A DNA stretch of 64,000 nt, taken from NCBI GenBank assembly GCA_019359505.1, contig JAHHHD010000008.1, positions 1 to 64,000 on the forward strand. The letters are read 5' to 3'. The notes below the pieces were generated by a model. It ran no database searches. It had not been told where the DNA came from and saw only the letters and a program-made list of their open reading frames with translations. This document shows positions 1-64,000 of this stretch, one piece after another (position 1 is the first letter of the stretch; the number at the start of each line of letters is the position of its first letter). A program made the translations under genes and the position numbers. The DNA is from Drouetiella hepatica Uher 2000/2452 (lineage in GTDB: Bacteria; Cyanobacteriota; Cyanobacteriia; Elainellales; Elainellaceae).

Positions 1-19
1 CTTGTAGAATATCCATACT

Positions 20-77
20 GCTACCTCTCTGGTGCTGGTTTTCGATATCTGCACCCTAAACTGAGAGGTAGCTTTTT
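20..77 (+). terminator. Rho-independent terminator-like hairpin
   Basis: A 10-base perfect stem (20-29 with 63-72, GCTACCTCTC/GAGAGGTAGC) is followed directly by five T (73-77). The 33-base loop contains an inner GGTGC/GCACC pair, so the whole forms an extended hairpin. It probably ends a transcript that enters from the left edge; the gene it serves is outside the window. Confidence 0.65.
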
Positions 78-128
78 GTCTACACAACCCGATCTAATTT
101 GCTCTCGCAAAACTGTCTGAACTATTGT

Positions 129-155
129 TATAGCTATAGCCAGCCTAGTTAGGAC
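129..155 (+). repeat. Left terminal inverted repeat of the IS630-type element
   Basis: These 27 bases match the reverse complement of 1066-1092 at 20 of 27 positions. Both ends begin TATAGC and the outermost TA on each side is the likely target duplication, as in the IS630/Tc1 group. Confidence 0.75.
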
Positions 156-1090
156 GTAAACTATAAGAATTCCCCTAGACCCCATCCTCGTCCAATGGCT
201 CAACCCTATAGTGATGATTTCCGGCAAAAAGTGATGGAAGCGATTGAGTTGAACGGGTTTAAGAAAAGTGAGGTGAGCCAAATGTTCAATATCAGTCGCA
301 ATACGATTAACTTATGGTTCCAGCGTCGAGCCGAAACAGGGGATGTCAAACCCAAGCCGAGACCAACCTCCTCCTCAACAGCCAAAATCACCGATTGGGA
401 GAAGTTTCAAGACTTTGTCAAAGAGCATGGGGATAAAACCCAGAGCGAAATGGCAGAGTTATGGGAGGGGGAAATCAGTCAACGAACCCTTTCGCGGGCA
501 TTGGAGAAGATTGGGCATAGCCGTAAAAAAAAACATACGGATATAGCCAACGCGATGAAGCTAAGCGGGCAGACTTTATAGCTCAACTGGAAGACGCTAA
601 AGCGCCTCACTTGATCTATGTGGATGAATCGGGCAGGGATGAACGCGATAATTATGGCTACGGGTACTCTCCAGTGGGGGAACGCTTCTACGACCTCAAA
701 TCGGGTCGGCGGCAGGGGCGGGTGAATATGATCGCCGGGTACCGCAATGATCAACTGATTGCCCCTTTTACGATCGAGGGAGCCTGTAACCGGACTGTGT
801 TTGAGACTTGGCTCGAAACCTGCTTGATTCCAGTGCTACAACCGGGTGAGTGGGTGATTGTCGATAATGCGACGTTTCATCATGGCGGTCGCATTGCCCA
901 ATTGATTGAAGAGGCAGGGTGCAAACTCGTTTATCTGCCCCCCTATTCGCCAGATCTCAATCGGATTGAAAAGTGTTGGGCTTGGCTGAAGAGTCGCATT
1001 CGCAAACTCTTACGCGACTCGGATAATTTGCGCGATGCGATGGAATCCGTTCTCAAACAAGCAGTGTCCTAATGGAGGTGGCTACCGCTA
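131..1090 (+). mobile_element. IS630-family insertion sequence, about 960 bp
   Basis: The element has 27-base imperfect terminal inverted repeats (129-155 and 1066-1092), TA at both outer borders, and one transposase gene split over two frames. Size, TA target and DDE transposase all fit IS630. Both ends and the frameshift run look intact, so the copy may still be active. It sits next to a scrap of a glycosyltransferase gene (1092-1169). Confidence 0.85.
195..1072 (+). CDS. IS630-family transposase, made by -1 frameshifting
   Basis: DDE transposase that cuts and joins the element ends at TA sites. The first frame (195-581, 128 codons) carries the N-terminal helix-turn-helix region (FNISRNTINLWFQRR). 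The second frame, one base back, carries the catalytic domain: first Asp in IYVDESG, second Asp in IVDNATFHH, and the Glu in DLNRIEKCW. The frames meet at a run of nine A (525-533), a classical slippery site. A -1 shift there joins them into a 292-residue protein, the usual IS630 length, and the joined text (KKTYGYSQRDEAKR) reads like family members. Either programmed frameshifting or transcriptional slippage could do this; a disabling indel is less likely because nothing else is damaged. Confidence 0.85.
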
Positions 1091-1092
1091 TA
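1066..1092 (-). repeat. Right terminal inverted repeat of the IS630-type element
   Basis: Partner of 129-155 (20 of 27 bases match when inverted). The transposase stop codon (1070-1072) lies within it, a common arrangement in compact IS630 elements. Confidence 0.75.
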
Positions 1093-1169
1093 TCTGCGAC
1101 GATGGCTCGACCGATCGCACCCTCGACATCGCCCAATCCCACGCCTGTCAAGACGATCGCAGGTTTTAG
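1092..1169 (+). pseudogene. Family 2 glycosyltransferase remnant
   Basis: Directly beyond the right IS end one frame reads ICDDGSTDRTLDIAQSHA and stops at 1167-1169. DDGSTD followed by T and IA is the nucleotide-sugar-binding signature of GT2 glycosyltransferases. Only about 25 codons remain. Joining the flanks across the element gives a short frame with a stop just upstream (TGA then T-I-V), so the gene was already degraded or was truncated on insertion. From 1170 to the ATPase stop at 1291 nothing further is recognisable. Confidence 0.5.
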
Positions 1170-1290
1170 AGTTTGAGTGCAATTTATTGAAATTTGTACG
1201 CCAGATTCCATTGAGGTACCAGATCTATATTTTTTAGGTATATACCAGTTCCCATGTTTTTACTCCAGAGCGAGCAACACTTCAGGGATT

Positions 1291-4059
1291 TTAATTCCGT
1301 CGTTGCCGGAAAAACTTTTGAAACTCCACTGCCCAAAATCCGATCGTGCTGAGGCTCAAACAGATCGCTAAGTCTTCAAGTGGCAGAGCTTGGGTATGGA
1401 AAAATTCCTGCATCCACGGCACGTAAATGACGACTATTTGCAGAACAAAAGTCGTCAAAACGGCAATCAGCAGTGGCTTATTGGTCAAAAATCCGCGACG
1501 CATCAGCAGCTCTCGATCAGAGCGCATAGCAAACGCCAAACTCATCCGAGAAAAGGCAAGGGTGACAAATACTAGAGTTTGCCAATTTTGCCAGCCTGAG
1601 GTAAAGCCATGATAGCCCAGCCATAGGAACGCAGCTCCCATCAGCGTCCCGACCCAAATAATATCTCTACCAATGCCTCGACTAAAAACGCTTTCACCCG
1701 GTGAATAAGGTGGACGCTTCATGACATTATCTTCAGCAGGTTCCACACTCAGGGCGATCGCCAATAGCCCATCCGCCAGTAGATTAATCCAGAGAATCTG
1801 AATCGGCTGAAGCGGCAACGGCATCGCGAACAAAGGTGCGAACAGCATAATTACCACGCCGCTCACGTTACCCGTCAAACTATAGCGAATGAACTTGCGA
1901 ATGTTATCGTAGATGACCCGCCCTTCCTCTACAGCCGCCACGATCGTCGAAAAATTATCGTTGAGCAACACCATATCGGCAGCCTCCTTGGCAACATCGG
2001 TTCCGGCAATTCCCATTGCCACGCCGATGTCAGCCTTGCTCAGAGCAGGCGCATCGTTGACCCCATCCCCTGTCATCGAAACAATCTGTCCCCGATTTTT
2101 CAGTGCCTCCACAATTCTCAGCTTCTGATCCGGCGAGACCCGCGCATAGACCGACACCGACTCCACCTGTTCCTCCAGCTGCTGAGGCGAGAGTTGCGAA
2201 AGCTGTTGTCCAGTCAGATATTTTCCGTCTTTAGAAATCGTCAACTCTTCAGCAATATGTTGCGCCATCAGCGGATGATCGCCCGTGATCATCACAGTCC
2301 GAATGCCCGCCTCAGCGCAAGTTTGCACAGACTGCTTAGCTTCAGGTCGCGCCGGATCAAGCATTCCCACCAGCCCTACATAGGTCAACTCTTGCTCGAT
2401 CGCTCCCTGCGCCCCTTTCTCCGGCAACTCTTGAAGCAGCCGAAAGGCTACACCCAAAACGCGAGTTCCGGATGCAGCCAGCTTATCGTTCGCCTCTCGA
2501 ATCCGTTTCTCCCAGCTTGCATCCAGTGGCTCAGTCCGATTGCCCGTCCACACCTGACTCGACTGTTGCAGCAACCCATCAACTGCCCCTTTCGTAAACA
2601 CAATGTAAGCAGAGACAGGCAGTTCAGAAAAATTGCCTAGCTGCTCTTTCAGAGGAGACTGAGACCCCTTCACATCGCTGAAGCGATGGACAGTGCTCAT
2701 GCGCTTGCGATCGGAATCAAAAGGCACTTCTGCCACCCGTGGAAAGAGCTGTTCTAGAGCAGACTTCTCCAGACCCATCCGATCTGCCGCCACCACTAGC
2801 GCAATTTCTGTCGGATCGCCGATCGCCCTAGAGGCTCCATCTTCCTGCGATTCAGCGCCCGCATCACCAGCCAGCATAGCGTTGTTGCACAGAGCGCTAC
2901 CGACTAGAGTAAGGGCAATCGGCGAATCTAGTTCTGAACCTGATCCGGGCTGAATAGTAGACTCCCGACCATCCATCAGTGAAGTTACTTGAGCAAAGCT
3001 CTCCTTCAGATCTACCTGATGTCCAGCCAGCGCTAGAATCGTTACCGTCATGCGGTTCTCAGTCAAGGTTCCGGTCTTGTCCGAACAAATCGTCGTGACA
3101 GAGCCGAGCGTTTCCACCGCAGGCAGCTTGCGGATCAGCGCCTGTCGCTTCAACATCCGCCGTGCCCCGATCGCCAGTGCAATCGTCACCACCGCAGGCA
3201 ACCCTTCTGGAATCACCGCCACGGCAAGACTCACAGCCGTCAGAAACATGTCATTAAAATTTTCCCCTCGCAGCAGCCCAAACGCAAAAATGATGGCCAC
3301 CAAAGCGATCGCCGCCAACGCCAGCCGCTTACCCAACTGATCCAAGCGCTTCTGCAAAGGAGTTTGCTGTTGTTCAACAGACTGCATCGAATCCGCAATC
3401 TTGCCCAACTCCGTGCCCATGCCCGTCTCAGTAATAATCGCTTTGCCACGCCCATAGGTAGCAATAGTGCCCATAAACACCATGTTGTAGCGATCGCCCA
3501 GGGGTAGCTCCTCGCCCGACAGAATTTCCGCACTTTTTTCGATCGCCACCGCCTCGCCCGTGAAAGCAGACTCTTGAGTGCGGAGATTGATGCTTTCTAG
3601 CAATCGACCATCTGCCGGAATCTGATCGCCATCCTCAATTTGAATCAAATCTCCCACCACTAGATCGCGAGCCTCAAGCGATTGCCACTCATGCGATCGA
3701 CAAACTCGTGCCTTGGGCATTGCCATCTTTTTTAGCGCCGCAAACTCCTGACCCGCCTGATACTCCTGCGTGAAGCCCAAAATAGCGTTGAAGACGACGA
3801 TCGCCATAATCGCAACGGCATCCTGCAAATCACCCAGCAGCGCCGACACCACAGCCGCCACAATCAGTACCACCACCGTTGTGGCAATCAATTGCTCCCA
3901 CAGCATCAGCCAAGGGCTTTTAGGAGGCTGTGCCGTCAGTTCATTTGCTCCCTGCTGCGACAATCGCTGGTTAGCCTCATCTGTACTCAGTCCGCCAACG
4001 CTATCTGTGCCAAGTTGCTGCACGACCTGAGATGCTTCAAGCTGATACCAGTCACTCAT
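1291..4059 (-). CDS. P-type cation-transporting ATPase, Ca2+-type (P2A/PMCA-SERCA-like)
   Basis: Membrane ATPase of 922 residues, probably exporting Ca2+ (a related divalent cation or Na+ cannot be excluded). The cation-ATPase N-terminal domain (about 1-75) is followed by a first helix pair (about 50-95), an actuator domain with TGE at 168-170, membrane helix 4 with PEGLP (284-288), the hallmark of the calcium-type P2 group, the phosphorylated Asp327 in CSDKTGTLT, a nucleotide-binding domain, the hinge [11 protein letters not shown], and a C-terminal block of about six helices. The length is normal for bacterial PacL-like pumps. It is transcribed alone and divergently from the Hli gene; the 180 bases between hold the HLR1 box. 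The ATG at 4057-4059 gives the expected N-terminus ([16 protein letters not shown]). Confidence 0.9.
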
Positions 4060-4183
4060 GAGGCTAGTAAGGAGGGGAAATGTTTGCCACTTAGATTAAA
4101 CCACAAGTATTCTTGGCGCTTCTGGCTAGAGAGCGAGATGAAATCAGATTTCCTTAAAGCTGTTTACAATTCTTAAACATTAC

Positions 4184-4201
4184 GTTACATTTATTTACAT
4201 A
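4184..4201 (+). promoter_or_regulatory. HLR1 box, predicted RpaB binding site
   Basis: GTTACATT-TA-TTTACATA matches the HLR1 consensus (G/T)TTACA(T/A)(T/A)-N2-(G/T)TTACA(T/A)(T/A) at every position. It lies 39 bases upstream of the Hli start codon. A further single half-site, TTTACAAT, sits at 4163-4170. HLR1 boxes are known to bind the response regulator RpaB at high-light-induced genes including hli genes. Confidence 0.8.
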
Positions 4202-4239
4202 AGAGCTGAAAGCAATCCAATCAGAGCGAGAAAAAAATC

Positions 4240-4449
4240 ATGAGAAGTGGCGTTGTAACTGAAGAACAAGGCAGACAAAATATCTACGCGGTTGAACCTC
4301 AGGTGTATATAGACGCTGAGTCTCGCGTTGGATTCACCGAATATGCCGAAATGTTAAACGGACGCTTGGCAATGATCGGTTTTGTATCCATGCTGGCGTT
4401 AGAGGTTGTTACTGGTCATGGTCTTCTGAGCTTGCTTTCCAGCCTGTAG
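4240..4449 (+). CDS. High-light-inducible protein (Hlip/SCP), one-helix chlorophyll a/b-binding-like protein
   Basis: A 69-residue one-helix protein of thylakoid membranes. The conserved block runs FTEYAEMLNGRLAMIGF followed by a hydrophobic stretch and TGHGLL, with the E-x-x-N-G-R-x-A-M-I-G chlorophyll-binding motif in the single membrane helix (about 38-62). Known Hlips bind chlorophyll and carotenoid, protect new photosystem II subunits and respond to excess light. The polar N-terminal 30 residues are longer than in the smallest Hlips. The gene is monocistronic: an HLR1 box lies upstream and a strong terminator 67 bases downstream. Confidence 0.92.
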   Translation: MRSGVVTEEQGRQNIYAVEPQVYIDAESRVGFTEYAEMLNGRLAMIGFVSMLALEVVTGHGLLSLLSSL

Positions 4450-4515
4450 TTTTCTACTTCCCTACTCATAAAACTCTGAGAAATACCCTCGTTAATCTCA
4501 TCTCCCAATTTTGCG

Positions 4516-4553
4516 AAGCTTTGGTAGACATGAATGTCTACCAAAGCTTTTTT
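4516..4553 (+). terminator. Intrinsic terminator of the Hli gene
   Basis: Perfect 15-base stem (4516-4530 with 4535-4549), loop TGAA, then TTTT. It separates the Hli gene from the CHAT gene downstream. An in-frame ATG inside the right arm (4534) is therefore not a credible start for the next gene. Confidence 0.9.
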
Positions 4554-4665
4554 AGTGACTGTGCTCTTTAGCAGATGTATTCGTTTGTTGGGAAGAAGAC
4601 TAAGCTGGGGAACTGTAGGCTGGGGAACTGTAAAACAGCGGCAATGCCACCCAAGAACCAGCGCT

Positions 4666-7356
4666 ATGAGACTTCGGAAACCTAACTGGATAGCATTCTG
4701 CAACCGAGCCTTGCTCCAGAGAAAAACCACAAGGATACGATCGCCTCGTTACCGACAACTTTGGCTGACTATCTTCAGCGTCTTAGTTATGGCGATCGCC
4801 CTACCGAGCATAGCCACCGATCGCCCAATTCAGCCTTGGCGAAAAGCTTCAGCAAACCCTCCTGCCCTGAGCCAATCTGCCACAGATACCGCTTTTCTCC
4901 TGCATCAAGGCAAGCAGCGCTACGAATCTGGACAGTTTGCTGAAGCAGCTGAGCTGTGGCAGCAGGCGGTTATCAGCTCACAGATCATAAACTCACAAAA
5001 CGATCGCCTCAATCATGCGATCAGCCTCAACTACCTATCTTTGGCACAGCAGGCTCTAGGCAAATGGGATGCGGCGAGTCAAGCGATCGATAGCAGCCTG
5101 ACGCTGCTGCAATCTAATTTAAGTCCAGAAGCAAAACTCCCAGAAGCAAAACTCATTCTGGCTCAAGCCCTCAATACTCAGGGTAGCCTTCAGTTTGCGC
5201 GAGGTCAGACCGAGACAGCACTTGAAATCTGGCAAAGAGCAGAACGCACCTACACTGAATTGGGCGATCGCTTCGGCACCTGGGGCAGCCAGCTCAACCA
5301 GGCTCAGGCTCTGCAAGCTCTAGGACTATTTCAAAAGGCACAAGCCTTGCTAGAGCAGGTAAATCAGCAGCTTCAGGCTCAGCCTTCAGCGCTAGCAGCA
5401 GCAACGCTCCGTAGCCTAGGTTCCCTCTGGCAAGAGATGGGCAACTTATCAGCCGCACAAAATGTCCTACAGCAGAGTCTAGCCATTGCCCAGCAGCTCC
5501 ATCTTCCTGCCGAAATCAGTGCCGTGCAGATTAATCTGGGCAACACGCGACGGGTGCTCAATCAACCCGAAGCCGCCCTACAGTCCTACCAACAAGCCGC
5601 TGAAATTGCTCCAGGAGCGATCGCCCGTCTAGAAGCTCAAGTCAACCAGCTCAGCTTGTTGCTCGATCTCAAGCGTCAGTCCGCAGCGCAAGAGCTAATC
5701 GAGCAAATTCAGCCCCAGCTAGATCTCCTGACGCCCAGCCGCAAGGGTATCTATATCCAGGTGAATTTTGCCATAAGCTGGGGCAAATTTTTGGCTAGCA
5801 ACGCTCCGCAGCGCAGTCAGCCTCAGCATAATCATCTCTTGCCAGTTGCCCGCCATCTTACAACGGCTCTCCAACAGGCGCGCACCCTCCGCGATTCCAG
5901 AGCCGAATCCTATGTCTTAGGAGAACTAGCCGCCTTATACGAACAAACTCATCAATGGCAAGAAGCTCAGCAGCTTACCCAGCAGGCTCTGCTAATTGCG
6001 CAATCCCTCAATGCCCCTGAAATCACCTATCGCTGGCAATGGCAGCTAGGGCGGCTACAAAAACAGCAGGGCGATCGCTCCAGCGCCATAGCCGCCTACA
6101 CAGATGCCATGCACCTTCTCAAATCCCTTCGTAGCGATCTGGTTACAAATAATCAGAATGTTCAGTTCTCCTTTCAAGACAAAATAGAACCCATCTACAG
6201 AGAATTAATTAATCTACTCGTGGAGGGCGATCGCCTGAGCCAAGCCGATCTTAAGCAGGCACGCGAAGTTATTGAGGCACTGCAACTCGCAGAACTCAAC
6301 AACTTCTTTCGATCGGCTTGCCTAGATGCCCATCCCAGCCAAATTGATCAGGTTGATCCCACAGCAGCTGTGCTCTATCCGATCGTTCTGGTCGAGCGTC
6401 TAACGGTGATCCTATCTTTGCCAGAGCAGCCGCTCACTGCCTACAGCAGCCCCATCTCCCGGCAGCAGGTCGAGACAGTTTCCGAGAATATGCTGGAATC
6501 CCTAAACCCTCTCTTCGCGGATTCCGAGCGTCTGCGCCTCTCTCAGCAAATGTATGAATGGCTAATTCGTCCAGCAGAAACTGCTCTAAAACAGAGTGAC
6601 ATTAAAACGCTGGTTTTTGTCTTAGATGGCAGTTTGCGCAACTTGCCGTTAGCAGCCTTGTTTGATGGAAAGCAGTATCTAGTAGAGCAATACAGCATCG
6701 CCATCACGCCGGGATTGCAGTTACTGGAGCCACGATCGCTCACCTCAAAACAGCGGCTTGAAGTGCTAATCGGCGGCATTACAGAAGCTCGTCAGGGGTT
6801 TGTAGCTCTGCCCGGTGTCGCCCAAGAATCTGACCAAATTGCTTCCGAGCTGACAGCAAACGTTCTGCTCAACCAAAAGTTTACCTACAGAAATCTGCAA
6901 CACCAGGCGCAGGAAACCGCCTTTCCGTTAGTGCATCTGGCAACCCATGGTCAATTTAGCTCTGAATCTAGCGACACTTTTCTGCTGACCTGGGACGATC
7001 GCCTCACGATTGAAGAACTTCGAGAACTGCTGCGATCGCGTGCTGAATCCAACGCAGCGCCCATTGAACTACTGGTTCTCAGCGCTTGCCAAACGGCAGA
7101 AGGCGATCAGCGGGCGACTTTAGGGCTGGCAGGTTTAGCGGTGCGATCGGGCGCACGCAGCACTCTAGCCACCCTCTGGTCAGTCAACGATGAATCCACC
7201 GCTAAACTCATGGTGCAGTTCTACCAAGCGCTGACTCAGCCAGGACTCAACAAATCTCAAGCGCTTCGCCAAGCCCAGCTCGCATTGCTCAAAAATTCTC
7301 AATATGCGCACCCATACTATTGGGCACCCTTCATTCTGGTGGGAAACTGGCTCTAA
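4666..7356 (+). CDS. TPR-CHAT domain protein (caspase-like peptidase fold), exported or membrane-anchored
   Basis: About 896 residues. A basic N-terminus is followed by a hydrophobic segment (LWLTIFSVLVMAIALPSIA, about 30-50), so the protein is probably exported or anchored by a signal helix. Residues about 70-480 are Gln/Ala/Leu-rich TPR repeats. The C-terminal CHAT domain carries the catalytic pair of the caspase-like fold: His761 in LATHG and Cys808 in LSACQTA, ending in HPYYWAPFILVGNWL, the usual CHAT end. CHAT proteins are putative cysteine peptidases; the substrate is unknown. The open frame extends to 4534, but that ATG lies inside a terminator, so the ATG at 4666 is preferred. It is followed in the same direction by a DUF928 gene and a CHASE2-GGDEF gene. 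A tandem repeat of CTGGGGAACTGTA lies just upstream (4607-4632). Confidence 0.85.
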   Translation: MRLRKPNWIAFCNRALLQRKTTRIRSPRYRQLWLTIFSVLVMAIALPSIATDRPIQPWRKASANPPALSQSATDTAFLLHQGKQRYESGQFAEAAELWQQAVISSQIINSQNDRLNHAISLNYLSLAQQALGKWDAASQAIDSSLTLLQSNLSPEAKLPEAKLILAQALNTQGSLQFARGQTETALEIWQRAERTYTELGDRFGTWGSQLNQAQALQALGLFQKAQALLEQVNQQLQAQPSALAAATLRSLGSLWQEMGNLSAAQNVLQQSLAIAQQLHLPAEISAVQINLGNTRRVLNQPEAALQSYQQAAEIAPGAIARLEAQVNQLSLLLDLKRQSAAQELIEQIQPQLDLLTPSRKGIYIQVNFAISWGKFLASNAPQRSQPQHNHLLPVARHLTTALQQARTLRDSRAESYVLGELAALYEQTHQWQEAQQLTQQALLIAQSLNAPEITYRWQWQLGRLQKQQGDRSSAIAAYTDAMHLLKSLRSDLVTNNQNVQFSFQDKIEPIYRELINLLVEGDRLSQADLKQAREVIEALQLAELNNFFRSACLDAHPSQIDQVDPTAAVLYPIVLVERLTVILSLPEQPLTAYSSPISRQQVETVSENMLESLNPLFADSERLRLSQQMYEWLIRPAETALKQSDIKTLVFVLDGSLRNLPLAALFDGKQYLVEQYSIAITPGLQLLEPRSLTSKQRLEVLIGGITEARQGFVALPGVAQESDQIASELTANVLLNQKFTYRNLQHQAQETAFPLVHLATHGQFSSESSDTFLLTWDDRLTIEELRELLRSRAESNAAPIELLVLSACQTAEGDQRATLGLAGLAVRSGARSTLATLWSVNDESTAKLMVQFYQALTQPGLNKSQALRQAQLALLKNSQYAHPYYWAPFILVGNWL

Positions 7357-7509
7357 TCCATACTAAAGTGCAGAATTTATATGCGTGTACTCTCTTAGAT
7401 TTAGGTATAAAATAAATTAACAAGATGCAAAATATACGCTAATTAGCTCAAGACTTGAACTTTCCTTTAAGGCTATTCTAGTAGTCTCCTGAAGCGTTAT
7501 CTACCGTAT

Positions 7510-8217
7510 ATGGACAAGCTGAAGCAGTCATCTTTATCAGTATCTATTTTAACTAGCTTCTGGCTTGGAGGGCTGCTGTTTTCTATGCTGCCTGCCTATG
7601 CCGGATCAACGGTAACATTCAATCCTCCCCGTGGGGGCGCACCCCAGCAAACCAGGGGCGGCGCCTCCCGTGGCGATACCGAACCTCAACTGATAGCGCT
7701 GACCCCCCATTCCGCCTCTGGTCTGACGCTCAAAGCCTACCCAACATTTTTTGTCTATATCCCCCCGACTGCTGCACAGAAAGCTTTTTTTAGCTTGCGG
7801 GATGAAGCCGGACAGGTGACTTATCAAACTACCCTTTCCATTGCTGATCTGCCGATCGCCTCAGGCGGTATCCTGCGCGTTGATCTGCCTGATAATGCAC
7901 CTGCCCTACAAGTTGGTAAATCTTACCAGTGGGGAATTGCCCTGCTTACCTCTGGAAAATTAAGACCCGACAGCCCCTTCATCACGAGCTGGATTCAACG
8001 TAGACAGCCTTCCACAATAATTGCTGATGCTGAACCCTCTCTAGAGAATGCCGCTCTCTATGGCAGCTCTGGAATTTGGTATGATGCGCTGTCTACTCTA
8101 GCCGATTTGCGGCAGCAACAGCCTAACGATGTCGAACTCACCACAATCTGGCAGAACCTTCTAAACTCAGCCGAACTCAACTCTGTCCCTTCGGCGCTTT
8201 TGCTCAAAGCTCCATAA
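7510..8217 (+). CDS. DUF928 family secreted protein
   Basis: A 235-residue protein with a clear signal peptide (hydrophobic 8-30, ending MLPAYAGS), so probably periplasmic or outer-membrane associated. After a Gly/Arg/Pro-rich linker (about 38-55, RGGAPQQTRGGASRG) comes the DUF928 domain, with the recognisable LTLKAYPTFFVYIPP motif, a mid-region SYQWGIALL and a C-terminal helical part (LENAALYGSSGIWYDALSTLADLR). The biochemical function is not known. DUF928 genes often stand beside CHAT-TPR and CHASE2 genes in cyanobacteria, as here, so a shared envelope or signalling role is inferred from context. Confidence 0.8.
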   Translation: MDKLKQSSLSVSILTSFWLGGLLFSMLPAYAGSTVTFNPPRGGAPQQTRGGASRGDTEPQLIALTPHSASGLTLKAYPTFFVYIPPTAAQKAFFSLRDEAGQVTYQTTLSIADLPIASGGILRVDLPDNAPALQVGKSYQWGIALLTSGKLRPDSPFITSWIQRRQPSTIIADAEPSLENAALYGSSGIWYDALSTLADLRQQQPNDVELTTIWQNLLNSAELNSVPSALLLKAP

Positions 8218-8301
8218 ATCAGCACTTCTCAATTCCTGAATTCAGTTGTGGGCAGTTCTCGAAAAATAATGACTTACAGCAATTTTCAATTGCATAAGCC
8301 A

Positions 8302-8344
8302 TTATTTTTTAGAAGCCTTGCAGAGCGCGGCTTCTAAAAAATAA
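8302..8344. repeat. Intergenic palindrome P1 (T6-stem-A6 family)
   Basis: Perfect 16-base arms (8302-8317 and 8329-8344) with an 11-base loop containing GCAGAGCGC. The left arm starts with a T-run and the right arm ends with an A-run, the reverse of an intrinsic terminator. It is one of many related palindromes in the window. A second small hairpin (CAGCGC-AAA-GCGCTG) follows at about 8358-8372. Confidence 0.85.
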
Positions 8345-8477
8345 CCCACCCTTAACCCAGCGCAAAGCGCTGTAAATATTACTCTAAATACTACTATTTA
8401 GCTGTGAATCTAGGCTCAGAGAACTGTTCCTCAACAATGGGTACTCTAAGAGCAGAGAATCGGGTTGTCAATTGAGT

Positions 8478-10241
8478 ATGGGTCAAAACAGCTGGCAGAG
8501 GCGGCGACGATCGCTCAAGCAAACCTTGCGGCAGGAGTGGCAAAGTCTGGCGATCGCACCCACCGTGGCACTGCTAATCATCGGACTTAATGGGTTAGGC
8601 TTTCTGCAAGGGTCAGAATGGGCAGTCGTTGACCAGTTTTTTCGCTGGCGATCGTTTCCGCCTCTAGACGATCGCATTGTTGTGATCACAGTCGATGATC
8701 AGGACAATACCCAGATTGGTCATTGGCCGATTCCAGACGAAGTCTTAGCAGAGGCGCTCCTCAAAATTGAGGCACAGCGTCCTAGATTTGTAGGTCTAGA
8801 TCTCTACCGAGACTTATCCGTTGGCTCTGGGCAGGATCGCCTAGAATCTGTATTCAAATCAAACCCAAATTTAATTGGAATTGAAAAGCGATTTGGGGGA
8901 CAGCAAGTTCCTCCGCCCAAAGCTTTAGCACAACTAAACCAAACAGGCATCGCTGACCTCATTGAAGATGCTGACGGCACAGTGCGTCGAGGATTAATTT
9001 CTGCTAGGGATGATCAAACGGGGCAAGTCTACCTCAGCTTGAGTGCTGTCATAGCGCTTAAGTATTTAGAAAGCGAAGGGATACAGTTGGAACCCATAGA
9101 GGGTACATCTCAGCTCAAGCTAGGTCGTGCTCACTTTTCTGCATTCAGCGGTAACGATGGAGCCTACGTAAACGCAGATGACAGTGGCTATCAAATTTTA
9201 ATGAACTGGCAAAACCTGCCCTCACAGTTTCGCACCCTCTCTATGACGACCGTACTGAAGGGAGAAATTCCGCCCAACCTTTTGCGCGATCGCATCGTCT
9301 TAATTGGCTCTACCACCGAAAGTACCCATGATTTTTTTTGGACTCCCTACACGACCAGCCGCATCAACAAACTTAATCGGATGCCGGGCGTTTTTATCCA
9401 CGCAAACTTAATCAGTCAAATTCTTAGAGCCGCGCTTGACGGTCAACCTTTTATCCAGGTTATGCCAGATTGGGTAGAGCAGACCTGGATTCTACTTTGG
9501 TCATTCATCGGGTGGCAAGTGAGCCGATATGGGCTGCAAACCAACGGATTCACTCAATGGCTGTTTTACGGCAAAACCATTCTGTTAACCCTGGGAGTTG
9601 GGGGCGGACTGGTGTTCATCAGCTATCTGCTGTTTCTAGGAAGTCTGTGGATTCCAATAGCTGCCCCCCTGTTGGGTTTAACCTTCTCAGCATTGGTCAG
9701 TATTGGTTTGCATAATCAAAAACTTCAGCATCTTGCCTACATCGACAGCCTGACTCAGGTTGCCAACCGCCGCTACTTTGATCAATTTCTCGCAGAGCGA
9801 TCGCATACTGTCGGAGATTTATCCGTCATCTTGTGCGATATTGACTGCTTCAAAACCTATAACGATACCTACGGGCATCAGGCTGGAGACGACTGCCTCC
9901 AACAAGTTGCTACGGCTCTACGGCAAGCAGTCCGCAAATCTGATCTGGTCTGCCGCTACGGCGGAGAAGAATTTGCAATCATCCTGCCTTACACCGATCT
10001 CACCCTAGCAGCGCAGGTTGCAGAGCGAGTCCTGAGCAAAGTCCGATCGCTCAACATGGTTCACATCAACTCGCTTGCTCAGCCCTACGTGACATTAAGC
10101 TGTGGCATTGCCTGGGTTGCCATTAGCAAACAGCATCTACAGAGTCCCGATTGGTCGCCTGTGAGCCTACTGGCAGAAGCCGATGCAGCGCTGTATCAAG
10201 CCAAAACCAGTGGACGCGATCGATATGTCATTCGCTGTTAG
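8478..10241 (+). CDS. CHASE2-GGDEF diguanylate cyclase
   Basis: Membrane sensor of about 587 residues predicted to make cyclic di-GMP. A short basic N-terminus and one membrane helix (about 25-45) lead to an extracytoplasmic CHASE2 domain (about 50-310, with DDRIVVITVDDQD and PRFVGLDLYRD), then about three membrane helices (about 330-415) and a C-terminal GGDEF domain. The active site reads GGEEF (about 495-499), the substrate region is intact (CDIDCFKTYNDTYGHQAGD), and RKSD five residues before GGEEF fits an inhibitory I-site (RxxD). No EAL domain is present. A TTG six bases upstream could be used, but the ATG at 8478 is the simpler start. The stop codon lies in a 13-base direct repeat that flanks palindrome P2. 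Confidence 0.93.
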   Translation: MGQNSWQRRRRSLKQTLRQEWQSLAIAPTVALLIIGLNGLGFLQGSEWAVVDQFFRWRSFPPLDDRIVVITVDDQDNTQIGHWPIPDEVLAEALLKIEAQRPRFVGLDLYRDLSVGSGQDRLESVFKSNPNLIGIEKRFGGQQVPPPKALAQLNQTGIADLIEDADGTVRRGLISARDDQTGQVYLSLSAVIALKYLESEGIQLEPIEGTSQLKLGRAHFSAFSGNDGAYVNADDSGYQILMNWQNLPSQFRTLSMTTVLKGEIPPNLLRDRIVLIGSTTESTHDFFWTPYTTSRINKLNRMPGVFIHANLISQILRAALDGQPFIQVMPDWVEQTWILLWSFIGWQVSRYGLQTNGFTQWLFYGKTILLTLGVGGGLVFISYLLFLGSLWIPIAAPLLGLTFSALVSIGLHNQKLQHLAYIDSLTQVANRRYFDQFLAERSHTVGDLSVILCDIDCFKTYNDTYGHQAGDDCLQQVATALRQAVRKSDLVCRYGGEEFAIILPYTDLTLAAQVAERVLSKVRSLNMVHINSLAQPYVTLSCGIAWVAISKQHLQSPDWSPVSLLAEADAALYQAKTSGRDRYVIRC

Positions 10242-10331
10242 GCACTGCTTAATCGGGGGATAAATTTTTTGAGAGAGGGGTGCCCCTCTCTCAAAAAATT
10301 TATCCCCACAATCAGCAACATTCGCTGTTAG
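10229..10331. repeat. Palindromic element P2 flanked by 13-base direct repeats
   Basis: CATTCGCTGTTAG occurs exactly at 10229-10241 and 10319-10331. Between them is a perfect 25-base palindrome (10256-10280 with 10283-10307, loop TG) of the T6-GAGAG type. The left copy contains the stop codon of the cyclase gene and the right copy contains the stop codon of the convergent methyltransferase gene. This is the pattern expected if a 90-base element inserted into overlapping gene ends and duplicated its target. Confidence 0.85.
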
Positions 10332-11290
10332 TCTTTAATCGAATTGCGCTCCCAGAAGACGCCTTCGGCATAGCCTTGAATTGTTTTATTCTGATCAGCG
10401 ATCGCCAATCTCTTTTCTGCCATACAGCCATACAGCGGGTCAAGTTCGACTCCAACATAATTTCGTCCCGTTTTCTTCGCCACCACGGAGGTCGTTCCTG
10501 ATCCCAAAAATGGATCAAAAACCCAGTCATTCAGATTGGAGCTAGCAAGGATAATTTTGGCTAAGAGCTTCTCAGGCTTTTGTGTCGGATGATCGGTGTT
10601 TTCGGGCATCGACCAGAAAGGAATTGAAAGGTCAGTCCAAAGATTAGAAGGATGGGTGAGGCGATAGTTGCCGTTCTCAGTCTTCTCCCAATCTTTAGGA
10701 CTGCCCGTAGCATCCGTGTAAGGCGCGATCACTTTTCGCCTCAGCTTCACCGCCTCTAGATTAAAGGTGTACTGCTCTGAAACCGTACAAAACCAGATTT
10801 GCTCAGAGCAATTTTTCCAGTTTGCCTTAGCGCCTCTGCCCTTCTCCCGCTCCCAGGTGATGCAGTTGCGAATCGTCAGGTATTGCTCCGCCACAAGCTG
10901 AATTGCCGCAGACGATCGCCAGTCGCCGCAGATATAGACCGAAGCCGTAGGCTTGAGAATTCTCAGCAACTTCGGCAACCAGGATTCTAGCCAGGTTTGG
11001 TACGCTGCTAGCGATCGCTCCCGAAAACGCTCTGTGCCAAAAGATTTGGTTAGGTTATAGGGCGGATCAATGAACAGCAAATCGACAAATTGGGTAGGCA
11101 GCCAGTCAAGAATTTTAAACAAATCTTGGCTGATGGTTTTATTTTGCAGATCAGGGGGGGCGATCGCGCCTTCTAGCTTCAAGAGCCGCTGAGTGTAGCG
11201 CTGTATTTCTTCTGTGGATAACGTCAATGTCCGGTTTCGAGGCGCTCTGAGCTTTTCATTTGGCTTAGCATCTGGCTTTTCATCAGTCAT
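10328..11290 (-). CDS. DNA methyltransferase (N4-cytosine/N6-adenine, beta-type motif order)
   Basis: A 320-residue enzyme that transfers a methyl group from S-adenosylmethionine to an exocyclic amino group in DNA. The catalytic motif DPPYNL (75-80) precedes the AdoMet motif DPFLGSGTT (259-267), the motif order of beta-class enzymes, with the usual HPTQKPEKLL block (234-243) just before it. The target recognition region would be about 130-225. No restriction endonuclease is adjacent, so it looks solitary, as with several cyanobacterial methyltransferases; specificity cannot be read from sequence. The gene overlaps the small upstream gene by four bases (ATGA), so the two are co-translated. The promoter region holds two operator-like repeats facing a Cro/C-like regulator. 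Confidence 0.9.
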   Translation of the reverse strand: MTDEKPDAKPNEKLRAPRNRTLTLSTEEIQRYTQRLLKLEGAIAPPDLQNKTISQDLFKILDWLPTQFVDLLFIDPPYNLTKSFGTERFRERSLAAYQTWLESWLPKLLRILKPTASVYICGDWRSSAAIQLVAEQYLTIRNCITWEREKGRGAKANWKNCSEQIWFCTVSEQYTFNLEAVKLRRKVIAPYTDATGSPKDWEKTENGNYRLTHPSNLWTDLSIPFWSMPENTDHPTQKPEKLLAKIILASSNLNDWVFDPFLGSGTTSVVAKKTGRNYVGVELDPLYGCMAEKRLAIADQNKTIQGYAEGVFWERNSIKD

Positions 11291-11541
11291 TCTGGCTCCT
11301 CATCACCCACCGGATCGAATACCACTATGAATAGCGCATCAGGAGTCAGTCGCTTCAAAGTTGTGGCATATCCATCAGCATCAGAGCGGCTGTGGAAACG
11401 GGCAACGACAATGCGCTGCATTTTGGGCAGCAGCCGAATTACCGCCCAGTGATGGAGGCAATCCCTATATCGGGACGCTTCGCGAACGCGATAGGTCATA
11501 ATAAATTTGTCTCCAGCAGAATATGGAGCCTGAGCCAGCAC
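11287..11541 (-). CDS. Small conserved-looking protein upstream of the methyltransferase
   Basis: 84 residues from a GTG start, or about 70 residues from the ATG at 11499 (MTYRVREASRYRDC). It has no recognisable domain. It is rich in Arg and aromatic residues, ends acidic (PVGDEEPE), and reads like a compact alpha/beta fold (QRIVVARFHSRSDADGYATTLKRL). Its stop overlaps the methyltransferase start, so it probably works with or regulates that enzyme; this is inference from position only. A 9-base inverted repeat (AGCCAGCAC/GTGCTGGCT, 11533-11541 with 11562-11570) overlaps the GTG start and could affect its translation. Confidence 0.6.
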   Translation of the reverse strand: MLAQAPYSAGDKFIMTYRVREASRYRDCLHHWAVIRLLPKMQRIVVARFHSRSDADGYATTLKRLTPDALFIVVFDPVGDEEPE

Positions 11542-11594
11542 CCCGGAGCCTGAGAAACTTGGGAGTGCTGGCTTTCAGCTATTTTTGAAATCAA

Positions 11595-11648
11595 TGTTCA
11601 TCACCTTGAACAGCTTAATCATACCTCAAGCGTTCATCACCTTGAACA
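11595..11648. promoter_or_regulatory. Two operator-like inverted repeats between methyltransferase and XRE regulator
   Basis: TGTTCA-TCACCT-TGAACA (11595-11612) and CGTTCA-TCACCT-TGAACA (11631-11648) are near-identical 18-base boxes with 6-base inverted arms, 36 bases apart. The second ends 36 bases before the regulator start. Their symmetry and placement in the divergent intergenic region fit binding of the Cro/C-like regulator encoded at 11685. Confidence 0.7.
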
Positions 11649-11684
11649 TTTACTTAGTCAGAAGCCTCTGACACTATATGAGGC

Positions 11685-11951
11685 ATGGGAAGAGCCGGAA
11701 AAGCTTTAAGACAGGTGCTTGAAACCTATGGTATTAGCCAAAATCGGCTAGCGGTAACTATGGGCGCTGGGCGATCGACCGTTCATTACTGGTTCAACAA
11801 CACGCAAGATCCAACGGCTGAGTCACTTCTTCAAATCATTGAAGCGCTCCAAAAAATCGATGAGGCTGCGGCTAAGGATTTTGTTAGGCTTTATTTGGGC
11901 GATATTATTGACATTATTGAAGGCGAAGCTTCCGAAGACGATCAAATGTAG
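11685..11951 (+). CDS. XRE/Cro-type helix-turn-helix regulator (C-protein-like)
   Basis: An 88-residue DNA-binding protein. The HTH spans about 8-60 (VLETYGISQNRLAVTMGAGRSTVHYWFN, then PTAESLLQIIEAL), the size and layout of Cro and restriction-modification controller proteins. A short acidic tail follows (IIEGEASEDDQM). It is transcribed divergently from the methyltransferase pair, and two inverted repeats lie between them, so it probably regulates both itself and the methyltransferase. Three bases after its stop codon another short open stretch begins (ribbon-helix-helix remnant). Confidence 0.85.
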   Translation: MGRAGKALRQVLETYGISQNRLAVTMGAGRSTVHYWFNNTQDPTAESLLQIIEALQKIDEAAAKDFVRLYLGDIIDIIEGEASEDDQM

Positions 11952-11961
11952 ATGCCTCACT

Positions 11962-12027
11962 ATGTCTCCACGCCTGCGAGTCACTGTTACTTTGCCAGAA
12001 GATATTTATCAAGCTCTGACAGAATAA
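11962..12027 (+). pseudogene. Truncated ribbon-helix-helix (CopG-like) gene fragment
   Basis: A 21-codon frame reads MSPRLRVTVTLPEDIYQALTE, the typical start of a CopG/RHH repressor or antitoxin, and then stops. The same frame resumes after the TAA as ALRDRQEASG and ends 17 codons later. A nonsense change plus loss of the second half is likely. It lies directly behind the XRE gene, so it may be the relic of a toxin-antitoxin or control pair. Confidence 0.45.
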
Positions 12028-12149
12028 GCTTTGCGCGATCGCCAAGAAGCATCAGGCGAAACGAAGGACGATCGCCCTGCTTAAGATTAGCGATCGCTCC
12101 TTCAACCCTTCAAAGTTGTACAATTGTCGGTTGTATTTGGGCGTGAACC

Positions 12150-13445
12150 TTGATCGAACGCTACACCCTGCCCGAAATGGGCGATTTGTGGACGGAAAAC
12201 TATAAGCTGAAAACCTGGCTGCAAGTAGAAATTGCGGTGTGTGAGGCACAGGCAGAGCTGGGCTACATTCCCGCTGAGGCAGTGGAGACGATCAAGGCGA
12301 AGGCAAATTTTGACGCGGCGCGGGTGCTAGAAATTGAGAAGGAAGTCAAGCATGACATGATCGCCTTCCTCACCAACGTCAATGAATATGTGGGCGAAGC
12401 AGGACGCTACATTCACCTGGGCATGACTAGCTCTGATGTGCTAGACACGGCTCTGGCGCTACAGCTCGTCGCTAGTCTAGATGTGATTATGACCCATGTA
12501 GAGCGGCTGATTCAGGCGATTCGCTATCAGGCGCAGCAGCACCGTGACACTGTAATGATTGGGCGATCGCATGGCATCCACGCCGAACCCATTACCTTTG
12601 GCTTTAAGCTGGCGGGCTGGCTGGCGGAAATGTTGCGCCATCGCGATCGCCTCTGCGAACTTCAAAAAAGAATTGCCGTGGGCAAAGTTTCCGGTGCGGT
12701 CGGCACCTACGCCAATGTTGACCCGCAGATTGAGGCATTGACCTGTCAGAACTTAGGGCTAGAGCCTGACCCGGCATCAACTCAGGTGATCTCCCGCGAT
12801 CGCCATGCTGAGTTTGTCCAGGCATTGGCGCTGATGACAGCCTCGATCGAGCGATTTGCTGTCGAGATTCGCAATTTGCAGCGCACGGACGTTCTCGAAG
12901 TCGAAGAATATTTCTCGAAAGGTCAGAAGGGTTCTTCGGCAATGCCCCACAAGCGTAACCCCATTCGATCGGAGCGGCTGACCGGGATGGCGCGGCTTGT
13001 GCGAGGACACGCGATCGCGGCTCTAGAAAACATTGCCCTCTGGCATGAGCGCGATATTTCCCACAGCTCGGTGGAGCGGGTGATGTTTCCCGACTGCTGC
13101 ATTCTCACTCACTTCATGCTGGTAGAAGCCACAGATTTAATCAAGACGCTGCTGGTCTATCCCGAAAATATGCGGCGCAATATGAACCTCTATGGCGGCG
13201 TGGTCTTTAGTCAGCGGGTGTTGTTGGCATTGGTAGACAAAGGGCTAAGCCGAGAAGAGGCTTATGCGATCGCCCAATCTAACGCCCACACTGCTTGGAA
13301 CAAGGAAGATGGCGATTTTCATACGCTAATTGCCCAAGATCCGCGCGTCACGGCGCACCTTTCGCCTGAAGAAGTAGAGGCTTGCTTTGACCCGAAGGCG
13401 CATCTGAAGAACCTCGATCGCGTCTATCAACGGCTGAATATTTAG
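12150..13445 (+). CDS. purB: Adenylosuccinate lyase
   Basis: A 431-residue cytoplasmic enzyme of purine synthesis. It removes fumarate from adenylosuccinate (to AMP) and from SAICAR (to AICAR). The fumarase/aspartase superfamily signature SSAMPHKRNP is present (about 263-272, within GQKGSSAMPHKRNP), as are the conserved SSDVLDTALALQL and GRSHGIHAEPITFG blocks. The length is normal. The family N-terminus IERYTLPEMG begins immediately after a TTG codon at 12150; no in-frame ATG lies just upstream, so TTG is the probable start. It is monocistronic by spacing. An 1.2-kb stretch without a good coding region follows, up to the kinase start. Confidence 0.95.
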   Translation: MIERYTLPEMGDLWTENYKLKTWLQVEIAVCEAQAELGYIPAEAVETIKAKANFDAARVLEIEKEVKHDMIAFLTNVNEYVGEAGRYIHLGMTSSDVLDTALALQLVASLDVIMTHVERLIQAIRYQAQQHRDTVMIGRSHGIHAEPITFGFKLAGWLAEMLRHRDRLCELQKRIAVGKVSGAVGTYANVDPQIEALTCQNLGLEPDPASTQVISRDRHAEFVQALALMTASIERFAVEIRNLQRTDVLEVEEYFSKGQKGSSAMPHKRNPIRSERLTGMARLVRGHAIAALENIALWHERDISHSSVERVMFPDCCILTHFMLVEATDLIKTLLVYPENMRRNMNLYGGVVFSQRVLLALVDKGLSREEAYAIAQSNAHTAWNKEDGDFHTLIAQDPRVTAHLSPEEVEACFDPKAHLKNLDRVYQRLNI

Positions 13446-14332
13446 TGCCAATGGCTACCTCAGTTTCCCCCTACATTCCTTTTGCCAGACGGGAACGCAG
13501 CTTATGCGATCTGCCAAAGTAGGCAGGTTCTCGGCTGCGTCCTAGTCAAGAAGTGAGCTGTATACGTTACTCATCACCCGCCGCAAATAACCTCCGCATC
13601 CTAACTAATCAACCTTTGGCGGTCGGTGTGCATGGGTGCTTTATGCAGCGATCGCAATTATGGTCTTTCCATTTCTAAAAATCCTGGGAAGAGATCCAAA
13701 GACATCGGTGCATCATGATAAAGCAAGCAGCGATAAATTCTCGTCTTCGTAGAATAATTTAATCACGTTAAAATCTCGACATCACAAATTTTCAACTTGT
13801 GATGTCGAGCAGTTGCCAAGGCGAATTCCAATAACTTTCGGTTGATTTCCAAATACTAAGCTTAGATCGTGCAATCAGCATCTTTCGAGACAATCATCAA
13901 ATTATTATCTTTTGCATATCCCTCATATATCACTCTGCGGAAGGAAAATTACCTTATGTACTGTGTAATTCCTGTATTATCTTAACTGATTAACATAACT
14001 CATTAGTCTCTAAAAGCCTTGCACTAAGCGGCTTTCAAGAATCCTAATATCGTCCATTTCATGTCTAACAAGTATCATCTAGTTGACAATTTATCGTTCA
14101 CAGACCATTCGCAGTAAGTCAGGGGTGTTAGGGAAAGATTGTGAATACTAATTTACCATCTAAATGATGATAAATAGATGTGAAATGGATGACTCTATAA
14201 CTGCTGAAAGCTATGTAGGATAAGCTTTCAAGCTGCTATAACGAACATACTTAAATAGTGCTCTTATAGATAATTTGTACAGCATAACTTGTTTTTCCTC
14301 GTCTAGAGTGATATACGAGGGTTAAGCTGGGA
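13446..14332. other. Long gene-free stretch after purB
   Basis: About 890 bases without a convincing coding frame. It is more AT-rich than the flanking genes and has few HIP1 octamers. It contains a strong hairpin (13775-13809), a degenerate palindrome AAAAGCC-TTGCACTAAG-CGGCTTT (about 14012-14035) whose loop resembles the P1 palindrome, and many short A/T runs. It could be decayed former genes or an untranslated and regulatory zone for the downstream kinase. No RNA gene was recognised. Confidence 0.5.
13775..13809. repeat. Strong inverted repeat in the gene-free stretch
   Basis: Perfect 13-base arms CTCGACATCACAA (13775-13787) and TTGTGATGTCGAG (13797-13809) with a 9-base loop. No T-run follows on either side, so it is not a standard terminator. 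It could be a regulatory site or part of an unrecognised RNA. Confidence 0.7.
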
Positions 14333-14407
14333 GTGATACGTCTCTCGGCTCCAAGAGTTTCGAGCATTTGGACGCTGGTTCTCCTCCAGGGGACTTTCAC
14401 CCCATTA

Positions 14408-14432
14408 GTGTACGCCCATGCTGGGCGTACAC
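14408..14432. repeat. Palindrome abutting the upstream attC-like site
   Basis: Perfect 10-base arms GTGTACGCCC (14408-14417) and GGGCGTACAC (14423-14432), loop ATGCT. It overlaps the first bases of the attC-like site at 14429. Confidence 0.7.
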
Positions 14433-14511
14433 AACACAGTGGAGCGGACGGTACAGATTCTTCGCGCTACGTTCTGAGTTTACTCGCCGCCGCTCACTTT
14501 AGCCGTTGTAC
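14429..14511 (+). other. attC-like recombination site (upstream of kinase gene)
   Basis: An 83-base imperfect inverted repeat with attC organisation. The inverse core ACACAAC (14429-14435) is followed by an inner left arm AGTGgAGCGGaCGG that pairs with CCGCCGCTCACT on the right, leaving two unpaired bases (g and a) on the left arm only, spaced as the extrahelical bases of integron attC sites. The right core is GTTGTAC (14505-14511). The inner arms are about 12 base pairs. The call is by structure; no search was possible. Confidence 0.6.
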
Positions 14512-14653
14512 TACTCCGGTGGTTTGTGCGTCTGGCAGAATTTGTGGTAAAGTCACCCAATTTTTTGGGAACCTTATTAGGTATGGCTGTAGCCTGTTTA
14601 CTGGTGACGGCATAAAGTCTATTAGACGCGGGTCAGCTCTCCCATCCAAAACT

Positions 14654-17600
14654 ATGACGCTTTCAGCAAGCCCCTCCCCTTACTCATTCCCTGAAATTTC
14701 GGGTTACACACTTGCAGAGCAGCTTTATCTGGGAAATCGTACAGCGGTCTATCGAGCGGTACAAACGGCGACTCAGCAGCCTGTAGTGATTAAGGTGCTG
14801 CGGCAAGACTATCCGAGTTTTAGCGAATTGGTGCAGTTTCGCAATCAGTATGTCATCACCAAACATCTCTCTATCCCAGGGATTATCCATCCCTTGAGTC
14901 TGGAATTGTTGGGGAATGGCCATGCACTGGTGATGGAAGATTGCGGCGGAGTGTCTTTAGGCGAATACATTCAGCAGCAGCCGTTAGATCTGGCGGATGT
15001 GTTGGCGATCGCTTTCCAACTGTCTGATATCTTGCATGATCTGCACCAGCATCGGGTGGTGCATAAAGATATCAAACCTGCCAATATTTTAATTCATCCA
15101 GAGTCGAAACAAGTCAAACTGATCGACTTTAGTATTGCTTCTTTATTGCCCAAGGAAACTCAGGAAATCCAAAGCACAAGCATTCTAGAAGGGACTCTGG
15201 CTTATCTGGCTCCAGAGCAAACCGGACGGATGAACCGAGGAATTGACTATCGGGCTGATTTCTATGCCTTGGGTGTCACGCTCTATCAATTGTTGACGGG
15301 AAAACTGCCGTTTGAGTCGGCAGATCCGTTGGAGTTAATGCATTGCCATATTGCCAAGCTACCTTTACCCGTGGATCAGGTGAATTCTGAGCTGCCTGGG
15401 ATGGTTGCTGCGATCGTCAGCAAGCTGATGGCGAAAAATGCCGAGGATCGGTATCAAAGTGCCCTGGGTCTGAAACATGATTTGCAACAGTGTTTGACTC
15501 AGTGGAAAACCTGTGGTGATATCTCAGAATTTGCGTTGGGACAGCGAGATTTGAGCGATCGCTTTCTCATCCCCGAAAAGCTCTATGGTCGCGAATCAGA
15601 AGTTAAGACCCTACTCGAAGCCTTCGATCGCATAGCTGGCGATCCAAAATCCAAAATCCAAAATCCAAAATCCGAACTGATGCTGATAGCTGGGTTTTCC
15701 GGCATTGGCAAAACAGCGGTAGTGAATGAAGTCCATAAACCGATCGTGCGGCAACGGGGCTACTTCATCAAAGGCAAATTTGACCAGTTTAATCGCAACA
15801 TTCCCCTGTCTGCCTTTGTGCAAGCTTTGCGCGATTTGATGGGGCAGTTGCTCTCAGAATCAGACGACCAATTGACACAATGGAAAGCCCAGATTTTATC
15901 TGCGGTGGGCGAGAATGGGCAGGTTCTGATTGAAGTCATCCCAGAGTTGGAGCAAGTGATTGGCAAACAGCCGCTTGCACCTGAACTGTCTGGCATCGCG
16001 GCTCAGAATCGATTTAATCTGCTGTTTCAAAAGTTCATTCAAGTCTTTACCACGCCAGACCATCCCTTAGCCATGTTTTTGGATGACTTGCAATGGGTGG
16101 ATTCTTCATCGCTTCAGATGATCAAGCTCCTGGTGAATGACAACGGTTATCTACTCATGCTAGGTGCTTATCGCGACAATGAAGTGTCCCCATCGCATCC
16201 ATTGATGATCACCGTTGACGAATTGCAGAAGGCTCAGGTGATTGTCCATAGAATGACGCTGGTGCCCTTAGCCTTTGACGATACTAATCATCTGGTTGCC
16301 GATGCCTTAAATTGCTCTAGGCAACTGGCACAACCCTTGACGGAACTCATTGTCGGCAAAACCAAAGGTAATCCCTTTTTTACCACACAGTTTCTCAAAG
16401 CCTTGCATGAAGAGGAGTTGATTACCTTTAATCGGGATTGCCGCTATTGGGAATGCGATATTGCGGAGGTGAAGGCGCGATCGCTCACCGATGATGTCGT
16501 CGAGTTCATGGCACTGCAATTGCAAAAATTGCCCGATGCCACTCAGCAGATCTTGAAACTTGCCGCTTGTATTGGCAACCAGTTTGATTTGGCAACCTTG
16601 GCGATCGTTTCAGAACAAGCAGCAACCGAGGTAGCAACTGCTTTATGGAAAGCTTTGCAAGAAGGGTTGATCCTACCCACCAGTCAGATTTACAAGTTCT
16701 TTCAGGGAGAACAAACGGAGACAGCGACAAGTCCTAATCCGAGCTATCGATTTTTGCACGATCGCGTGCAGCAAGCGGCTTATTTCTTAATTTCTGAAGA
16801 GCAGCCGCAAATTGTCCACCTCAAGATTGGGCAAGCACTTTTAAGTCACGTTTCACCCTTGCAACGCGACGAAAAGCTATTTGAGATTGTTAATCAGTGC
16901 AATTTAGGGATTGCACACACGACTTTAGAACAACAGGATCAGCTCATCTCTCTTAACCTTCAGGCAGCGAAGAAAGCCCGCCATTCGTCAGCCTATGCAG
17001 CAGCAGAACAATACTGTGAAGCTGCGCTCCAGCTGCTTCCGGCTAATGCGTGGCTGCAAGCTCCCAAACGCACATTAGATCTTTACGTAGAGGCCGCTAA
17101 TGCAGCTTGTCTAGTTGGTAAATTTAACTGTGTTGACCAACGGATACGGACGATCCTCAGCCATACCGATCGCACTCTAGATCAAGTTCAAGCGATCGAT
17201 ATTCAGATCCAATCTTTAGTAGCGCAAAATCTCCTGGCAGAAGCGATTCAGGTCGCTTGCAGGGTATTAAGGATCTTGAATGTAGAATTGCCAACACAGC
17301 CAACTACAGAGCAACTGCAACCAGCCTTGGCTGACATCCAACAGCAATTAGAAGCGCTCGGAGATGTTACCCAGCTACCACCCATGAAGTATCCTGAGAA
17401 GCTAGCTGCCATGAATATTCTCAGCAGCATGGCATCGGCAGCCTATATCGGGGCACCCGCCTTGTATCCTTTGGTTGTTCTGAAGCAAATAGAACTATCA
17501 TTGCAATTTGGTTTCGCAGTAGAAACGTCCTATGCATTTTCAACCTATGGCTTGATTCTTTGTGCCTTTGGCGGCCAAATTGCTGCTGGAAACTATGCAG

Positions 17601-20600
17601 CAGATATTGCATTAAGTTTGATGGGACAGTTTTCAGATCCCTCAGAAAAATCCAGATTCACGGCGAAAATTCTGAATTTGGTCTATACCTTTGTTCGGAT
17701 TTGGCGTGATCATTTAGAAACAGGCTTAGAGCCTCTATTAGTAGGCTATCAGGCAGGCTTAGAATCGGGAGATTTTGAATTTGCAGCTTACTGTGCATTT
17801 AACCACTGTCAGCTTGCCTTCTTTGCAGGTGTTCATCTGGATGAAGTACTGCAAAAAATGCAGACTTACAATCAAGCAATTTCTAGCCTCAAACAATCTA
17901 CTGCATTAAACTTTCATCAGATTGGGTATCAATCCATTCTCAATTGGGTAGGACAAAGTATCAACCCCCATCTGCTTGCAGGCGATATTTATCAAGAAGC
18001 AGAACGGCTCAAGCAACATCAAGCTGCAGGCGATCAATACTCAATTGCCACTGTTTATGTCCACAAATTAATCTTGATGTACCACTTTGCTGAGCCTGAA
18101 GCCGCACTAGAAGTTGCTCAAATAAGTGAAGCATTAATGGGTGCAATAGCAGGCACGGTTAAATTGGGTGTTTTTCATTTTTATTGTGCTTTGACTTTAC
18201 TGGCAAATCCACCTCAGAATGCAGAGGTCATTACAAGCCATTTAGAAAAGCTAAAGCAATGGGCCATCCATGCCCCTATTACCTTCCTGCATAAATGTAA
18301 TTTAATCCAAGCAGAACAATGCCGAATCTTGAATCAATATGCTGAAGCGATCTCACTCTACGATTGCTCAATTACAGGAGCAAAAGCCAGCGGTTATATC
18401 CAGGAGGAGGCTCTCGCCAACGAACTTGCCGCCAAATTCTACCTGGGATGGGGCAAAGAAAAAGTAGCAGCGGGCTATATGCAAGAAGCCTATTATTGCT
18501 ATTCTCATTGGGGTGCAACCGCCAAAATTCTGGATTTAGAAACCCGCTATCCTAACTTATTAGGCCCTGTCCTACAACCCTCAGTGACACCCGCTGATGT
18601 GTTAAAAACCTTCATGACGATTTCGGCTCCGGTGCCATCCCTCCATTCTGAGTCTCGCTCCGATTCGAGTCATAGTAGCATCAACCAAGCCCTTGACTTT
18701 GCCAGTATTTTGCAAGCCTCCCAGGTTCTTTCTGGCACGCTCAAATTGGATGATCTACTGCATCAGCTTACCCAAATTATTTTGCAAAATTCTGGGGGCG
18801 ATCGCTGTGCTCTTGTTCTTCCCGATGATACGGGTACCTGGCAGGTGCGGGCGATCGCGACCCCAGAAAAAACTCACCTCTGTGCAGAAACCTTAGAGCA
18901 CAATACCACTCTGCCTGTCAAGCTGATTCAGTATGTCAAAAACACCCAGGAAGTGGTTGTTATTGACAATCTAGAAACCGATTTACCAATATTCGATGAA
19001 TATTTGCAAATCCAACGGCCCAAAAGCGTATTGTTTTTGCCAATTCTGAATCAGGGTCGCTGTATCGGTATTGTATATTTGCAGAATCGTCTAACCCGTG
19101 GCATCTTTACCAATGAACGTACTGCAATTCTGAACTTCCTGTGTACCCAATTCGCCATCTCCCTCGAAAATGCTCGCCTGTATCAAGAGGTAGATACTCT
19201 GGCACAGGCGCTTAGACAATCATTAGACCTCAACACTCAAGAGTTAAACAAGACCCAACTCCAGCTACAGCTGGCTCTTGACTCCTCAAGCATTGGTCTA
19301 TGGGATTGGAACATTCAGACTCATGAGCTGCTTCTTGATGCACAGTGGAAGCGCTTACTTGGCGATGAAGACCATAAACCTCAGAACCATATCACTGAGT
19401 GGTCTAGTCGTGTTCATCCTGAAGATTTAGAGGCTGCCAATGCGGCTCTGGCGCAACATTTACAAGAACAAACCCCTGTTTATGAACATGAACATCGCAT
19501 CCTTGGCAAAGACGGGATCTATAAGTGGATTGGTGCCAAGGGGCGTGTCGTACAACGAGATCAAGCGGGTAATCCGATTCGCTTTGTTGGCACCTTTAGT
19601 GATATTAGCGATCGCAAAGCTACTGAAGTTGCCTTAAAAGCATTCCAAGAAAGATTGACCTTCTTAATCCAGGAAACGCCGATCGGCATCATCGAATGGA
19701 ATACTGCATTTCAGGTGGTTAACTGGAACCCAGCAGCAGAGAAAATCTTTGGCTATCCGGCAGCGGAAATATTGAATCACCCTGCCGCTCAAATTGTGCC
19801 AGAATCCGACCGATCCCATGTCGCTGAGGTCATGGCTGCCCTAAACACTCAGCAGGGTGCCTACTATAGCCTCAATCAGAATATTCGCAGTGATGGTACC
19901 CTGATTACCTGTGAATGGATTAACACCCCCTTACGGGATGCAAAAGGCAATTCGGTTGGCAGTTTTTCGATGGTACAAGATATCAGCGAGCGTAAACAAG
20001 CCGAGCTTGCCCTCACCGAACTCAGTAAGCAACTCAAACAAGCCCAGGAAATTGCCCAACTGGGTCACTGGTTTTATGACCTAACTACTCAAAGACTCAC
20101 TCGGTCAGAAGAAATCTTTCGGATTGTTGAACGCCCTTTTGAGCAAGGGGAAGCCAGTTTTGAAGAATACATTGAGTACATTCATCCTGAGGATCGTGCC
20201 CTTGTTTTAGAACGAGTCAATGATGCCCAAAAAGGCACTCCCCAAAACTTTGATCATCGCCTGCTCAACCCTGACGGGACAGTTCGCCACCTCAACTGCC
20301 GCATTGAATTAGAACAGAAAGGGGAACAAGTCTTGCAACTGTTCGGTGTGATCATGGATATCACAGAACGGGTTGCCGCCCAAGCACAACTGGAGACACT
20401 CTTAAATTGCACTCAACGCCAAACCCAAGAACTACAAGCTGCCTATCAAAAATTGCAAGAGGCGCAAGTGCAGCTAATTCAAGCTGAAAAGATGTCAAGT
20501 TTGGGACAGCTAGTGGCTGGTATTGCCCATGAAATCAACAATCCCGTTAGCTTTATCTACGGCAATCTAGAACCATTAGCAGAATATACAAACGATTTAT

Positions 20601-21307
20601 TAAACATCATTTATTGTTATCAACATACCTATCCTGAGTCTACCGCCGAATTGAGTAAATTACTGTCAGATTTAGATTTACCCTTAATCATTGAAGATTT
20701 ACCTAAAATCATTCAATCCATAAATACAGGAGCCTCTCGGATTCGAGGAATTGTTAAATCCCTGCGCACGTTTTCTCGTTTAGGTGAAGCCAACTTGAAG
20801 GAGGTCGATCTACATGAGAATATTGATAGCACCCTGATGATTCTGCAAAACCAGTTAAATGGTCGATCGGGAAATCCAGAAATCAAGGTGATTCGGAATT
20901 ATGGAAATGTCTCTAAATTTGAATGTTACATCGGCTTACTCAATCAAGTCTTTATGAACCTGTTGGTGAATGGGATTCAGGCTATTGAAGCCCGACAAAA
21001 CAGCGAGAGCGACCCCATCTATGAAGGAATTATTGGCATCACTACCAGTCAGGAGGAATCTGGAGCCGTTTTAATCTCAGTACAGGACAATGGCATTGGG
21101 ATGACAGATGAAATCAAGGCAAAGATTTTTGAACCTTTTTTTACAACTAAATCCGTAGGAACTGGTACTGGTATGGGATTGTCAACTAGCCATCAAATTG
21201 TCACTAAGTACCATCAGGGTGAGATTGATTGCCGCTCCACTTTAGGTGAAGGAACGACATTTACAGTGCGCTTACCTCCGGCAAAAGAATCTGCAAGCCA
21301 GGAATAA
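14654..21307 (+). CDS. Hybrid Ser/Thr kinase-ATPase-GAF-PAS-histidine kinase (HstK-like, ~2,217 residues)
   Basis: A giant cytoplasmic sensor. Order of domains: Ser/Thr kinase (about 15-290; catalytic loop [12 protein letters not shown] near 135; DFS in place of DFG near 157, as is common in this family); AAA/STAND-like ATPase (Walker A GFSGIGKT near 346; Walker [11 protein letters not shown] near 475); a long helical TPR-like region (about 700-1,300); GAF (about 1,345-1,500); three PAS/PAC units (from about 1,545, 1,665 and 1,795); a coiled linker; then a histidine kinase core with H-box [16 protein letters not shown] (near 1,953), N-box [22 protein letters not shown] and GTGMGLS. No receiver domain is attached, so a separate response regulator must exist. 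The frame is open up to 14333, but that part reads through an attC-like site; the ATG at 14654 starts the family-like sequence. The gene sits alone between two attC-like sites. Confidence 0.92.
15644..15671 (+). repeat. Heptamer tandem repeat (CCAAAAT)4 inside the kinase gene
   Basis: Four exact copies of CCAAAAT. Three period shifts make 21 bases, so the frame is kept and the repeat encodes a polar linker ([12 protein letters not shown]) between the Ser/Thr kinase and ATPase domains. CCAAAAT is one of the short tandem repeats well known in filamentous cyanobacteria, where it is usually intergenic. Confidence 0.9.
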
Positions 21308-21398
21308 TTTGACTGCTGCAAATTGTTTACAACTGCCGATCGCGAGTTGATAGCCAATTCTGCATGAAAGGTTGCAGATAGACAGCTGTGGCGACGCG

Positions 21399-21484
21399 GT
21401 ACAACAAATCGTTGCAGCGGCGGAATAAACATAGTTGATTGAGATGTCAAAGCTGCTAGCTGCCGCTGAACTCACACGTTAGAC
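21399..21484 (+). other. attC-like recombination site (downstream of kinase gene)
   Basis: An 86-base imperfect inverted repeat. The inverse core GTACAAC (21399-21405) is the exact reverse complement of GTTGTAC at the upstream boundary (14505-14511). The left inner arm GTTgCAGCGGC pairs with GCCGCTGAAC plus one unpaired g. The right side reads CTGAACTCACACGTTAGAC, ending in the core GTTAGAC (21478-21484). Both flanks strongly resemble classical aadA-type attC text (AACAATTCGTTCAAGC and TTAACTCAAGCGTTAGA). Confidence 0.65.
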
Positions 21485-21585
21485 CGCTTCTATTTTTGGT
21501 ATTTCTTGATGCTGTAAAACAGTACGATCGCCCCTTGCCGTAAGTTAAACTAATCAGAAACTTAACTCCTGTCTTCAAAGAAAAA

Positions 21586-21672
21586 GTTTAAACAAAGTGG
21601 CTACGGCCATATTTTTTGAGAGCTGTGCGAAGCGCAGCTCTCAAAAAATATCTGCCTTACAACCCGTTTAAA
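21586..21672. repeat. Palindromic element P3 flanked by 7-base direct repeats
   Basis: GTTTAAA at 21586-21592 and 21666-21672 flanks a palindrome with perfect 17-base arms (21609-21625 and 21635-21651) of the T6-GAGAG type. The direct repeats are consistent with a target duplication by a ~73-base element. Confidence 0.7.
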
Positions 21673-21710
21673 GGGGTGTCAATTCCATCAACCTCCGTCA
21701 ACATCCCCAC

Positions 21711-21737
21711 AAAAAAGAAGCCGTGAGTCACAGCTTC
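21711..21737 (-). terminator. Intrinsic terminator of the Tic22-like gene
   Basis: Read on the minus strand, the stem GAAGCTGTG/CACGGCTTC (one G-T pair, loop ACT) is followed by TTTTTT. It starts 32 bases after the stop codon of the gene at 21770. Confidence 0.88.
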
Positions 21738-21769
21738 TCTACCTCATTATTTAAATCTAAGCTGCATGA

Positions 21770-22609
21770 CTAGGGACGCGGCTGAGCCTGCGGAGTTTGC
21801 TGGGGACGGGGGGATGGCGCTGCACCCTGGGGAGCTTGCTGACCTTCAGCCGCCTGACCAAAATTGGGGTTTGCCTGCTGGAAAGACCGCGTAAACTGAA
21901 TGCTGGCATCGGTGGGATCAAGCTGAATCTGCGTCAGGTCTTGATTGGTGCTAGTTTGCAGCGTTTCAATGAAGCCCTCAAGATTAATCACCTGAATCTT
22001 CATTTTTGCTGCTAGGTCAGGCTGCACCTCTTTCAAGCGATCGATCACCGCCTGCAACTCCTGGCGACCAAAATACATGGGCACGATTTGGCGATCGCCC
22101 TGCTGAATTGTCAGATATGCCCCATCTGGCTCAGAGGAACGCGCTGCGAACAGCGGGACACCCTGAAACTCTTGAGCATTCTGCTGACCCGACTGCTGTA
22201 AAACCGCCTTAGCAGCCTCTACTTCCTGCTCTACAGGAATGTAGACAAACTGTACCTCGTCTTTTTTCTCCAGCGAAAGTTGATAGACCTTCGCAAGAGA
22301 AATGGGCACGACCTGCGCTCCCTGCGCCACTTGAGGATTGCTTTCTTTCAACCCATTCAAGAAATTTTGTGCCGCCTGTCCGTCCATAAAAATCCCGGCA
22401 ACAGGCGTTCTGTCGGTGCCTTGGCTAGGAGTTGCTAGCAGAATACCGCCCTCGCTATTCATCAACGCAAATACGGGCACCGTTTGTAGACTCTGCATCA
22501 CCTGCTCCTGAGGCAGCGCCAGGGCGCGAGGAGAATCCATGAAAAAGGAGCTAGCTAAAACGCTGCCAACTAAACCGATCGTGGTACCAAACCGAATGAG
22601 TGAGTTCAT
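21770..22609 (-). CDS. Tic22 family protein
   Basis: About 279 residues with an N-terminal signal peptide (hydrophobic about 5-25, ending PRALAL), so it is exported to the periplasm. The Tic22 fold is seen as two similar halves: VPVFALMNSEGGILLA and VPLFAARSSEPDGAYLTI, each followed by an AQNFL/LQAVIDRLK-type helix and a (V/I)VP(I/M) strand. Cyanobacterial Tic22 proteins are thought to act as periplasmic chaperones in outer-membrane biogenesis. The C-terminus is a Gln/Pro-rich tail (about 250-279). A GTG 21 bases upstream is in frame, but the ATG at 22609 has a good ribosome site (AGGAGC, four bases before it). Monocistronic with its own terminator. Confidence 0.85.
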   Translation of the reverse strand: MNSLIRFGTTIGLVGSVLASSFFMDSPRALALPQEQVMQSLQTVPVFALMNSEGGILLATPSQGTDRTPVAGIFMDGQAAQNFLNGLKESNPQVAQGAQVVPISLAKVYQLSLEKKDEVQFVYIPVEQEVEAAKAVLQQSGQQNAQEFQGVPLFAARSSEPDGAYLTIQQGDRQIVPMYFGRQELQAVIDRLKEVQPDLAAKMKIQVINLEGFIETLQTSTNQDLTQIQLDPTDASIQFTRSFQQANPNFGQAAEGQQAPQGAAPSPRPQQTPQAQPRP

Positions 22610-23090
22610 AAATGCTCCTAGTAACGACACGGGTATCTGACCATTGGCATCTAATAATCTTTTCTATCTGCTAGCCGCAACGCATCTGCCGGAAGGTTGC
22701 TCTGAATGCTGTCCATATCTTGTGCCTAACGGCAAAAAGGTGAATTTGTCCTGATCACAGGATGTTTTACCTGAACCGAATGCTCTACTCAGTTCTGTCT
22801 CATCTCATCTAGCTAACCGAGATAGCATCAAACTTTACCAAAATTTTGACAAAAATTCAAAATTCGTGGGTCAAACCCAGTGAAACTGCTCATGCCGCGA
22901 TCGAAGTGCCGATCGCAGCGCCAAAGGAATTTGGCTCCAAGTTTTCAAAGCGATCGAACAGCAGAGGCTTGCGGGTTCAAGGGATGGCGGAAGATGTCTT
23001 TTACCAGACCCAACCCAAGCGGCAATAGTTCCGTGAACGAGCCAGAAGATGATTGAATAGTCTTAGTATGCAGTGAAGGGAGACATAAAA
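22610..23090. other. Intergenic region between tic22-like and petL-like genes
   Basis: About 480 bases holding the divergent promoters. There is no convincing open frame; short frames here lack ribosome sites and family-like sequence. Several GCGATCG/GATCGCAG motifs (22898-22960) are HIP1-like. No riboswitch or RNA gene was recognised. Confidence 0.5.
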
Positions 23091-23183
23091 ATGGCTGTAC
23101 TAGCCTATTTTGCAATGATTGGCGGGGCGTTTGGCGTAGCAATGGTGCTGTTTTTTGGGCTACGTGCCGTGAAGTTGATCTAG
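23091..23183 (+). CDS. petL: Cytochrome b6f complex small subunit, PetL-like
   Basis: A 30-residue single-helix protein: MAVLAYFAMIGGAF, a hydrophobic core, then FGLRAVKLI. The size, the opening VxAYF and the ending GLR-x-x-K-L/I fit PetL, a peripheral subunit that stabilises the cytochrome b6f complex in thylakoids. A good ribosome site (AAGGGAG) lies seven bases before the ATG. The gene is too short for standard gene callers. Another small thylakoid subunit cannot be fully excluded without an alignment. Confidence 0.72.
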   Translation: MAVLAYFAMIGGAFGVAMVLFFGLRAVKLI

Positions 23184-23206
23184 CCATCTATCCAAACAAT
23201 AAGCGT

Positions 23207-23232
23207 TTTGCAGGGTGCGCCCACCCTGCAAA
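23207..23232. repeat. Hairpin between petL-like gene and aroK
   Basis: Perfect 11-base arms TTTGCAGGGTG (23207-23217) and CACCCTGCAAA (23222-23232), 4-base loop. There is no T-run after it on the plus strand, so it may be an mRNA-stabilising or attenuating stem rather than a full terminator. Confidence 0.6.
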
Positions 23233-23256
23233 CCCATAACCCCAAGAACGAGCTTC

Positions 23257-23808
23257 ATGAATTCGCTTCCTCAAGGCCTCAACTTTTACCTGATTGGTCT
23301 GATGGGATCAGGCAAAACCACAGTCGGCAAAGCCCTGGCGGAAAAGCTGAGCTATCGCTTTTTTGACACCGATGCCGTGATTGAGCGGGCGGCTCAGCAA
23401 TCGATCGCCCAGATTTTTGCAACCTCCGGCGAGGCAAGTTTTCGGCACCTAGAAACTCAGGTGCTAGCAGAGCTGTCGGCATATCGCAAGCTGGCGATCG
23501 CCACAGGCGGCGGCATAGTCCTCGATCGCCAAAACTGGAGCTATCTCAAGCATGGGCTAATTGTCTGGCTAGATATTTCTGTAGAAGACATCTGCGATCG
23601 GCTTCAGGGAGACACCTCACGTCCCCTCCTCCAAGGTGCCGACCCACACCAGAAACTCTGTGCTCTGCTAGAAGAACGCCGCCCTCTCTATGCCCAAGCC
23701 GATCTGCAAGTGTCTCTTTGCCCTGGCGAAACCCCAGAGGATATTGCACTTCGCATTTTGGCAGAGGTGCCCAAGATCTTGAAAACTAGCGGGGAGCGAT
23801 CGGGTTAA
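23257..23808 (+). CDS. aroK: Shikimate kinase
   Basis: A 183-residue cytosolic kinase that phosphorylates shikimate at O3 in the chorismate pathway. P-loop GLMGSGKTTVGKAL (about 11-24), shikimate-binding Asp in FFDTDAVIE, the GEASFRHLE motif with the substrate Arg, TGGG, and the lid region TSRPLL are all present. The frame is open 14 codons upstream, but that part is translated from the hairpin; the ATG at 23257 gives the normal family N-terminus. It follows the petL-like gene at 73 bases in the same direction; joint transcription is possible. Confidence 0.95.
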   Translation: MNSLPQGLNFYLIGLMGSGKTTVGKALAEKLSYRFFDTDAVIERAAQQSIAQIFATSGEASFRHLETQVLAELSAYRKLAIATGGGIVLDRQNWSYLKHGLIVWLDISVEDICDRLQGDTSRPLLQGADPHQKLCALLEERRPLYAQADLQVSLCPGETPEDIALRILAEVPKILKTSGERSG

Positions 23809-24041
23809 ATCTTCCTGTGCAGCTTTCATTTTTGGTAGTCCTTACCTCAAGACCACTACCCCATCTTTAAGGAGAATGGCGCGGTCTTGAAAACAGCAGG
23901 ATCTTGCTTCATGAGTTTAGAAAAAAGGTAGCTAGAAACACTCTTTGATTACTGAGGCTGCTACACTTCACTAGATTGAAATTTCAGCTCGAAATTCGAT
24001 CGCCTCCTTCTAAGCAGCAAGCAATTAAGCCCCAAGCAACC

Positions 24042-24938
24042 ATGTTCACTACCGATAGCGAATACATCCGCAAAGCCGAAGCTACCAGAGTCCGGGTGCT
24101 GAGTGAAGCCCTGCCCTACATCCAGCAATTTGCCGGACGAACGATCGTCGTGAAGTACGGCGGCGCGGCGATGAAAGACAGCAACCTCAAAGAAACCGTA
24201 ATGCGCGACATTGTGTTTCTGTCTTGTGTGGGGCTACGACCGATCGTGGTGCATGGCGGTGGGCCAGAAATTAATTCCTGGCTGGCTAAATTGGGCATTG
24301 AGCCGCAGTTCAAGAACGGGCTGCGGGTGACGGATGCCGCCACGATGGATGTGGTCGAAATGGTGTTAGTAGGTCGGGTTAACAAAGAAATTGTGTCTTT
24401 GATTAATCAGGCGGGTGGTAAGGCGGTCGGTCTGTGTGGCAAAGATGGCAACATGATTCAAGCCCGCCCTCAAGGCGATGAAGGCATTGGCTTTGTCGGG
24501 GAAGTCAGCAGTATTGATGTGACGGTGCTGCGATCGCTCATCGCCAGCGGCTACATTCCGGTGGTGTCCAGTGTGGCTGCCGATGAAACTGGACAGGCTT
24601 ACAATATCAATGCCGATACCGTAGCGGGTGAACTTGCTGCCGCACTAGAAGCCGAAAAGATGGTTCTGATGACCGATACGGCAGGAATTTTGCGAGACTA
24701 TAAAGATCCAAACACCCTGATTGCCAAAGTCGATATCCAGGAGGCGCGTCAGCTGATTGAAACAGGCGTGGTGAGTGGCGGCATGATTCCCAAGGTCAAC
24801 TGCTGTGTGCGATCGCTGGCTCAGGGCGTAAAGGCGGCTCACATCATTGACGGACGCATTCCCCATGCGCTGCTGCTGGAAACTTTCACCGACGCAGGGA
24901 TTGGTTCCATGATTGTTGCCTCCGAATATCGTTCGTAA
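24042..24938 (+). CDS. argB: Acetylglutamate kinase
   Basis: 298 residues from the ATG at 24042, the second step of arginine synthesis: phosphorylation of N-acetyl-L-glutamate. The glycine-rich [11 protein letters not shown], the substrate loop [13 protein letters not shown] and the C-terminal [15 protein letters not shown] and GGMIPKV blocks are intact. The N-terminal helix ([25 protein letters not shown]) is the mobile helix of the arginine-sensitive hexameric forms, which in cyanobacteria are relieved by the PII protein; PII control here is inference from the family. Twenty-two in-frame codons upstream (from 23976) lack family similarity. Confidence 0.95.
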
Positions 24939-25005
24939 ACGCTTTTCTGCGACATTGTTCCCGCGACATTTTCCCGCGACATTTTTCGCCAACACGTTCT
25001 AACCC

Positions 25006-25572
25006 GTGACTTCCGATAAACCGAACTCCGAAAACGCAAACCCCGAAAATATAGATCTTGCCAAAAGCCAGTATGAAGCTGGAAAAGCCGCCTTTGAGCG
25101 AGGACTATACCGCCAGTCGGTAGAACGCCTGCAAGAGGCGACAAAGCTGGTTAGCCGCGCCACGGCTCTGGGGGGAGAAATCCAGATGTGGCTAGTGACG
25201 GCGTACCAGGCTTCAGGGCAAGACCAGGAAGCGATCGCCCTTTGTGAAGCATTGGGCAAGCATCCTGACCTAAAGACGCGCCAGCAGAGCCGCAATGTGC
25301 TCTACATCCTCAAAGCCCCTAAGCTGGAAACCCGTCCAGAATGGCTGACCCAAATTCCTGACCTGACGGCGCTAGAAGGCTCAACGGATAGCAGCAAAGG
25401 TCGTGCAGGTGGCACATCCCCCCGTACGCCTACCCGCCCCCGTCCCCAGCCAGAAGCTGAGCCTGTAGACTTAAGCAAAGTCAACACTCAAGATAACGGC
25501 TTTGTTTGGGTGGCGCTGGGGGCGATCGCCCTGGTGCTTGCTGCCCTGTTCGGGTTTGGCATCTTCAGTTAG
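25006..25572 (+). CDS. TPR-like protein with C-terminal membrane anchor
   Basis: 188 residues from a GTG start. Residues about 16-105 form TPR-like helical pairs (YEAGKAAFERGLYRQSVERLQEA, then AYQASGQDQEAIALCEALGKHPD). A Pro/Arg/Ser-rich linker (about 120-150) follows and a single C-terminal membrane helix (FVWVALGAIALVLAALFGFGIF) ends the protein, so the TPR part faces the cytoplasm or stroma side of a membrane. Function unknown; the type is widespread in cyanobacteria. The 3 x CCCGCGACATTTT direct repeats just upstream (about 24948-24986) lie between argB and this gene. It is followed after 29 bases by tldE. Confidence 0.7.
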   Translation: MTSDKPNSENANPENIDLAKSQYEAGKAAFERGLYRQSVERLQEATKLVSRATALGGEIQMWLVTAYQASGQDQEAIALCEALGKHPDLKTRQQSRNVLYILKAPKLETRPEWLTQIPDLTALEGSTDSSKGRAGGTSPRTPTRPRPQPEAEPVDLSKVNTQDNGFVWVALGAIALVLAALFGFGIFS

Positions 25573-25601
25573 ATTGAGAGCAGCCTATTTCTCCTCACAC
25601 C

Positions 25602-26912
25602 ATGTCCGACACTCTCCTCGAAACCATTCTGGCGCTTGCCGCACCTCGCACCGATGCAGCAGAGGTTTACTATGTCTCTAGCCAGGACACGCCGATTGAC
25701 TTTGAAAACAATCGGCTGAAGTCTCTGCAAACAAAGGCGCTTCAGGGCGTGGCGCTACGGGTAATCTGCAACGGTCGTTTGGGATTTGCTAGCTCTACTG
25801 ACCTGACGCGACTGGAAGATTTGGTAGACGCAGCCGTACAGACGGCAGAGATTGGTAGCCCTGCGGAATTTGAGTTTGCTGCTGATTTTCATAGCTCTGA
25901 TAACGGCAACGGATCTGATTACACACCGCCCACGACGCCAGAACTTGTGGCGATCGGCGAGGAGCTGATTCAGCAGGTGCATGGGTACAATGCCGATGTG
26001 CTGGTGGAAGCTGGATTCCGAGTGCGGTCGGGGATTGAAAAAATCGCCACAAATCAGAACGTGTATGCTGAGCGATCGAGCCGCACCGTCAGCGCCAGTC
26101 TTTCCGGCAATCTAGTCCGAGGCGAGGATTTTCTTCAGCCCTATAGCTATGATGTGGGACGCGATCGCACCCCAGACTTCGATCGCATCCTGCAAGATTT
26201 GCTGCAAAAGTATCGCTGGGCAGAGCAAAATGCCGCCATTAGCAGCGGTTCTTACCCGGTGCTGTTTACACCCCAAGCGGTTGCCAGAACTTTTCGGAGC
26301 TTGTTCAGCACGGCGCTTTCGGGTCAGGCGGTGCTGCAAAAAACTTCGCTGCTGGCGGACAAGCTGGGCGAAACCCTATTTGACGATCGCTTTAGCCTGT
26401 TTGAAGACCCCAGCCAGGGCATTAGTGCCTGCACCTTTGATGATGAGGGCACGCCCACGAGCCGCAAAACCTATATCGATCGCGGCAAGATAACGGGCTT
26501 CTATTGGGATCGCCGCTGGGCGGCACGGGCAGGGCAAGCCTCCACGGGCAACGGCTTTCGGGGTGGGCTGTCTCGTCCAGCTCCCAGCACCGTCAATCTG
26601 TGCATTTCTCCCGGCAGCACCTCTACAGCCGATCTGATTGCCAATATGGAGGAGGGGGTTATTGTCGATCAGGTCTTGGGAGCAGGACAGTCGAACCAGT
26701 TGGCGGGTGAGTTTTCGGTCAATCTTGACCTGGGCTACAAAGTCGAGAAGGGCAAAATCGTTGGGCGGCTCAAAAACACGATGGTTGCGGGCAGCATCTT
26801 TGAGGCATTTCAGCAGCTTGTAGACTTGGGCGATCAGCCGGAATGGGTAGGCGGCAGTTCCTACGTGCCGAGTCTTCTGTTTGGCAAGCTGGGCGTAGCG
26901 TCAAGGAATTAG
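25602..26912 (+). CDS. pmbA: TldE/PmbA family protein (metallopeptidase partner)
   Basis: 436 residues of the TldD/PmbA (U62) fold. The N-terminal domain (AAEVYYVSSQDTPIDFENNRLKSL) and C-terminal domain (GFRGGLSRPAPSTVNLCISPG, then LLGAGQSN-like VLGAGQSNQLAGEFSVN) are typical. The HExxxH zinc motif of TldD is absent, which makes this the TldE/PmbA half. In known cases TldD and TldE form a heterodimeric peptidase that trims leader peptides or unfolded peptides. The TldD partner is not in the window. A 29-base gap from the TPR gene suggests co-transcription. Confidence 0.88.
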   Translation: MSDTLLETILALAAPRTDAAEVYYVSSQDTPIDFENNRLKSLQTKALQGVALRVICNGRLGFASSTDLTRLEDLVDAAVQTAEIGSPAEFEFAADFHSSDNGNGSDYTPPTTPELVAIGEELIQQVHGYNADVLVEAGFRVRSGIEKIATNQNVYAERSSRTVSASLSGNLVRGEDFLQPYSYDVGRDRTPDFDRILQDLLQKYRWAEQNAAISSGSYPVLFTPQAVARTFRSLFSTALSGQAVLQKTSLLADKLGETLFDDRFSLFEDPSQGISACTFDDEGTPTSRKTYIDRGKITGFYWDRRWAARAGQASTGNGFRGGLSRPAPSTVNLCISPGSTSTADLIANMEEGVIVDQVLGAGQSNQLAGEFSVNLDLGYKVEKGKIVGRLKNTMVAGSIFEAFQQLVDLGDQPEWVGGSSYVPSLLFGKLGVASRN

Positions 26913-26991
26913 CGTGGGCTTCATCATGCTTGCTAAGCCTTAAGGCTGGACTTAGGATCGTGGATTAAGTAACCTGTATACCCGATCTGCT

Positions 26992-27031
26992 GTAGGGGCT
27001 TAGTGGGGGCTTAGCAATGCTAAGCCCCTAC
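26992..27031. repeat. Inverted repeat after pmbA
   Basis: Perfect 12-base arms GTAGGGGCTTAG (26992-27003) and CTAAGCCCCTAC (27020-27031); the loop can form an alternative stem (GGGGCTTAGCA/TGCTAAGCCCC). No T-run follows. GTAGGGGCTTAGC-type sequences are common dispersed repeats in cyanobacteria. Confidence 0.65.
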
Positions 27032-27043
27032 CTCAAGAATCGC

Positions 27044-27185
27044 ATCTTCAGTAGATCGCAAAGTCTTAATATTTTCCCTAAAAGCTGGATTTCAAAGGCG
27101 CTCCGCGCCTTTGAAATCCAGCTTTTAGGGTTTTGTGGCGCGCTCCGCGCGCCACAAAACCTTAATTTGCGATCTACTGATCTTC
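27044..27185. repeat. Nested palindromic element P4 (MITE-like)
   Basis: Outer inverted repeats CAGTAGATCGCAA (from 27049) and TTGCGATCTACTG (to 27179) enclose two further perfect palindromes: 26-base arms with loop TCC (27076-27130) and 15-base arms with loop TCC (27129-27161). The direct repeat ATCTTC flanks the whole (27044-27049 and 27180-27185). This architecture (terminal inverted repeats, short direct flanks, no gene) is that of a miniature inverted-repeat element of about 130 bases. Confidence 0.75.
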
Positions 27186-27403
27186 TTAAATCCATGTTCC
27201 TTAGCAATTTGTTGGGTCTTGCATCGCTCAACCAATCTATGAAGCGACACATTAATTTTGCCAGTTCAGAACGTTAAATTGAGGATAAACATACCGTCCT
27301 ATCTGCCGCACTGAAGGGTGTCACAGCCTTGGGGGATGTCTGGAACTGATGGGCGATCGCATGAGTCCTTAAGTACAAATGCAGTCTACGCTCCACACAA
27401 ACC

Positions 27404-27619
27404 ATGAAACCCTGGCTGAGAAGTGTTCTGATCGCAGCGATCGCCTTGACCCCTTTGAACGGCTTACTTGCCCTCACCTCATTTGCCGATATCTCTTCTG
27501 TCGAGCATGAAGCTCCGCAAAAAGCAAAGTCTTCGCTGACGGCATCGGCAAAGTTGGCCAACGATTTTGTATTCGATTTAAAAGTTCAAAATGGCATTTT
27601 GCCACCGCCCATCTTCTAA
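27404..27619 (+). CDS. Small exported protein, unknown function
   Basis: 71 residues. The N-terminal hydrophobic segment (WLRSVLIAAIALTPLNGLLALTSFA, about 4-28) is a signal peptide or anchor; the rest is a short polar segment (SSVEHEAPQKAKSSLTASAKLANDFVFDLKV in part). No known domain. It resembles the next small gene: both have an N-terminal hydrophobic helix, similar size and a shared end motif (ANDFVFDLKV here, ANDLTYEVKV there), so they may be paralogues. No clear ribosome site. Confidence 0.5.
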   Translation: MKPWLRSVLIAAIALTPLNGLLALTSFADISSVEHEAPQKAKSSLTASAKLANDFVFDLKVQNGILPPPIF

Positions 27620-27903
27620 CTAAACCCGCTCAGTTAGCCCGGTTTAGAAATAAGAATTCAACCACACCGAATTTTGTAGGATGCATTCAGCACTAGCCGC
27701 AACGCATCGCTAACGGCATCCTACGCAGAATTTCACGTTAACAAATCCACGATTCTTAGTCGTCTCCCACAATCAATTTCTGATAATATTTAGCAATCAG
27801 GAGTAATTAGCAATTTGAAATTCAGGTTCTCTGAGAGCTATTGATAGTCTTGGGGCGAACTTGGGAAAAATCTCCTGATAGCCAGTCAGTTGGGAGAGGC
27901 GCA

Positions 27904-28149
27904 ATGGGGGCTTGGTTTAGCAGCAATCTAATCTTGACGGCAATTGTGGCTCCAATGGTAAGCGTTCTAGCTGTAAATTCGATGTACGAAATTACAACCT
28001 GGAATCGTATCGTTCAGAAGCTGGCGCAGCCTTCCTTTAGGACTTGCCAAGAATTCGCTAACGACCTGACTTACGAAGTTAAAGTGCGATCGCAAGAAGC
28101 AGCGATTGCCCAAAAGCTAGCCGAAGCCGAAGCCGCTAATCTGCCTTGA
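27904..28149 (+). CDS. Small membrane-anchored protein, unknown function
   Basis: 81 residues from the ATG at 27904 (an in-frame TTG at 27841 is possible). One hydrophobic helix (LILTAIVAPMVSVLAVNSMY, about 7-27) is followed by a charged helical tail rich in Ala, Glu and Lys (RSQEAAIAQKLAEAEAANLP). The motif FANDLTYEVKV parallels the preceding small gene. Its last 14 bases overlap the end of the convergent nnr gene. Confidence 0.5.
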   Translation: MGAWFSSNLILTAIVAPMVSVLAVNSMYEITTWNRIVQKLAQPSFRTCQEFANDLTYEVKVRSQEAAIAQKLAEAEAANLP

Positions 28150-29797
28150 GTGTTTGGGTTAAATTTTGGGTTAAATTCTGAACCTGCATCATTTTTTGAA
28201 GGGCTGGAATCAGAAACTGGCTAAGGGTGGTTGCGTCAACGCCTAACTCTGTGCGAGTTTGGGCTGCCAATATCCCTGCCTGAGAATGCCACCAGGTCGC
28301 GCTTTGTATGGCTGAGACGATCGCCCGATCGCTCCAAACACCCTCCTGCAAAGCGCTATTTCGCACAATCTGTGCCAACAGTCCGCCCATCAGACCCGTT
28401 AGCACATCGCCACTGCCGCCCCGTGCCAGAGCCGATGTGCTGTCTGGATTAAGCCATACAGAGCCTTGAGGAGTCGCGATCGCCGTTCTTGCCCCCTTTA
28501 GCAAAACGATTGCTCCGCTTTGCTGAGCCGCTTTTTGAACCGTTTGAAGGCGATCGTCCGTCAATGCCGATGACAGCTCCACCAAATGGGGAAACAGCCG
28601 CTTAAACTCTCCCGCGTGGGGCGTCAGTACGGTAGGAGCCGATCGCGAGTGCAAAGATTCCATAGCACTGGCGAGAATATTTAAGCCATCAGCATCCAAA
28701 ATTAGCGGACAGGCGCTGTTTAGAACCTGCTGCACCAAGGTTTTTGCCTCGATCGTCAGCCCTGACCCACAGGCGATCGCATCGTATTTTTCCAGATCTA
28801 CTGCATCGGGCAGATGGGCGATCGCGCCACTCTCGGTTTCAGGACAGCCAATCGCCAAGGCATCGGGCAAATGACTGACCAGCAAAGACTGGCAGGATTG
28901 GGGAACGGCGATCGACAGCATTCCCACACCGCTCGATCGAGCTGCTGACCCAGCGAGAAGTGCGGCTCCCATGTAGCGCCGCGATCCGCATACCAACAGC
29001 AAATGCCCCTGCTGATATTTGTGGGTTGAGGCAGGTCGAGGCAGCGGCAGAGCGGCGATCGCGCTGGCAGCTGTCATTCGCTGCATCAGCGGATCTGCAC
29101 CCAGAATCGCATGGATATTGGCTAACGGGATGCCAAAATCAATCAGCTCCGCTTTGCCCGTATACTCCAAAGCCTGATCCTGGAGAAAAGCTAGTTTCCA
29201 TAGCCCCAGGCAAAAAGTGTGGGTGGCTCGAATGGCTGTGCCTAAAGCGGCTCCAGTGTCGGTGTGCAAACCCGAAGGCAGATCGATGCTAACCGTTTGC
29301 TTTTGCCATCGGTTGATCTCCTGTACTGCCAGGGCAAAAGCGCCTTCTAGCGATCGCGTCAATCCAAAGCCAAACAGTCCATCGATCATCAAATTGCAGG
29401 TTTTCAGCGGTTCAACGGAGTCAAACTTGGCAATTCCCAGGCTGTCGGCATAGCGAGAATGGGCGGCAGTCAGGTCTTTCAAGTTCGTCAAGGGCTGATA
29501 GCGCAGCACCTCATAACCGCTCAAATACAGTTCACGCGCCATCACGAGAGCATCGCCGCCGTTGTGTCCTGATCCGACTAGGATGCCAACGCGATCGCCT
29601 TCCTTTAAGAGATTTTGTTTTAGTAGACGCTGCACTAAAAGTTTGCCGACTTTTTCCATCAGAGCCGCTACAGGCATTCCTGCCGCAAAGATTCGCGCTT
29701 CAATTTGGCGCATCTGCTCAGCAGTGACGGCAAATCGCTGGATTTGCTCTATTCGGGTCAAGGGTGGAGCTAATCGACTGTCATTCATTTCAGTCAT
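28136..29797 (-). CDS. nnr: Bifunctional NAD(P)H-hydrate epimerase / ADP-dependent NAD(P)H-hydrate dehydratase
   Basis: About 553 residues; repairs hydrated (damaged) NADH and NADPH. The N-terminal YjeF_N epimerase domain (about 10-220) shows VGSGHNGGDALVMARELYLSGYEV and the IDLPSGL motif. The C-terminal ribokinase-like dehydratase domain (about 240-540) shows GSRRYMGAALLAG and the catalytic Asp in LARGGSGDVLTGLMGGLLAQ. Both halves are complete. The frame opens upstream to 29851, which would overlap the neighbouring gene; the ATG at 29797 (MTEMNDSRL) avoids that, and a second ATG follows three codons later. Same strand as the gene upstream (29839), probably one transcript. Confidence 0.93.
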   Translation of the reverse strand: MTEMNDSRLAPPLTRIEQIQRFAVTAEQMRQIEARIFAAGMPVAALMEKVGKLLVQRLLKQNLLKEGDRVGILVGSGHNGGDALVMARELYLSGYEVLRYQPLTNLKDLTAAHSRYADSLGIAKFDSVEPLKTCNLMIDGLFGFGLTRSLEGAFALAVQEINRWQKQTVSIDLPSGLHTDTGAALGTAIRATHTFCLGLWKLAFLQDQALEYTGKAELIDFGIPLANIHAILGADPLMQRMTAASAIAALPLPRPASTHKYQQGHLLLVCGSRRYMGAALLAGSAARSSGVGMLSIAVPQSCQSLLVSHLPDALAIGCPETESGAIAHLPDAVDLEKYDAIACGSGLTIEAKTLVQQVLNSACPLILDADGLNILASAMESLHSRSAPTVLTPHAGEFKRLFPHLVELSSALTDDRLQTVQKAAQQSGAIVLLKGARTAIATPQGSVWLNPDSTSALARGGSGDVLTGLMGGLLAQIVRNSALQEGVWSDRAIVSAIQSATWWHSQAGILAAQTRTELGVDATTLSQFLIPALQKMMQVQNLTQNLTQTLKAD

Positions 29798-29838
29798 TTG
29801 TGGATAAAAATTCGGGCGTTGCTGAACGCAGGTCTGGC

Positions 29839-30552
29839 TTAAAGCATCCACTCTAGCGACACACCCACGCGGCGATCTTTGCTACGAGGGGCGTTTTGCT
29901 GTTGCAAGTCGGTAGAAAGTCGCAGGCGATGGGTTAGCGCATAGCCAAAAGAAAGGGTGGTGATGCCAACTTCATCGGCAGTGCCAGGAGCGACAAAGCT
30001 CTGGCTAAGAGAAGCATCGGCTGCGCCCGTGCGAGAGGGAGAGAGCATGAGACGCGCACCTAAACTCACGCCATCTACAGAATCGCGATCGCTCTCCACA
30101 TGACGATATCCGACCGTAGGAGCCACATTTACATAGCTGCCCAATGGCAAAACATAGTAGCGGGCTTCAGCACCATAGGTTTGCCGATCGCGAACAATTT
30201 GGTAGTCGGCGCTAGCCGTAATGCCCGATCGCCCCACGAATACATCTTCGATGCCGACATTCACGCCAGAGTCGCCGCTAGAGGGAAAATGGGTGTAGCC
30301 TAATCGCACTCGCGTCCGAAAAGCCGGATCATGGCGAATGTCTGACTGCACATCTGGAACTTCTTGCAGCCAGCGTTGTAAGACAGGGCTGTTTTCAATA
30401 GTTGCCGGGTCGAGATTAAGCTGTTCGGCAGCAGTTGCAGGGGGAGTGGGAGATGGGGGAATAGGGGGTTGAAGAGACTGGGCGATCGCTCCTCTAGCGG
30501 CGACAACCATCAATCCCAACGTCATTCCCAGTAACCTAAGCGCTTGCCTCAT
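29839..30552 (-). CDS. Exported outer-membrane-like beta-barrel protein, unknown function
   Basis: 237 residues. A signal peptide (MRQALRLLGMTLGLMVVAARGAIAQ) is followed by a Pro-rich linker (PPIPPSPTPPATAAEQ) and then about ten alternating strands with aromatic girdles (FRTRVRLGYTHF, VNVGIEDVFVG, TYGAEARYYVLP, VNVAPTVGYRHVE, VGITTLSFGYALTHRL, RVGVSLEWML). The pattern and hydrophobic C-terminus suggest a small barrel in the outer membrane; no named family is recognised. It lies upstream of nnr on the same strand. Confidence 0.65.
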   Translation of the reverse strand: MRQALRLLGMTLGLMVVAARGAIAQSLQPPIPPSPTPPATAAEQLNLDPATIENSPVLQRWLQEVPDVQSDIRHDPAFRTRVRLGYTHFPSSGDSGVNVGIEDVFVGRSGITASADYQIVRDRQTYGAEARYYVLPLGSYVNVAPTVGYRHVESDRDSVDGVSLGARLMLSPSRTGAADASLSQSFVAPGTADEVGITTLSFGYALTHRLRLSTDLQQQNAPRSKDRRVGVSLEWML

Positions 30553-30572
30553 AAGCCCACACTAAATAATAT

Positions 30573-30678
30573 CCTTCAGCAGGTGATGTTCTAGACATGT
30601 TGTTGATTTTTTTGAAAGGGGCGCTCCGCGCCCCTTTCAAAAAATCAACAACACATTTGAAACACTACCCTTCAGCAG
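30573..30678. repeat. Palindromic element P5 flanked by 10-base direct repeats
   Basis: CCTTCAGCAG occurs at 30573-30582 and 30669-30678. Between them is a long palindrome (30598-30624 with 30628-30653; loop TCC; one extra T on the left arm) of the T6-GAAAG type. Its borders (GATGTTCTAGAC on the left, TTGAAACACTAC on the right) recur around palindrome P12 near 57.4 kb, so the two are copies of one element with different central stems. Confidence 0.8.
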
Positions 30679-30857
30679 CATAACCTTTCGGTAGCCTTCT
30701 CACGGGTGAATTTTTAAGGCGAAATTCGTTGGCGAAATTCGTTGGTGAATATGTGACATGCCCCCGGTTGCCGGATATAGTTGAACATAACTGGAGTTCG
30801 GTTCAAGCTTTTGTAAACCGTATTTCCTCTAGATATTGTTCTTGAACGTCAGTCAGT

Positions 30858-31916
30858 ATGTCTATCACAAACCAGGTTTTTCCCGTTATTTGGTACGACG
30901 ATCATGTGCGACTGATTGACCAAAATCATTTGCCTACCAGCTTTGAGGTAGTAGAAATTAGCCGTAGCGATGACATGGCGATCGCCATCAAAACCATGAT
31001 TGTGCGAGGCGCTCCCGCGATCGGTGTTGCTGCGGCATACGGCATGTATCTGGGGGCAAGAGAAATTGAGACAGGCGATCGAGAGCAGTTTTTGACCCAG
31101 CTAGAGGCAGTTGCCCAGAAGCTACGCGCCACCCGCCCGACTGCCGTGAACTTGTTTTGGGCGATCGAGCGCATGTTAAAGGTGGCGCGGCAAACCGTCG
31201 GCCCCGTCGATTACCTGAAACAGACTTTACTGAAGGCAGCTCAGACCATCAACGCAGACGACATCGAAACCTGTCAGGCGATCGGCGATCACGGGCTGAG
31301 CGTCATGCCTCAGAACCCTGGGCAATTGCGGCTGCTGACCCACTGCAATGCGGGGGCTTTGGCGACGGCGGGCTATGGCACGGCTCTGGGCGTAGTGCGA
31401 TCGGCATGGCGAGAAGGTCGGCTGGAGCGACTGTATGCCGATGAAACGCGTCCACGTTTGCAGGGGGCAAGACTGACGGCTTGGGAATGCGTGCAGGAAG
31501 GCATCCCGGTGACGCTGATTTCTGACAATATGTCTGCTCACTGCATGAAGCAAGGCATGATTGACGCAGTAGTGGTGGGAGCTGATCGGATTGCGGCAAA
31601 CGGCGATGCGGCAAATAAAATCGGCACCTACGCCCTGGCGATAATTTCCAAGGCGCACAATGTTCCCTTTTACGTGGCGGCTCCGCTGACTACGATCGAC
31701 TTTGAGCTAAAGGACGGTAGCCTGATCCCGATCGAAGAACGTGATCCGATCGAGCTGTATCAAGTTGGCAATACCCGGATTTGTCCCGTTGGCGCAGAGT
31801 TCTACAATCCCTCGTTTGATGTCACCCCCGCAGCGCTGATCACGGGCATCATCACTGAGCATGGCGTTGTTAAACCAGATGATTTAATCAAGTTCCGTGA
31901 AAAGCAGGTTATCTAG
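30858..31916 (+). CDS. mtnA: Methylthioribose-1-phosphate isomerase
   Basis: 352 residues; isomerises 5-methylthioribose-1-phosphate to the ribulose form in the methionine salvage pathway. Family motifs are [13 protein letters not shown] (about 52-64), the catalytic Cys in [19 protein letters not shown] (about 158-176) and the catalytic Asp in [19 protein letters not shown] (about 238-256). The length is normal. No other salvage gene is adjacent. The start ATG follows 305 bases of intergenic DNA that contain palindrome P5. Confidence 0.95.
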
Positions 31917-31981
31917 GTTGATAGCCTCACAATCGAAGAGATCGCTCATCGATCGCCACTCATCGATCGCCTAGGTGCAGG

Positions 31982-32965
31982 TTACTCAGGTGCCGTCACC
32001 CCAACGGTGCCAATTGCCTTATCAATCTGTTGCAGTAAATCTGGGTCAAGCCGAGGAATGAGATCGATCGCCTTCATGTTCTCCGTCACCTGAGCAGTGC
32101 GGCTAGCTCCTGTAATTACGGTGCTGACATGGGGGTTGCTGGCACACCAAGCGATCGCCAATTGGGAGAGCGTACAGCCTAACTCCTGGCTAATGGGTCG
32201 TAGGCGCTCGGTAGCGGCAATCCAGTCCGAATTGGTCACGGTTTCTTGCAGCCATTCATAGCCTGCTAAGGTGGAGCGGCTTCCGGCAGGCACACCGTTG
32301 GCATATTTACCGGTCAGGACACCCGAAGCCAGCGGACTCCAGGTGGTCAAGCCCAAGCCCAAATCTTCGTAGAGTCGAGTATACTCCTGCTCCACGCGCT
32401 GACGATGAAACAGGTTGTACTGAGGCTGCTCCATCACTGGCTTATGCAGATGATGGCGATCGGCAATCTGCCAAGCGCTAACAATCTCTGCTGCCGACCA
32501 TTCAGACGTGCCCCAATACAGGGCTTTACCCTGCTGGATCATGTCATGCATTGCCCACACCGTTTCCTCGATCGGCGTATGGGGATCAGGACGATGGCAA
32601 AACACCAAATCTACGTAATCAAGCTGCAAGCGCTGAAGCGAGCCTTGAATAGCATGGTGCAGATACTTGCGGTTGAGCGTATTTTTGCGGTTAGGACCGT
32701 CGGCAATGCCCCAATAGAATTTGGTGGAAATAATATAAGATTCTCTCTCCCAGCCGAGGTGTTTTAAAGCCTCTCCCATCAAGATCTCAGACTTCCCCCC
32801 GGCATACACTTCTGCGTTGTCAAAAAAGTTCACGCCTGCATCTCTTGCCGCCGATAGGGTTTCGATCGCTGCATCCCCATCTACCTGATTACCATACGTC
32901 ACCCAAGAACCAATGGACAGTTCACTCACCTGTAATCCAGAGCGTCCTAATCGTCGGTATTTCAT
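31982..32965 (-). CDS. Aldo/keto reductase, Kv-beta / L-glyceraldehyde-3-phosphate reductase-like
   Basis: 327 residues, TIM-barrel NADPH-dependent carbonyl reductase. The catalytic tetrad is visible: Asp and Tyr in FFDNAEVY, Lys in ISTKFYWG, His in VFCHRPDP. The N-terminus [21 protein letters not shown] and the [12 protein letters not shown] block match the potassium-channel beta-subunit type (AKR6/14). The physiological substrate is unknown; carbonyl detoxification is likely. Convergent with mtnA, 65 bases apart. Confidence 0.9.
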
Positions 32966-33126
32966 CTTTAATTCCCCCTGAAAATTAAAAGGCGTAGATT
33001 CAGTGGCTTGATCGAAATAAGATCAAGCCCTGGTAGGCTCAATAGCAAGAGCAGCAGGTAATGTAGACATTACGATCGCGACTAGCCGCCGATCGGCTAC
33101 CATTTCGTCACTATAAACAATCCATC

Positions 33127-34329
33127 TCAGGGGCGAGGAGACTGGGAAGCCAGCAGGTCGCGCACAGGCTGCATGATCCAATTCAGCCCTACCTTAATTT
33201 GATGATCCAACGTGGGCATTCGGTAAAGGTACATTAGGCGGCGGGCAATGTGGGCAAAGGGGCCATCTAGCTTCACGCCCAATCCCGACAGGGTGGCATT
33301 ATCTTTGCCTAGGGTCATCATTTCACCGAACGCCTGATAGCGAAACGGCAGCAGCGGCTTGTCTGTAATTAATGCCCAGAGATTCCAACCCACATAGTCG
33401 GCCTGCTGAAAAGCTGCCTGAGCCGTTCCGGGCACTTTCTGCCCTTCAGCATCAATACATTCTGCCGAGTCGCCTAGGGCAAAGATTTCAGGGCGATCGG
33501 TTTGCAGGGTCGGAGTTAGCACAAGCTGATGGCGCGAGTTGTGCTTGAGCGGCAATGCCTGTACCACAGGAGCCACTTTTGTCCCCACCGTCCACAGCAC
33601 CACATCAACAGGAATAGTATCAACTTGCTCTCGATATTCCAGGGCGATCGCTTCAGCCGTGATCGACTCTACCTTTGTTTCTAGATCGACAAATACTCCC
33701 AGCTTTTCCAGCGCCTCGCTAGCCGCCTTGCGATTAAACTCTGGCGAAGTTCTGAGAATCTGGTCTGCTGCTTCGACTAATCGAACGCGACCGCGATCGC
33801 CCAATCGCTCTGCTAACTTACAGGCAAGCTCTACGCCGCTATAGCCACCGCCGATGATGGCAATCCGAACTTTGTCGGCTGGCTCCAGTGACCGCAGTTT
33901 CTCCTCCAGTCGGTAGGCATCGGCGATTGTCCGAAAGGGAATGGCAAACTCGGCGGCACCGGGCACCAAATCGATCGGCGTTTCGCCTCCCATTGCCACC
34001 ACCAAATAGTCATAGGGCAGCACCGTTTCGGCATCTTTGATATGCACCTGCTTCACCTCAACATCCACGCTGGCGACTTCAGCCTGACAAAACTGGATGC
34101 CTGTGTTGGCAAGCAGTTCGGTGTAGGGCGGCGCAATTTCCCAGGTTTCCAGTTCGCCCGTGAGCAGCTCGTAGAGGAGAGGAGAAAAGAGAAAGCGATC
34201 GCGCTGATCCACCAAAACAATGTCAGGTTTCTCCAGCTTTGTCCAAGGGAGCTGGCTGAGGCGCAGGGCAGTGTAAAGCCCCCCGAAGCCTCCACCCAGA
34301 ATGCAAATACGGGTAGGTTGTTGGGTCAT
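33127..34329 (-). CDS. ndbB: Type II NAD(P)H dehydrogenase / demethylphylloquinone reductase (NdbB-NDC1 type)
   Basis: About 400 residues with two Rossmann dinucleotide motifs: FAD-binding ICILGGGFGGLYTALRLS (about 7-24) and NADH-binding IAIIGGGYSGVELACKLAERLG (about 150-171). FALGDSAE marks the C-terminal FAD contact. The opening RICILGGGFGG and the SPLLYELLTGELETWEIAPP block resemble cyanobacterial NdbB and plant NDC1, which reduce demethylphylloquinone in vitamin K1 synthesis; a general NDH-2 role is the alternative. The 28 extra upstream codons are not family-like; ATG 34329 (MTQQPTR) is chosen. It lies behind the Crp-type gene on the same strand. Confidence 0.8.
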   Translation of the reverse strand: MTQQPTRICILGGGFGGLYTALRLSQLPWTKLEKPDIVLVDQRDRFLFSPLLYELLTGELETWEIAPPYTELLANTGIQFCQAEVASVDVEVKQVHIKDAETVLPYDYLVVAMGGETPIDLVPGAAEFAIPFRTIADAYRLEEKLRSLEPADKVRIAIIGGGYSGVELACKLAERLGDRGRVRLVEAADQILRTSPEFNRKAASEALEKLGVFVDLETKVESITAEAIALEYREQVDTIPVDVVLWTVGTKVAPVVQALPLKHNSRHQLVLTPTLQTDRPEIFALGDSAECIDAEGQKVPGTAQAAFQQADYVGWNLWALITDKPLLPFRYQAFGEMMTLGKDNATLSGLGVKLDGPFAHIARRLMYLYRMPTLDHQIKVGLNWIMQPVRDLLASQSPRP

Positions 34330-34443
34330 GGTTGGAGACGGAAGCGTGAGGATAACTGCCTTCAGGATAGCAATGAATCCTCTCTGGCAGGTTTGACCCA
34401 GGAGAAACCCCAAGAGAAAACCCAGGGAAAATCACGCTTTGGG

Positions 34444-35142
34444 TTAGACCAACATCCGCTCCAGAGCATCCACGTCAGGAATGCACAGAATATCGCGATC
34501 GCGCTGAATCAATCCTTTCTTCTCTAGCTTGCTCAGGACACGAGTCACCGTTTCCCGCGCCAATCCGCTGAGGCTGCTGAGTTCACGATGGGGCAAGTTA
34601 GGAATCTCGATGCCCTGATCGCCAGGTTTTCCCTGTCCTTCGGCGAGAAACAGCAGGATATCGGCAACGCGTGAAACGCTGTCGGATTCCCGTAAGCGCA
34701 GCCGCCGATTGACCTGACGTAAGCGACGCGCCATAAGCTGCGCCAGCCGAATACCTGCCGTGGGTTCGGTGTTCAAAAGCTGAACAAAGTCATTGGAGGG
34801 CATATTGCCGATGACAGTCGGCACCAGGGTCAGCACATCGGTAGAGCGAGGCACCTCGTCGAGGGGAGCCATTTCGCCGAAAAGTTCTCCTTTCCCCAGC
34901 ACATTCAGCGTGATTTCTTTGCCGTCTAAATTGTAGGTGCGGATTTTGACCCACCCTTCCAGGATGAAATAGACTGAGCTACCCCAGTCATTCTCCAGCA
35001 AAATCACCTGATTTTGAGGATGGTTGCGAACTACAACATGGGCGATCGCTTTTTCAATAATTTCTTCCGGAAGCTCGTTGAAGAAAGGGGCTGAGCGAAT
35101 AAGTGAATTGTCTCGCGGTTCGCGGGGGTTGTACCGATCCAT
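34444..35142 (-). CDS. Crp/Fnr family transcription regulator
   Basis: 232 residues. A cyclic-nucleotide-binding-like beta barrel (about 20-135; ILLENDWGSSVYFILEGWVKI and GELFGEMAPLDEVPRS) is joined by a dimer helix (about 140-160) to a winged helix-turn-helix (about 185-225; ELSSLSGLARETVTRVLSKLEKKGLI). The cAMP-contact pattern (GE then RS) is roughly kept (FGEMAPLDEVPRS), so an effector nucleotide is possible but not certain. No Cys cluster for an iron-sulfur centre is seen. Transcribed toward ndbB with a 114-base gap. Confidence 0.88.
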   Translation of the reverse strand: MDRYNPREPRDNSLIRSAPFFNELPEEIIEKAIAHVVVRNHPQNQVILLENDWGSSVYFILEGWVKIRTYNLDGKEITLNVLGKGELFGEMAPLDEVPRSTDVLTLVPTVIGNMPSNDFVQLLNTEPTAGIRLAQLMARRLRQVNRRLRLRESDSVSRVADILLFLAEGQGKPGDQGIEIPNLPHRELSSLSGLARETVTRVLSKLEKKGLIQRDRDILCIPDVDALERMLV

Positions 35143-35318
35143 GGAGTCAGGCTACTCCGACTGTAAGGCGAATAGGATGTAGCTTAATAATAATGCGGTT
35201 AAATAATAACGATAATGAGTCAAGTTTGGTTAGCAGTTGGGGAAGGCGACTGGCTCATCGCAATCATAGCTCACTGTCAATTCAGGTTAGCTAATTTGCT
35301 ACGGGGAATAGTATTCTT

Positions 35319-35362
35319 AGCCCAATTTAGCCTCAGCCCAATTTAGCCTCAGCCCAATTTAG
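35319..35362. repeat. 16-base tandem repeat at the 3' end of the phosphatase gene
   Basis: AGCCCAATTTAGCCTC repeated 2.75 times. The stop codon of the minus-strand phosphatase gene (35349-35351) lies in it, so copies of the stop and last codons are duplicated downstream. Confidence 0.85.
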
Positions 35363-36263
35363 ATTGAGCAATTGCCTGCTGTAGTGGCGATCGCAGGGCT
35401 TCCACATAATCTGCCCAGCCAATGACGATCGTTTGGTCATGTGCCAAAGTTTGCGGATCAACGGCATCAGCAGTGAATTTCAGCGGATTGCCCTCTAGAT
35501 CGCAGCAAACTAGACCTGCGGCTTCTGCCAGCGCTAGAGGCCCGACCGTGTCCCACAGCTTGACCCGACCATTGAGATAAACATATAGCCCTGCCTGACC
35601 GCAAATCACCCGCATCACCTTTAGCCCAAAGCTACCGATACAGTCAAATTGGACACCTGGAATAAACTGAGTGATGGCTTGTCCATAGCGGCGTTGGTCT
35701 TTGTAGCCCATGAGAATCGGGCAAAAGTGGTCGGAAGGCGGCTGAGGAGACTGAGGAATCAACGGTATGGACTCGGCATCGCCCAATTGCTGAAATAGCC
35801 CCCAGTCGCTGCCGCCAAAGTAGAGCTGGTCAAACTCAGGGGCATAGACCCATCCGGCGATCGGCTGACCTGCCTCTAGTAATCCTACCATCACTGAGTA
35901 GTGGGGTTTGCCCTGGATAAAGTCATCCGTGCCATCGATCGGGTCAATGAGCCAGAGGCGGCGATCGGCTTGCTCTTTGCTTTGTTCTAAGCTAATCTGC
36001 CCTGAGCCAATCTGCCCTGAGCCAATTTGCCCTAAGACCTGCCAAGACTGAGAATTTTCTTCAGTAATAATGCCGTCTTGAGGAAAAAGCTGAGAAAACC
36101 CGGCGGTTAATCTTGCATCCAGAGCGCGATCGACATCGGTGACATAATCATCGCGCCCTTTTTCGTAGACTTGAAACTTTTCTGCTGCCATCTGTTGCGC
36201 TTGCCGTCCGCAATCCCGGATCAGCCGCTGAATAGATTGACGCTGGTCGGCAGAGAGATGCAT
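35349..36263 (-). CDS. Inositol monophosphatase-family phosphatase, CysQ-like (3'(2'),5'-bisphosphate nucleotidase)
   Basis: 304 residues of the Mg-dependent lithium-sensitive phosphatase fold. Metal ligands are visible in IITEENS (Glu), DPIDGTDDFIQGKPHYSV (two Asp) and KLWDTVGPLALAEAAG (Asp). This pattern is shared by inositol monophosphatase, fructose-bisphosphatase and CysQ; the GTDDF-type motif favours the PAP-phosphatase/CysQ branch. An insert of repeated IGSGQ (about 76-86), encoded by a ~15-base tandem repeat near 36001-36035, is unusual. Its start lies 11 bases after the amidase stop, so the two are co-transcribed. Confidence 0.82.
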   Translation of the reverse strand: MHLSADQRQSIQRLIRDCGRQAQQMAAEKFQVYEKGRDDYVTDVDRALDARLTAGFSQLFPQDGIITEENSQSWQVLGQIGSGQIGSGQISLEQSKEQADRRLWLIDPIDGTDDFIQGKPHYSVMVGLLEAGQPIAGWVYAPEFDQLYFGGSDWGLFQQLGDAESIPLIPQSPQPPSDHFCPILMGYKDQRRYGQAITQFIPGVQFDCIGSFGLKVMRVICGQAGLYVYLNGRVKLWDTVGPLALAEAAGLVCCDLEGNPLKFTADAVDPQTLAHDQTIVIGWADYVEALRSPLQQAIAQSKLG

Positions 36264-36274
36264 GGGAATACCCG

Positions 36275-37837
36275 CTAGAGACGTTGCTGCACGTATTGTA
36301 GGATGCCACGGGCAATTGCCTGCGCCATGCGATCGCGGAAGGTCGGATCGGCAAGGCGAGGTGCATCTACTTGCCCGGTGACAAACCCCACCTCTACTAG
36401 GGCGGCAGGCATATAGGTGTTGCGCAGGACATAAAACCGGGCTTGCTTCACGCCGATATTGCGCATCCCAGTACCTTGAGCCACGCTGGTTTGAATCGTT
36501 TGCGCCAACTGGAAAGCCTCATCTGAGGAATAGTAGTAGGTTTCGGCTCCATTGGTACCAGGATGATCCATATCGATCGCATTGGCATGGATACTGACAA
36601 ACACGTTGGCGTTGCCCTGGTTGGCATCCTGGACGCGCGGTTCCAGCCCAATTTCAGTATCGTTATTCCGGGTCAAGATCACCTGTGCGCCCTGCTGTTC
36701 TAGCAGCTGCGCCACTTTTTGAGCAATGTCCAGAACGACGATTTTCTCCTGTAAACCGTTGATGCCAACCGCGCCGGGATCGCGACCGCCATGACCTGGA
36801 TCAATCGCAATCCGCACCCGCTGATTAGACACATCAGGCAGTTCGATCGGCGTGTTGAGGAAGTCGGGACTGGACAAATCGATCGCCGTTCCAGAATTGG
36901 ATGAGGGCTGATTGCGATTAGCCACAGGCTGGTTTCCAGACTGGCTTGTTGTGGACTCGGTCGTGAGAGATCGAGAAGTGCGATCGTCTGGATCGGCTGC
37001 CGCAAGACCGCCCATAGGCACGAGAACCACCCCTCCTAAGCTGGCTACAGTCGCCTGCCATTCAGGGCCATCTTCTGCCGTGTCTAGAACAATCCGAACA
37101 ACGGGCGGATCTGCCCCCTCGACTGGCACAAGCTGAATGCGGGTGACCCGATAGCGATCGACCGTGATGTCTCGCTGGGTCAGACGAGAGGAAAGAGTTG
37201 TATCCTTTAGCTCTAGGGTCAATTGGCGGCGATCGTCGCTGTATTCCTGCACCAGGTTAGGTTTTTGTCCGCTGGTACGGAAAAAGAAGCCGTCTTGTGT
37301 CACGCGCACGCCCTCTAGAACTGTGCTTGAGGTCGTGCTTGAGGTCGTGCTTGAAACTGTACTTGAAGAAGCCCCACCTGAAATCGCGCGATCAAGGTTT
37401 TGCTCTGCTTCATTCTGCTGAGGCGTGGGGAGCTGCACCGTCCAATTTGTATCGTTCGCACCCTGCACTTTTACCTGAGTTGGATCGATCGTGTATCCAG
37501 GACTTAGCTCAATTACGATTCGGGTTGTATTGGCATTAAACTGCGCCAGCCGAATCTCGCGGATGCCCTCGTCTGCGGACTGGTTGATGCGCGATCGCCC
37601 CAGCCTCGTTCCCGGCAGATCGATCACCAGCCGCATGGGGTCAGGGACAAGCTGAACGCTGGGCAACACGCCCTCATCGGTGGTAAAAGTCAGGCGGTTT
37701 TCGCGGCTGTTGAACTGCCATGATTGCAGCTGACCTGCCTCTGCGGGAGATGAAAACAGCAGAATTCCTGCTCCCAAAAGGAGGGATAGCAGTTTGGGGG
37801 GCAACAGCCCACTCGGCGATCGCCAGAGATATTTCAC
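36275..37837 (-). CDS. amiC: N-acetylmuramoyl-L-alanine amidase with AMIN domain (AmiC-like)
   Basis: 520 residues, exported (signal peptide with LLSLLLGAGILLFSSPAEA). The N-terminal AMIN domain (about 38-130, LQSWQFNSRENRLTFTTDEG) targets septal peptidoglycan; a second AMIN-like strand region follows (about 175-265) after a Ser/Thr-rich linker. The C-terminal amidase_3 domain (about 340-520) has the zinc ligands in IDPGHGGRDPGA, LQEK and SIHAN and the catalytic Glu in ALVEVGF. It cleaves the peptide stem from peptidoglycan during cell separation and septal channel formation in filamentous forms. First gene of a two-gene unit with the CysQ-like gene. Confidence 0.93.
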   Translation of the reverse strand: MKYLWRSPSGLLPPKLLSLLLGAGILLFSSPAEAGQLQSWQFNSRENRLTFTTDEGVLPSVQLVPDPMRLVIDLPGTRLGRSRINQSADEGIREIRLAQFNANTTRIVIELSPGYTIDPTQVKVQGANDTNWTVQLPTPQQNEAEQNLDRAISGGASSSTVSSTTSSTTSSTVLEGVRVTQDGFFFRTSGQKPNLVQEYSDDRRQLTLELKDTTLSSRLTQRDITVDRYRVTRIQLVPVEGADPPVVRIVLDTAEDGPEWQATVASLGGVVLVPMGGLAAADPDDRTSRSLTTESTTSQSGNQPVANRNQPSSNSGTAIDLSSPDFLNTPIELPDVSNQRVRIAIDPGHGGRDPGAVGINGLQEKIVVLDIAQKVAQLLEQQGAQVILTRNNDTEIGLEPRVQDANQGNANVFVSIHANAIDMDHPGTNGAETYYYSSDEAFQLAQTIQTSVAQGTGMRNIGVKQARFYVLRNTYMPAALVEVGFVTGQVDAPRLADPTFRDRMAQAIARGILQYVQQRL

Positions 37838-37959
37838 GGTTGTGGTTTCTCCTTGCTGTCTTCGACAGAAATCATAGATTGCAAAGGATTTGAAGATTCA
37901 AATCTAGAAGATGCAGAGCTAATGGATGTTCCTCATGGCAGGGCTGAATCTGGAGGTGA

Positions 37960-37999
37960 TTTTTTTGAAAGGGATACAGAGCGCCCCCTTCAAAAAAAA
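37960..37999. repeat. Imperfect intergenic palindrome P6
   Basis: TTTTTTTGAAAGGG (from 37960) faces CCCCTTCAAAAAAAA with a one-base bulge; the loop contains ACAGAGCGC, the core shared with P1, P9 and P10. The ~520-base gap between the amidase gene and the channel gene (37838-38360) contains this, palindrome P7 and no recognisable gene. Confidence 0.7.
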
Positions 38000-38246
38000 C
38001 TATCCATAAAACCAGCAACGCCTTCCTCATCGGCTCTAAACCCCAACCTCATACAGCATTTGTTCCAGAATTAACCAGACTTGTCATCCTATCAGAAAGA
38101 GGTGAGTAGTTCTTATTCTGAGAATGGTTTTCATCATAAAAATAAGGAACCTGCAGTCTGCCGATTATTAATTAAACGGCAAATAATTAATGGAGCTTAA
38201 TTCTGCTTTTTCGCCAAAAAATTAGCCAAAAACCAGCTCAGATGTT

Positions 38247-38316
38247 TAGCTATTAATCCGGCAATTAAAGATTTTTTGTTGTGAGGCGAACTTCACTCGC
38301 CTCACAACAAAAATCT
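38247..38316. repeat. Palindrome P7; its left half recurs at 42785-42827
   Basis: Arms AGATTTTTTGTTGTGAGGCGA (38269-38289; 21 bases) and its near-perfect complement (38297-38316, one A fewer). The 43 bases 38247-38289 recur inverted at 42785-42827 with one mismatch. The border text (TTAATC-GG then AAAG/AAAT and a T-run) resembles that of P2. Confidence 0.8.
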
Positions 38317-38360
38317 TCCAACAATGCACTCTCAATTATTGCCAAGTTGATAAAAGCCAG

Positions 38361-40298
38361 CTAAGAGTCAGCTAAGAGAATGATGATATCTTGAGGCTTA
38401 AACTCGATGAGCTGATCTTTTTGGGGATTAAGCACAACTCCGTAAGATCTTCCCATGTTATTGGCATCTGCTTTGCGCCGATAGCCGATCGCAGATTCTC
38501 CCCGCCGCCTAGCCGCCTCTACAACCGTGTAAAAGTTGACAGGGCGATCGCTCTTCACATAATCCTGAACGGGCTTGAGATAGATTTCTGAGCCTTCTGG
38601 GTTGAACAAGTCCGTCAATAGCGCATTGATGTTTTTCTGTTCTGACACCTGAGCCATCATCAAACTAATGATTTGCTCACTGATCACAAAATCATCAGGA
38701 CGAGCCACCTGAGCCAGCGTTTGGTTCCGTACATCCAACATTTCAGTGACGATCTGATAGTCATGATCATCCCGATTGGCAATATCCCGGAGATGCAGCA
38801 AGGTCATCAGGGTTTGGGCATCTGACTGTTCCGGTTCTAAATCAGGACTACACAAAACAATAATGTGATCGTATTTGCTCAGATGCAGATTTTCTAAGAC
38901 CTGGCGATCGGTGGGTTCACCCTGCTGATATTGCGCCATTTGTTGCTGTAACGCTTCAGCCGATAAATCCACCTCTGCTGCTGGGAACCCGGCAACAACA
39001 GTTACCGTAGAGCCAGGTGCAACGTATTGATCGAGCTGCTGAATAATGTGAGAGACGCGATTGTTCCAACCCAGAATTAACGTATGCTCTGCCTCGGCAG
39101 GTTTTCGCTCTGCTTGCTGAATGACCTGATGATCAATCCAAGATTCAGAGTAGCTAGAGAGATGGATGGTATCGTCGTCCTCACTGATAAAGATGAGCTG
39201 TTCATCAACCTGTAGCCTTGTGATGCTGGGTGGGTTAAGCTGAATTGTCCCATCTGAGCGTCTCATGCCGATGACTGTGGAGTTGTTGTAGGACAGGAGC
39301 GCATCGCCGTAAGTCTTGCCCTGGAGCATAGGCTCTGCTTTGAAGTAAATTTCATCCCCACTGAAATTGAGCAGATCCATATAGACGATCGACAAACCTG
39401 ACTGCCGACAAGTTTGCACCACAATGCGCGAAATCAAATCGTTCGTCATCAGTGACTCTACTTCGTGATGCCCAATGAGTTTGATCACATCTAGGGTTTT
39501 GGAAGTCTGGACTTGAGCCACGATGTGATAGGGCTGAGGCAGCGATCGCGGAATGTTGGTAATGGCCAGCAGCGTTTTCACCACTTGAGCATCAGAATGT
39601 TCGTTGGCAGGATTCAAGACAATGATGGAGCGAGCTGTCTGAATACTGACGATGCCTAGATCCGCCATATTGCTGGGGCTACCCGTACGGTACACCAACC
39701 GAATGCGAGGCAGCTTACCCAGCGTATCTTGAAGGGCAGTCTCTGCCTGCACTTTATCTTCTTCACTGAGGATAACAATGCAGGTATCCGATCGATTAGA
39801 ATTCGCCAGCGCCAGCTCAGAAATGAGTGTGAAAATCTGAAGCGACCAGCCCAGAATGACAATGTGATCGGTTTCAATCACCCGCGATCGTCCCTTCCGC
39901 AAGTCTTCCAGCTTGGCATCAATGCCGCTGCTCAGCAGACCAATTAAGGTACTGACGACGAAGATGCCGCCAAACGTGACAAACAGCATCGTTAGGCGGA
40001 AAAACCAGCCCGTATCGCCCCCGACTGTGCCAGAGTCGAGGGTGCGCATCAGCACCCCCCAGATTGCTTCTGGGACACTGAGGCGATCGCTGCCTTCAGG
40101 CGCAATTCCCACCAGGTTGACCAGAAATGCCATCACAAGAATGAATGCAAAACACACCAAGGCAAGTCCACCGACAAGGGCGATCGTGCCTTTGGACATG
40201 AAGTTATCAAACTTATAGCGCAGCCGATCGGCAAAGCTGTTGACTCTACCGCTGTTTACCTTGCCACGAAATCTTTTACCGTTAATTAGTTTTTGCAT
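38361..40298 (-). CDS. CASTOR/POLLUX-type ion channel with RCK/TrkA-N domains
   Basis: 645 residues. Two membrane helices (about 38-66 and 108-130) frame a pore region (VPEAIWGVLMRTLDSGTVGGDTGWF, about 78-102). They are followed by a cytoplasmic RCK-like domain (VIETDHIVILGWSLQIFTLISEL) and a second one (EHTLILGWNNRVSHIIQQLDQY), each with a Rossmann GW-x-x-x motif. This layout is that of the CASTOR/POLLUX/DMI1 family, cation channels best known from plant nuclear calcium signalling; the bacterial role is unclear (K+ or Ca2+ homeostasis). The gene stands alone. Confidence 0.88.
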   Translation of the reverse strand: MQKLINGKRFRGKVNSGRVNSFADRLRYKFDNFMSKGTIALVGGLALVCFAFILVMAFLVNLVGIAPEGSDRLSVPEAIWGVLMRTLDSGTVGGDTGWFFRLTMLFVTFGGIFVVSTLIGLLSSGIDAKLEDLRKGRSRVIETDHIVILGWSLQIFTLISELALANSNRSDTCIVILSEEDKVQAETALQDTLGKLPRIRLVYRTGSPSNMADLGIVSIQTARSIIVLNPANEHSDAQVVKTLLAITNIPRSLPQPYHIVAQVQTSKTLDVIKLIGHHEVESLMTNDLISRIVVQTCRQSGLSIVYMDLLNFSGDEIYFKAEPMLQGKTYGDALLSYNNSTVIGMRRSDGTIQLNPPSITRLQVDEQLIFISEDDDTIHLSSYSESWIDHQVIQQAERKPAEAEHTLILGWNNRVSHIIQQLDQYVAPGSTVTVVAGFPAAEVDLSAEALQQQMAQYQQGEPTDRQVLENLHLSKYDHIIVLCSPDLEPEQSDAQTLMTLLHLRDIANRDDHDYQIVTEMLDVRNQTLAQVARPDDFVISEQIISLMMAQVSEQKNINALLTDLFNPEGSEIYLKPVQDYVKSDRPVNFYTVVEAARRRGESAIGYRRKADANNMGRSYGVVLNPQKDQLIEFKPQDIIILLADS

Positions 40299-40422
40299 GA
40301 GGGATGGGGGAATTGTGAAACCTTCTAGCCGTTAAGCCAGTATTCCCCTGATACACTCCAGGCTCACTTTTCAAAAAATTCCTACCCAGATTAACCAATG
40401 CCCAAAAAATGAGCCTTAACAA

Positions 40423-41046
40423 CTAATGCAACAGCTCCACTAAGCCAACCCCTGCAAACAAAATAAATAGCGCTCCGCCAATTCCCAAAAGCGTCCGTTC
40501 GGACAGCTTGCCACAAACATAGCGACCGCACTGCACCGCGATCGCTGCACACAATATGTGACCCAAAATAGCGCCGAGCGTTACCCCCACCGGATTATTC
40601 GCCGCCGCCAGGGCAATGGTAGTGAACTGGGTGCGATCGCCCCACTCCGCCACAAACGTCATGCCAAAGGCTTGTGCCAGAACCGCCCATTGGGTGTGCC
40701 GATTGAACTTGGCTTCCTGTTGAGCGATCGCGGCTTCTGCCTCCTGACAGCCTTCGGTAGCCGTTACCTTGGGCGAAATTTGGCTAGCCTCGTAGAGCAA
40801 TTTCAGCCCAAACCCCAGAAACAGAAGAATCTCTGCCCAAGCAACATAGTGTTTGGGCAAAAGCGATGCGACTTGCCCCATTGCCACTGAGAGAACGGTC
40901 ATTACAGCCAGGGCGGCGCTAGCCCCAGCAAAAACGACCCTCCGCGAATGGCGCATGGCAAGAATGGCGGCGATGAAAAAAGTCTTGTCGCCAACTTCAG
41001 AAATGGTGGTCAGCAAAAGCGATGCGGTGAATGCCGTCAACATCAT
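40423..41046 (-). CDS. mnx: GDT1/TMEM165 (UPF0016) family cation exporter, Mnx-like
   Basis: 207 residues with six membrane helices in two similar halves, each holding the family ion-binding motif: SEVGDKT near 16 and AEWGDRT near 138. The cyanobacterial homologue Mnx exports Mn2+ into the thylakoid lumen or periplasm and protects from manganese excess; Ca2+/H+ exchange is the family alternative. A central charged loop (about 90-115) separates the halves. Two adjacent ATG codons (41046, 41043) are candidate starts; the upstream in-frame extension to 41106 is not family-like. A stem-loop involving the start codon is described separately. Confidence 0.88.
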   Translation of the reverse strand: MMLTAFTASLLLTTISEVGDKTFFIAAILAMRHSRRVVFAGASAALAVMTVLSVAMGQVASLLPKHYVAWAEILLFLGFGLKLLYEASQISPKVTATEGCQEAEAAIAQQEAKFNRHTQWAVLAQAFGMTFVAEWGDRTQFTTIALAAANNPVGVTLGAILGHILCAAIAVQCGRYVCGKLSERTLLGIGGALFILFAGVGLVELLH

Positions 41047-41144
41047 CAAGCCTCTCAAAAGATGTAGGGATCTTGAGTGGGCTTGATGAGAGGAGGGAAA
41101 ACACACGCTTCACCAAGCCCACAAAATACGTGGACTCAGTGAAG
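41044..41144 (-). promoter_or_regulatory. Structured leader of the Mnx-like gene
   Basis: In the mRNA, CATCAAGCC (41088-41080) can pair perfectly with GGCTTGATG (41052-41044), which contains the start codon. Further upstream an imperfect hairpin CTTCAC...CCAC...GTGG...GTGAAG (41144-41108) is present. The leader could control translation. The yybP-ykoY manganese riboswitch consensus (GGGGAGUAG-type core) was looked for and not seen. Confidence 0.4.
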
Positions 41145-41355
41145 GTCTCGCTTACAGAAATCTTAAAAGCTCTGTCGCCCCAGCCAGGTTCATCACCAGC
41201 ATGTTGACTTAAGGCGAGCTAGTGAGGTTGCCCATAACGGACAGCGATCGGCTAGCAGCTACTCCCCTTCATAAGCTGTAATCTATCGGCTTTGCGATCG
41301 ACTTGTCAATAGGGAGTGATCTATTTTTTGTGGAGCTTCCCGCTTATCGTGATCC

Positions 41356-42824
<1,469 letters not shown>

Positions 42825-42827
<3 letters not shown>

Positions 42828-43439
42828 CTTTGCTAAAACGCCGTTGAGGAAAATATCGGCAATACCTTCCGCCATTTCTAGCATGGCCTGGGGGGAAGAA
42901 GCTTCGGGCATAATAGTGTCGCGGCTAAACCCTGAAACGGCAAACATACCCAAAAACACCTGTGCCACGATGCGGGGATTGGTTCGGCGATAGATGCCTT
43001 GATCCATTGCCGTTTGAAAGAAAGCCTCAGCTACGTCCGTCATTTTAACGATGACTTCGGTTTGAATTTGAGCCTGCAAATCTGCGTGAAACTGCGCTTC
43101 CATAAAGCAAACCCGCAGCAGGTCGGCATTTTGGTGCAGGTTCAGCATCCGGCGGCGCATGACTTGAGCGATCGCTTTATAGCTCCCCATCTCGCTGAGT
43201 TCGGTCAGCAAATCGGTAAGAATTTCGACCCAGCCCTGCGTCGCTACCTCTACTAAAATTGCTTTTTTGTTTTCAAAATGGCGAAACAGAGTCCCTTCGG
43301 CAACTCCAGACTCTTGAGCTAAATCCTTGGTGGTGGTGCCGTCATAGCCTCGACGCGCAAACAATTTTTGAGCGGCTTTAAGAATCCGCGTTCGGGTTTC
43401 CACTTCCGATGGGGGAGCCGGGGTACGAAACGATCGCAT
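42825..43439 (-). CDS. TetR family regulator
   Basis: 204 residues from the ATG at 43439. The N-terminal helix-turn-helix (about 15-60; RILKAAQKLFARRGYDGTTT, then GVAEGTLFRHFENKKAIL) is typical TetR; the C-terminal ligand and dimer region is helical and unassigned. The frame continues 80 codons upstream through a palindrome and other repeat sequence, which is not protein-like. It is upstream of the beta-glucosidase gene in the same direction and probably controls it or is co-expressed with it. Confidence 0.9.
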
Positions 43440-43566
43440 AGCCAAAAAGAAGTAGAAGTATGTAGAGATGGTAGCGACAATGCTTCGTGAATACTTCATC
43501 CGTCTGTAAAACTTTACAGGCGGGCGGAAAAGGAGGCGATAATTTCTTTGCTGCCTGTTTTTTATG

Positions 43567-43637
43567 TAGCAACCGCCAAGGCGGTTAGGACGGGGACATT
43601 TAGGGTGGGGGCGCAGCGCGCCCCACCCTAAATGTCC
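43567..43637. repeat. Palindrome P8 with adjacent 24-base dispersed repeat
   Basis: 43594-43610 and 43621-43637 are perfect 17-base arms around a GCGCAGCGC core. Directly beside it (43567-43590) is an inverted copy of the dispersed repeat TCCTAACCGCCTTGGCGGTT, other copies of which are at 54303-54326 and 57461-57485; the same pairing (palindrome plus this repeat) occurs at P12. It lies between the divergent TetR and glycosyltransferase genes. Confidence 0.8.
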
Positions 43638-43677
43638 TAACTGGCGACACCCATACTGCTTAGAAAACCTATCTTCC

Positions 43678-44760
43678 ATGCCCCAACCTATCCTTTACGT
43701 TGCCATTACCAATCACGGATATGGTCATACGACTCGCACCTGCTCCGTGGTGGCGGAGATTCAAAGACAGTGCCCGGAAGCGCTCGTGATTTTGGTAACG
43801 ACAGCCCCACGATCGCTCCTGGAAGCCTACATCAAAGGCGACTTCATCCACCGTCCGATCGCCCTCGATATTGGCGTGGTGCAGGGTGACAGCTTGACGA
43901 TGGACAAAGCGGCAACCCTGGAAAAGCTGAAGCAAATCCGCGATCGCCATAAGTCCATGATTGCCGGAGAGGTGAACTTTATCCGGCAGAATCGCGTCAG
44001 CCTTGTGCTTGCCGATATTCCGCCGCTGGCAGCTCCGATCGCACGGGCGGCAGGCGTTCCCGGCTGGATGATGAGTAACTTCGGCTGGGATTTTATCTAT
44101 CGTCCTTGGGGCGGCGAATTTGTAGAGATGGCGGACTGGATTGGCGCACAGTTTGCCCAGTGCGATCGCCTGCTGCGGATGCCCTTTCACGAGGAGATGA
44201 GCGCTTTTCCTCACATCACCGATATCGGATTGACGGGCGGCGACCCCAGCTTTGCGCTGGCAGATCTGCGAGAAACGTTTCACTTGACCGCGCCCATTGA
44301 GAAAACGATGCTGCTGACTTTTGGCGGTTTAGGAGTCGATCAGGTTCCGGTTCACAATCTCCAGCGCTTTCCAGACTGGCAGTTCATCACGTTCGATCGC
44401 CAAATTCCAGATGTGCCAAACCTGGTGAGAATTAGCGATCGTCAGTATCGCCCGGTAGACTTTATGCCGCTGTGTAGTCGAGTTATGTCTAAACCGGGTT
44501 ACAGCACCTTTGCTGAGGCTTGTCGGGTGGGAGTGCCGATTATTTCTATTACGCGAGATGATTTTGCCGAAGCTGCGGTACTGCTCAAGGGTATCCAGAA
44601 TCACGCTCAGCATCGCATTCTCACCCCAGAGGAATTTTTCAAAAGCGACTGGAGCTTTCTAGAGGAACCGATGCAGCCGCCCCAAACTTCAGAGCCTCTG
44701 GCAAAAGATGGCAATGAGGCGATCGCTCAGGCGGTTATGGAGTGGGTCGATCGGAATTGA
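43678..44760 (+). CDS. GT-B glycosyltransferase (MurG/GT28-like)
   Basis: 360 residues with a two-domain GT-B layout: N-terminal ITNHGYGHTTRTCSVVAEIQ (acceptor side, glycine-rich loop) and C-terminal MLLTFGGLGVD, then RVMSKPGYSTFAEACRVGVPIISITR, the nucleotide-sugar site with the invariant Glu. The HGYGHTTR pattern is like GT28/GT1 members that act on lipids or secondary metabolites; donor and acceptor are unknown. There is no signal peptide. The last 26 bases overlap the end of the convergent caspase-GUN4 gene. Confidence 0.82.
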   Translation: MPQPILYVAITNHGYGHTTRTCSVVAEIQRQCPEALVILVTTAPRSLLEAYIKGDFIHRPIALDIGVVQGDSLTMDKAATLEKLKQIRDRHKSMIAGEVNFIRQNRVSLVLADIPPLAAPIARAAGVPGWMMSNFGWDFIYRPWGGEFVEMADWIGAQFAQCDRLLRMPFHEEMSAFPHITDIGLTGGDPSFALADLRETFHLTAPIEKTMLLTFGGLGVDQVPVHNLQRFPDWQFITFDRQIPDVPNLVRISDRQYRPVDFMPLCSRVMSKPGYSTFAEACRVGVPIISITRDDFAEAAVLLKGIQNHAQHRILTPEEFFKSDWSFLEEPMQPPQTSEPLAKDGNEAIAQAVMEWVDRN

Positions 44761-46447
44761 CTGAATCTGCAAGTTTTCGTATGAGAGAAGGATTCGTGCT
44801 ACAACCTGCAAGCCTCTGTATGAGAGAAGAGAAGCTGCCCAAGCGAACGAAACTACCCCACAACCGAAATCGCCAAACTGGCAACTCTCCGATCAGTGAC
44901 TTTTCTAGATCGAATGAGAGATTGTCATAGCTCACCCAATTGTTGCCTTTGCGCCACCCGACGCGAGTGCCAAACCTTCTCCAATCATTATCGTTATCAT
45001 CTGTTGGGTACCCGCATTCTTGCCAAATTTGCTTTTGAATACTGAAGCCCCATTTGCCATCGGGATAATCCGGTGTCTTACTGTACTTCACCCAGAGTTG
45101 ATCTAGGGTTCGCAAATCTTCGAAAGGAAAAGTGTCAAGATCGGCACGATTAAAATATTGTCCTTTCTTCTTACCAACAGTAGTAATCATCAGCCGATAG
45201 GTTTCTTTATCTGCCTCTTTCCACTCTTGGTTTTCTAGATGTTTTTCCAACTGAGCGTAACGTAACGGGGTTTGTGCAGATGAAGTAGAGGGAGGAATTA
45301 CTAAAGCAGTTTCGGGAGCCAGAATAGTTGAGGCGGATTTTAGGTTCAGTTGCTGAGTTAATTGCTGTTCAATGCGATCGGCATCGTCTTCTCCAAGCAG
45401 AAGATTTTCGCGGATGTCTTTTAATTTGCGGCGGGCACTTTCTTCTGGCAAAAAGCCATTTTTAGTCGCTTTCTCAAAATAATCGGCATAGTTACGTCGC
45501 TGTTCTGCTCGCACTAGATAGGGTTGTTGAACCTGCTCTTCAATCGTTTTCGCATCTTCTGAAGAAATTCCCAAGCGTCTCCAACGAGTATCCAAACGAC
45601 CTCGATCCAGCTCTTCTTCAATTGCCCCACTAAACTCTAGACCTAGCTCCTGATCAAGTTCTTGAAAAATCCGATCGACAGCCTTGCGGTACTCTAATTT
45701 AGGCTCTGGTTTAGGCGCTCGCACAATTGGCAAGTCGAAGCCTGTATCTTCGGCAATAATTTTGGGCGGATAGCCTCCCTTACTTTCAATTTCAAGGCGG
45801 CGATCGGCATACCCGTGCAAATCTCTAGCGACGATCCACTCGCCCTGTCCTGGATACGCAGCTCCCTCCATGCCCTCAACCAAGTAGCGAGTATAGAGCG
45901 ATAACCCGTCCCTTGCTTGTAATGCCACTTGAGCTGCACTAGAGGAAGCTAGAATAACCCGTCCTTTGGCTTTCAGTTCATCAAAGTCAATGTCTCCCTC
46001 TCCCTTTTTGATCCAATCGGCGATCGCCCCGCTGTAGCAACAGTCTAAGATCACTACTACCTGCTGCGATCGAGTCATATCCATTTGGCGTTTTAGAAAT
46101 CCTGCGGACAACGCACTCGACTCTACTAGCCGCCCCTGCTGTTTGTAGGTGTTGTGGGTGCAAAAATGCAACTGCTGATGTAACATACCGCCGCTGCCCA
46201 AGTCACCATGCCCTGAAAAATAAAGCAGTAGTAGGTCTTCTGGATCTCTGCCGCGAAAAAATTGTTCGATCTGAGCTTCTAAAAGAGTGCGATCGCAGTT
46301 CTCTAGAGGCTGTACTTCAAACGCACCACAATCTGGATTTTGTAGCACTGTCTGCATTGCCTGCATATCTCGCAGGCTCCCTGGCAGTGGCTCAAATCCC
46401 TCGCCATATTCACTCACTCCAACTAGCAACGCTACTCGCTTACTCAT
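44735..46447 (-). CDS. Orthocaspase (peptidase C14) fused to a helical module and a GUN4 domain
   Basis: 570 residues. The caspase-like p20 domain (about 1-245) has the catalytic His80 in LLLYFSGHGD and Cys137 in VVILDCCYSG, so a functional Cys-His dyad. Residues about 250-370 contain a helical repeat seen twice as LGISSEDAKTIEEQV and LLLGEDDADRIEQQL. A complete GUN4 domain follows (about 395-530; EADKETYRLM, EDLRTLDQLWVKYS, WGFSIQKQIWQECG, RVGWR, YDNLSFDL), which in other proteins binds porphyrins. The last 40 residues are unassigned and encoded by partly repeated DNA (TATGAGAGAAG twice). Its start overlaps the small EACC1-like gene by eight bases, so the two are translationally coupled. A role in regulated proteolysis or cell death sensed through tetrapyrroles is inference. 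Confidence 0.9.
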   Translation of the reverse strand: MSKRVALLVGVSEYGEGFEPLPGSLRDMQAMQTVLQNPDCGAFEVQPLENCDRTLLEAQIEQFFRGRDPEDLLLLYFSGHGDLGSGGMLHQQLHFCTHNTYKQQGRLVESSALSAGFLKRQMDMTRSQQVVVILDCCYSGAIADWIKKGEGDIDFDELKAKGRVILASSSAAQVALQARDGLSLYTRYLVEGMEGAAYPGQGEWIVARDLHGYADRRLEIESKGGYPPKIIAEDTGFDLPIVRAPKPEPKLEYRKAVDRIFQELDQELGLEFSGAIEEELDRGRLDTRWRRLGISSEDAKTIEEQVQQPYLVRAEQRRNYADYFEKATKNGFLPEESARRKLKDIRENLLLGEDDADRIEQQLTQQLNLKSASTILAPETALVIPPSTSSAQTPLRYAQLEKHLENQEWKEADKETYRLMITTVGKKKGQYFNRADLDTFPFEDLRTLDQLWVKYSKTPDYPDGKWGFSIQKQIWQECGYPTDDNDNDWRRFGTRVGWRKGNNWVSYDNLSFDLEKSLIGELPVWRFRLWGSFVRLGSFSSLIQRLAGCSTNPSLIRKLADSVNSDRPTP

Positions 46448-46838
46448 GCTTTGCCTGCTTTACTGCCTCAAGCTTTGCGACAAAATCCTCGAAATCTTGC
46501 TGAGCAGAGGCGCGATCGCTGTCATTGCGTCCTTCAAACTCAAACTCTGTCCCTTCGTGCTTAAACTTTACTTTCGTAGTTGTTCCTACCAAGCGACCAT
46601 ACAACCACGTACCAAAGGTTTTTAGGGTATCTAGGTTAATTTTTACATCCAAAATACTGCTGCTAGGTTCCCCTTTTTCTACCATCTCTGGCTCTGTAGC
46701 CGCAGAAGGGGCAACAGGCATAACCTCCGCAGACTGGCTTTCTAGCTCCGCTGCTAACGTCCGCAATATAAGTTGAAGATCCTCATCCGTTGCCTGTTCA
46801 TCCTGGACGGATAGCTGAAACTCAATAGGATGATTCAT
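46440..46838 (-). CDS. Small EACC1-like partner protein of the caspase
   Basis: 132 residues. An N-terminal helix (DEDLQLILRTLAAELESQSAEV) is followed by an acidic linker and a C-terminal part with a helix (LKTFGTWLYGRLVG), two strands (TTKVKFKHEGTEFEFEGR) and a helix (AQQDFEDFVAKLEAVKQ). This order resembles the 'effector-associated constant component' (EACC1) proteins predicted in bacterial conflict systems beside caspases, but the assignment is by pattern only. The stop overlaps the caspase start. Confidence 0.55.
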   Translation of the reverse strand: MNHPIEFQLSVQDEQATDEDLQLILRTLAAELESQSAEVMPVAPSAATEPEMVEKGEPSSSILDVKINLDTLKTFGTWLYGRLVGTTTKVKFKHEGTEFEFEGRNDSDRASAQQDFEDFVAKLEAVKQAKHE

Positions 46839-46939
46839 AAAGTGCAGAGGAATAAAATTACGTTTATTCTAAACCAGAGTAAAGCAGTACCAAAGGCTTC
46901 CGCAGAACGGTTTGGTGTCTACTGCTCAACTTAAACCTT

Positions 46940-47179
46940 TTAAGATTCACTGTAGATGTTTGTGGTTAGCCCTCGGCGCTCTAAGGCATCTAGGAGATTG
47001 TGAGATTCGATCAGTTGACGATTCTCTGCTTTTTGCAACCACTCAATCAGCGCTTCATTGGCAACATCACTCACCGACCAATCCTTTCCCGAATTCTTGA
47101 GCGGAATGATTGCACGTACCAAAAAATCAATATCTGGGCGCACTTGTGCCCTAAACTGCACTGATTTGGATTCCGACAT
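46940..47179 (-). CDS. Small protein, possibly ribbon-helix-helix-like, upstream of the caspase cluster
   Basis: 79 residues from the ATG at 47179 (MSESKSVQFRAQVRPDID). A short beta-strand-like start (SVQFRAQVRP) and two helices (DWSVSDVANEALIEWLQ, NRQLIESHNLLDALERRG) fit a small DNA-binding antitoxin or repressor of ribbon-helix-helix type, though the match is weak. It is on the same strand and 101 bases upstream of the EACC1-like gene. A perfect 38-base palindrome lies 64 bases before its start and may be its operator. The 46 extra codons upstream (from 47317) include the palindrome and are rejected. Confidence 0.5.
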   Translation of the reverse strand: MSESKSVQFRAQVRPDIDFLVRAIIPLKNSGKDWSVSDVANEALIEWLQKAENRQLIESHNLLDALERRGLTTNIYSES

Positions 47180-47243
47180 CACAGATTGCCACAAAAGACT
47201 TGTGCAATTTTGCCATGTCACAGGTTGAAGATTATTGAATTGA

Positions 47244-47281
47244 CATTTTAGCAATTTGATATCTATCAAATTGCTAAAATG
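47244..47281. promoter_or_regulatory. Perfect 38-base palindrome (candidate operator)
   Basis: CATTTTAGCAATTTGATA (47244-47261), spacer TC, then the exact complement (47264-47281). It lies between the caspase-cluster regulator-like gene (minus strand) and a small gene on the plus strand. AT-rich with no T-run asymmetry; suited to dimeric repressor binding. The TTGATA-N2-TATCAA core is notable. Confidence 0.8.
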
Positions 47282-47351
47282 TGCGATTATAAAAACAAGC
47301 GCCCCGCTATTGACCAATAGAGGGCAGGAGAACTATTTCAACAGGTGAACT

Positions 47352-47585
47352 ATGGCAGAAGAATTTGTGTCGTCAGACGATCGCGCTCCCGAAGTCCAGT
47401 CCAGCAGAGAGCGGATCAAGCATTTGCTTGTGGGTTCGCCCAGAGCCGTCAAACGCACGATTCAAATCCTGCATATTCAGGGCTATGCAGAAGTTAGCTT
47501 TTGGTCTAAACCCGTTGCCGCTCAGGATTTGGGGGAGCCGGGAGAGGTGGTGAGCGTGCTGTTGCGCTATGGGGCGATCGAGTAG
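47352..47585 (+). CDS. Conserved cyanobacterial small protein, unknown function
   Basis: 77 residues, no signal or membrane segment. The core is LLVGSPRAVKRTIQILHIQGYAEVSFWSKPV followed in the same compact fold by a strand-rich end (EVVSVLLRYGAIE). Small proteins with this pattern are found in many cyanobacteria; no function is known to me. It is convergent with typA, whose terminator lies just beyond its stop. Confidence 0.75.
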   Translation: MAEEFVSSDDRAPEVQSSRERIKHLLVGSPRAVKRTIQILHIQGYAEVSFWSKPVAAQDLGEPGEVVSVLLRYGAIE

Positions 47586-47611
47586 TTTGGAACGATAAAA
47601 AATGGGACGAC

Positions 47612-47641
47612 AAAAAAGGGCTAGAGACAATGCTCTAACCC
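47612..47641 (-). terminator. Intrinsic terminator of typA
   Basis: On the minus strand GGGTTAGAG pairs with CTCTAGCCC (one G-T pair, six-base loop) and is followed by TTTTTT. It starts 26 bases after the typA stop. Confidence 0.85.
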
Positions 47642-47667
47642 TCTGCTCATAGATTCAACGGATTAGT

Positions 47668-49458
47668 CTAGCGCTTAACCAGCTTCTTCGAGACCTTGCG
47701 CAGGCGAATCGACTTGGGTGTGACCTCCAGAAGTTCGTCGTTGCCGATGTATTCCAAAGCTCGCTCCAGATTCATGTCGATCGGGGTTTGAAGCTGCACT
47801 AGCTCTTCACCGCCAGATGCGCGATGGTTGGTGAGCTGCTTGGCTTTACAGACGTTTAGCTCCAAATCCTGCTGGCGGTTGTGTTCGCCAATGATCATGC
47901 CTTTGTAGACTTTGGTACCGGGCGAGATAAAGAAAGCGCCTCGGTCTTCAGCGTTCTTCATGGCGTAGAAGGTTGAAACGCCCTCCTCAAAAGAAATCAG
48001 CACCCCGTTTCGGCGAGTCTCAAATTCGCTAATGATCGGACGATAATCCAGGAAGCTGTGGTTCATGATGCCGTCGCCGCGCGTCAGACGCATAAACTCA
48101 CCCCGGAAGCCAATCAAGCCGCGTGCCGGAATCAAAAACTCTAGCTGAGTCCGACCATTGCCGCCAACGTGCATATCTTGCATTTCGCCCTTGCGCTGAC
48201 CTAGCCGCTCAATACAGCCACCCACCGCATCTTCAGGCACATCTAGAACGAGCTGTTCAAACGGTTCGCAGGGTCGTCCGCCGACTTCGCGGTAGATCAC
48301 TTCAGGCTTAGACACCTGAAACTCATAGCCTTCGCGTCGCATCGTTTCGATCAAGATGCCCAGGTGCAATTCACCCCGACCCGCAACCGCTAGCTTATCG
48401 GGTGAGTCAGTGTCTTCAACGCGCAGCGCCACGTTGGTTTCCAGCTCTCGCATGAGGCGATCGCGCACCTGTCGAGAAGTCACGAACGTGCCTTCCTGAC
48501 CGCAGAACGGCGAGTCGTTTACAGAAAAAGTCATCTGCAAAGTTGGCTCATCCACCTTAATCAGCGGCAATGCCTGGGGATTGGTGGGGTCAGTGATTGT
48601 CTCACCAATGTTGGCATCGGCAAAGCCTGTGATCGCTACAATGTTACCTGCCGAAGAGGATGCCATTTCCACCCGCTTCAAGCCGTCGAAACCCAGCAGC
48701 TTAGTGATTTTTGCTTTGACGATCGAGCCGTCTTCTTTCACCAGCGCCGCCTGCTGACCCATCTGGATCACGCCGTTGTGAATCTTGCCGATGATGATTC
48801 GACCCATGTAATCTGAGTAGTCCAACGTCGTTACCTGAAGCTGGAGCGGCTTTTCAGGATCGCCGACTGGAGGTGGCACATGGTTGAGAATCGCCTCAAA
48901 CATAGGCTTCATGTCTGTTGATTCTTCTTCCAAAGCATTCTTGGCATAGCCCGCCAGCCCTGAAGCAAACAGGTAGAAGAAATCGCACTGGGCATCATCT
49001 GCGCCCAGCTCTAGGAAGAGATCCAGCACCTTATCGACCGATCCATGGGGATCAGCTTGAGGGCGATCGATTTTGTTGACGACGACGATGGGGCGCAATC
49101 CCTTTTCCAGCGCCTTTTTCAGCACAAAGCGCGTCTGAGGCATCGGGCCTTCGTTGGCATCGACAATCAGAATACAGCCGTCAACCATGCCCAGAACCCG
49201 CTCCACTTCGCCGCCGAAGTCTGCGTGTCCAGGAGTATCAATGATATTGATCAGCGTTTCGCCATAGTGAACGGCAGTATTTTTGGACAGAATCGTAATG
49301 CCCCGCTCCCGCTCCAGCGTGTTGGAGTCCATGACGCAATCCGGAACCTCTTCGCCCTCTCGGAATGTGCCGGACTGTCGCAGCAGTGCATCAACGAGCG
49401 TAGTTTTGCCGTGGTCAACGTGAGCAATGATGGCAACATTGCGAATAGGCAGAGTCAT
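47668..49458 (-). CDS. typA: Translational GTPase TypA/BipA
   Basis: 596 residues, ribosome-associated GTPase. G1 [15 protein letters not shown] (about 11-25), the switch I RGITI motif, G3 [11 protein letters not shown] (about 73-83) and G4 NKID are all present; two EF-G-like domains and the specific C-terminal domain ([40 protein letters not shown]) are complete. Known roles are in ribosome assembly and stress (cold, light). Monocistronic with its own terminator. Confidence 0.96.
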
Positions 49459-49820
49459 AAAAAAGTTCCGGTAGAGAAATGTAGGAGAAGCCTTACTAGG
49501 GTTAATTCACTTCTTAATAGAGTCTTCCTTGCTTCTAGAAAGAATTCCGTGTAAAGAAGCCGTCATGATCTTATCTTAACTGTTCGTAAAATAACTGGCT
49601 TTCTGGAAGATGAGTTAGGGCGATCGCTAGCTTCTCACCGTTAGAGTCATTCTTCAAAAGGCACCCGTGAGGGCACTGGTCAAAACTGCCCAAATTAGCC
49701 AAGATTGGCGTGTCCAGGGCTGAATTGATTAACTTTTGGTTAAGCCGCCAACTTCTCCAAGACTGAAACCCATGAGCCTTTCGCCATAAGCTCCTTAATA
49801 AATAAAGTAGAGGAAACCTG
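49459..49820. other. Intergenic region upstream of typA and the DUF2278 gene
   Basis: About 360 bases with divergent promoters. Several short frames are shadows. Nothing beyond HIP1-like GGCGATCGC (49619) and an A/T-rich segment just before the DUF2278 gene (49790-49815, AATAAATAAAGTAGAGGAAAC, with AGAGGAAA as ribosome site) was recognised. Confidence 0.4.
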
Positions 49821-50864
49821 ATGTCCCTAAACTATGGTGTTCTGAAGGGTCGCCCGATCGCCGTCAAGTTTGCCGCAGGTGCAAATGACCATTATCAGAT
49901 TCGCATTGTGGATGACACGACAGACTACCGAATTGCGATCAACGTCAAATCGAGCGAAATTCCCCCTGACGTTCTCTACTTCGTGGATGAAAATTTTACC
50001 TACCCAACTTTGAATCAGCTAGAGCAATTGCCTCTGGGCTTTAAGCCTCTGCCAGAGCGCAAACCAGGCGGATTGTCATTAGATTATATTCGGGGAAACC
50101 TCTTCGATCGCACTAAAATGGTGCCGCTAGCGGGTTCTATACCTGGGCCAGAAAATGATTTGAACGAGAAGATCAATCGATATGTTCAGCGGGCGCTGTC
50201 GGATGAAACGGCTCTGATTTATGCCTTTGGCGCAAGATGGGGCCCAGAAGAGCAAAAGAAAGACAAATACTTTGGCTTCTTGCCGGGTAATGGGATTCAT
50301 GACATTCACATGAATCAGGGAAATAATGCTAGGTACGTGGATGATGATGGCGTTTGGCAAGATGGGGCGATGTTAATCCACTTTCCGGCTGAGAGTCGCT
50401 GGATTGCTGTTTTTCTGAAATTTCAGTCCCAGACTTGGCATACAGACGATCGCACAGGTCATGCTATTCCGACCAACGAACCGGGCAAACCGCCCGTCGT
50501 GAATGAAGAACCTACGCCCGAAACGCCAATTCCAGACGAACCTCAAGGGATTGTGCGGATCATTGCGGCGCTAGTCAATTCTACAGGTCCTGCGCCTGAG
50601 CAAGAAACCGTAACCCTGCTCAATACCTCGCCTGACGCGATCGATCTAACTGACTGGGCGATCGCCGATCGGCTTAAGAACAAGCATAAGCTGACAGGGG
50701 CGATCGCGCCTGGAGCCACGGTGCTGATTGCTTTGCCGCCTACGGTGCAGTTAGGCAACAAGGGTGGCTTAATTACTTTACTCAACCAGGAAGGACTCAA
50801 GGTCGATGGGGTTGCCTACACGGCGCAGCAGTCCAAGCTAGAAGGCTGGACTGTGGTCTTCTAA
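49821..50864 (+). CDS. DUF2278 (YukJ-like) protein with C-terminal lamin-tail domain
   Basis: 347 residues. The N-terminal DUF2278 domain (about 1-215) opens LNYGVLKGRPIAVKFAAGANDHYQI and includes FGARWGPEEQKKDKYFGFLPGNGIHDIHMNQGN. After a Pro-rich linker (about 218-240) a lamin-tail-like immunoglobulin fold follows (about 245-347; GPAPEQETVTLLNTSPDAIDLTDWAI, and GGLITLLNQEGLKVDGVAYT). DUF2278 proteins have no settled function; the fused lamin-tail is often found in extracellular or nuclease proteins. No signal peptide is visible. Confidence 0.8.
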   Translation: MSLNYGVLKGRPIAVKFAAGANDHYQIRIVDDTTDYRIAINVKSSEIPPDVLYFVDENFTYPTLNQLEQLPLGFKPLPERKPGGLSLDYIRGNLFDRTKMVPLAGSIPGPENDLNEKINRYVQRALSDETALIYAFGARWGPEEQKKDKYFGFLPGNGIHDIHMNQGNNARYVDDDGVWQDGAMLIHFPAESRWIAVFLKFQSQTWHTDDRTGHAIPTNEPGKPPVVNEEPTPETPIPDEPQGIVRIIAALVNSTGPAPEQETVTLLNTSPDAIDLTDWAIADRLKNKHKLTGAIAPGATVLIALPPTVQLGNKGGLITLLNQEGLKVDGVAYTAQQSKLEGWTVVF

Positions 50865-50895
50865 GACGTTGTGGTATTGCTCGATCGGGGGATGA

Positions 50896-50938
50896 TTTTT
50901 GTATGAGAGGGGTACAGAGCGCCCCTCTCATACAAAAA
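50896..50938. repeat. Intergenic palindrome P9
   Basis: Perfect 17-base arms (50896-50912 and 50922-50938), loop TACAGAGCG. The text just left of it (ATCGGGGGATGA) matches the left border of P2 (ATCGGGGGATAA). A transposase remnant begins 38 bases to the right. Confidence 0.8.
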
Positions 50939-50975
50939 GTTTTCTCATGCCAATTTAACCAGTATCGCTGGCGAT

Positions 50976-51110
50976 ATGTGGCTGACCCATGGGCGCAAGT
51001 TTGAACCAAAAAATCGCTCTAAAAAACCGCCAACCCTGCGTCAAGCAGTGCGCTGGATTACCCAACTGGGGGGATTTCTGGCTCGAACAGGGGATGGTGA
51101 AAAACCCTAA
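50976..51110 (+). pseudogene. C-terminal fragment of an IS4/Tn5-like transposase
   Basis: A 44-codon frame, MWLTHGRKFEPKNRSKKPP, then TLRQAVRWITQLGGFLARTGDGEKP and stop. The block AVRWI-x-QLGGFLAR-x-DGE is the conserved C-terminal part of IS4/Tn5-type transposases; the rest of the gene and the element ends are gone. A relic of an earlier insertion between the DUF2278 gene and ribE. Confidence 0.65.
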
Positions 51111-51223
51111 GCCCTGTAACCGCTCATTATTCCTTGCGCTATCCCTTGCGCGATAATGGGGGAGTGGGAGGGAGCGCTTCGCATGGGTCGGGGGTTCGGG
51201 CGTTTAGGGAGGAGATAGGGCTG

Positions 51224-51931
51224 ATGTTTACAGGTCTGATTCAGGCTGTGGGAACGGTTCGGGCACAGGGAGAGAATCTGCTTCAGGTTTCTTGTGACGC
51301 GATCGCTCATCTGGGCACGTTGGAACTCGGAGACAGTGTGGCGGTGGATGGCATTTGCCTAACGGTGACGGGGCTGCTGCCCATGGGTTTTACTGCCGAT
51401 GTGTCGCCTGAAACCCTCAGCCGCACGACTTTAGGACAGGATTCTCAGGATGTGCCTGTCAACCTGGAACCTTCGCTACAGGTGGGTAGCAAGCTGGGCG
51501 GGCATTTTGTGACGGGGCACATTGATGGTGTGGGCTATCTGGAGTCCTCTGTGCAAACAGAGAATGCCTGGGAGATGAGTTTTAGGGTGCCGGATGCGCG
51601 GGTGGCTCGCTACATTGTGTCTAAGGGCAGTATTGCAATTAATGGGGTGAGTTTGACGATCGCAGATTGTGATCCGATTGGCTCCTGGTTTAAGGTGGCT
51701 GTGATTCCACTCACCTATGCCGAGACAAACTTACGCTACTTACAGCCTGGTGGTCGGGTGAACCTAGAGGGCGATGTGCTAGGCAAGTATGTGGAGAAGT
51801 TTTTGCGGCTTGGTTCTGATGCTCATCAGCTCTCAGTTTCAGGACTAGAGGAAATTCTGGTGGCGGGCGGAAGTAGGGGCGATCGAGCAGATGTTACCGA
51901 GACATTCTTAGCAGAACATGGGTATTCGTAG
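51224..51931 (+). CDS. ribE: Riboflavin synthase (alpha chain)
   Basis: 235 residues; dismutates two 6,7-dimethyl-8-ribityllumazine to riboflavin. The family N-terminus MFTGLIQAVGTV and the two similar barrels are plain: LGDSVAVDGICLTVTG, then SKLGGHFVTGHIDGVG in the first and KGSIAINGVSLTI in the second. The length is normal. A frame open from 51134 lacks family similarity; the ATG at 51224 has GGGAGGAG 15 bases upstream. The stop codon lies in the left direct repeat of palindromic element P10. Confidence 0.95.
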   Translation: MFTGLIQAVGTVRAQGENLLQVSCDAIAHLGTLELGDSVAVDGICLTVTGLLPMGFTADVSPETLSRTTLGQDSQDVPVNLEPSLQVGSKLGGHFVTGHIDGVGYLESSVQTENAWEMSFRVPDARVARYIVSKGSIAINGVSLTIADCDPIGSWFKVAVIPLTYAETNLRYLQPGGRVNLEGDVLGKYVEKFLRLGSDAHQLSVSGLEEILVAGGSRGDRADVTETFLAEHGYS

Positions 51932-52032
51932 CGTTATGCCTAAAATTACGTAATTGAGTTAGGACGAGTTATTTGAGAGCCGCGCAGAGCGCGGCTCTCA
52001 AATAACTCATTGGATCTAGGCGCGTAGCGTTA
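51927..52032. repeat. Palindromic element P10 flanked by 10-base direct repeats
   Basis: CGTAGCGTTA at 51927-51936 and 52023-52032 flanks a palindrome with perfect 18-base arms (51966-51983 and 51991-52008, loop GCAGAGC). The left repeat contains the ribE stop codon TAG and the right repeat ends with the complement of the Nudix gene stop (TTA, 52030-52032). Without the element the two stops would lie two bases apart. Confidence 0.87.
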
Positions 52033-52494
52033 CGTATCTTCAAGGAATTGCAAAAATGCGGGGGGAACTAGACGGAGTTCGCCCGACCTCAAGCGATCGC
52101 ACTCTACCCAAAGCGCCGTGAATTTGTTGCCCACTTCACAAGCTTGAAACGAGTCAGACTGATAGAAGCGATCGTCTGCAAAGTCGCATCGGTAAAGCTG
52201 GACTAACTCATGTCCCGGCTTGCCGTTGTAGGTAAACAAATTTTCCAGGCATCCAATATATTCAACGTGAATCAGCTCAGCATTTATTTCTTCCAGAAAC
52301 TCTCGACGGAGAGCTGCTTCACTGGTTTCACCAAACTCTACCCCTCCTCCCAAGGCACGATAGAAAACTTCTTGCGTTTCAGGATTATGGGCTTCAAATA
52401 CAAAAATTCGAGTTTTGTGTTTGATTAGCCCCAGCGCAACCACGCGAATATGTGCAGGGGGCGAATAAACGCCCTGAGAAGCAGTTTGATTCAT
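52030..52494 (-). CDS. Nudix hydrolase
   Basis: 154 residues. The Nudix box is complete: GGVEFGETSEAALRREFLEE followed by I-N-A (about 49-71), with the metal-binding REFLEE. Substrate cannot be told; the small size and absence of extra domains fit ADP-ribose or nucleotide clean-up types. Its stop codon lies in the right direct repeat of P10. The DUF3531 gene lies 20 bases upstream on the same strand, so the two probably form one transcript. Confidence 0.9.
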   Translation of the reverse strand: MNQTASQGVYSPPAHIRVVALGLIKHKTRIFVFEAHNPETQEVFYRALGGGVEFGETSEAALRREFLEEINAELIHVEYIGCLENLFTYNGKPGHELVQLYRCDFADDRFYQSDSFQACEVGNKFTALWVECDRLRSGELRLVPPAFLQFLEDT

Positions 52495-52514
52495 GGAAGT
52501 GAATTCGCAGAACT

Positions 52515-52982
52515 CTAGTTATTCTGATTGTCTTGATCGTTTTCGGCAAAGCTCGATCGCTTGTTTCCAGGGATTTTCCAGTCTTGATTTTCGCCACCAA
52601 AAATAATCCGCTCGATCGTCACATAGTCTTTGCTGAGCTGGTCGAGGGCATTGATCAAAATATCGGCGGCGATCGCGTCGGCAGTGCCCAGATCAAACCA
52701 GCAGCGTCCCCAGTTGCCTTCGTACTCAAACTCACTCATATTGTGCATTAGCGCCACAAAGCTATCTTCGGCGGCATCCTGGTTGTACTCTAAGTAGCTG
52801 ATGTCTAAGCCTGTGTCTTGCACCTGCATATTTTCGGCATTGAAGCCGCCCAGTTTACCTAGCAGAAACCAGGAGTTGAAGACTTCCTCAACATACTGCT
52901 GTTCGGCGGTCGAGGGCGTGTTGCTGAATTCTAGCCAGATCCAGAGATCAAAAAAATCGCACTCGCGGAATTCTACTTTCAT
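52515..52982 (-). CDS. DUF3531 family protein
   Basis: 155 residues, acidic, soluble; found in cyanobacteria and plastids. Recognised by VEFRECDFFDLWIWLEF, the repeated acidic Tyr/Glu stretches (TGLDISYLEYNQDAAEDSF, then NMSEFEYEGNWGRCWFDLGTADA) and AADILINALDQLSKDY. Function unknown. The C-terminal tail is polar (SSFAENDQDNQNN). It precedes the Nudix gene by 20 bases. Confidence 0.8.
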   Translation of the reverse strand: MKVEFRECDFFDLWIWLEFSNTPSTAEQQYVEEVFNSWFLLGKLGGFNAENMQVQDTGLDISYLEYNQDAAEDSFVALMHNMSEFEYEGNWGRCWFDLGTADAIAADILINALDQLSKDYVTIERIIFGGENQDWKIPGNKRSSFAENDQDNQNN

Positions 52983-53015
52983 GGGAGACGGGTCGTGGGG
53001 GTGTTTTTCAAGTGG

Positions 53016-53062
53016 GTTACTTTTTTGCAGAGGCGCTTTGTGCGCTTTTCAAAAAAGCTTAC
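53016..53062. repeat. Imperfect palindrome P11 at the pyrD 3' end
   Basis: GTTACTTTTTTGCAGAGGCGC faces GCGCTTTTCAAAAAAGCTTAC with a few mismatches; the T-run is again on the left arm and the A-run on the right. It spans from just upstream of the DUF3531 start to the pyrD stop codon. Confidence 0.65.
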
Positions 53063-54219
53063 GTTAGAGGTTGGGAAGTGTGAGTTTCTAGTCCGATTGC
53101 TTCAGAAATATTGGACAATTTGCTAGACTCCAGCTTTTGCACCAATCCCTCCAGGATACGACGCACCATCCAAGGTCCTTCATAAATCCAGCCCGTGTAA
53201 ACTTGCAACAGACTAGCTCCAGCCGTAATCTTTTCCCAGGCATCGGCTGCCGTAAAAATGCCGCCCACGCCAATAATCGGCAGTTTGCCCTGAGTTTCTC
53301 GGTAAATAAAGCGAATCACTTCAGTCGATCGCTGCCTCACCGGAGCGCCGCTGATGCCGCCTGCCTCTTCGCTAATGGGTTTACCTGCGATCGTCTTTGT
53401 CTCTAAGTGATCGCGGCGAATCGTGGTGTTGGTGGCAATGATTCCGGCAAGCTCGTAAGCCTGAGCGAGCTTGATCACGTCAGCAATTTCCTCCCATTCC
53501 AGATCGGGCGCAATTTTAATCAGCATGGGCTTAGCGAGATGGTTTTCCTGCTGGAGGGCTGCCAAGATAGGCTCAAGCTGATCGGCGGCTTGCAGCGATC
53601 GCAACCCCGGCGTATTGGGTGAAGACACGTTCACCACAAAGTAGTCGCCCCAATCTCGCAAGAGCCGAAAGCTGCCTGAGTAGTCCTCTGCGGCGGTTTC
53701 GAGAGGCGTAATTTTGGATTTTCCCAGGTTGATGCCGATGGGAATGGAGGCGCGATCGATCGACCGTTCAGTCATCTTCTCCAATCTTTTCGCTAACGCT
53801 GCCGCTCCCTGGTTATTAAATCCCATGCGATTCAGAGCCGCCTGATCGATTGGCAAGCGAAACAGACGCGGCTGAGGATTTCCTGGCTGAGCATGGAGGG
53901 TGACGGTACCTAGCTCGGCAAAGCCAAAGCCGAAATCAGACCAGAGACTAGCCGCGACTCCATCTTTGTCAAACCCCGCCGCCAGACCGATCGGATTGGC
54001 AAAGGGCAAACCCCAAAGCTGCTGCTCTAGCCCCGGATGCTGAAACTGACAGGATCGCTGAAGCTGCTGAGATAGCTGTCCGGATATTCCACGTTGCTCA
54101 GCCAGCCAGTTCAGGAGGCGCAGCGTTTGCTGGTGTGCCTGCTCTGGGTCAACTTTAAGCCCAGAGAACAGGAGCGGACGTAGGATTGACTTATAAATAT
54201 CCAGCTTGTCAATATTCAA
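53059..54219 (-). CDS. pyrD: Dihydroorotate dehydrogenase (quinone), class 2
   Basis: 386 residues; oxidises dihydroorotate to orotate with quinone as acceptor. The N-terminal extension (about 1-55, [31 protein letters not shown]) is the membrane-contact region of class 2. FMN contacts include [33 protein letters not shown] and [15 protein letters not shown]; the catalytic Ser is in [14 protein letters not shown]. The length is normal. The stop codon adjoins palindrome P11. Confidence 0.95.
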
Positions 54220-54567
54220 AATAAGGCTTGAAGTCTAGGCTACTTCACAGATTAACGTAAATCAGGGCAGGGGTTTTTAAAGCGCAAGAGAATCATGTCT
54301 CTGTCCTAACCGCTTTGGCGGTTGCTATGGAAGGCACAGATAGGAAGGGCAGGACTAAGGGAATTCTAAAGAAAATCAGCTCTGTTAGAGTCTAGAGGCA
54401 GCAGAATCTGTAAAAGTCCTGCAAAATCATACCTCATGGCGATTTGTCTCAGCCTTCATACCGGAGCGCTACAGGGTACCATCAAGAGCATTACAAGCGA
54501 GAGCACCGTAAATTCCCGCCAGTTTGTCTAATCAGAGGAGCATTCAGGCGGCAGGAGTCAGATTGGC
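54220..54567. other. Intergenic region with a dispersed 24-base repeat
   Basis: About 350 bases between the divergent pyrD and multi-GAF genes. It contains one copy of the repeat TCCTAACCGCTTTGGCGGTT (54304-54323), an inverted-repeat unit also present at 43567-43590 and 57461-57485. Nothing else was recognised. Confidence 0.6.
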
Positions 54568-57369
54568 ATGGGTTTGCAAAAAGAACCGTCGGGACATGAA
54601 AGACAATTAGTGGCTTTAGGACGCGTTCTTCAAGCCCTTCGGGAAGAGGAAACGGTTGATGGCTTGATCAAAATGGCGTTGGGCTATCTTCAGGCTGAGT
54701 TTAACTACGCTCTGGTTTGGATAGCACTATACGATCGCCCTGAACACCGCCTAATCGGCAAGGGTGGGCACGCTCCAGCAGGAGATGACACTTTTCTTAA
54801 GCAGCGCTTCAGCCTCAGTCCGGGCGATTTGCTGGAGCAGGTGGTGATTCAGCTCCGACCCATTGGCGTTCCCGACCTGCGTGAGGAGTCCAGAGCCGGA
54901 GAATGGCGTAAAGCTGCCCAAAAGTACAGCATTCAGGGCACGATCGTCTTCCCCATTCGCCATAAAAGTGACTGTTTTGGTCTAGTGCTGCTGGGTTCTC
55001 CTCTCTGGGGAACCTCTCCCCATGCCGACGAAAAAGCTAGACTGTCGATGCTGCTCGGATCATTAGCGGACGGGCTTTACCAACTCGCAGGTGAACAGCA
55101 TCGACAGCAGGTCAAGCGCCCTGATCAGCCGCTCTTAAGCCTGTTAGCAAAACTGCGATCGCTCCCCAATCTCAAAAAACGCCTAGATGCCGTTATTGAT
55201 GAGACGCACCGTTTTGTCCAGCCCAATCGCACCAACATCTACTGGTATGAGCCTCAGCAGCGCTACTTCTGGAAGCGTCAAGGCAGCCGCGCTTTAGAAG
55301 GGAATGACCTAAAAATTCCGGTTCAGGAGATTAACGGTTTCTATCAGGCGCTAACGGCTGACCAGGTAATTTCTATTGGCGAAGCCCAAAGCACAGTGAA
55401 AGCCGACCTCAGCGGACGCATTATGCAGTATCTCCAGGCGCGATCGCTCATCGCGGCTCCGGTGCTATACCAGGGAGAGCTACGCGGCTTTCTTACTGTT
55501 GAGGGCAATGAGGCGCGGCTCTGGTCAGAAGAAGAGAAAAACTTTGTTCGGGGGGTAGCGCAGATGGTTTCCCTGGTGGCTCCCCTCGAAGAAATGGAGG
55601 TCACTGTTCAGCAGGTTAAGCTCGATCAGGTGCTGACGGCAGAGATCACGCGCGCCCTCTACACCGAGGATGACTGGAAAATCACCCTGCAAAAATGTGC
55701 CGATCAGGTGTGTCAGCGCCTCAGCACCGAACGGTTTTTGGTTTTACTCTACGACAAAGACCTTAAAACATTTGAAATTTGCTACCAGCAGCAGCCGAAA
55801 CAGCGCCGTCCGATCGCCCAATCGCTAGAAGATTTGAATCCCGTAGACTGGCAGATGCTGGAACGTAGCACAGAAGCTGTTGCCGTGGAAAACCTGGAGG
55901 CAGACCTGAAGCTGATGGCATGGCGGCAGGTGTTTCTAGAATCAGAGGTGCGATCGCTGCTGGTGTGCAGCACTTCTATGGGCAAGTCGATCGAGGGCTT
56001 GGTGGTGCTGGGGCATGAAACCGCCCGAAGCTGGAGCCGAGCCGAGCGGGATTTGTTACGGGTCGTTAGCCAGCAGATTGGGCTGCTGTTGCACCAATTT
56101 CAGCTTCAGCGTCAGACCGATCGGCTACAAAAAAACTATCAGGCGGTGCAATGGGGGCTAACCACGATGCAGCAAACACATCAGCTCGATCGCCTAGAGC
56201 AAGCCGCCACGCAGCAAATTGCCCAGCTCCTACAATCTCCTCTGGCAGTTCTGATCACCTGGCTACCGGGACGCACCACCGCTCAGCTGACGGCACCCGT
56301 TGTCTCAAAGCGTCAGTTTGAGGTGGCAATTCAGGTGCCTGTGCCTATCTACACAGATGTGCTGGTGCAATGGGCACTACAAACCGACGGGCTGCTGACC
56401 GTGGGCATCAATGACATCTCGCCTGAGACGCGCCAATGGCTTTGCGGCGCTGAGATCGGTCAAGTTCTTGTGTTGACCTTGCGCACGGCTCCAGAGCATG
56501 AGCCGACCGGAATTATTTTGGTGGGTGACGTTGCCGATCGCCAGTGGTCAGAGCAGCAAATGATTGCCTTTGGCACGCTCACCAGTCAGTTAGGCTGGGG
56601 TCGCCGCTATCTACTCATTGCCGAAACCCTGTTCGAGCAGCGGGAAAAGCTAGAGCAGCTCAACTGGTACAAGCAGCGCCGCCTAGAGGAAACCTACCGT
56701 ATCTTGGGAACAGGCGTGCGGCGGCTGAACGAACTCAGCCACCAAAAAGAAGGTGCATCCAGTATGCGCTACCAGCAAATTTTGCGGCATTTGGGTGGAA
56801 CGCTAACGGCGCTGACTCCTGTGCTAAAGCATGAGCAGTGGCAGTTTCAAGGAGATTACGAGACAATTCCGCTAGCCAGCTTACTGAGGCGATCGCTCGA
56901 ACGGCTAGACTCCTTGATCAAACAGCGACAGATCTGGTCGCAGGTTCACAATGATGCCAGCGTTACCATTGGCGGCGATGTTCCCAAAATTGAGTTTGTC
57001 CTGCTAGAGGTTTTGACGGCTGCCTGTCAGCGTTCTGTCGCGGCAGGGCGGCTAGATATTTGGTGCCGCCAGGTTGATGCTCAGTGGCTAGAGCTATCCA
57101 TTACCGATAACGGCATTGTCGAGCCAAGGCTGCTGGAAGAGCTAGAAATGGGGCGATCGAGCGATTTACTCGTTCCCTCAACCCTAGAACATCCGCCCGG
57201 TTTACACCTAGCAATCTGCAAATCCATCATGGTTCGAATTGGTGGCGAATTTAGCTTTCACAAGCTAGAAGATGGTCGGCTGTTCAGCCGTCTGCTGCTG
57301 CCGATCGCCACAGGAACAACTCTGAATCATGCGGCTCGAAGTGAGGGCGAAATTACAGGATTTTTCTAA
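54568..57369 (+). CDS. Multi-GAF signalling protein with degenerate C-terminal histidine-kinase-like ATPase domain
   Basis: 933 residues, soluble. Four GAF-like units are visible: about 20-165 (FNYALVWIALYDRPEHRLIGKGG), 195-345 (TNIYWYEPQQRYFWKRQGS, LIAAPVLYQGELRGFLTVEG), 360-510 (RFLVLLYDKDLKTFEICYQQ) and 535-690 (LAVLITWLPGRTTAQLTAPV). A coiled segment (about 690-730) leads to a region like a HATPase domain (about 775-915: LLEVLTAACQRS in the N-box place, SITDNGIVEPRLLEEL in the G1 place, LHLAICKSIMVRIGG in the G2 place). The phosphoacceptor His of an H-box is not seen and the N-box Asn is replaced, so kinase activity is doubtful. No chromophore Cys stands out. It was probably in one unit with gntK before element P12 inserted. 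Confidence 0.82.
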   Translation: MGLQKEPSGHERQLVALGRVLQALREEETVDGLIKMALGYLQAEFNYALVWIALYDRPEHRLIGKGGHAPAGDDTFLKQRFSLSPGDLLEQVVIQLRPIGVPDLREESRAGEWRKAAQKYSIQGTIVFPIRHKSDCFGLVLLGSPLWGTSPHADEKARLSMLLGSLADGLYQLAGEQHRQQVKRPDQPLLSLLAKLRSLPNLKKRLDAVIDETHRFVQPNRTNIYWYEPQQRYFWKRQGSRALEGNDLKIPVQEINGFYQALTADQVISIGEAQSTVKADLSGRIMQYLQARSLIAAPVLYQGELRGFLTVEGNEARLWSEEEKNFVRGVAQMVSLVAPLEEMEVTVQQVKLDQVLTAEITRALYTEDDWKITLQKCADQVCQRLSTERFLVLLYDKDLKTFEICYQQQPKQRRPIAQSLEDLNPVDWQMLERSTEAVAVENLEADLKLMAWRQVFLESEVRSLLVCSTSMGKSIEGLVVLGHETARSWSRAERDLLRVVSQQIGLLLHQFQLQRQTDRLQKNYQAVQWGLTTMQQTHQLDRLEQAATQQIAQLLQSPLAVLITWLPGRTTAQLTAPVVSKRQFEVAIQVPVPIYTDVLVQWALQTDGLLTVGINDISPETRQWLCGAEIGQVLVLTLRTAPEHEPTGIILVGDVADRQWSEQQMIAFGTLTSQLGWGRRYLLIAETLFEQREKLEQLNWYKQRRLEETYRILGTGVRRLNELSHQKEGASSMRYQQILRHLGGTLTALTPVLKHEQWQFQGDYETIPLASLLRRSLERLDSLIKQRQIWSQVHNDASVTIGGDVPKIEFVLLEVLTAACQRSVAAGRLDIWCRQVDAQWLELSITDNGIVEPRLLEELEMGRSSDLLVPSTLEHPPGLHLAICKSIMVRIGGEFSFHKLEDGRLFSRLLLPIATGTTLNHAARSEGEITGFF

Positions 57370-57519
57370 AGGGAAGGGATGATGTTCTAGACCTATAGCT
57401 GTCGCTAGTTTGCTTAGGAAATTTTTGGTGGGGCGCTTCGCGCCCCACCAAAAATTTCCCTGTCCCAACCGCCTTAGCGGTTGCTATATTGTTGATTTTT
57501 TGAAACACTACCAAGGGAA
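57369..57519. repeat. Composite palindromic element P12 flanked by AAGGGAA direct repeats
   Basis: AAGGGAA at 57369-57375 and 57513-57519 flanks about 137 bases: GATGTTCTAGAC (as in P5), a perfect 20-base palindrome (57417-57436 with 57440-57459, loop TTC), one copy of the AACCGCCTTAGCGGTTGCTA repeat, and the right border TTTTTTGAAACACTAC (as in P5). The right AAGGGAA is the ribosome site of gntK. Confidence 0.85.
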
Positions 57520-57521
57520 CA

Positions 57522-58025
57522 ATGGTAATCCTAATCATGGGGGTTTCCGGCTCTGGCAAGACCACGATCGGCAAAATGCTGGCAGAGACATTGCAGTGGC
57601 AATTTAGCGATGCCGATGATTTTCATCCGGCAGCCAATATCGAGAAAATGAGTCGGGGAGTGCCGTTAAGCGATGCCGATCGCCTGCCCTGGCTTCAGTT
57701 ATTGCAAGGGGCGATCGAGCAATGGCTGAGTCAGGGAATCAATGTCGTACTTGCCTGTTCTGCCCTCAAGTCTGAGTATCGCCAGTGGCTTCAGCCATCT
57801 AATCAGCTCCAGCTAACTGATCAGATCAAGTGGGTTTACCTCAAAGGCTCATCTGAGCTAATTCAGCAGCGACTCAACCAGCGCCAAGGGCACTACATGA
57901 AAGCAAACCTGCTTAAAAGCCAGTTCGATACTTTGGAAGAACCCGACAATGCACTCCAGATAGAGATTGGTCAACCACCTGAAGCGATAGTTCAGGCAAT
58001 CAAAACCGATTTCAAGATTGAGTAA
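57522..58025 (+). CDS. gntK: Gluconokinase
   Basis: 167 residues; phosphorylates D-gluconate to 6-phosphogluconate, feeding the pentose phosphate or Entner-Doudoroff route. The P-loop [14 protein letters not shown] (about 7-20), [20 protein letters not shown] and the lid [20 protein letters not shown] are family-typical; the length is normal. Start ATG three bases after AAGGGAA, the right-hand direct repeat of P12, so its ribosome site was duplicated by the insertion. The tRNA gene follows six bases after its stop on the other strand. Confidence 0.92.
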
Positions 58026-58031
58026 ATAGAA

Positions 58032-58105
58032 CGGGATCGACGGGGCTCGAACCCGCAACTTCCGCCGTGACAGGGCGGTGCTCTAACCAATTGAACTACG
58101 ATCCC
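58032..58105 (-). tRNA. tRNA-Asp (anticodon GTC)
   Basis: The minus strand reads GGGATCG...CGATCCC with a full cloverleaf: 7-base acceptor stem GGGATCG/CGATCCC plus discriminator G, D-arm with AGTTCAATTGGTTAGAGC, anticodon arm CCGCCCTGTCACGGCGG with GTC, and T-arm GCGGGTTCGAGCCCCGT. No CCA is encoded. 74 bases. Its 3' end faces the gntK stop six bases away. Confidence 0.95.
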
Positions 58106-58299
58106 TCGTAGCGAACGCGTTTTCAGCGCGATCTCCATATTTACCTAGTAATTGAATTTTGTCAAACACTTCTTGTGAAGTTTTTTATCGTAGGTTGTGA
58201 ATCTACCCTGATACAATTCGATTTGCGGCACTGCCCAGCACATTTTTCTAGTGCCCTGCCAGCAGTATCGCCCTCATTCTGTCAAGACCTAGCGCACCC

Positions 58300-59547
58300 A
58301 TGACCTCTTCACCTAACCCTCTGGAATCCAGTTCTCTAGAAAGCTCTCTGGAATCCAGTTCTTCAGAACCCAGCCCGTTAGAGCAGCATCGCCAGCAATT
58401 TCCGGCGCTTGCCAACAAAGCCTACTTTAACTACGGCGGGCAGGGAGCTATGCCCCAGAGCGCGATCGCTGCCATCCTCAGCGCCCACGAGCATATCCAG
58501 CAGATAGGTCCCTTCTCAAGCGCCATCAACGACTGGGTGACAGAAGAAATGGAGCAAATGCGAGAAACGATCGCCACTGAGCTAGGCGCGGCTCCCGGAA
58601 CGATCGCCCTGACGGAAGATGTCTCGGTCGGCTGCAACATTGCCATGTGGGGAATTGACTGGCAGACGGGCGATCATCTGCTGCTGTCGGACTGCGAACA
58701 TCCAGGAATTATTGCGGCGGCGCTAGAAATTCAGCGGCGGTTTGGGGCGGAGGTGACGTTTTGCCCTTTGATGGCAACGTTGAACGAAGGCGATCCGGTG
58801 ACAGTCATCACGCAAAATTTGCGCCCTACGACTCGCCTTGTGGTCGTCAGCCATATTCTCTGGAATACAGGGCAGGTTTTGCCGATCGCCGAAATTGCTC
58901 GTGCCTGCCACAATTACCCCACGCCCAAAATTCCAGTGCGGCTTCTGGTTGATGCAGCGCAGTCGGTTGGGGTAATGCCGCTCAACTTGAGCAAGCTACG
59001 CGCAGATTTTTACGCTTTTACAGGACATAAGTGGTGGTGTGGACCAGCGGGTATAGGCGGGCTGTATATCCACCCAGAGGCGCTGTCTAGCCTCAGCCCC
59101 ACGTTTATCGGCTGGCGCGGCGTCAAGAAAAATGCTTCGGGCTACCCGATCGGCTGGATGCCTGACAGCAGGCGCTTTGAGGTGGCCACTTCTGATTACG
59201 CCCTATTTAGCGGTTTGCGAGAGGCGATCGCGCTTCAAAATCAGTGGGGATCGGCTGCCGAACGCTTTGAGCGGATTTTGGCGCTTAGCCTCGCTCTCTG
59301 GCAAAAGTTATCCGATCTGCCCCACGTTACCTGTCTGCGATCGGCTCCCCCTGAAGCAGGTTTGGTGTCCTTTAAAGTCGATCGCCCTGGGGCTGGGATT
59401 CATAGCCGTCTGGTGCTGGAGCTAGAGCAACAGTCCATCTTTTTGCGCACCATTCAAGATCCAGACTGTGTGAGAGCCTGTGTACATTACCTGACTTTGG
59501 AATCGGAAATCGATCGACTTGTTGAAGCAATTCAAAAGTTTGAGTAA
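58300..59547 (+). CDS. Cysteine/cystine C-S lyase (C-DES), aminotransferase class V family
   Basis: 415 residues, PLP enzyme. It opens, after a Ser/Leu/Glu repeat region (about 3-25, encoded by a CTGGAATCCAGTTCT-type tandem repeat), with QFPALANKAYFNYGGQGAMP, and carries the PLP Lys in FTGHKWWCGPAGIGGLYIH. This matches the Synechocystis L-cysteine/cystine C-S lyase (C-DES) much more closely than NifS/SufS: the latter's catalytic Cys loop is replaced. C-DES cleaves cystine to cysteine persulfide, pyruvate and ammonia and can supply sulfur for iron-sulfur clusters. The repeat-rich N-terminus is an unusual extension. Confidence 0.87.
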   Translation: MTSSPNPLESSSLESSLESSSSEPSPLEQHRQQFPALANKAYFNYGGQGAMPQSAIAAILSAHEHIQQIGPFSSAINDWVTEEMEQMRETIATELGAAPGTIALTEDVSVGCNIAMWGIDWQTGDHLLLSDCEHPGIIAAALEIQRRFGAEVTFCPLMATLNEGDPVTVITQNLRPTTRLVVVSHILWNTGQVLPIAEIARACHNYPTPKIPVRLLVDAAQSVGVMPLNLSKLRADFYAFTGHKWWCGPAGIGGLYIHPEALSSLSPTFIGWRGVKKNASGYPIGWMPDSRRFEVATSDYALFSGLREAIALQNQWGSAAERFERILALSLALWQKLSDLPHVTCLRSAPPEAGLVSFKVDRPGAGIHSRLVLELEQQSIFLRTIQDPDCVRACVHYLTLESEIDRLVEAIQKFE

Positions 59548-59747
59548 AAATTTATCTACCCGTAGTCATAGTTACCTAGTAACTGGATTACCTGAGCTAA
59601 GCTTTGTATCAGCAGCAACTTTACGAAACTTTGTATAAAGTCGGAAAGCCTCTGTTTTGAGAAAAGCTGAGAAGGTTTGGGAAAAGTTTAGAAGAAAGCT
59701 GAGTTTTGAGAACTCAGAAACCGCATCACATGAAGGAGTTGCTAGGA

Positions 59748-61100
59748 ATGGTAGAAGTTGCTGAGAAGCACCGAGTCGTAATTGTGGGAGGCGGCTTTGG
59801 TGGGCTGTATGCGGCAAAAGAGCTGGGTCGCGCCCCGGTTGAGGTAACGCTGATCGATAAGCGAAACTTCCATTTGTTTCAGCCTTTGCTCTACCAGGTG
59901 GCAACGGGAACCCTCTCTCCAGCAGATATTTCTTCGCCGCTGCGCGGCATCCTCAGCGGCAACAAAAACACCAAGGTGCTGATGGATGAAGTGACCGATA
60001 TTGACGCAACTCAGCAGAAAGTGATGTTGCAGAATGGCGAAGTGCCCTACGACACGTTAATCATTGCCACAGGGGTCAGCCATCACTACTTTGGCAACGA
60101 CCATTGGAAGCCTACCGCTCCTGGATTGAAGACGGTAGAGGATGCTCTGGAGATGCGGCGACGGATCTTCATGGCGTTTGAAGCCGCGGAAAAGGAAACT
60201 GACCCTGAGAAGCGTAAAGCTTGGCTGACCTTCATTGTGGTGGGCGGCGGTCCGACAGGCGTGGAATTGGCTGGAGCGATCGCCGAACTCGCCTACAAAA
60301 CCCTGAAGCAAGACTTCCGCAACATTGACACAGGCGCCGCCAAGATTTTGCTGCTCGAAGGTCTCGATCGTATTCTGCCGCCTTACCCCCCTGAGCTGTC
60401 TGAGAAAGCCGCTCAGTCACTAGGGGAAATGGGCGTGACCATCTGCACCAAAACGCTGGTAACAAACATCGAAAACAATGTCGTCACGGCAAAGCAGGGC
60501 GATCAGGTGGAAGAAATTCCGGCTCAAACCATTCTCTGGGCGGCTGGGGTCAAGGCTTCGGTGGTCGGCAAGGTGCTAGAGCAGCGGGCGGGGGCAACCC
60601 TCGATCGCGTTGGGCGCGTCATGGTAGAACCCGATCTCACCCTCCCGAATCAGCCCAATATTTTTGTGATTGGCGACTTGTCTGTTTACACCCACCAAGA
60701 CGGCAAGCCCTTGCCTGGTGTAGCTCCTGTAGCCATTCAGGAAGGGCAGTACGTTGCGCGTCTGGTGCGCGAACGCCTTCTGGGGAACGACCTGCCTCCC
60801 TTCCGCTATAACGATATGGGCAGTATGGCAATCATTGGACAAAACAAGGCGGTTGCCAACATGGGAGGCGCTAAGTTTTCAGGAGCGCCAGCTTGGTTTC
60901 TGTGGACTTTTGCCCACATCTACTACTTGATTGAGTTCGACAACAAGCTGATTGTGATGCTCCAGTGGGGCTGGAACTACTTCACCCGTAACCGTGGAGC
61001 AAGGCTGATTACAGGCGAAGGCGTTTTAGAGCAAGTCAACGTAGACGCGGACGGCAATTATGCAGTTGCTTCAGCGAGTCAGGCTGCCGCTAAGGTATGA
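59748..61100 (+). CDS. Type II NAD(P)H dehydrogenase (NDH-2)
   Basis: About 450 residues. FAD motif VVIVGGGFGGLYAAKELG (about 8-25), NAD(P)H motif FIVVGGGPTGVELAGAIAEL (about 163-182), and the late FAD contact FVIGDLSVYTH. A monotopic membrane enzyme that passes electrons from NAD(P)H to plastoquinone without proton pumping. The second such enzyme in the window but of a different branch from the NdbB-like one. ATG 59748 has AAGGAG nine bases upstream; ATGs at 59730 and 59706 are alternatives. A hairpin with a weak T-run follows its stop. Confidence 0.92.
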   Translation: MVEVAEKHRVVIVGGGFGGLYAAKELGRAPVEVTLIDKRNFHLFQPLLYQVATGTLSPADISSPLRGILSGNKNTKVLMDEVTDIDATQQKVMLQNGEVPYDTLIIATGVSHHYFGNDHWKPTAPGLKTVEDALEMRRRIFMAFEAAEKETDPEKRKAWLTFIVVGGGPTGVELAGAIAELAYKTLKQDFRNIDTGAAKILLLEGLDRILPPYPPELSEKAAQSLGEMGVTICTKTLVTNIENNVVTAKQGDQVEEIPAQTILWAAGVKASVVGKVLEQRAGATLDRVGRVMVEPDLTLPNQPNIFVIGDLSVYTHQDGKPLPGVAPVAIQEGQYVARLVRERLLGNDLPPFRYNDMGSMAIIGQNKAVANMGGAKFSGAPAWFLWTFAHIYYLIEFDNKLIVMLQWGWNYFTRNRGARLITGEGVLEQVNVDADGNYAVASASQAAAKV

Positions 61101-61106
61101 ACACCG

Positions 61107-61146
61107 GGGGTAGAAGTCGCTCATTGCTTCTACCCTCCCCCTAATT
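61107..61146 (+). terminator. Probable terminator after NDH-2
   Basis: GGGGTAGAAG (61107-61116) faces CTTCTACCC (61127-61135) with a 10-base loop, followed by CTCCCCCTAATTTT. The stem is strong but the T-run is short and offset, so termination efficiency is uncertain. Confidence 0.55.
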
Positions 61147-61195
61147 TTCTGAGCCTGCTGCTTTTTATTTGTTTTTTACTTGATTTTTTGAGGCA

Positions 61196-61609
61196 ATGTC
61201 TGAACCTGCGTCAATTCTTGGATCAGTTAGAGTCGGAACCCTTACCCTGGAGCTAGTTGGGCTTCGCAATCTCAGGGGTGTCGTCAACCTGGGGTTATTT
61301 GACAGCCCAGAAGGGTTTCCCAATGTTGCTGCCCAAGCCGTGCGATCGGGCTGCTTTGAGGTTTCAGCCAGTCCATTAATTTTGACCTTCCCCGATCTGC
61401 CGTTTGGGCGCTATGCCGCTACGGTGCATCATGACGAAAATCAGGATGGCATTCTCAACGTCAATTCTCTGGGCATTCCTAAAGAAGGCATCGGCTTTTC
61501 GAGCGATCCCAAAATCTGGCTAGGTGCGCCTCCCTTCCATAAAGCCGCCTTTGACTTTACGCCGGAAAGCCGATCGCTCACTATCACCATGAAATACCTC
61601 TTGCCGTAG
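61196..61609 (+). CDS. DUF2141 family protein
   Basis: 137 residues; beta-sandwich small protein. Recognised by LTLELVGLRNLRGVVNLGLFDSPEGFP, then FPDLPFGRYAATVHHDENQDG, and GIPKEGIGFSSDP. DUF2141 proteins usually have a signal peptide; none is seen here, so it may be cytoplasmic or the true start may be elsewhere. Function unknown. The last 26 bases overlap the end of the convergent acyltransferase gene. Confidence 0.85.
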   Translation: MSEPASILGSVRVGTLTLELVGLRNLRGVVNLGLFDSPEGFPNVAAQAVRSGCFEVSASPLILTFPDLPFGRYAATVHHDENQDGILNVNSLGIPKEGIGFSSDPKIWLGAPPFHKAAFDFTPESRSLTITMKYLLP

Positions 61610-62897
61610 CTTCCGAAAGCACGTCTAGATTCCGTTGCACCGTGCCGTGAAGCTGCTGGATTACCTGGTTAACGGTTGCTGAGCGATCGCGCCGATAGTC
61701 TGCCACATGATCCTTGAGGTTAATGGGTTTGCCGATGCGCAAGTAGGCCTGCCGATAGCCTTTGGGGTGCGGCTGATCAATTTTGAAAACCTCACGCTCT
61801 AGGCGAATCAACGTATCCAAAAATCTCTCAGGCGTTGGCTTCTCGGAAACATAGCCGTCATAGATGGCATCAAAATTGAGCACCCGCGCCGTGGCTTGCA
61901 GCATCACATCCCAGCCATCGGTGCCGTCAGGCATGAGGGTACTCGATCGGTTCTCTAGGGCATGACGGATGCGGTAAACCCGCTCACGATCGGGTTCTCC
62001 CTTGATAAACGTCAGCTTAAGCTGAGCCTCGCACTGCTGCAAAACCTGCGCCTTGAGTCGGGTAATGCGCTGATTCCAATTGAGATCAAGCGGTGAGGGT
62101 AGACCATATTCCTGCTCACAGTTCACCAGCACATGCTCAGCAATCGTTCTCAGCCGCTGATAAACATCCCCTGCTGGCGGCAGTGCGATCGCTTTTTCCA
62201 AGCGGTTCAGGGTTTTTTGAATCACCACCGACATTTTGCCTGTGTAGCGGTATTTGAGGCTAATGGGCACGGCGTACAGGTCAGGCAAATCGGGCGAGCT
62301 AGGTGAACCAGATGAACCAGATGAGCCAGGTGAACCAGAACGCTTGTCCAGCCTTGCTAACGCCTGAAGCGCAATCTGCACGGCTCCTGAGCGAAATGGC
62401 ATCACCGTATCGTTTTGGAATGAGCAGCCGCCTTCTGGAAAAACCACCAGCTTGCAGCCCGGACGAGTCACTAGAGACAGCGTTTGCCGCACGCTCTCGC
62501 GATCGGCAAGCCCCCGCCGCACCGAGTACGCCCCAATCCGCTGATAAAACCAGCCTCGGATGCCCTGAAATCGCTCATGAGCCGCCAAGTAATAGAAAGG
62601 CTGTCCTACCCGTGCCGAGAGCAAAAACAGCACCACCTCGTCCTGAAAAGTCGAGTGGTTGCACAGCAAGAGGCAAGGCTGCTGTTGCAGGGTCGCGATC
62701 GGCACTTCGGGTTCTGCGCTGACCACAAGTTCGAGGCGATCGATCCAGCGCGCAATCCAGGGAGAAGCTTGCTGGAGCATCCACACCAGGAAGGGGTTGA
62801 TCTTGGGGGGATAAAAGGGAAGCCGCGTCATTCGGAGTCCATTGCAGAGCAATTCGGTGAAAGAAGCTAATCCAAATTCTGCTATCAATTTTTTCAA
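61584..62897 (-). CDS. PlsC-like glycerolipid acyltransferase
   Basis: 437 residues. The acyltransferase motif I NHSTFQD (about 79-85; H-x4-D) and motif III FPEGG (about 154-158) place it with 1-acylglycerol-3-phosphate acyltransferases; the protein is longer than plsC itself and carries a C-terminal extension (about 240-437) without a named domain. A Ser/Gly/Pro repeat (about 186-202, GSPGSSGSSGSPSSP), encoded by a GAACCAGAT-type tandem repeat (62300-62340), is inserted between the motifs and the rest. A role in lipid or wax-ester type acylation is inferred; the acyl acceptor is not known. Confidence 0.82.
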   Translation of the reverse strand: MKKLIAEFGLASFTELLCNGLRMTRLPFYPPKINPFLVWMLQQASPWIARWIDRLELVVSAEPEVPIATLQQQPCLLLCNHSTFQDEVVLFLLSARVGQPFYYLAAHERFQGIRGWFYQRIGAYSVRRGLADRESVRQTLSLVTRPGCKLVVFPEGGCSFQNDTVMPFRSGAVQIALQALARLDKRSGSPGSSGSSGSPSSPDLPDLYAVPISLKYRYTGKMSVVIQKTLNRLEKAIALPPAGDVYQRLRTIAEHVLVNCEQEYGLPSPLDLNWNQRITRLKAQVLQQCEAQLKLTFIKGEPDRERVYRIRHALENRSSTLMPDGTDGWDVMLQATARVLNFDAIYDGYVSEKPTPERFLDTLIRLEREVFKIDQPHPKGYRQAYLRIGKPINLKDHVADYRRDRSATVNQVIQQLHGTVQRNLDVLSEATARGISW

Positions 62898-63508
62898 AGT
62901 CGTTCGGAAAAATTAACAGCCTAGAACCGATCTACAGATTGACAGCCAAAAATTTCGCACCTCTAGGTTTTCCTTTAGGTCTGGTCTGTAGGACTCGCTG
63001 CCTCTATATTCACTCAATTGCTGCCATATTGAATTGGGCGATCGCAAAAGACTAGCTTTTTGGTTGGCTAACGAACATGCAAATTGCTCATATCCGTAAA
63101 TAATTGGAAGAATCCTCTGCTCCCTAGAACCGCAGCGATATGATTGCAGCGGAGGGCAAACTAGGTTCTAGGCTGTACTTGACTGCAATTAACTTTATCT
63201 CTGGCGACTTCTATCTCTAGCGATGGCTGTCTCTGGCGATCGCTTAGGGTAGATCAGGTCTAAATCGAGTAGTAGGTCATTGGATTGATGCTTTCAAGCA
63301 AGCTTTATCGATACTTTATCGATATAAGTTAAGTAGCAAGGCTTAAAATCTTCAAAATCACTTCCAAGTCCGACATTGAGTACCCAAGCTATTTTTCTCG
63401 ACTTCTGCTGTTTTCTTGACTTCTAAAGGCATTAGAGGGATGTTTCAAGAAATAAAAGGTCTAGAAGCATGACCCAGATACACAACTACTGTTGTAAGGA
63501 TAAAAAGC
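62898..63508. other. Intergenic region upstream of the transaldolase gene
   Basis: About 610 bases with divergent promoters. It is A/T-rich with several near-repeats (CTCTAGCGATGGCTGTCTCTGGCGATCG at 63210-63242 is partly duplicated; ACTTTATCGAT occurs twice near 63310). No gene, RNA or known regulatory box was recognised. GTAAGGA, ten bases before the transaldolase ATG, is its ribosome site. Confidence 0.45.
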
Positions 63509-64000
63509 ATGGCTAAAAATTTGCTGGAACAACTGCGGGAAATGACGGTTGTGGTTGCCGACACAGGCGATATTCAGGCAATCAAGAAATTTACGCCCCG
63601 CGATGCAACGACGAATCCTTCGTTGATTACCGCAGCCGCCCAAATGCCCGAATATCAGGAAATTGTTGACGAAACGCTGAAGCAGGCTCGGCTTGATGCA
63701 GGAGACAATGCATCTGACCAAGATGTGGCAAAGCTGGCATTCGATCGCCTAGCAGTCTCCTTCGGCAAAAAAATTCTAGAAATTGTGCCCAAGCGCGTTT
63801 CAACTGAAGTCGATGCCCGTCTCTCCTATGACACCGAGGCAACCATTGAGAAAGGTCGCTACCTCATCTCGGAATATGAAAAGGCTGGAATTTCCCGCGA
63901 TCGCATTCTCATCAAGATTGCCTCTACTTGGGAAGGCATCAAAGCTGCCGAAGTGCTCGAAAAAGAGGGCATTCACTGCAACCTGACGTTGCTGTTTGGA
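63509..64000 (+). CDS. tal: Transaldolase, 5' part (runs off the window)
   Basis: The first 164 codons are present and the gene continues past the right edge. TIM-barrel enzyme of the pentose phosphate pathway, moving a dihydroxyacetone unit between sugar phosphates. The family opening is [18 protein letters not shown], followed by [11 protein letters not shown], and the Schiff-base Lys in [15 protein letters not shown]; the window ends in NLTLLFG. Transaldolase of this (TalB-like) type is normally ~330-390 residues in cyanobacteria. Confidence 0.95.

Follow-up and report, generated by a model that had tools for sequence, protein, structure and literature searches.

Two convergent genes of Drouetiella hepatica Uher 2000/2452 end in copies of one short repeat, and a long palindrome lies between the copies. 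We asked how this arrangement arose at the ends of a diguanylate cyclase gene and a DNA methyltransferase gene. The locus lies in the window, which is the whole 64,000-nucleotide stretch of DNA that was analysed. The two copies of CATTCGCTGTTAG were located at 10229-10241 and 10319-10331, with 90 bases from start to start. Between them, two arms of 35 nt (10246-10280/10283-10317) were 89% complementary and were separated by a 2-nt spacer, and the inner 25 nt of each arm were perfectly complementary. This was in agreement with the original prediction, which had described a 13-base repeat around a perfect 25-base palindrome. The stop of the cyclase (TAG, 10239-10241) was found in the left copy of the repeat and that of the methyltransferase (TAA, 10330-10328 on the - strand) in the right copy, as had also been claimed. 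The RNA fold of the stretch had an energy of −50.3 kcal/mol (z = −8.4), which was equalled by 0 of 200 shuffles, and the z values on the two strands were −8.4 and −9.3, far beyond the shuffles. Because of this strong fold and the membership in a dispersed family, the palindrome and the repeat are not due to chance. The features are listed in Table 1.

Table 1. Coordinates of the element, its parts and the neighbouring genes in the window.
Feature	Position	Strand	Basis or remark
CHASE2-GGDEF diguanylate cyclase gene	8472..10241	+	final base of TAG is the element's first base
Left target site duplication CGCTGTTA	10233..10240	.	8/8 match to 10323-10330
82-bp palindromic MITE (non-autonomous element) with IS1-type terminal inverted repeats	10241..10322	+	full-length match of covariance model R1; boundaries from family-wide 8-bp duplication
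Left terminal inverted repeat GGCACTGCTTAATC	10241..10254	+	pattern match, 0 mismatches
Left arm, perfect hairpin stem	10256..10280	+	perfect complement of right arm
Right arm, perfect hairpin stem	10283..10307	+	perfect complement of left arm
Right terminal inverted repeat, variant end	10309..10322	-	last three bases ATT; usual GCC
Right target site duplication CGCTGTTA	10323..10330	.	last three bases are the methyltransferase stop (TAA on -)
N6/N4 DNA methyltransferase gene	10328..11290	-	convergent with the cyclase

A dispersed family with an 8-bp target duplication

BLAST was performed with the 103 bases of the site against the host genome (6.4 Mb, 87 contigs) and gave 61 matching rows on both strands. 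The stronger non-self matches lay nearly all inside query positions 13-94, which correspond to the element and not to its flanks. A covariance model (R1) was built from 10 aligned copies, and the score of the window copy (85.7 bits) was high by construction because this copy was one of the 10 building sequences. R1 gave at least 150 scored matches on both strands of the host genome. We tabulated 91 places and excluded three partial ones (C42:3313, C40:149321 and C57:77813), and the genome may contain more copies. The tabulated copies measured 74-95 bp with a median of 87, which was too short for a transposase gene. Counting the host, 30 of 40 genomes had R1 matches at E <= 0.01, and in several of them the matches were numerous. 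The end pattern GGCRYTGCTKAWTYNRGG was found at 311 sites compared to 23 for the reversed control, and a longer end pattern at 185 sites compared to 2. A blastn search with one family copy gave no match among plasmid records, and the 4 Rfam matches over 9800-10800 were all far under the gathering scores.

Related structures were also observed elsewhere in the window. A further family copy with the exact duplication TTCCTCAT was located at 37937-38022. A weak family match at 50873-50966 (41.7 bits, duplication 3/8) was perhaps an old copy. Short near-perfect hairpins were seen at 21609-21651, 51966-52008, 57417-57459 and 27076-27165, and model matches over the second and third of these showed duplications of 3/8 and 2/8.

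The length of the target duplication was taken from the family. For each of the 91 host copies, the last k bases before the element were compared with the first k bases after it, and flanks shuffled among copies were used as the control. The mean flank identity at k = 8 was 0.607, compared to 0.275 (sd 0.016) for the shuffled flanks. The values at k = 7 and 9 were somewhat raised (0.341 and 0.352; controls 0.270 and 0.269), and those at k = 10-14 were at the control level. At k = 8, 32 of the 91 copies had at most one mismatch, and a clear duplication was absent (at most 5/8) in 42. A few copies in the host and other genomes were better fitted by a 9-bp duplication. An exact 8-bp duplication was present in 16 host copies and in 16 of 40 copies from four other genomes (7/10, 4/10, 4/12 and 1/8); these 40 were picked among the highest-scoring model matches, which favoured perfect stems. 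From 32 copies, 64 symmetrised sites were obtained, and 57 of these had A or T two bases beyond the duplication.

Only the window copy had a repeat longer than 8 bp (13 bp), and the other 15 host copies with an exact duplication stopped at 8. Because the family-wide flank identity peaked at 8 and was at background at 13, the duplication of the window copy is best read as 8 bp, and the 13-bp repeat as these 8 bp and five further matching bases. Four of the five, CATT, lie inside the right end of the element, and the fifth is the G with which the element opens (GGC). The kind of event originally predicted, insertion of an element with a target duplication, therefore stood, but its sizes, a 13-base duplication and an element of about 90 bases, were best replaced by 8 bp and 82 bp. 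The duplication might instead have been 11-13 bp, with an element that stops at ...CAGCAAC, three bases before the usual family terminus. The 13-bp repeat itself is in favour of this, and so is the end of the window copy, ...CAACATT, because the terminal ATT was found in 1 of 91 copies; the commonest right end was GCC (56/91), and GGC was the start in 54/91. IS1 duplications are mostly 8-11 bp and sometimes longer. However, the family signal at 8, the control-level identity at k = 11-13 and the 15 copies that stopped at 8 made this longer duplication unlikely.

IS1-type ends and the class of the element

Fifty stretches with PF03400 (IS1) matches, which were part of those found, were scanned for paired ends. 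In the congener G002, an element of 757 bp (L280) had the ends GGCGTTGCATAATAGAGGGATG / GGCGTTGCTGAATAGAGGGATG and the exact 8-bp duplication CACTTCGG. Its product matched PF03400 DDE_Tnp_IS1 with 89.4 bits (cut-off 24.1, E 3.2e-25). The ends of L280 were identical to the MITE consensus ends at 20/26 and 21/26 positions, and crosswise at 20/26 and 19/26. The crosswise identity was nearly equal, and therefore the pairing of IS ends with MITE ends cannot be read from the match, and neither can a correspondence between the left/right asymmetry of the MITE ends and that of L280. L292 and L293 in genome G018 had similar ends with exact 8-bp duplications. The 754-bp element L369 of Nostoc sp. C052, annotated as 'IS1 family transposase', showed the same end type and the exact duplication CAATTTAA. 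An element of Microcystis aeruginosa NIES-2481 had such ends with a duplication of only 5/8. IS1 loci with such ends and no clear duplication were also found (L260, 0/8; L268, 4/8; L294, 5/8 and 2/8; L295, 1/8). In the host assembly, no close transposase was found: there were 4 distant relatives of the L280 transposase, and the two listed were 39% (N-terminal part) and 34% identical. It is possible that a cognate IS1 copy is hidden in the assembly gaps.

Other transposase families were examined as parents and rejected. Thirteen PF01609 loci gave no convincing end pair around the transposase; one of this type (L097) had ends of the right type, but its checked pairs (101 and 693 bp) duplicated only 3/8. 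For PF13610 (IS6) and PF12762 (IS1595), 40 loci were searched for end pairs duplicated at 7/8 or better, with up to three pairs listed per locus, and none showed the matching end type. Two IS1595 loci carried the ends GGCGATTGTATACTTG and GGCTCTATAGCTGTTT. IS1595-type elements in L240 (52-2183, G002) and L242 (1416-2448, G003) had GGC-starting ends and exact 8-bp duplications, and their ends were unlike those of the family. An IS903/IS5 parent, first guessed from the ends, was dropped since the duplication was 8 bp and PF03400 loci matched.

The family showed the features of a MITE. It had 14-nt imperfect terminal inverted repeats, a target site duplication of 8 bp, at least 91 dispersed copies of 74-95 bp without a transposase gene, and ends that were similar, not identical, to those of an autonomous element (L280; L292, L293 and L369 were of the same type). 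The DDE domain of the IS1 family was present in L280, which concerns the parent elements only. The window element, at 82 bp, has no room for a transposase of its own; it is a derivative and not an IS1. Because of the family, the 8-bp duplication and the ends resembling the 757-bp IS1-family element, we considered the palindrome to be a MITE that has IS1-type ends around a single long hairpin and that was inserted by an IS1-type transposase in trans with an 8-bp duplication at the overlapping stops (probability about 0.9). In this predicted mechanism, the transposase would have recognised the MITE ends in trans, and it would probably have come from another element, now lost or not assembled.

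The element is an ordinary kind of mobile element. MITEs in cyanobacteria are already known, as described in PMC10969869. The titles and abstract openings searched, mostly open-access, held no account of this family or of IS1-derived cyanobacterial MITEs. The MITE has in common with cyanobacterial IS1-family IS (L280, 757 bp; L369, 754 bp) the ends GGCGTTGCATAAT... / GGCGTTGCTGAAT... and the 8-bp duplication, and it differs from them in being too short for a transposase gene and in its hairpin interior. The bacterial MITEs RUP, NEMIS/Correia, ERIC and Nezha are likewise small, non-autonomous, present in many copies and mostly intergenic (excerpts of PMC10969869 and PMC3733652). In contrast to them, the present family has IS1-type ends and an 8-bp duplication, a distinction drawn from the descriptions in these excerpts and not from sequence.

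Two other origins of the palindrome were weighed. It could be a resident terminator that ends transcription of the convergent genes in both directions, with the repeat incidental; its position between convergent stops and its very stable fold on both strands would be consistent with this. However, no terminator-like site was found in 10100-10450 (0 sites). The order of U-tract, GC stem and A-tract is the reverse of that in an intrinsic terminator, where a GC stem is followed by a U-tract, and this U-tract is missing. Of the 91 copies, 44 lay in tandem, 19 in divergent and 18 in convergent gaps, 9 inside open frames and 1 in an undecided place, with gaps of 66/19/21 (tandem/divergent/convergent) as the background under a simple open-frame rule, not annotation. 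The copies were thus spread much like the background gaps, and a preference for convergent gaps was rejected. Flanking 8-bp duplications are also not expected of a terminator, and we consider this origin very improbable. Once inserted, the hairpin could still have an effect on transcripts.

A REP/REPIN element moved by a RAYT-type transposase was even harder to reconcile with the data. The palindrome is a short extragenic one with compensatory stem changes and a similar length, as REPINs and REPs are described in PMC3116915 and PMC3733652. The terminal tag given for REP/REPIN in the excerpt of PMC3733652 is GTAG or CGTC, and this tag is missing from the present family, whose ends are GGC..GCC at the frequencies given above. 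The ends also resemble those of IS1 elements, and 8-bp duplications are present. REP/REPIN elements are not known to carry a target duplication. The duplications and the ends largely contradicted this assignment, and we give it almost no weight.

Probable insertion at overlapping stop codons

The stop codons were consistent with the insertion of the IS1-type MITE. The cyclase stop consists of TA from the duplication and G from the element, and the methyltransferase stop is the end of the right duplication. When 10201-10240 was joined to 10331-10370, the sequence ...cattcgctgttagtctttaatcg... was obtained, and the genes then overlapped by TTAG. The same overlap had been predicted from collapsing the repeat. 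The collapsed site is independent of the choice of boundary because 82 + 8 = 90. The pre-insertion junction would have been a single CGCTGTTA running into GTCTTTAATC, with the genes overlapping by TTAG. The hairpin would have entered CGCTGTTA at the point where the two convergent stops shared 4 bp, and repair of the staggered cut would have duplicated the 8 bp. The left copy and the element's first G would rebuild the cyclase TAG, and the right copy would preserve the methyltransferase TAA; therefore, the insertion would have broken neither gene. It had been proposed that the duplication gave each gene its own intact end. This was true of the methyltransferase, whose stop lies wholly inside the right copy, but the cyclase stop needs the G of the element.

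An empty site in relatives had been proposed as the check, and none was found: of 29 other methyltransferase loci, 0 had the cyclase alongside. The methyltransferase was present in 33 of 40 genomes, host included. We compared 30 methyltransferase loci (the host and 29 others) with about 1.5 kb of flank each, with L044 extending only 73 bases beyond the gene, and no family copy was found inside the 29 other loci. The best relative of the cyclase in nine genomes was 52% identical near full length, with up to 56% over the GGDEF part alone, and a scan of named genomes gave 7 distant loci matching in the GGDEF part only. In 45 copies the duplication reached 6/8 or more, and their joined flanks gave no spanning match among the loci examined.

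The methyltransferase of G002 was 92% identical, and its contig starts inside another element (L044 1-80), whose end GGCATTGCTGAATGCAAGTATGAA abuts the gene. The first G of this element completes the methyltransferase stop (TA plus G), 6 bp from the insertion point in the window. The two insertions at this gene end apparently happened independently. The G002 element differs from the one in the window but has an end of the same type; this end is also of the type seen in a second MITE family of the host, roughly 145 bp long, and the visible interior differed. Members of this 145-147-bp family were located at L202 1454-1599, L206 1349-1495 and L174 1595-1739, with the ends GGCGTTGCTGAATNNAAGTATGAA and duplications of 8/8, 8/8 and 7/8. 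A second MITE type was also seen in the window at 30582-30669, with the ends GGTGATGTTCTAGAC / GGTAGTGTTTCAAAT and the exact 8-bp duplication CTTCAGCA. Its hairpin core was close to the core of the 82-bp element's family, and one of its ends resembled that of a different IS1 lineage (GGTAGTGTTCTAGACC, L278, exact 8-bp duplication).

The position relative to gene ends, taken from the same open-frame rule, was determined for the 43 of the 91 copies that had two neighbours and a duplication of 6/8 or better. Of 38 stop ends, 14 had the element at most 8 bp away (7.2 expected under uniform placement), and of 48 start ends, 2 did (3.0 expected under uniform placement). The difference between stop and start placement gave Fisher p = 1.4e-4, for ends that are not independent. 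The copies are preferentially placed just behind stop codons, and the window copy is an example of this tendency. Selection against promoter hits could explain the placement.

Hairpin arms and apex orientation

The inner stem was 93% paired, and 15 of 29 pairs were changed on both sides (10 copies). The whole-structure covariation in these copies was 0.317, compared to 0.158 for shuffled and at most 0.098 for slid controls, with the structure drawn from the same sequences. The arm mismatch of host copies was 0.044, 0.080 and 0.129 for duplications of 8/8, 7/8 and 6/8, and 0.076 without a clear duplication. This indicated that stems partly decay after insertion, in a set where the model search itself favours paired stems.

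The commonest apices occurred either way round with respect to the asymmetric ends. GC[GGA]GC was observed 19 times and GC[TCC]GC 20 times; further pairs were AGA 6 / TCT 5, TGA 4 / TCA 3, AC[GGA]GT 4 / AC[TCC]GT 4 and two rare pairs at 1:1. Such two-orientation apices made up 69 of 109 oriented copies. The remaining 40 carried apices without a counterpart, for example GC[GGA]GT and GC[AAA]GC, and 22 of 131 copies could not be oriented. With a stricter orientation, GGA/TCC was still balanced (18/21), and AGA/TCT was 7/3. A hairpin tip at about 1:1 in two orientations is unusual. Chloroplast hairpins show similar minute inversions.

Near-identical copies of the same genome differed in little but the apex (L355/L356, L349/L350 and L366/L368, the last pair having the other end type and being poorly oriented). 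The near-identical L332/L333/L334, each with an exact duplication, showed symmetric, pair-keeping changes. Symmetric and one-sided changes in near-identical pairs were 89:42 in G020, 24:12 in G015, 6:4 in G024, 0:0 in G003 and 7:40 in the host; the pairs are not independent, and copies of other genomes were picked for high scores. A similar hairpin core was present on two IS1-type end systems in the host genome. We tentatively suggest, at somewhat less than even odds, that the hairpin may be a self-templating DNA module. A switch of template across the stem, in replication or in transposition, would copy arm onto arm and invert the apex. The palindrome would then be kept while its sequence drifts, and the orientation would be randomised to about 1:1. 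The host ratio of 7:40 speaks against a simple version of this idea. Replicative template switching is reported to leave inverted loops and multiple compensatory changes as its footprints (PMC8794818, PMC8604942). The present family shares with these reports the compensatory changes in stems, the homogenisation of arms and the inversion of loops or spacers; the excerpts of the reports concern rRNA genes and yeast coding DNA, whereas here a mobile family has an apex near 1:1.

If the hairpin is self-templating, the covariation of the arms here would not show selection on RNA structure. The family has many copies per genome that are roughly datable by the decay of the duplication, and it is a natural test set for whether compensatory hairpin changes come from RNA selection or DNA template switching. 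If the pre-insertion state was as reconstructed, the locus shows a mobile element entering a place without intergenic space, where an 8-bp duplication spanning a 4-bp stop overlap spares both genes.
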